A stretch of 13,788 nt of DNA, taken from the NCBI GenBank assembly GCA_023129675.1, contig JAGMBM010000036.1, positions 1-13,788 on the forward strand. The letters run 5' to 3'. This document shows positions 1 through 13,788 of this stretch, piece by piece. Numbering within the stretch: the stretch's first letter is position 1; every line of letters starts with the position of its first letter. The translations under genes and the position numbers were made by a program. The DNA is from Hadesarchaea archaeon (GTDB lineage Archaea; Hadarchaeota; Hadarchaeia; Hadarchaeales; Hadarchaeaceae). The notes below the pieces were generated by a model. The model was not told where the DNA came from. It made no database searches and saw nothing but the letters and a program-made list of their open reading frames with translations.

Positions 1-1393
1 TTATCTCCCAACGATAGTCGATGTTAATGAAGTACGGCGCCAATATGGTCCTGAAGCGCTAGTGATCCTAGACAGAGTATTCTTCCTAGCAAGTCTTGAC
101 CGGCCCGATATTGGAATAAGCAAAAATAAACTCGGGAAAATAAATGATATAATCGCCGGGTTCACAAAAGTAGAAAAATTGAAGGAAATTTTTAGAAAAT
201 ACAAAAAGGCAGAAATCAGCTCCGATGATTTGATTGAGGTAATGGTCAAGGAGCTTGATGTAGGGGAGGTGCAAGCCACTAAACTCATCTCAGAAGTTTT
301 TCCTGAGTTTAAGGCGTTGAAGCCACTCCCAACTAACTTGACTTTAAGATCTCACACCACTTCTCTTTGGTTTCCGGTCCTTTCTGAAATGATCAAACGT
401 GAGCCCCTACCCTTACAACTCTTCTCGATCGGTCAAAAGTTTAGAAGGGAGCAGCGACTTGACCCGACGCATCTCTATGAGTCATGGACAGCCTCGGTGG
501 TCATCGTTGCTGAAAAGATAAGCCTTGAAGATGGGGAGCGAATAACTCGAGAAATATTGAGCAAGCTGGGATTCGCAGAGGTGAAGTTCTCGATGAAAGC
601 CGCAACCTCGAAGTACTACGCACCGCGAACGGAATTCGAGGTGTTTGTCAAGCACCCTCGCACGGGAGAGTACCTTGAAGTCGGCAATGCTGGTTTTTAC
701 AGCCCAGTGGCGCTGAGCAATTATGATATCGCTTTCCCCGTCTTCAACCTCGGTATAGGGCTCGAGCGCGTGCTGATGATTAAGACCGGTGAGGCGGACA
801 TGCGCGTGCTCGTCTACCCTTACCTTTACAAGCCAGCCGAGTTTTCGGACGCGCAATTGGCTAAAATGATCAAGCTCGAGCGCGCGCCCGAGAGCGAGGT
901 AGGACGAGAGATCGCTGCATCAATCGCGCGCGTGGCCGAGCGGCACGCCGACGAGCCAAGCCCGTGCGAGTTTCCAGCTTTCGAAGGCAAGTTGCTGGAT
1001 CGGCAGGTGGTGGTCAAGGTGATCGAACCAGAGCGTGGCACGAAGCTCATCGGGCCGGCAGGATTCAACGAAGTCTATGTTTATGGGGGAAACATCGTCG
1101 GGGTTCCTCCAAAGGGATGGGAGCAAGATGAGTTTTTGAATGAAGTTCGGACCAAGGGTACTTCGACCGGCATCCGATACATCGATGCTTTTGCAGCACT
1201 CGTGGCGAGCGAGATCGAGCGAGCTGCTCGCGGAGGCAAACGCCAGGTCAAGGTTCGTGTGAGAAACGTGAAGCTTCCGAGTGACATTAATTTAGCGATC
1301 GAGGAGGCAGCGCAGCGCTACGTCACCTCGAACAAGAAGCGCATTGACGTGCGCGGGCCAGTTTTCATAACGGTGGTCGCTGAGTTCAGCTAG
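1..1393 (+). CDS. sepS: O-phosphoseryl-tRNA(Cys) synthetase, 5'-truncated by window edge
   Basis: SepRS attaches O-phosphoserine to tRNA(Cys) in the cytoplasm; SepCysS then converts it to Cys-tRNA(Cys). This is the indirect route of methanogens and relatives. The frame is open from base 2, so the gene starts upstream and the GTG at 62 is internal (Val in ...GPEALVILDRVFFLA, a conserved SepRS stretch). 463 residues are visible; the family is about 540, so roughly 70-80 N-terminal residues are missing. Class II synthetase features are clear: the phosphoserine-binding RSHTTS, motif 2 FSIGQKFRREQ, the GNAGFYSPVALSNYDI segment, and motif 3 NLGIGLERVLMI, followed by a C-terminal anticodon-recognition part to the TAG stop. 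Its last 8 bases overlap the convergent TIM-barrel gene. The 5' third is visibly AT-rich compared with the rest. The SepCysS partner is not in the window. Identification is firm. Confidence 0.95.
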   Translation, partial: YLPTIVDVNEVRRQYGPEALVILDRVFFLASLDRPDIGISKNKLGKINDIIAGFTKVEKLKEIFRKYKKAEISSDDLIEVMVKELDVGEVQATKLISEVFPEFKALKPLPTNLTLRSHTTSLWFPVLSEMIKREPLPLQLFSIGQKFRREQRLDPTHLYESWTASVVIVAEKISLEDGERITREILSKLGFAEVKFSMKAATSKYYAPRTEFEVFVKHPRTGEYLEVGNAGFYSPVALSNYDIAFPVFNLGIGLERVLMIKTGEADMRVLVYPYLYKPAEFSDAQLAKMIKLERAPESEVGREIAASIARVAERHADEPSPCEFPAFEGKLLDRQVVVKVIEPERGTKLIGPAGFNEVYVYGGNIVGVPPKGWEQDEFLNEVRTKGTSTGIRYIDAFAALVASEIERAARGGKRQVKVRVRNVKLPSDINLAIEEAAQRYVTSNKKRIDVRGPVFITVVAEFS

Positions 1394-2222
1394 TTTTGAA
1401 AAGATTTCTGAGTTTTTTCATCCCCTTTCGGCCCGTTTCCAGTGGGTGCTTGGGGTTCCAAAGTTCAGCTATCAGCAACCCACCGTAGTTTATCGCTCGC
1501 AAGGCCTCAACTACGGGTTTGAAATTGATATCGCCATCACCCGGCGGCAGGTGATCATCGTCCTTGCCGTGGTTGTCGTGCACATGCACATGAACCAGAT
1601 GTTCGCGCAGGCCCTCGATGGCTTCAGCGATCGCTAGCCCGGTAGCCTTCCCTCCGGCTCTTCGTTCGGCCAGATGGGCGTGTCCGATGTCGAACGCCAC
1701 TTTGGCCCCTTCAAGCTCGAGCACGAGTCGCTTGAGTTCTTCGACGGTCGATGGGTAAGTGGCGAGCTGCCCACCTGCATTCTCGAGAGCCAGGGTCACG
1801 CCTCGATCTCTCGCGTAGGGTAGGCATTGCTCGAGAAACCTGCGATATCGTCGTTTTGCCCCCTCCAAGAAATCCTTGGCCTCTGGGACGGGGCACCTCC
1901 CCCAATGGAGCACGACGATCTCCCCTCCGAGCGCGCGGCAGGCATCAATGCTCCGTCCGACCTGCTTGAGCGTCAGCTTCTGGAGCTCGCGGTGATGACT
2001 GGCCGGATTCAAATCCCAGAAGCTCCCATGCACCGAAACCCGGAGCCCATGAGCATCGAGGAGTTCCTTTATACCAGAGAGCTTGCGCTGGTCGTAGTCG
2101 GGCGGGAAGTGCGGGGCATCGTAGATTATTTCAACGCATTCCGCGCCAAGCTTCGCTGAAAACTTGACAATGTCATCGATGGAGGCATTTGGAAACAGCA
2201 GGGAGGAGAGTCCTAGTTTCAT
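1386..2222 (-). CDS. TIM-barrel sugar isomerase/endonuclease IV-like protein (AP_endonuc_2 family), copy A
   Basis: A 278-residue single-domain protein of the xylose-isomerase-like TIM-barrel superfamily (sugar phosphate isomerase/epimerase, COG1082 type). Likely metal ligands are His65 (SVHG), His106 (VLHWG), Glu147 (LALENAGG), Asp178 and His181 (FDIGHAH), His215 (HVHVHD), Asp222/His224 (DDDHLPPGDGDI) and Glu253 (IAELW). This matches the nine-ligand pattern of endonuclease IV as well as that of sugar isomerases, so sequence alone does not separate an epimerase from an AP endonuclease. I chose ATG 2222 (MKLGLSS) because the barrel begins there; the upstream in-frame ATG at 2264 would overlap the preceding gene and add 14 unrelated residues. 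It lies 20 bases downstream of copy B on the same strand and is GC-rich, unlike copy B. The substrate is unknown. Confidence 0.85.
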   Translation of the reverse strand: MKLGLSSLLFPNASIDDIVKFSAKLGAECVEIIYDAPHFPPDYDQRKLSGIKELLDAHGLRVSVHGSFWDLNPASHHRELQKLTLKQVGRSIDACRALGGEIVVLHWGRCPVPEAKDFLEGAKRRYRRFLEQCLPYARDRGVTLALENAGGQLATYPSTVEELKRLVLELEGAKVAFDIGHAHLAERRAGGKATGLAIAEAIEGLREHLVHVHVHDNHGKDDDHLPPGDGDINFKPVVEALRAINYGGLLIAELWNPKHPLETGRKGMKKLRNLFKTS

Positions 2223-2242
2223 CGTGTTGGGTTTGGATAGTT

Positions 2243-3088
2243 TTATCTTATCAAACTCCTGCAAAATTCTAAATTGTTTTTAAGGTCTTCCTCGGATGCG
2301 TAAACCCTTTTTCTTGTATAGAAAGTTTCCAAGACAACATATCTGCAACTTGTCTTTTTAATTGCCCTAATGATATTTTCAAAATTCAAGTTCCCTTTTC
2401 CAATAACAAAGTGATCTATTGGTTTCAAGTTGTCTCCAAGTAAGCAATCGTGGAGGTGAACGGTCAAAACACGATCTTTGAAAAGGTCGAGCCAATCATC
2501 TATCTCCAGTTTTTCGCCTGACCCCCCTTTCGCATGTTGAATTTCCCATTTAGATACAACAGCGTGACCAACGTCGAAGCAAAAATTTAGGGCACTGATA
2601 TTATCTAGAAGAAGCTTGATATCACTTGGACGCCCGAAGAGGCGGCTAGGATTATTTTCAATCGTAACCGGAAAACTTCTCCCAAAATTTACTATCGTGC
2701 GGGTCGTTTCTAACGCTTTATTAAAAATTTTTCTCCTGATTTCTTCGAAGCTAGAAGTTGTAATGTGTCCGATTTGATGAAAGTTGAAATACAGAGGATT
2801 AAACCCTTCCGCAAATTTTAAGCATTTTTCGTAAATCTTCAGGCAAGCATCGGAAATCTCATCCCTTGGATGGAAGATAACTTTCCCAGACCAAGGTCCG
2901 TGGAATGATATTTCTAATCCATACTCTTCCTTTAGTTTTTCCAACAATCCTATCTCCTCACTTGTCAGTTGATCCGGCCAAGGGTAGTCCAAGGAAAGTT
3001 CGATAAAGTCAAATCCCAGCCTGCGTGCCTTTTCAAATGTAGGCCGTAGGGGTCTATCCCCATACCAGACACTTGTCGCAAATTTCAT
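2243..3088 (-). CDS. TIM-barrel sugar isomerase/endonuclease IV-like protein (AP_endonuc_2 family), copy B
   Basis: A 281-residue paralogue of the next gene in the same superfamily. Visible metal-site residues are His63 (SFHGPW), His104 (FNFHQIGH), Glu144 (VTIENN), Asp172 and His175 (FDVGHAV), His213 (VHLHD), His226 (PIDHFVIGKGNL) and Glu254 (VVLETF). The Asp that sits two residues before the last His in endonuclease IV is Ile224 here, although Asp225 is adjacent, so the third metal site may differ from copy A. The gene is markedly AT-rich beside GC-rich neighbours, which suggests separate acquisition. No Shine-Dalgarno is visible before ATG 3088, but a TATA-like element sits about 25-30 bases upstream, compatible with a leaderless transcript. 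It lies downstream of endonuclease V (51-base gap) and upstream of copy A (20-base gap). Substrate unknown; a hydrolase or isomerase role is inferred from the fold. Confidence 0.82.
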   Translation of the reverse strand: MKFATSVWYGDRPLRPTFEKARRLGFDFIELSLDYPWPDQLTSEEIGLLEKLKEEYGLEISFHGPWSGKVIFHPRDEISDACLKIYEKCLKFAEGFNPLYFNFHQIGHITTSSFEEIRRKIFNKALETTRTIVNFGRSFPVTIENNPSRLFGRPSDIKLLLDNISALNFCFDVGHAVVSKWEIQHAKGGSGEKLEIDDWLDLFKDRVLTVHLHDCLLGDNLKPIDHFVIGKGNLNFENIIRAIKKTSCRYVVLETFYTRKRVYASEEDLKNNLEFCRSLIR

Positions 3089-3110
3089 GGTTCAAAATCT
3101 GGGATTGGAC

Positions 3111-3120
3111 CTTAAAAATT
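3111..3120 (-). promoter_or_regulatory. Possible TATA element of TIM-barrel copy B
   Basis: Minus-strand AATTTTTAAG lies 23-32 bases upstream of ATG 3088 in the 51-base gap after nfi. The distance would make the transcript essentially leaderless, consistent with the lack of a Shine-Dalgarno. Confidence 0.4.
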
Positions 3121-3139
3121 CGCCTAGTGGGCGGCAATG

Positions 3140-3802
3140 TCAGTGAGATTTCATCGCCCGCGTGGCGAGTTCGTGGGCGGCTCGCAAAGGTTCCGGCAGA
3201 CGAAATCCTCGTGTCGTTTCAAGCGCAATCCGAATGGCCGTTTTGAGCGAAAGTCCGTGGCCGATGCTCACGTATACCGGCCTGTTGGAGGGCTGCGTTC
3301 GAAGCACGGCTCCTATGATTTCCCCGTTATCTTTGAGTAGCGAGCACGCGCCGCGTTCCCGCTTCGGCTCTTCAGCCCTCCCGCACAATCTGTTCTTAGC
3401 TACCCCTAACGTCGGCTTGTTCAGCGTCACCCCAAGGTGGCATGCCAGACCGGCTCGGCGGGGGTGCGCTAACCCTTGAGCACCCACCATGTAAACATCC
3501 GCATCCATACCTTCGACTGCCTTCAGCATCCCCTCGAGCTCTCGAAAGGCCAGAAAGGTCGGGATGTATGGGAACCTCATCCTGACTCCGACGGCTTTTC
3601 GTTCGAGTACCTCAAGACTTTTGTAATCGAGCACCGCGCAGGCGGCGTAGGCCAGCCCGTCTCGCGCGAAGGAGATGTCACACCCGGCGATGCGCTTGAG
3701 CTTCTTGAAACGATTCTTGCGCACTACCCGCTTTGCTACCCGTGCTTGGAGCCGAGCCAACTCGTCGAGGTCCAACTTCGGGGGGCGTAGGAGGGGAAGC
3801 AT
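3140..3802 (-). CDS. nfi: Endonuclease V homologue with altered catalytic Asp
   Basis: Endonuclease V nicks nucleic acid near deoxyinosine/inosine in repair of deaminated adenine. From ATG 3802 the protein has 220 residues, the normal family length. Family motifs run in order: GCDISF (Asp42), FPYIPTFLAFRE (Tyr79, Glu88), GAQGLAHPRRAGLA (107-120), TLGVAKNRLCG (131-141), GH (181-182) and LPEPLRAAHELAT (His210). The bacterial catalytic set is Asp-Glu-Asp-His (T. maritima D43, E89, D110, H214). Here the third residue, normally Asp in (V/L)DGxG, is Gly107 (MVGAQG, codon GGT), so cleavage may be lost or changed. The start at 3802 has GGTG 9-13 bases upstream; a longer in-frame start at 3910 would overlap the divergent zinc-protein gene and adds residues unlike the family. 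It heads the leftward group with the two TIM-barrel genes. Confidence 0.9.
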   Translation of the reverse strand: MLPLLRPPKLDLDELARLQARVAKRVVRKNRFKKLKRIAGCDISFARDGLAYAACAVLDYKSLEVLERKAVGVRMRFPYIPTFLAFRELEGMLKAVEGMDADVYMVGAQGLAHPRRAGLACHLGVTLNKPTLGVAKNRLCGRAEEPKRERGACSLLKDNGEIIGAVLRTQPSNRPVYVSIGHGLSLKTAIRIALETTRGFRLPEPLRAAHELATRAMKSH

Positions 3803-3836
3803 TTTGGGCACCTTCACTGGCAATTTTGCGGAGAAG

Positions 3837-3844
3837 TTATTAAT
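3837..3844. promoter_or_regulatory. Candidate shared TATA element between nfi and the zinc-protein gene
   Basis: The 70-base divergent gap has one strongly AT-rich element, TTATTAAT, whose core ATTAAT is self-complementary. It lies about 29 bases upstream of the rightward ATG at 3873, which would give a nearly leaderless transcript, and about 35 bases upstream of the leftward ATG at 3802. One element could serve both directions; this is inferred from spacing only. Confidence 0.35.
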
Positions 3845-3872
3845 TTTGAGCACATAACAGATTTTGGTAAAT

Positions 3873-4046
3873 ATGCGAGCGAAAGGGCCAAAGTGTAAGC
3901 TTTGCGGCAAGACCGTCCAGATGATGAGCTACGACGCCGCATATGTCAAAATAGTGAAGCCCGGTGAGGTAAAGGCGAGCTTCGTCTGCTGGAAGTGCGC
4001 GGAGAAACTGCTGGGCGACAAGCTTGGGGAAATCACGAGCGCGTAG
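3873..4046 (+). CDS. Small four-cysteine zinc-ribbon-like protein
   Basis: A 57-residue protein with two Cys pairs, CKLC near the N-terminus and CWKC about 30 residues later, the spacing of a zinc ribbon. The rest is basic and short. ATG 3873 is preferred over an in-frame TTG three codons earlier. Its stop is 18 bases before the TTG start of the primase-like gene on the same strand, so the two are probably cotranscribed. I do not recognise a named family. Because the downstream primase-like protein lacks the internal zinc motif usual in PriS, this small protein is a candidate separate zinc module or partner, which is inference from context. Other possibilities are a nucleic-acid-binding or protein-binding adaptor. 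Confidence 0.75.
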   Translation: MRAKGPKCKLCGKTVQMMSYDAAYVKIVKPGEVKASFVCWKCAEKLLGDKLGEITSA

Positions 4047-4055
4047 GGCAAGCTG

Positions 4056-4060
4056 GGTGA
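4056..4060 (+). promoter_or_regulatory. Shine-Dalgarno GGTGA fixing a TTG start
   Basis: GGTGA, complementary to the archaeal 16S rRNA 3' end, lies four bases before TTG 4065. It supports that TTG as the start of the primase-like gene although no ATG is nearby. Confidence 0.7.
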
Positions 4061-4064
4061 GCGA

Positions 4065-5144
4065 TTGTCGAAAGCGACACCTGAGGACCACGCACTCATA
4101 ACGCTTGCCATCAAGCGCCGCGGCAAGTTCGTGGACGTGCCGCACGTCCAGGAGAAACTGAGCCGCGATGCAGGTGAGAAGTTCTCGGAGGAGGGAACGC
4201 GAGAACTCCTAGGTGCTCTCGATAAAAAGGGTTGGGTCGAGAGCAAAGCCAGTGAGTTTGCGATCACTGATACCGGACGCAAGTACTTCGTCAAGCGGTG
4301 GCGGGAGGTCAGGGAGCAACTAAACCAGGACTACCTCAAGGTCTACCGCGCAAAGCAATACTATCCCCACGTGGTCGATGCCCTGCTCGAGTTCTGCCGC
4401 GACCGCTGGGTGTCGGTCTTTCGCCTCTTCACCGAGCGCGCGTGGCTCCAGCGAAAGTTAGGGCCCCGCTACATCACGATAAAAAGTGCGAAGGATGTGC
4501 AGCGGTGGCTAGACGTCCACGGCATCGATTTCATCCCTTACATCCACCGCGTGGACGCAGATCGCCCCGACTGGCTCGTGATCGACTTCGACGCGGGCAA
4601 AAAAGTTGAGCTCGATCGGACGAAGGGGGTGGTCCATGAGGCATATAAGGTGCTCGCTGGATACGGAATCGAACCGGCGATCAAGTTCAGTGGCTCGCGA
4701 GGCTTCCAGTTCTGGGCGCAGTTCGAACGCCATGAGTTGCCGAAGGGGTACAGGCCGAAGCAGCTTCGGACCGAACGAAGGGAGCGAAATGCTTTTAATT
4801 TTTATGCAGACATCGTGCGGTTCATCGAGTCACGCGTAGCGGAACGCTTGCCGGGGCTGACGACGGCCGAGACGGCTAAGAAGGAAGCGCGAGCTGACAA
4901 AGTCTTGTTCGATGCATCCATCATCAAGCCCATGGGCGATGTGCGGGCGCCCTACAGCATGCATTACAAAACGGGGCTAATTTCAATGCCGTTGGGGTTG
5001 AAGGAGCTCAAGCGTTTCGAGCCCGAGCAGGCAGACCCGGAGCTCGTGGTGAAGCGATATCGGGGGCGGGGGAACGAGTTCACACTTAAGTCAGCCAATG
5101 GCAAAGAACTCTTTGAGGCCGTTGTCGAGTGGTGTAGGAGCTGA
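4065..5144 (+). CDS. Winged-helix plus archaeo-eukaryotic primase/polymerase (AEP)-like protein
   Basis: A 359-residue protein. Residues about 8-80 look like a winged helix (LLGALDKKGWVESKASEFAI then a TDTGRKYF ending). From about 135 it resembles the AEP superfamily, between the LigD polymerase domain and PriS: motif I WLVIDFDAG (Asp174, Asp176), motif II KFSGSRGFQFW (208-217) and motif III with LFDAS (Asp283) followed by VRAPYSMHYKTGLISMPL (293-310), which matches the PriS 'R-P-S-H-KTGL' and LigD 'APYS...MPL' signatures. The His usual in motif II is Gln215. The Cys/His zinc motif found inside many PriS proteins is absent. The expected activity is template-directed primer or gap-filling nucleotide transfer in replication or repair. 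No ligase, Ku or PriL gene is seen here. It follows the zinc-protein gene by 18 bases. AEP membership is fairly sure; subfamily and role are open. Confidence 0.78.
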   Translation: MSKATPEDHALITLAIKRRGKFVDVPHVQEKLSRDAGEKFSEEGTRELLGALDKKGWVESKASEFAITDTGRKYFVKRWREVREQLNQDYLKVYRAKQYYPHVVDALLEFCRDRWVSVFRLFTERAWLQRKLGPRYITIKSAKDVQRWLDVHGIDFIPYIHRVDADRPDWLVIDFDAGKKVELDRTKGVVHEAYKVLAGYGIEPAIKFSGSRGFQFWAQFERHELPKGYRPKQLRTERRERNAFNFYADIVRFIESRVAERLPGLTTAETAKKEARADKVLFDASIIKPMGDVRAPYSMHYKTGLISMPLGLKELKRFEPEQADPELVVKRYRGRGNEFTLKSANGKELFEAVVEWCRS

Positions 5145-5154
5145 TTTTTCCTCC

Positions 5155-5161
5155 TTATAAA
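5155..5161 (+). promoter_or_regulatory. TATA box for the 5191 gene
   Basis: TTATAAA preceded by a pyrimidine-rich stretch lies just after the stop of the primase-like gene and 30 bases before ATG 5191. That would place the transcript start about 6-10 bases before the ATG. No Shine-Dalgarno is visible, which fits a very short leader. Confidence 0.5.
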
Positions 5162-5190
5162 CGACCTCCGCGCAAAGCCTTGGCGGGGAA

Positions 5191-5514
5191 ATGGGACTGA
5201 TCCACTACCAGACCCTTGAAACCGTCGGCCCCGAGGAGCTTCGAGCGCTGCGGGCGATCAAGGAGGAGTTCAACGCGCGGCGGGCATTCAGTGAGCGCAT
5301 TAGACTCTGGCGGAAGTCGGACATCCTTGAAGGCATGGAGCCCCGCGGTGCGCGCTGGGGTTTCACCCGGGTGCGGGATGACGAGGACAAACTTCGAATA
5401 GTTTTGACGGTTAGGCGTATGTCGCAGGCGACACCACACCTGACTTGGTTGCTCTGCGATGAGGGCGACGGCAACAGGGAAGTCGTGCTTAAAGGCGGCA
5501 AGCCCGTGGCCTAG
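5191..5514 (+). CDS. Hypothetical protein, 107 residues
   Basis: I do not recognise this family. The product is soluble, charged and without membrane segments or Cys motifs. The N-terminal half (about 10-48) is helical and Arg/Glu-rich (PEELRALRAIKEEF, then RIRLWRKSDILEGM). The second half looks like a beta sheet (RWGFTRVRDDEDKLRIVLTV, HLTWLLC). It has GC-rich coding composition like its neighbours and a TATA box at the right distance, supporting a real gene. Its TAG stop is immediately followed by the first copy of the 16-bp inverted repeat, and the Cas2-like gene starts 25 bases after the stop. The close spacing suggests joint expression with that gene. Function cannot be stated. Confidence 0.6.
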   Translation: MGLIHYQTLETVGPEELRALRAIKEEFNARRAFSERIRLWRKSDILEGMEPRGARWGFTRVRDDEDKLRIVLTVRRMSQATPHLTWLLCDEGDGNREVVLKGGKPVA

Positions 5515-5530
5515 TGTCTCAAATAGGACA
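5515..5530 (+). repeat. 16-bp inverted repeat, copy a
   Basis: TGTCTCAAATAGGACA. The right half is identical to the other copies; the left half pairs with one G-T wobble and one mismatch. It starts directly after the stop of the 5191 gene and runs straight into GGTGAT, the ribosome-binding site of the Cas2-like gene. Confidence 0.8.
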
Positions 5531-5536
5531 GGTGAT
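5530..5536 (+). promoter_or_regulatory. Shine-Dalgarno AGGTGAT for the Cas2-like gene
   Basis: AGGTGAT matches the archaeal anti-Shine-Dalgarno well and lies three bases before ATG 5540, deciding that start over an in-frame upstream ATG at 5459. Its first base is the last base of repeat copy a, so a hairpin at the repeat could affect ribosome access. Confidence 0.65.
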
Positions 5537-5539
5537 GTC

Positions 5540-5806
5540 ATGGCATACTTGCTGGTCTACGACTTAGATGGTCGAAGCAAGGCAAGGCGAAGGATGAATC
5601 GCTACCTGAAGCGTAATGCGCGGCTAGTGCAACATTCGGTGTGGAGGTTTCAAGATTTGGCTGCGTTGCGAGCTGCTGCCGAGCGCGTGCTCACGGCGGA
5701 GGGCAAGGTACTGGCATTCGTTGAGTCGGATCGGATTCTTCTGACATCGAGGGAGGTTAGACGGCTTTTACCCGGTGTCTTGAATAGGACAGAGCGTCCT
5801 AAATAG
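5540..5806 (+). CDS. Orphan Cas2-like small protein
   Basis: An 88-residue protein resembling the CRISPR-associated Cas2/VapD ferredoxin-like fold. Strand 1 is AYLLVYDLDG with Asp8 at the position of the Cas2 metal-binding Asp, then a basic helix (KARRRMNRYLKRN), then RLVQHSVWRF (28-37), which matches the Cas2 'R-VQ-SVF' strand, a second helix (LAALRAAAERVL) and strand KVLAFVESDRILL. Length is typical of Cas2 (85-95). No cas1, effector gene or CRISPR array is visible, so this looks like a stand-alone Cas2 relative; such proteins may be RNases, toxins or structural DNA-binding subunits. ATG 5540 is fixed by its Shine-Dalgarno. The C-terminal tail (VLNRTERPK and the TAG stop) is encoded by two tandem copies of the inverted repeat. 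Family assignment is from motif reading only. Confidence 0.62.
   Translation: MAYLLVYDLDGRSKARRRMNRYLKRNARLVQHSVWRFQDLAALRAAAERVLTAEGKVLAFVESDRILLTSREVRRLLPGVLNRTERPK
5776..5791 (+). repeat. 16-bp inverted repeat, copy b
   Basis: TGTCTTGAATAGGACA, inside the 3' end of the Cas2-like gene, 19 bases before copy c (start to start). All six stem positions can pair at RNA level when one U-G wobble is allowed. Confidence 0.8.
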
Positions 5807-5810
5807 GACA
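5795..5810 (+). repeat. 16-bp inverted repeat, copy c
   Basis: CGTCCTAAATAGGACA. The TAG within it is the stop codon of the Cas2-like gene. It shares 15 identical bases with copy d at 6587-6602. Confidence 0.82.
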
Positions 5811-5867
5811 TGTGCTGCAGTTCGCTTCATGCAGAGTTAAGTGGAATGCTCACTACGGGGCGCAAAA

Positions 5868-5875
5868 TTATAAAA
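5868..5875 (+). promoter_or_regulatory. TATA box for the membrane-protein gene
   Basis: TTATAAAA preceded by CGCAAAA, a plausible BRE, lies 35-42 bases before ATG 5910. This puts the transcript start near 5895 and the Shine-Dalgarno AAGGAGAT (5897-5904) at the 5' end of a short leader. Confidence 0.5.
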
Positions 5876-5909
5876 AATGAAAAATACATGAAATCCAAGG
5901 AGATAAAAA

Positions 5910-6407
5910 ATGCAAGCAGATAATATCTATAAAGAGAAAATATTCTCAAAAGATATAACAGGTATATTGTCCGCTGTTACAGCTAGCTTTCTTTTTGTAT
6001 TGGTCTATCAGATTTTGGTAGAACCAATTGGCGTTCGTCCTGCACCAAACTGGTTTTTCCTACTTATGTTTCTACTGTTTCTAGGAGTTACGATTAATTT
6101 TAGTAGACTGGTTATCAGAATGACGCCCCGATCTATCGCTGTTGGTTATGGAATTTTTAAATACACAATCATCTGGGAGAATATCGAGGGCTGTTATTTA
6201 GATGAGGCTTCAACCATTAGATATGGAGGTTGGGGCATACGCTTAGGAAGAGTTAAGGGAAAATGGAGATTGGTGTACAATGTTTTAGGAAGTCCTCGAG
6301 TTGTGCTATCATTGAGGGAAGGTAGATTCAGAGAGTTTGTGTTTTCAACTAAAAGTCCTGAACAAGTAGTAAAAGTAGTTAAGCAACAGATAGGTGGAAT
6401 AAAATGA
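5910..6407 (+). CDS. Two-helix membrane protein with PH-like domain
   Basis: A 165-residue protein with two predicted membrane helices (about 17-38 and 47-64) joined by a short loop. A soluble beta-rich domain (about 66-162) follows that reads like a bacterial/archaeal PH-like domain: MTPRSIAVGYG, IIWENIEGCYL, the YGGWGIR turn (105-111), strands to FVFSTKSPEQ, and a final helix EQVVKVVKQQ. Such proteins sit in the membrane with the domain in the cytoplasm; no enzymatic motif is visible and the function is unknown. The start is supported by AAGGAGAT five bases upstream and a TATA box. The gene is much more AT-rich than its neighbours, and its segment is bracketed by copies c and d of the inverted repeat, which suggests separate acquisition. 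Confidence 0.78.
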   Translation: MQADNIYKEKIFSKDITGILSAVTASFLFVLVYQILVEPIGVRPAPNWFFLLMFLLFLGVTINFSRLVIRMTPRSIAVGYGIFKYTIIWENIEGCYLDEASTIRYGGWGIRLGRVKGKWRLVYNVLGSPRVVLSLREGRFREFVFSTKSPEQVVKVVKQQIGGIK

Positions 6408-6586
6408 ACACCCCTTCGTTCGCACTATCACCTAACACAGCATACACAGCTCACTTCGTTCGCCAAAATTTCGGCTGCGCTGAAACTTCGTATATGCTGG
6501 AAACGATAGCTCACGGTCTAATCGTCTCTGTGATTCAAACTTGCCCCACCTAAATGGGATGGCCGGTGAAGAACTGCCGATGGTGG
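6408..6586. repeat. Gene-free segment with short direct and inverted repeats
   Basis: No gene is apparent. CTTCGTTCGC occurs directly repeated at 6414-6423 and 6454-6463, and AGCTCAC at 6448-6454 and 6508-6514. CAGCATA (6438-6444) and TATGCTG (6493-6499) form an inverted pair, 9 of 10 positions when extended, enclosing about 48 bases that could form a long hairpin. A degenerate relative of the 16-bp inverted repeat (core CCTAAATGGGA) is at 6546-6561. It may be the remains of a mobile or structured element. Confidence 0.45.
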
Positions 6587-6602
6587 TGTCCTAAATAGGA
6601 CA
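6587..6602 (+). repeat. 16-bp inverted repeat, copy d (most perfect)
   Basis: TGTCCTAAATAGGACA with an additional G-C pair just outside (6586, 6603), giving a seven-pair stem around AAAT. It lies 77 bases upstream of the dehydrogenase ATG. Confidence 0.85.
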
Positions 6603-6639
6603 CACGATACCAGCCACTTTTTTATTGCTTGGGCGATGA

Positions 6640-6647
6640 AATTTTAA
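6640..6647 (+). promoter_or_regulatory. Possible TATA element of the dehydrogenase gene
   Basis: An AT-rich element (TTTTAAGG) preceded by GAAA lies about 32-39 bases before ATG 6679. A second T-rich stretch at about 6616-6623 is an alternative. Position is the only support. Confidence 0.3.
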
Positions 6648-6678
6648 GGCACGTGTTCGAGAGAGCTTGGGAGATAGG

Positions 6679-7716
6679 ATGATACTCACATTTGACATGG
6701 AAAAAACTATCATATGCACCTTGCTGCAAAAGCTCGGTGCTTCGGGCGAGGAGGCTAACGCCACGGCAGAAGTGCTGGCAGAGGGTGATCTGCGCGGCTT
6801 TGCATCGCATGGCTTGCTTCGCCTCTCATACATCCTGCGCGCGCTCAAGCGAGGCACGATTGCCGTCAAAGCAGAGGTCAAAGTTGTCCGAGAAACTCCA
6901 GCAACTGGTCTTATCGACGGCGGGCACGGTTTGGGGCACTACGTTGCGACGCGCGCGATGCGCCTCGCGATCGAGAAGGCGAAGCAGCAGGGCGTGGCTG
7001 CGGTCGGCGTTTACAACTCTAACCACTTCGGGATCGCGGGCTACTATGCCGAGCTGGCGATGCGCGAGGGGCTAATAGGCATTGTGACGACGACAACCGA
7101 TGCATTGGTTCATCCCTGGGGCGGCGTCGAACCCTTACTCGGCACCAATGCACTTGCGATAGGCCTACCGACCGAGCCCCCCGTGCTGCTCGACATGGCG
7201 ATGAGCGTAGCGGCTCGGGGAAAACTCGTGAAGGCGATGAAGGAGGGCAAGCCCATCCCCGAAAATTGGGCTATCGACTCCGAGGGAAAGCCGACGACCG
7301 ACCCATCGAAGGCGTTGAAGGGTGCTCTAAGCCCCTTCGGCGGACCAAAGGGTTACGCTTTAGCCTTCGTGCTCGAGCTGCTTGCCGGCCCCCTCGTGCA
7401 TGCAGCTGCCGGTAAAGAAGTCAAGGGGACGCTAGAGCCGGTCGAAGGCTTCTGCACCAAGGGCGATTTCATGATTGCGATTAACCCGAAAGCTTTCATT
7501 GCGCAAGAGGAATTTCGGGCTCGGGCGCGGGAATTCATCGAGCAAGTCAAGTCCTCGCGGAAAGTGCCGGGCGTTGAGGAAATAATGGCCCCTGGTGAGC
7601 CCGAGCAAAAAATGCGTGATCGAAACCTGCGGGAGGGTATTCCGATCGCGGATGAGGTTTGGACCGAGCTTGAACAAATCGCAAAGGATTTAGGGGTAGA
7701 TCTAAAAAGCCTGTGA
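6679..7716 (+). CDS. LDH2/MDH2-family NAD(P)-dependent dehydrogenase, ComC/MdhII-like
   Basis: A 345-residue oxidoreductase of the malate/L-lactate dehydrogenase 2 family. It is close in pattern to the Methanocaldococcus protein assigned as L-sulfolactate (ComC, coenzyme M pathway) or malate dehydrogenase. Family motifs run in order: EGDLRGFASHG, GLIDGGHGLGHYVATRAM, catalytic-His segment NSNHFGIAGYYAELA, GGVEPLLGTNALAIGLP, LLDMAMSVAARGK, GKPTTDPSKALKGALSPFGGPKGYALAFVLE and TKGDFMIAINP. It oxidises or reduces a 2-hydroxy/2-keto acid in the cytoplasm; sulfolactate, malate and lactate are all possible. ATG 6679 is chosen because MILTFD aligns with the homologue's start and GGGAGAT lies three bases upstream; a TTG four codons earlier is less likely. 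No other coenzyme M genes are nearby. Family sure, substrate not. Confidence 0.88.
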   Translation: MILTFDMEKTIICTLLQKLGASGEEANATAEVLAEGDLRGFASHGLLRLSYILRALKRGTIAVKAEVKVVRETPATGLIDGGHGLGHYVATRAMRLAIEKAKQQGVAAVGVYNSNHFGIAGYYAELAMREGLIGIVTTTTDALVHPWGGVEPLLGTNALAIGLPTEPPVLLDMAMSVAARGKLVKAMKEGKPIPENWAIDSEGKPTTDPSKALKGALSPFGGPKGYALAFVLELLAGPLVHAAAGKEVKGTLEPVEGFCTKGDFMIAINPKAFIAQEEFRARAREFIEQVKSSRKVPGVEEIMAPGEPEQKMRDRNLREGIPIADEVWTELEQIAKDLGVDLKSL

Positions 7717-7788
7717 AGTCCGAAAGTCCCTTCTAATGAGTCAATATTTGCGGGGTAATTCTCAACCACCGGTGCCAGCCTTTCGGGA

Positions 7789-8352
7789 TCAGTGGCGCTT
7801 GAGATAGGCGATGAGCTCTCGAGAGATCAGCGGCTTTCCCCTGACGAGCGGGAATGTGTAAGGCAAGAAGGTCGATTGGACTTCGCTTATTTGGATTTCG
7901 AGCCCATGCTGCACGGGTACTTCTTCTAATGATTTACCTTCACCCACCCGCTTCGCCACGTAGGTTGCGCCGTCGATCGCAAGTTGTTCCTTGCCGAGGT
8001 TTCTCGCGGACGCCCTAGGAAGGGTTCGAGTTAGTAGCTCCCTCGTTCGCCCGAGTGGGGGCTCCTCGCCTAAGATGCCCCCTATGACGATTACCCCCCT
8101 ACCGCGCATGTCGGTCGGCGATAGCTTTTTTCTCGCGCGGGGATCGAGCACGATGAGTTCGCGTTGTTTGAACAGCTCGCAGGCACGCTTGCGTTCGACC
8201 CGCGCAATCTTGACAAGTTTACGAAATTCGCCTTTCTTTTTTATATTAGTTATGAGCAACCTCTTTCTCCCGACGATTCGCGCTGCGTGTGAATACTCGA
8301 TGTGGAGCCACTCGCCAAGTTTCGGCTCTAAATGCTCAATGACGAAGAGCAT
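7789..8352 (-). CDS. SPOUT-class SAM-dependent methyltransferase, Sfm1/DUF431-like
   Basis: A 187-residue protein matching yeast Sfm1 (YOR021C family, PF04252), a SPOUT-fold enzyme that methylates an arginine of ribosomal protein Rps3. Shared features: N-terminal FVIEHLEP...GEWLHIEYSH, VLDPRA (68-73), the SAM-knot loop GGILGEEPPLGRTREL (91-106), RNLGKEQLAIDGA (117-129) and the C-terminal LPYTFPLVRGKP (163-174). The archaeal substrate is unknown; a ribosomal protein or RNA is plausible. It lies 9 bases downstream of the flavoprotein gene and is probably the last gene of the pgk operon, although no strong Shine-Dalgarno precedes ATG 8352. Its 3' end converges with the dehydrogenase gene across a 72-base gap. 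Family assignment is good; function is by homology only. Confidence 0.85.
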   Translation of the reverse strand: MLFVIEHLEPKLGEWLHIEYSHAARIVGRKRLLITNIKKKGEFRKLVKIARVERKRACELFKQRELIVLDPRARKKLSPTDMRGRGVIVIGGILGEEPPLGRTRELLTRTLPRASARNLGKEQLAIDGATYVAKRVGEGKSLEEVPVQHGLEIQISEVQSTFLPYTFPLVRGKPLISRELIAYLKRH

Positions 8353-8361
8353 GGTCTCAGC

Positions 8362-9690
8362 TTAAAGCCTGCGCAACACAGCCTCAGCAGCAACCACCAG
8401 GGGCTCGATACAATCGCTCATCGGCGGGGCGTAGCAGTACTCGATGCGCGCCAGCTCGTCAATGGTCACGTTCTGCTTGATGGCGAACGCGAGCATGTTT
8501 ACCCGCTCGGCCGCGCCATCGCCGATGACCTGTCCGCCGATGACCCTTCGCTCCTTAGGCTCGACGATAAGCTTTACGATGATGGGCTCGGCTCCCGGGT
8601 AAAAGTAAGGTTTGTTGAGGGTACGAATGCGTCCCGCGATGGTTTCTATGCCGGCATCGCGAGCATTGCGCGTCGTTAACCCGGTTGCCGCGATTTCCAG
8701 CCCATAGGCCGAGGAGACGATTGTGTTAAGCACACCTGGAAAGACCTCGTCACCACCAGCAGCGTTGGTTCCGGCGATCTTACCCATCCGTATTGCGGTC
8801 GTCGCAAGCTGGCTCAGGATGGGGCGCTTTGTCAGGAAGCAACGCGATTCGACACAGTCACCCGCCGCATATATATCCGGGATATTAGTTCGGAGGTGAT
8901 CATCGACTTTTATCACCCCAAGGGTGCCTAGCTCGACCCCAGCACTCACCGCTAGCTCAATATCAGGCTTGACACCCGTGCAGAGAACCACGAGGTCAGC
9001 TTGGATCTCTTCTTCGCCCACAACCACCGAGCTAACCTTCTTCTCACCCCGGAGCTCCTTGACCGGTTTACCTAGGATAGTTAGGATGCCGACTCGGCTG
9101 AGCTGGTCAAGTACTGCTTCGGACATATCGGGATCAAGCATCCAAGGGAGCGCGTTCGGTTGCATCTCCACGAGCGTGGTCTCTAGTCCGTTCTCCCGGA
9201 GCGCAGCGGCGGCCTCAAGACCTATTGGGCCACCACCCACGACGAGGGCTTTGTTCGCCCGGGGCAGTGCCACGAGGATTTCCTCCCCGTCGCGCATCGT
9301 TCGAAGGGTGAACACGTTGCCAAGGTCGGAGCCGGGGATAGGGGGCCTAAGCGGCAGGCTGCCCGTAGCAATGACGAGTGAGTCGTACGGTACTTTTCCT
9401 TTTCGAAGGGTCTTGCGATCCTGAATTTCGACGGTTTTGGCGTCGGTATCGATTGCCTTTGCCTCGGTGCCGATGTGAACATCTACGCCAGGGAGCTTGG
9501 ATGCCGCCTCAACGAGGTGACGGATGTGGGGAACATCGCCCCCTATCGCGAAGGGGAGGCCACAGGGGTGGTAGGTGGCGTACATTCGCCTTTCGATGAC
9601 CGTGACCTTCGCTTCTCGATCCACCATGCGGGCGGTCGCCGCTGCCGTCAGCCCAGCCGATTGGAACCCTATGATGACAACTCGCCTCAT
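8362..9690 (-). CDS. CoA-disulfide reductase/NADH oxidase-like flavoprotein
   Basis: A 442-residue pyridine-nucleotide-disulfide oxidoreductase of the NADH oxidase/CoA-disulfide reductase/polysulfide reductase group. Order: FAD-binding strand VVIIGFQSAG (4-13, with Gln in place of the middle Gly of GxGxxG), the single redox-active Cys43 in YHPCGLPFAIGG, ATG motif VIATGSLPLRPPIPG, NAD(P)H fold VVGGGPIGLEAA (150-161), second FAD motif NIPDIYAAGDC (269-279) and a C-terminal dimerisation domain ending with YCYAPPMSD. Likely NAD(P)H-dependent reduction of CoA-disulfide, sulfur/polysulfide or oxygen, in the cytoplasm. ATG 9690 overlaps the pgk stop as ATGA and has GGAGG seven bases upstream, so translation is coupled to pgk. 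The family is clear; the acceptor cannot be read from sequence. Confidence 0.88.
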   Translation of the reverse strand: MRRVVIIGFQSAGLTAAATARMVDREAKVTVIERRMYATYHPCGLPFAIGGDVPHIRHLVEAASKLPGVDVHIGTEAKAIDTDAKTVEIQDRKTLRKGKVPYDSLVIATGSLPLRPPIPGSDLGNVFTLRTMRDGEEILVALPRANKALVVGGGPIGLEAAAALRENGLETTLVEMQPNALPWMLDPDMSEAVLDQLSRVGILTILGKPVKELRGEKKVSSVVVGEEEIQADLVVLCTGVKPDIELAVSAGVELGTLGVIKVDDHLRTNIPDIYAAGDCVESRCFLTKRPILSQLATTAIRMGKIAGTNAAGGDEVFPGVLNTIVSSAYGLEIAATGLTTRNARDAGIETIAGRIRTLNKPYFYPGAEPIIVKLIVEPKERRVIGGQVIGDGAAERVNMLAFAIKQNVTIDELARIEYCYAPPMSDCIEPLVVAAEAVLRRL

Positions 9691-10922
9691 GCTTGAGCCT
9701 CCAGCTGTTGAGTATGCTTTGCATTGGTTAAAACTTCAACCACCGGCAACGGTTTACCCGAGAGGAAACCTATGCATGCGCCGCCACCCGTGCTGATGTG
9801 CTTTATCTGCCCCGCAATCCCAGCGGCCTGAGCGGCTGCAACCATGTGCCCGCCGCCGAGGATGGTGAAAGCTTGGGAACTCGCCATCGCTTTGAGCACT
9901 TCGAAGGTGCCGCGCTCAAACCCAGCCCGCTCGAAGACACCCAGCGGCCCGTTCGAGACGACGGTTTTTGCACCCTCGATGAGCTTTGAATATTCATTCA
10001 GGGTCCTACTCCCGATGTCGCAGATCTTCAGCTCGGTCGGTAGCTCCTTCAGCGAGAGCTCCTTGGGTCGGCCTTGAGCTTCGACGACGACATCGAGCGG
10101 CACCTTTATCTCGTCGCCGTGGGCATCGAGCAGTCGCTTGGCTCGTTTGATCTCCTTTTCTAGGCCCTTTTGTTTGAGTAGCTCGAGATTTGACCCACCG
10201 AGGTTTCTCCCGGAAGCCGCGAGAAAAGTCTGCCCCACCAATCCGCCCGTTAGCACGGAGTCCGCTATCCCCTTGCTGAGCACGTTTTCGATAATATCGA
10301 GGGAGTCGTCAACTTTCACACCCCCCAACACATAAATGCAGGGGCGTTCGGGGGAAAGCGCTCGGCTCAATGCTTTAAGCTCGCGCTCCATCAGCCGCCC
10401 CGCGTAGGTCGGGAGCAGGGCGCTGAAGCCCACGAGCGAGGGCTGGGAGCGATGGGCGGCCCCGAAAGCATCGTTAACATAGAGTTGGACAAGAGGGGCT
10501 AATGCACGCACGAAGTGGGTCTTCGCCTGTTCCTCCATGGGACGATTTAGATTTTCCTCGGCGCACAGACGGACATTGTCTAGGAGCAGGATTTCGCCCG
10601 GGTGCATGAGCTTGATCTTGCTCTTCACCAAGGGGCCAAAAACATCTGCAAGGTAAATAACTCCCATCCCAACCGCTTCCGTCAACTTCTTCGCATGTTT
10701 TTCTAGAGTGGTGAAATCCTTGTCACCGGGCCTGCCTTGGTGGGCCATGACGACAACTTTTGCACCCTTGTGAGCTAGCTCCTTGAGGGTTGGGGCGCAC
10801 TCGCGTATCCGCGTGTCGTCTAAGATTTCGCCCGTGTTTGGGTCGAGGGGCGAGTTTATGTCGACCCTCACCAACACCGTCTTACCCTTAACGTCGACCC
10901 CATCTAGAGTGGGAAATTCCAA
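9687..10922 (-). CDS. pgk: Phosphoglycerate kinase, archaeal type
   Basis: Interconverts 1,3-bisphosphoglycerate plus ADP and 3-phosphoglycerate plus ATP in glycolysis/gluconeogenesis. The protein has 411 residues, normal for archaeal PGK. Motifs: VLVRVDINSPLDP (17-28), DDTRIR (35-40), AHQGRPG (60-66), LLLDNVR (112-118), NDAFGAAHRSQPS (150-162), LGGVKVDDS (199-207), SNGPLGVFE (323-331), GGGHM (356-360, the archaeal form of GGGD) and STGGGA (377-382). The start is TTG 10922, fixed by GGGGTGA four bases upstream. Its stop overlaps the flavoprotein ATG, and it lies 131 bases downstream of gap, far enough to have its own promoter. It is of archaeal type whereas the gap gene upstream is of bacterial type. 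Confidence 0.96.
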   Translation of the reverse strand: MEFPTLDGVDVKGKTVLVRVDINSPLDPNTGEILDDTRIRECAPTLKELAHKGAKVVVMAHQGRPGDKDFTTLEKHAKKLTEAVGMGVIYLADVFGPLVKSKIKLMHPGEILLLDNVRLCAEENLNRPMEEQAKTHFVRALAPLVQLYVNDAFGAAHRSQPSLVGFSALLPTYAGRLMERELKALSRALSPERPCIYVLGGVKVDDSLDIIENVLSKGIADSVLTGGLVGQTFLAASGRNLGGSNLELLKQKGLEKEIKRAKRLLDAHGDEIKVPLDVVVEAQGRPKELSLKELPTELKICDIGSRTLNEYSKLIEGAKTVVSNGPLGVFERAGFERGTFEVLKAMASSQAFTILGGGHMVAAAQAAGIAGQIKHISTGGGACIGFLSGKPLPVVEVLTNAKHTQQLEAQA

Positions 10923-10926
10923 GGTT

Positions 10927-10933
10927 TCACCCC
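10927..10933 (-). promoter_or_regulatory. Shine-Dalgarno GGGGTGA for the pgk TTG start
   Basis: Reading leftward, GGGGTGA ends four bases before TTG 10922, a near-ideal archaeal ribosome-binding site that fixes this non-ATG start. Confidence 0.65.
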
Positions 10934-10983
10934 AAGGTCATTTTCGAGAGCCGTCTTAAATCTTACTAAATTTTCCCTTCACA

Positions 10984-10991
10984 CATTTAAA
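10984..10991 (-). promoter_or_regulatory. Possible pgk TATA element
   Basis: TTTAAATG on the minus strand lies in the 131-base gap between gap and pgk, about 62 bases upstream of the pgk start. It could give pgk a promoter of its own with a leader of roughly 35-40 bases. The support is spacing and AT content only. Confidence 0.35.
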
Positions 10992-11053
10992 CGAAACCCA
11001 TTATTCCCCTATCCAGCATGGCGATCATGACAAATTATCAAGATTGCTTTTTA

Positions 11054-12106
<1,053 letters not shown>

Positions 12107-12188
12107 TTAGTGTGGACGGCGATAAGGGTTCAGGTTTTTTGTAGGTTTAGGTGTCTCATTTTTTAGACGTTTCACAATTTTGAGAAGG

Positions 12189-12196
12189 TTTAAAAG
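12189..12196 (+). promoter_or_regulatory. TATA box for the riboflavin operon
   Basis: TTTAAAAG preceded by GAGAAGG (BRE-like) lies 31-38 bases upstream of TTG 12227, predicting a leader of about 10 bases. It lies in the 171-base divergent region shared with gap. RbkR-type regulators bind near such promoters, but I could not identify a clear palindromic operator here. Confidence 0.5.
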
Positions 12197-12226
12197 TCGG
12201 CAGGTTCCGTTCTGATTGGGGGTAAC

Positions 12227-12897
12227 TTGGGTAAATGCTTGGGTAAAAAGACCACCATCGAAATTTTGGTCTTGCTGGCCAAGGGCGGGGCACATCTTCA
12301 CGACTTGAAACTTTCTTTGGGCTGGCTTGCAGGTCAACTAAATCTCTCACGGCAGACTGCGGCGCGGCGGCTTCTTGAGCTTGAGGACCAAGGTCTGATT
12401 AAACGGGCGGTGGGGCCCCGCGGTCAGAGCGTGCGTATAACACCTGGGGGTTTAGCGACTTTGCGCTTAATGCATCGAGAGCTCAAGGCGATTTTTCGAT
12501 TGAAACCGCGTTCGTTCAAGTTAGCTGGCCGGATAATCTCAGGTGTGGGTGAGGGTAGTTATTACATGAGCCAGCGAGGCTACCGAGAGCAGTTCAAACG
12601 CGAGCTCGGTTTTGGCTCCTACCCCGGGACGCTCGACATCAAGCTTGACGAGGCATCGCTCGAGCTCAGGGAGGTGCTCATGCAGCTTCCCGGCAGGAAG
12701 GTCGATGGCTTTAAGACTAGTGAGCGAACCTTTGGCACAGTGAAATTCTTCCCAGCCAAGTTAAAGGACAAGAAAGTTGCCCTGATTTTGCCACTTCGGG
12801 GTCATTACGCTAATGTCGTTGAGCTCATAGCGCCGAAGAAACTGCGTAAGAGCTTAAAGCTTGAGGACGGCGATGCAGTTCAAGTGGAAGTGATGGT

Positions 12898-12901
<4 letters not shown>
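12227..12901 (+). CDS. ribK: Bifunctional HTH regulator/CTP-dependent riboflavin kinase (RbkR type)
   Basis: Phosphorylates riboflavin to FMN using CTP. The N-terminal part (about 1-92) is a winged helix: WLAGQLNLSRQTAARRLLELEDQGLIKR (33-60) followed by wing VRITPGG. The kinase domain (about 97-224) shows ISGVGEGSYYM (104-114), LGFGSYPGTLDIKL (127-140), RGHY (191-194), VVELIAPKKLR (197-207) and LEDGD (212-216), as in Methanocaldococcus RibK. This HTH-RibK architecture is known in archaea as RbkR, a transcription regulator of riboflavin genes; autoregulation of this operon is inferred. The start is uncertain between TTG 12227, with GGGGGT just upstream, and TTG 12239; both lie among repeated GGGTAA units. 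The stop TGA overlaps the apparent ribB CTG start. Confidence 0.92.

Positions 12902-13788
<887 letters not shown>

What the first reader, a model, noticed from the sequence alone, without database searches (positions are those of the whole stretch)
4065..5144. AEP primase/polymerase-like protein with an N-terminal winged helix and no internal zinc motif
The protein shows AEP motif I (Asp174/Asp176), a motif II with Gln replacing the usual His, and a PriS/LigD-like motif III with RAPYSMHYKTGL. It has no Cys cluster of the PriS kind, carries a winged-helix N-terminus and sits without ligase, Ku or PriL. It reads as intermediate between LigD-Pol and PriS, so it may be a distinct replication/repair polymerase.
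Basis: partly seen in the sequence, partly recalled or inferred. Interest (0 to 1): 0.7.

Follow-up and report, generated by a model that had tools for sequence, protein, structure and literature searches.

The report
Winged-helix archaeal repair primase-polymerase family
This gene encodes a DNA-building enzyme, conserved in a group of little-known archaea, that sits between the enzymes that start DNA copying and those that patch DNA breaks, and its gene neighbours suggest that it works in DNA repair.

The parts
4065..5144 (+). winged-helix AEP primase-polymerase (WH-AEP), 359 aa, TTG start
4077..4310 (+). N-terminal winged helix, about residues 5-82
   Evidence: secondary structure H6-15 H25-36 H42-54 E58-61 E64-67 H69-81; weak winged-helix Pfam matches below cut-off
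4320..5141 (+). AEP catalytic core, about residues 86-359
   Evidence: Pfam LigD_Prim-Pol E 3.3e-19 over residues 134-336; fold matches
4584..4592 (+). motif I, D174-x-D176
   Evidence: invariant in 31 of 31 family rows and in 43 of 43 LigD-type rows
4689..4709 (+). motif II, SGSRGxQ, residues 209-215, Gln in place of His
   Evidence: Q in 31 of 31 family rows, H in 43 of 43 LigD-type rows; Q in 43 of 43 family rows, 40 distinct
4911..4913 (+). motif III, D283
   Evidence: invariant in 31 of 31 family rows
4944..4964 (+). PriS-type motif IV, R294...H300
   Evidence: R and H in 43 of 43 family rows; LigD-type rows have A 35, V 7, S 1 of 43 and R 43 of 43; motif defined in PMC5862659
3873..4046 (+). 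57-aa CxxC...CxxC zinc-ribbon-like ORF ending 18 nt before the polymerase gene
   Evidence: same-strand upstream in 22 of 23 hadarchaeal loci; four Cys invariant in the 18 aligned
3140..3910 (-). divergent endonuclease V homologue (true start perhaps near 3802, inferred)
   Evidence: Pfam Endonuclease_5 E 1.6e-65; divergent and upstream in 23 of 23 hadarchaeal loci; metal-binding Asp replaced by Gly

Best explanation
WH-AEP is a chromosomal primase-polymerase of the AEP superfamily, a family distinct from PriS, NHEJ LigD-Pol and Prim-PolC, that carries out short DNA-repair synthesis without Ku. Inferred mechanism: D174, D176 and D283 hold two metals; S209, R212, Q215, R276, R294 and H300 hold the triphosphate, with Arg/His of PriS type in motif IV beside the motif II Gln; the winged helix grips duplex DNA next to a nick or short gap, in place of the 5'-phosphate pocket of LigD-Pol. 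The gap or end is made by repair enzymes such as those encoded beside it (EndoV homologue, EndoIII-type glycosylase, LigD-type phosphoesterase), and the cell's DNA ligase seals. Shown here by computation: fold, invariant residues, missing NHEJ features, distribution, neighbourhood. Inferred: catalysis, substrate, DNA binding, partners.
For: Best fold matches are Prim-PolC with gapped DNA and LigD-Pol; Prim-PolC is a base-excision gap filler (PMC5663958, abstract and section 11 read). Catalytic Asp invariant. DNA-repair neighbours in separate lineages: EndoV homologue in 23 of 23 hadarchaeal loci; HhH-GPD glycosylase within 5.3 kb in 9 of 14 Methanomethylicota-class genomes; LigD 3'-phosphoesterase within 4.6 kb in 4 of 14, followed by a photolyase gene in 3; Nre in G130. 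Ku found in only 8 of the 25 hadarchaeal genomes with the gene and in none of the 14 others. Separate PriS present. Purifying selection.
Against: No biochemical data. The EndoV homologue has Gly at a Mg-binding Asp position in 21 of 23 loci, so it may not cut. One of the 14 Methanomethylicota-class loci (L175; downstream flank cut by the contig end) and the Thermoplasmata locus L054 show none of the queried repair neighbours. The glycosylase is the immediate divergent neighbour in only 4 of 14. Other genes near the hadarchaeal locus are also syntenic, so the EndoV link may partly be shared descent. Prim-PolC and LigD-Pol scores are tied (26.4, 25.9, 25.8). The 5'-phosphate signature used by both is missing (0 of 31). 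A Ku-positive minority exists.
Confidence: 0.5

Rival explanations
1. It is the NHEJ polymerase of these archaea, working with Ku and the small ligase, encoded away from them.
For: In the 8 Ku-positive hadarchaeal genomes it is the only LigD_Prim-Pol match over the family cut-off. In the six of eight Ku regions I read, Ku stands beside a small ligase and I saw no polymerase ORF (ORFs judged by eye from their first 70 residues). A LigD 3'-phosphoesterase lies near WH-AEP in 4 Methanomethylicota-class genomes.
Against: Kept in 17 of 25 hadarchaeal genomes where Ku is not found, among them 5 of the 10 that are at least 90% complete, and in 14 Methanomethylicota-class genomes without detected Ku. 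No 5'-phosphate signature (0 of 31 against 36 of 43) and loop-1 region of 16 or 28 residues against 33-40. A true NHEJ polymerase with His beside Ku, Lig and phosphoesterase is a different protein, nested among bacterial LigD.
Confidence: 0.15
2. It is a second primase or damage-tolerance enzyme that primes or re-primes DNA synthesis past lesions (PrimPol-like), the winged helix binding fork DNA.
For: PriS-type motif IV R/H in 43 of 43 rows; profile similarity to DPANN primases, E 8e-22; photolyase gene near it in 3 genomes; archaeal PriS can bypass UV lesions (PMC4538821, passages).
Against: No internal zinc cluster; no helicase seen beside it; global fold nearer to LigD-Pol/Prim-PolC than to PriS.
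Confidence: 0.25
3. It is a domesticated plasmid or virus replication primase (PrimPol-PV1/PolpTN2 kind).
For: Gln in motif II and Arg in motif IV as in PolpTN2 (PMC5862659, section 9 read).
Against: Near-universal in the order with conserved chromosomal neighbours. The window protein has no PHROG match at E 1; over the 24 members the best are unnamed or transcription-regulator families (best E 7e-6), and the only replication-related name is one 'replisome organizer' match (E 0.097, 1 of 24). H300 where PolpTN2 has Asn; clear LigD similarity.
Confidence: 0.05

Closest known systems
Prim-PolC (LigC-associated gap-filling polymerase, Mycobacterium smegmatis; 6sa0, 6sa1, 5op0)
   Different: 19% identity; winged helix added; no 5'-phosphate signature; Gln in motif II; no LigC-type ligase seen beside it; archaeal
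LigD-Pol / archaeal NHEJ polymerase (2irx, 2fao, 5dmu)
   Different: Q for H; R294/H300 where LigD-type rows have mostly A, and R; loop-1 region 16 or 28 instead of 33-40 residues; an insertion after motif II; found without detected Ku in most genomes
PriS (replicative primase catalytic subunit)
   Different: no zinc cluster; no significant profile-profile match to hadarchaeal PriS; Gln for His; a separate PriS is present
PolpTN2 / PrimPol-PV1 supergroup
   Same: Gln in motif II with Arg in motif IV
   Different: His not Asn at the third position; LigD-like core; chromosomal; no PriL-like fusion in this 359-aa protein

Membership tests
AEP superfamily | AEP fold with motif I DxD and motif III acidic residue | tested here: met
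   model and PDB matches; D174, D176, D283 in 31 of 31
AEP superfamily | three carboxylates meeting in one site | not testable with these tools
   no coordinates returned; the three lie on predicted strands 171-177 and 280-283
AEP superfamily | motif II sxH | tested here: not met
   Gln in 43 of 43 family rows; the His is known to be relaxed in PolpTN2-like AEPs (PMC5862659)
NHEJ LigD-Pol | LigD_Prim-Pol profile | tested here: met
   Pfam E 3.3e-19, 69.9 bits, cut-off 27.4; but NCBIfam ligD_pol 49.9 bits, cut-off 214.7
NHEJ LigD-Pol | 5'-phosphate pocket signature N..K...(T/S)K before the first helix | tested here: not met
   0 of 31 family rows; 2 of 2 archaeal NHEJ and 34 of 41 bacterial rows
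NHEJ LigD-Pol | loop 1 | tested here: not met
   16 (25 rows) or 28 (6 rows) residues between alignment positions 120 and 137, against 33-40 in LigD-type rows; sequence alignment only, and the model is unsure at 129-134
NHEJ LigD-Pol | encoded with Ku and ligase | tested here: not met
   not adjacent in the window; Ku in 8 of 27 genomes of the order and 0 of 9 of the genus
Prim-PolC | C-terminal extension with loop 3 | not tested
   the model ends with helix 347-358; loop 3 was not compared
Prim-PolC | 5'-phosphate pocket K23, K35, N20 | tested here: inconclusive
   the LigD-type sequence signature is absent, 0 of 31, but Prim-PolC itself was not in that alignment, and replacement by winged-helix residues is not excluded
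PriS | DNA_primase_S profile | tested here: not met
   no match listed for the window protein; G023 member 19.6 bits and 18.7 bits, E 0.0025, cut-off 26.8; L054 and L055 members E 0.051 and 0.018
PriS | zinc-binding Cys cluster | tested here: not met
   two Cys only, residues 111 and 357
PriS | H-R/K-H triphosphate triad | tested here: not met
   Q-R-H in 43 of 43 family rows; H-R-H in 12 of 14 hadarchaeal PriS, 2 not fully read by the pattern
PrimPol-PV1 | motif IV Arg with relaxed motif II | tested here: met
   R294, Q215
PrimPol-PV1 | no appreciable similarity to LigD AEP | tested here: not met
   LigD_Prim-Pol over cut-off
PrimPol-PV1 | carried by mobile elements | tested here: inconclusive
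   conserved chromosomal context in 23 of 23 hadarchaeal loci; plasmid, phage and viral collections not searched

The most novel reading that the evidence does not exclude
WH-AEP is a living stem lineage between replicative primases and the LigD/Prim-PolC repair polymerases: an archaeal, Ku-independent repair polymerase that kept the PriS-type motif IV, swapped motif II His for Gln, and uses a winged helix and a neighbouring EndoV-derived damage reader to find its substrate.
Probability: 0.25. Interest if true: 0.8.

Novelty: new variant of a known kind. Interest (0 to 1): 0.58.

Why it matters
What acts after EndoV was described in 2015 as unclear (PMC4357722, abstract), and how primases gave rise to NHEJ polymerases is open. 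A near-universal hadarchaeal AEP with a mixed PriS/LigD active site, kept without Ku in most genomes and next to repair genes, is a concrete candidate for both questions and can be expressed and assayed directly. In my paper searches no listed title or abstract start describes such a family; I read only parts of a few of the listed papers and the library holds open-licence papers only, so that is weak evidence of novelty.

Tried and rejected
Replicative primase: rejected as the main reading; a separate PriS is in 25 of 27 genomes. CRISPR or defence role: a Cas2-like ORF lies downstream, but it is below Pfam and NCBIfam cut-offs; a tandem-repeat search gave one short 17-base, two-copy array and a direct-repeat search (20 bases or more) gave none; the polymerase has only weak PADLOC matches (E 0.0011 and 0.028, to reverse-transcriptase models). 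Base-excision reading of the two TIM-barrel genes: PF01261 includes EndoIV (recalled), but NCBIfam deoxyribonuclease IV models are far below cut-off and MJ1311 is the nearest solved relative, so left open. PolX as competitor: 0 of 27 genomes over cut-off, but the control genomes also stay below it, so uninformative. Zinc-ribbon protein: model pLDDT 80, no PDB match at E 0.001 or better. Absence from the fold lists means little: only 50 rows were shown.

Dropped or missed rows: the pattern failed to read 4 of 18 bacterial rows fully, 2 of 14 PriS and 1 of 9 DPANN; two bacterial rows read as R at the motif IV position there, against the alignment, and I rely. PriS proteins were extracted from 14 of 15 loci. 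The tree used 18 of 41 bacterial LigD rows. The 43 family rows hold three pairs that are the same record fetched twice, and the 9 DPANN rows one such pair (identical rows). The fragment from G007 was left out of the alignments. The first EndoV script missed 4 of 23 loci; one search recovered all 23. In one search my per-residue lines were off by a numbering offset; only the motif lines are used.

Full report
WHAT IT IS. The ORF at 4065-5144 (+) encodes 359 aa. Pfam finds LigD_Prim-Pol (PF21686) at E 3.3e-19, over its cut-off, and lists no DNA_primase_S match. NCBIfam ligD_pol matches (E 3.2e-13) far below its equivalog cut-off, and PriS models more weakly still (E 0.0027, 0.013). The window lies in a 976-kb, 245-contig genome estimated 79% complete; near relatives by name are Hadesarchaea/Hadarchaeum.

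CONSERVATION. A protein search over 61 genomes found it in 25 of 27 genomes of the order (8 of 9 in the genus, 12 of 13 others in the family, 5 of 5 others in the order; G007 is a fragment at a contig end); the one other genome of the phylum has none. Identity is 60-93% among the 24 aligned. A profile search over 345 archaeal genomes gave 89 with matches; family members are those of the order, G130 (full length) and a short N-terminal stretch in G200. The rest are partial matches of 56 bits or less, many in open frames of about 420-500 aa; the nine I read (eight distinct) are primase-like with His in motif II. In the phylum of G130, 1 of 23 genomes has a full-length member. The class of the Methanomethylicota locus L055 has it in 14 of 40 genomes. 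A collection scan gave L054 (Thermoplasmata, 41%) and L055-L059 (Methanomethylicota, 34-36%), with matches running from residues 3-5 on, that is, including the winged-helix region. That scan used two peptide patterns only, so the range is a lower bound.

ACTIVE SITE. In an alignment of 31 family rows with 2 archaeal NHEJ and 41 bacterial LigD polymerases, D174 and D176 are shared by all and D283 by all but one bacterial row with a gap there. Position 215 is Q in 31 of 31 family rows and H in 43 of 43 others. Position 294 is R in 31 of 31 against A in 35, V in 7 and S in 1 of 43; position 300 is H in 31 of 31 against R in 43 of 43. Over 43 family rows (40 distinct) the triad is Q-R-H without exception. 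By pattern, PriS shows H-R-H (12 of 14), DPANN primases H-R-H (3) or H-R-N (5) of 9. Human PriS H166, K318 and H324 are the equivalents and take part in NTP binding; PolpTN2 has Q, R, N; LigD lacks the motif IV Arg (PMC5862659 section 9 and passages; PMC4434180 passages). So the family combines a LigD-like core with PriS-like motif IV and a PolpTN2-like motif II.

WHAT IT LACKS. The N..K...(T/S)K signature of the 5'-phosphate pocket: 0 of 31 family rows, 36 of 43 LigD-type rows. Loop-1 region: 16 or 28 residues against 33-40. It has 26 or 13 residues after motif II (positions 217-244) against 8. Prim-PolC and NHEJ polymerases share the pocket and loops (PMC5663958 section 11). Whether the winged helix takes over that pocket is inference.

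PHYLOGENY. An 86-row tree (83 different) gives the family as one clade (99/93), next to LigD on one side and PriS plus DPANN primases on the other; the two archaeal NHEJ polymerases nest inside bacterial LigD. The program warned of long branches and an unsettled bootstrap, and the root is at the midpoint. Profile comparison: family-LigD E 7e-27, family-DPANN 8e-22, LigD-DPANN 3e-11, DPANN-PriS 2e-9; family-PriS and LigD-PriS not significant.

NEIGHBOURS. In 23 of 23 hadarchaeal loci an EndoV homologue lies upstream and divergent (0.14-1.6 kb from the polymerase start), and in 22 of 23 a zinc-ribbon-like ORF precedes the gene on the same strand. In the 14 Methanomethylicota-class genomes, distances from the polymerase start: an HhH-GPD glycosylase within 5.3 kb in 9 (immediately divergent in 4), and a LigD 3'-phosphoesterase within 4.6 kb in 4 (L172, L173, L174, L177), followed by a photolyase gene in three and by only a 29-residue photolyase match in L172; L175 shows none, its downstream flank being cut. 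G130 has Nre divergent. L054 has none of the queried genes. Ku: 8 of 27 genomes of the order, 0 of 9 of the genus; 1 of 40 in the class of L055, and that genome lacks the family. Several of these genomes are incomplete; among the 10 hadarchaeal ones at least 90% complete, all have WH-AEP and 5 have Ku. In the six of eight Ku regions read, Ku stands beside a small ligase with no polymerase ORF seen; one ligase is cut at a contig end. By contrast, true archaeal NHEJ sets with phosphoesterase, Pol, Ku and Lig and motif II His occur in G130's phylum.

RESULTS AGAINST THE SIMPLE MODEL. The hadarchaeal EndoV keeps the first Asp and the Glu (23 of 23) but has Gly for the Asp of the VDGHG motif in 21 of 23; only L050 and L051 keep it. 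That Asp binds Mg in Thermotoga EndoV (PMC4650699 passages). It may therefore read damage rather than cut.

OTHER AEPs IN THE ORDER. On checking the weaker matches, G009, G020 and G021 each hold a second AEP-like protein of 281-305 aa, below the Pfam cut-offs, in which I see neither the motif I Asp pair nor the motif II His; G013 holds an 870-aa reverse transcriptase fused to an AEP (Pfam RVT_1, AEP-TOTE). None of these is the family described here.

MECHANISM AND LIKELIHOOD. AEP fold and motifs: near certain. Repair synthesis independent of Ku: 0.5. Priming or damage tolerance: 0.25. NHEJ: 0.15. Domesticated mobile primase: 0.05. No activity has been measured. The check changed counts and wording, not odds.

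Noticed in passing
3140-3910 (-) and homologues in L032-L053: Hadarchaeal EndoV has Gly in place of a Mg-binding Asp in 21 of 23 loci, the first Asp and the Glu kept: a conserved, possibly non-cutting EndoV.
   Followed up: partly
3873-4046 (+): 57-aa CxxC...CxxC ORF upstream of the polymerase gene in 22 of 23 hadarchaeal loci; no Pfam family over cut-off and no PDB fold match at E 0.001.
   Followed up: partly
L179:1130-2044 (-), L180:51-956 (+), L181:671-1513 (-): A second AEP-like protein in G009, G020 and G021 with no motif I Asp pair and no motif II His that I can see but an ending like motif IV: possibly a catalytically dead AEP subunit.
   Followed up: partly
L182:1086-3695 (-): 870-aa reverse transcriptase fused to an AEP (RVT_1 plus AEP-TOTE) in genome G013.
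   Followed up: no
5191-5514 and 5459-5806 (+): Overlapping ORFs: an unknown 107-aa protein and a Cas2-like protein below cut-off; their families occur in 10 and 9 of the 29 loci compared; no repeat array found in the window.
   Followed up: no
1386-2264 and 2243-3088 (-): Two tandem xylose-isomerase-like TIM barrels (PF01261), nearest solved relative MJ1311; function unclear.
   Followed up: partly
L103-L108: Ku beside a small ligase, with no polymerase ORF seen at the site, in Ku-positive Hadarchaeota.
   Followed up: partly
L172-L174, L177: Stand-alone LigD 3'-phosphoesterase near the polymerase in genomes without detected Ku, with a photolyase gene next to it in three of four.
   Followed up: partly
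L044:2971-3603: A Translin-family protein upstream of O-phosphoseryl-tRNA synthetase in a relative of the window.
   Followed up: no
control: Methanocaldococcus jannaschii matches LigD_Prim-Pol over cut-off but does not ring in the Ku control; the gene was not fetched.
   Followed up: no
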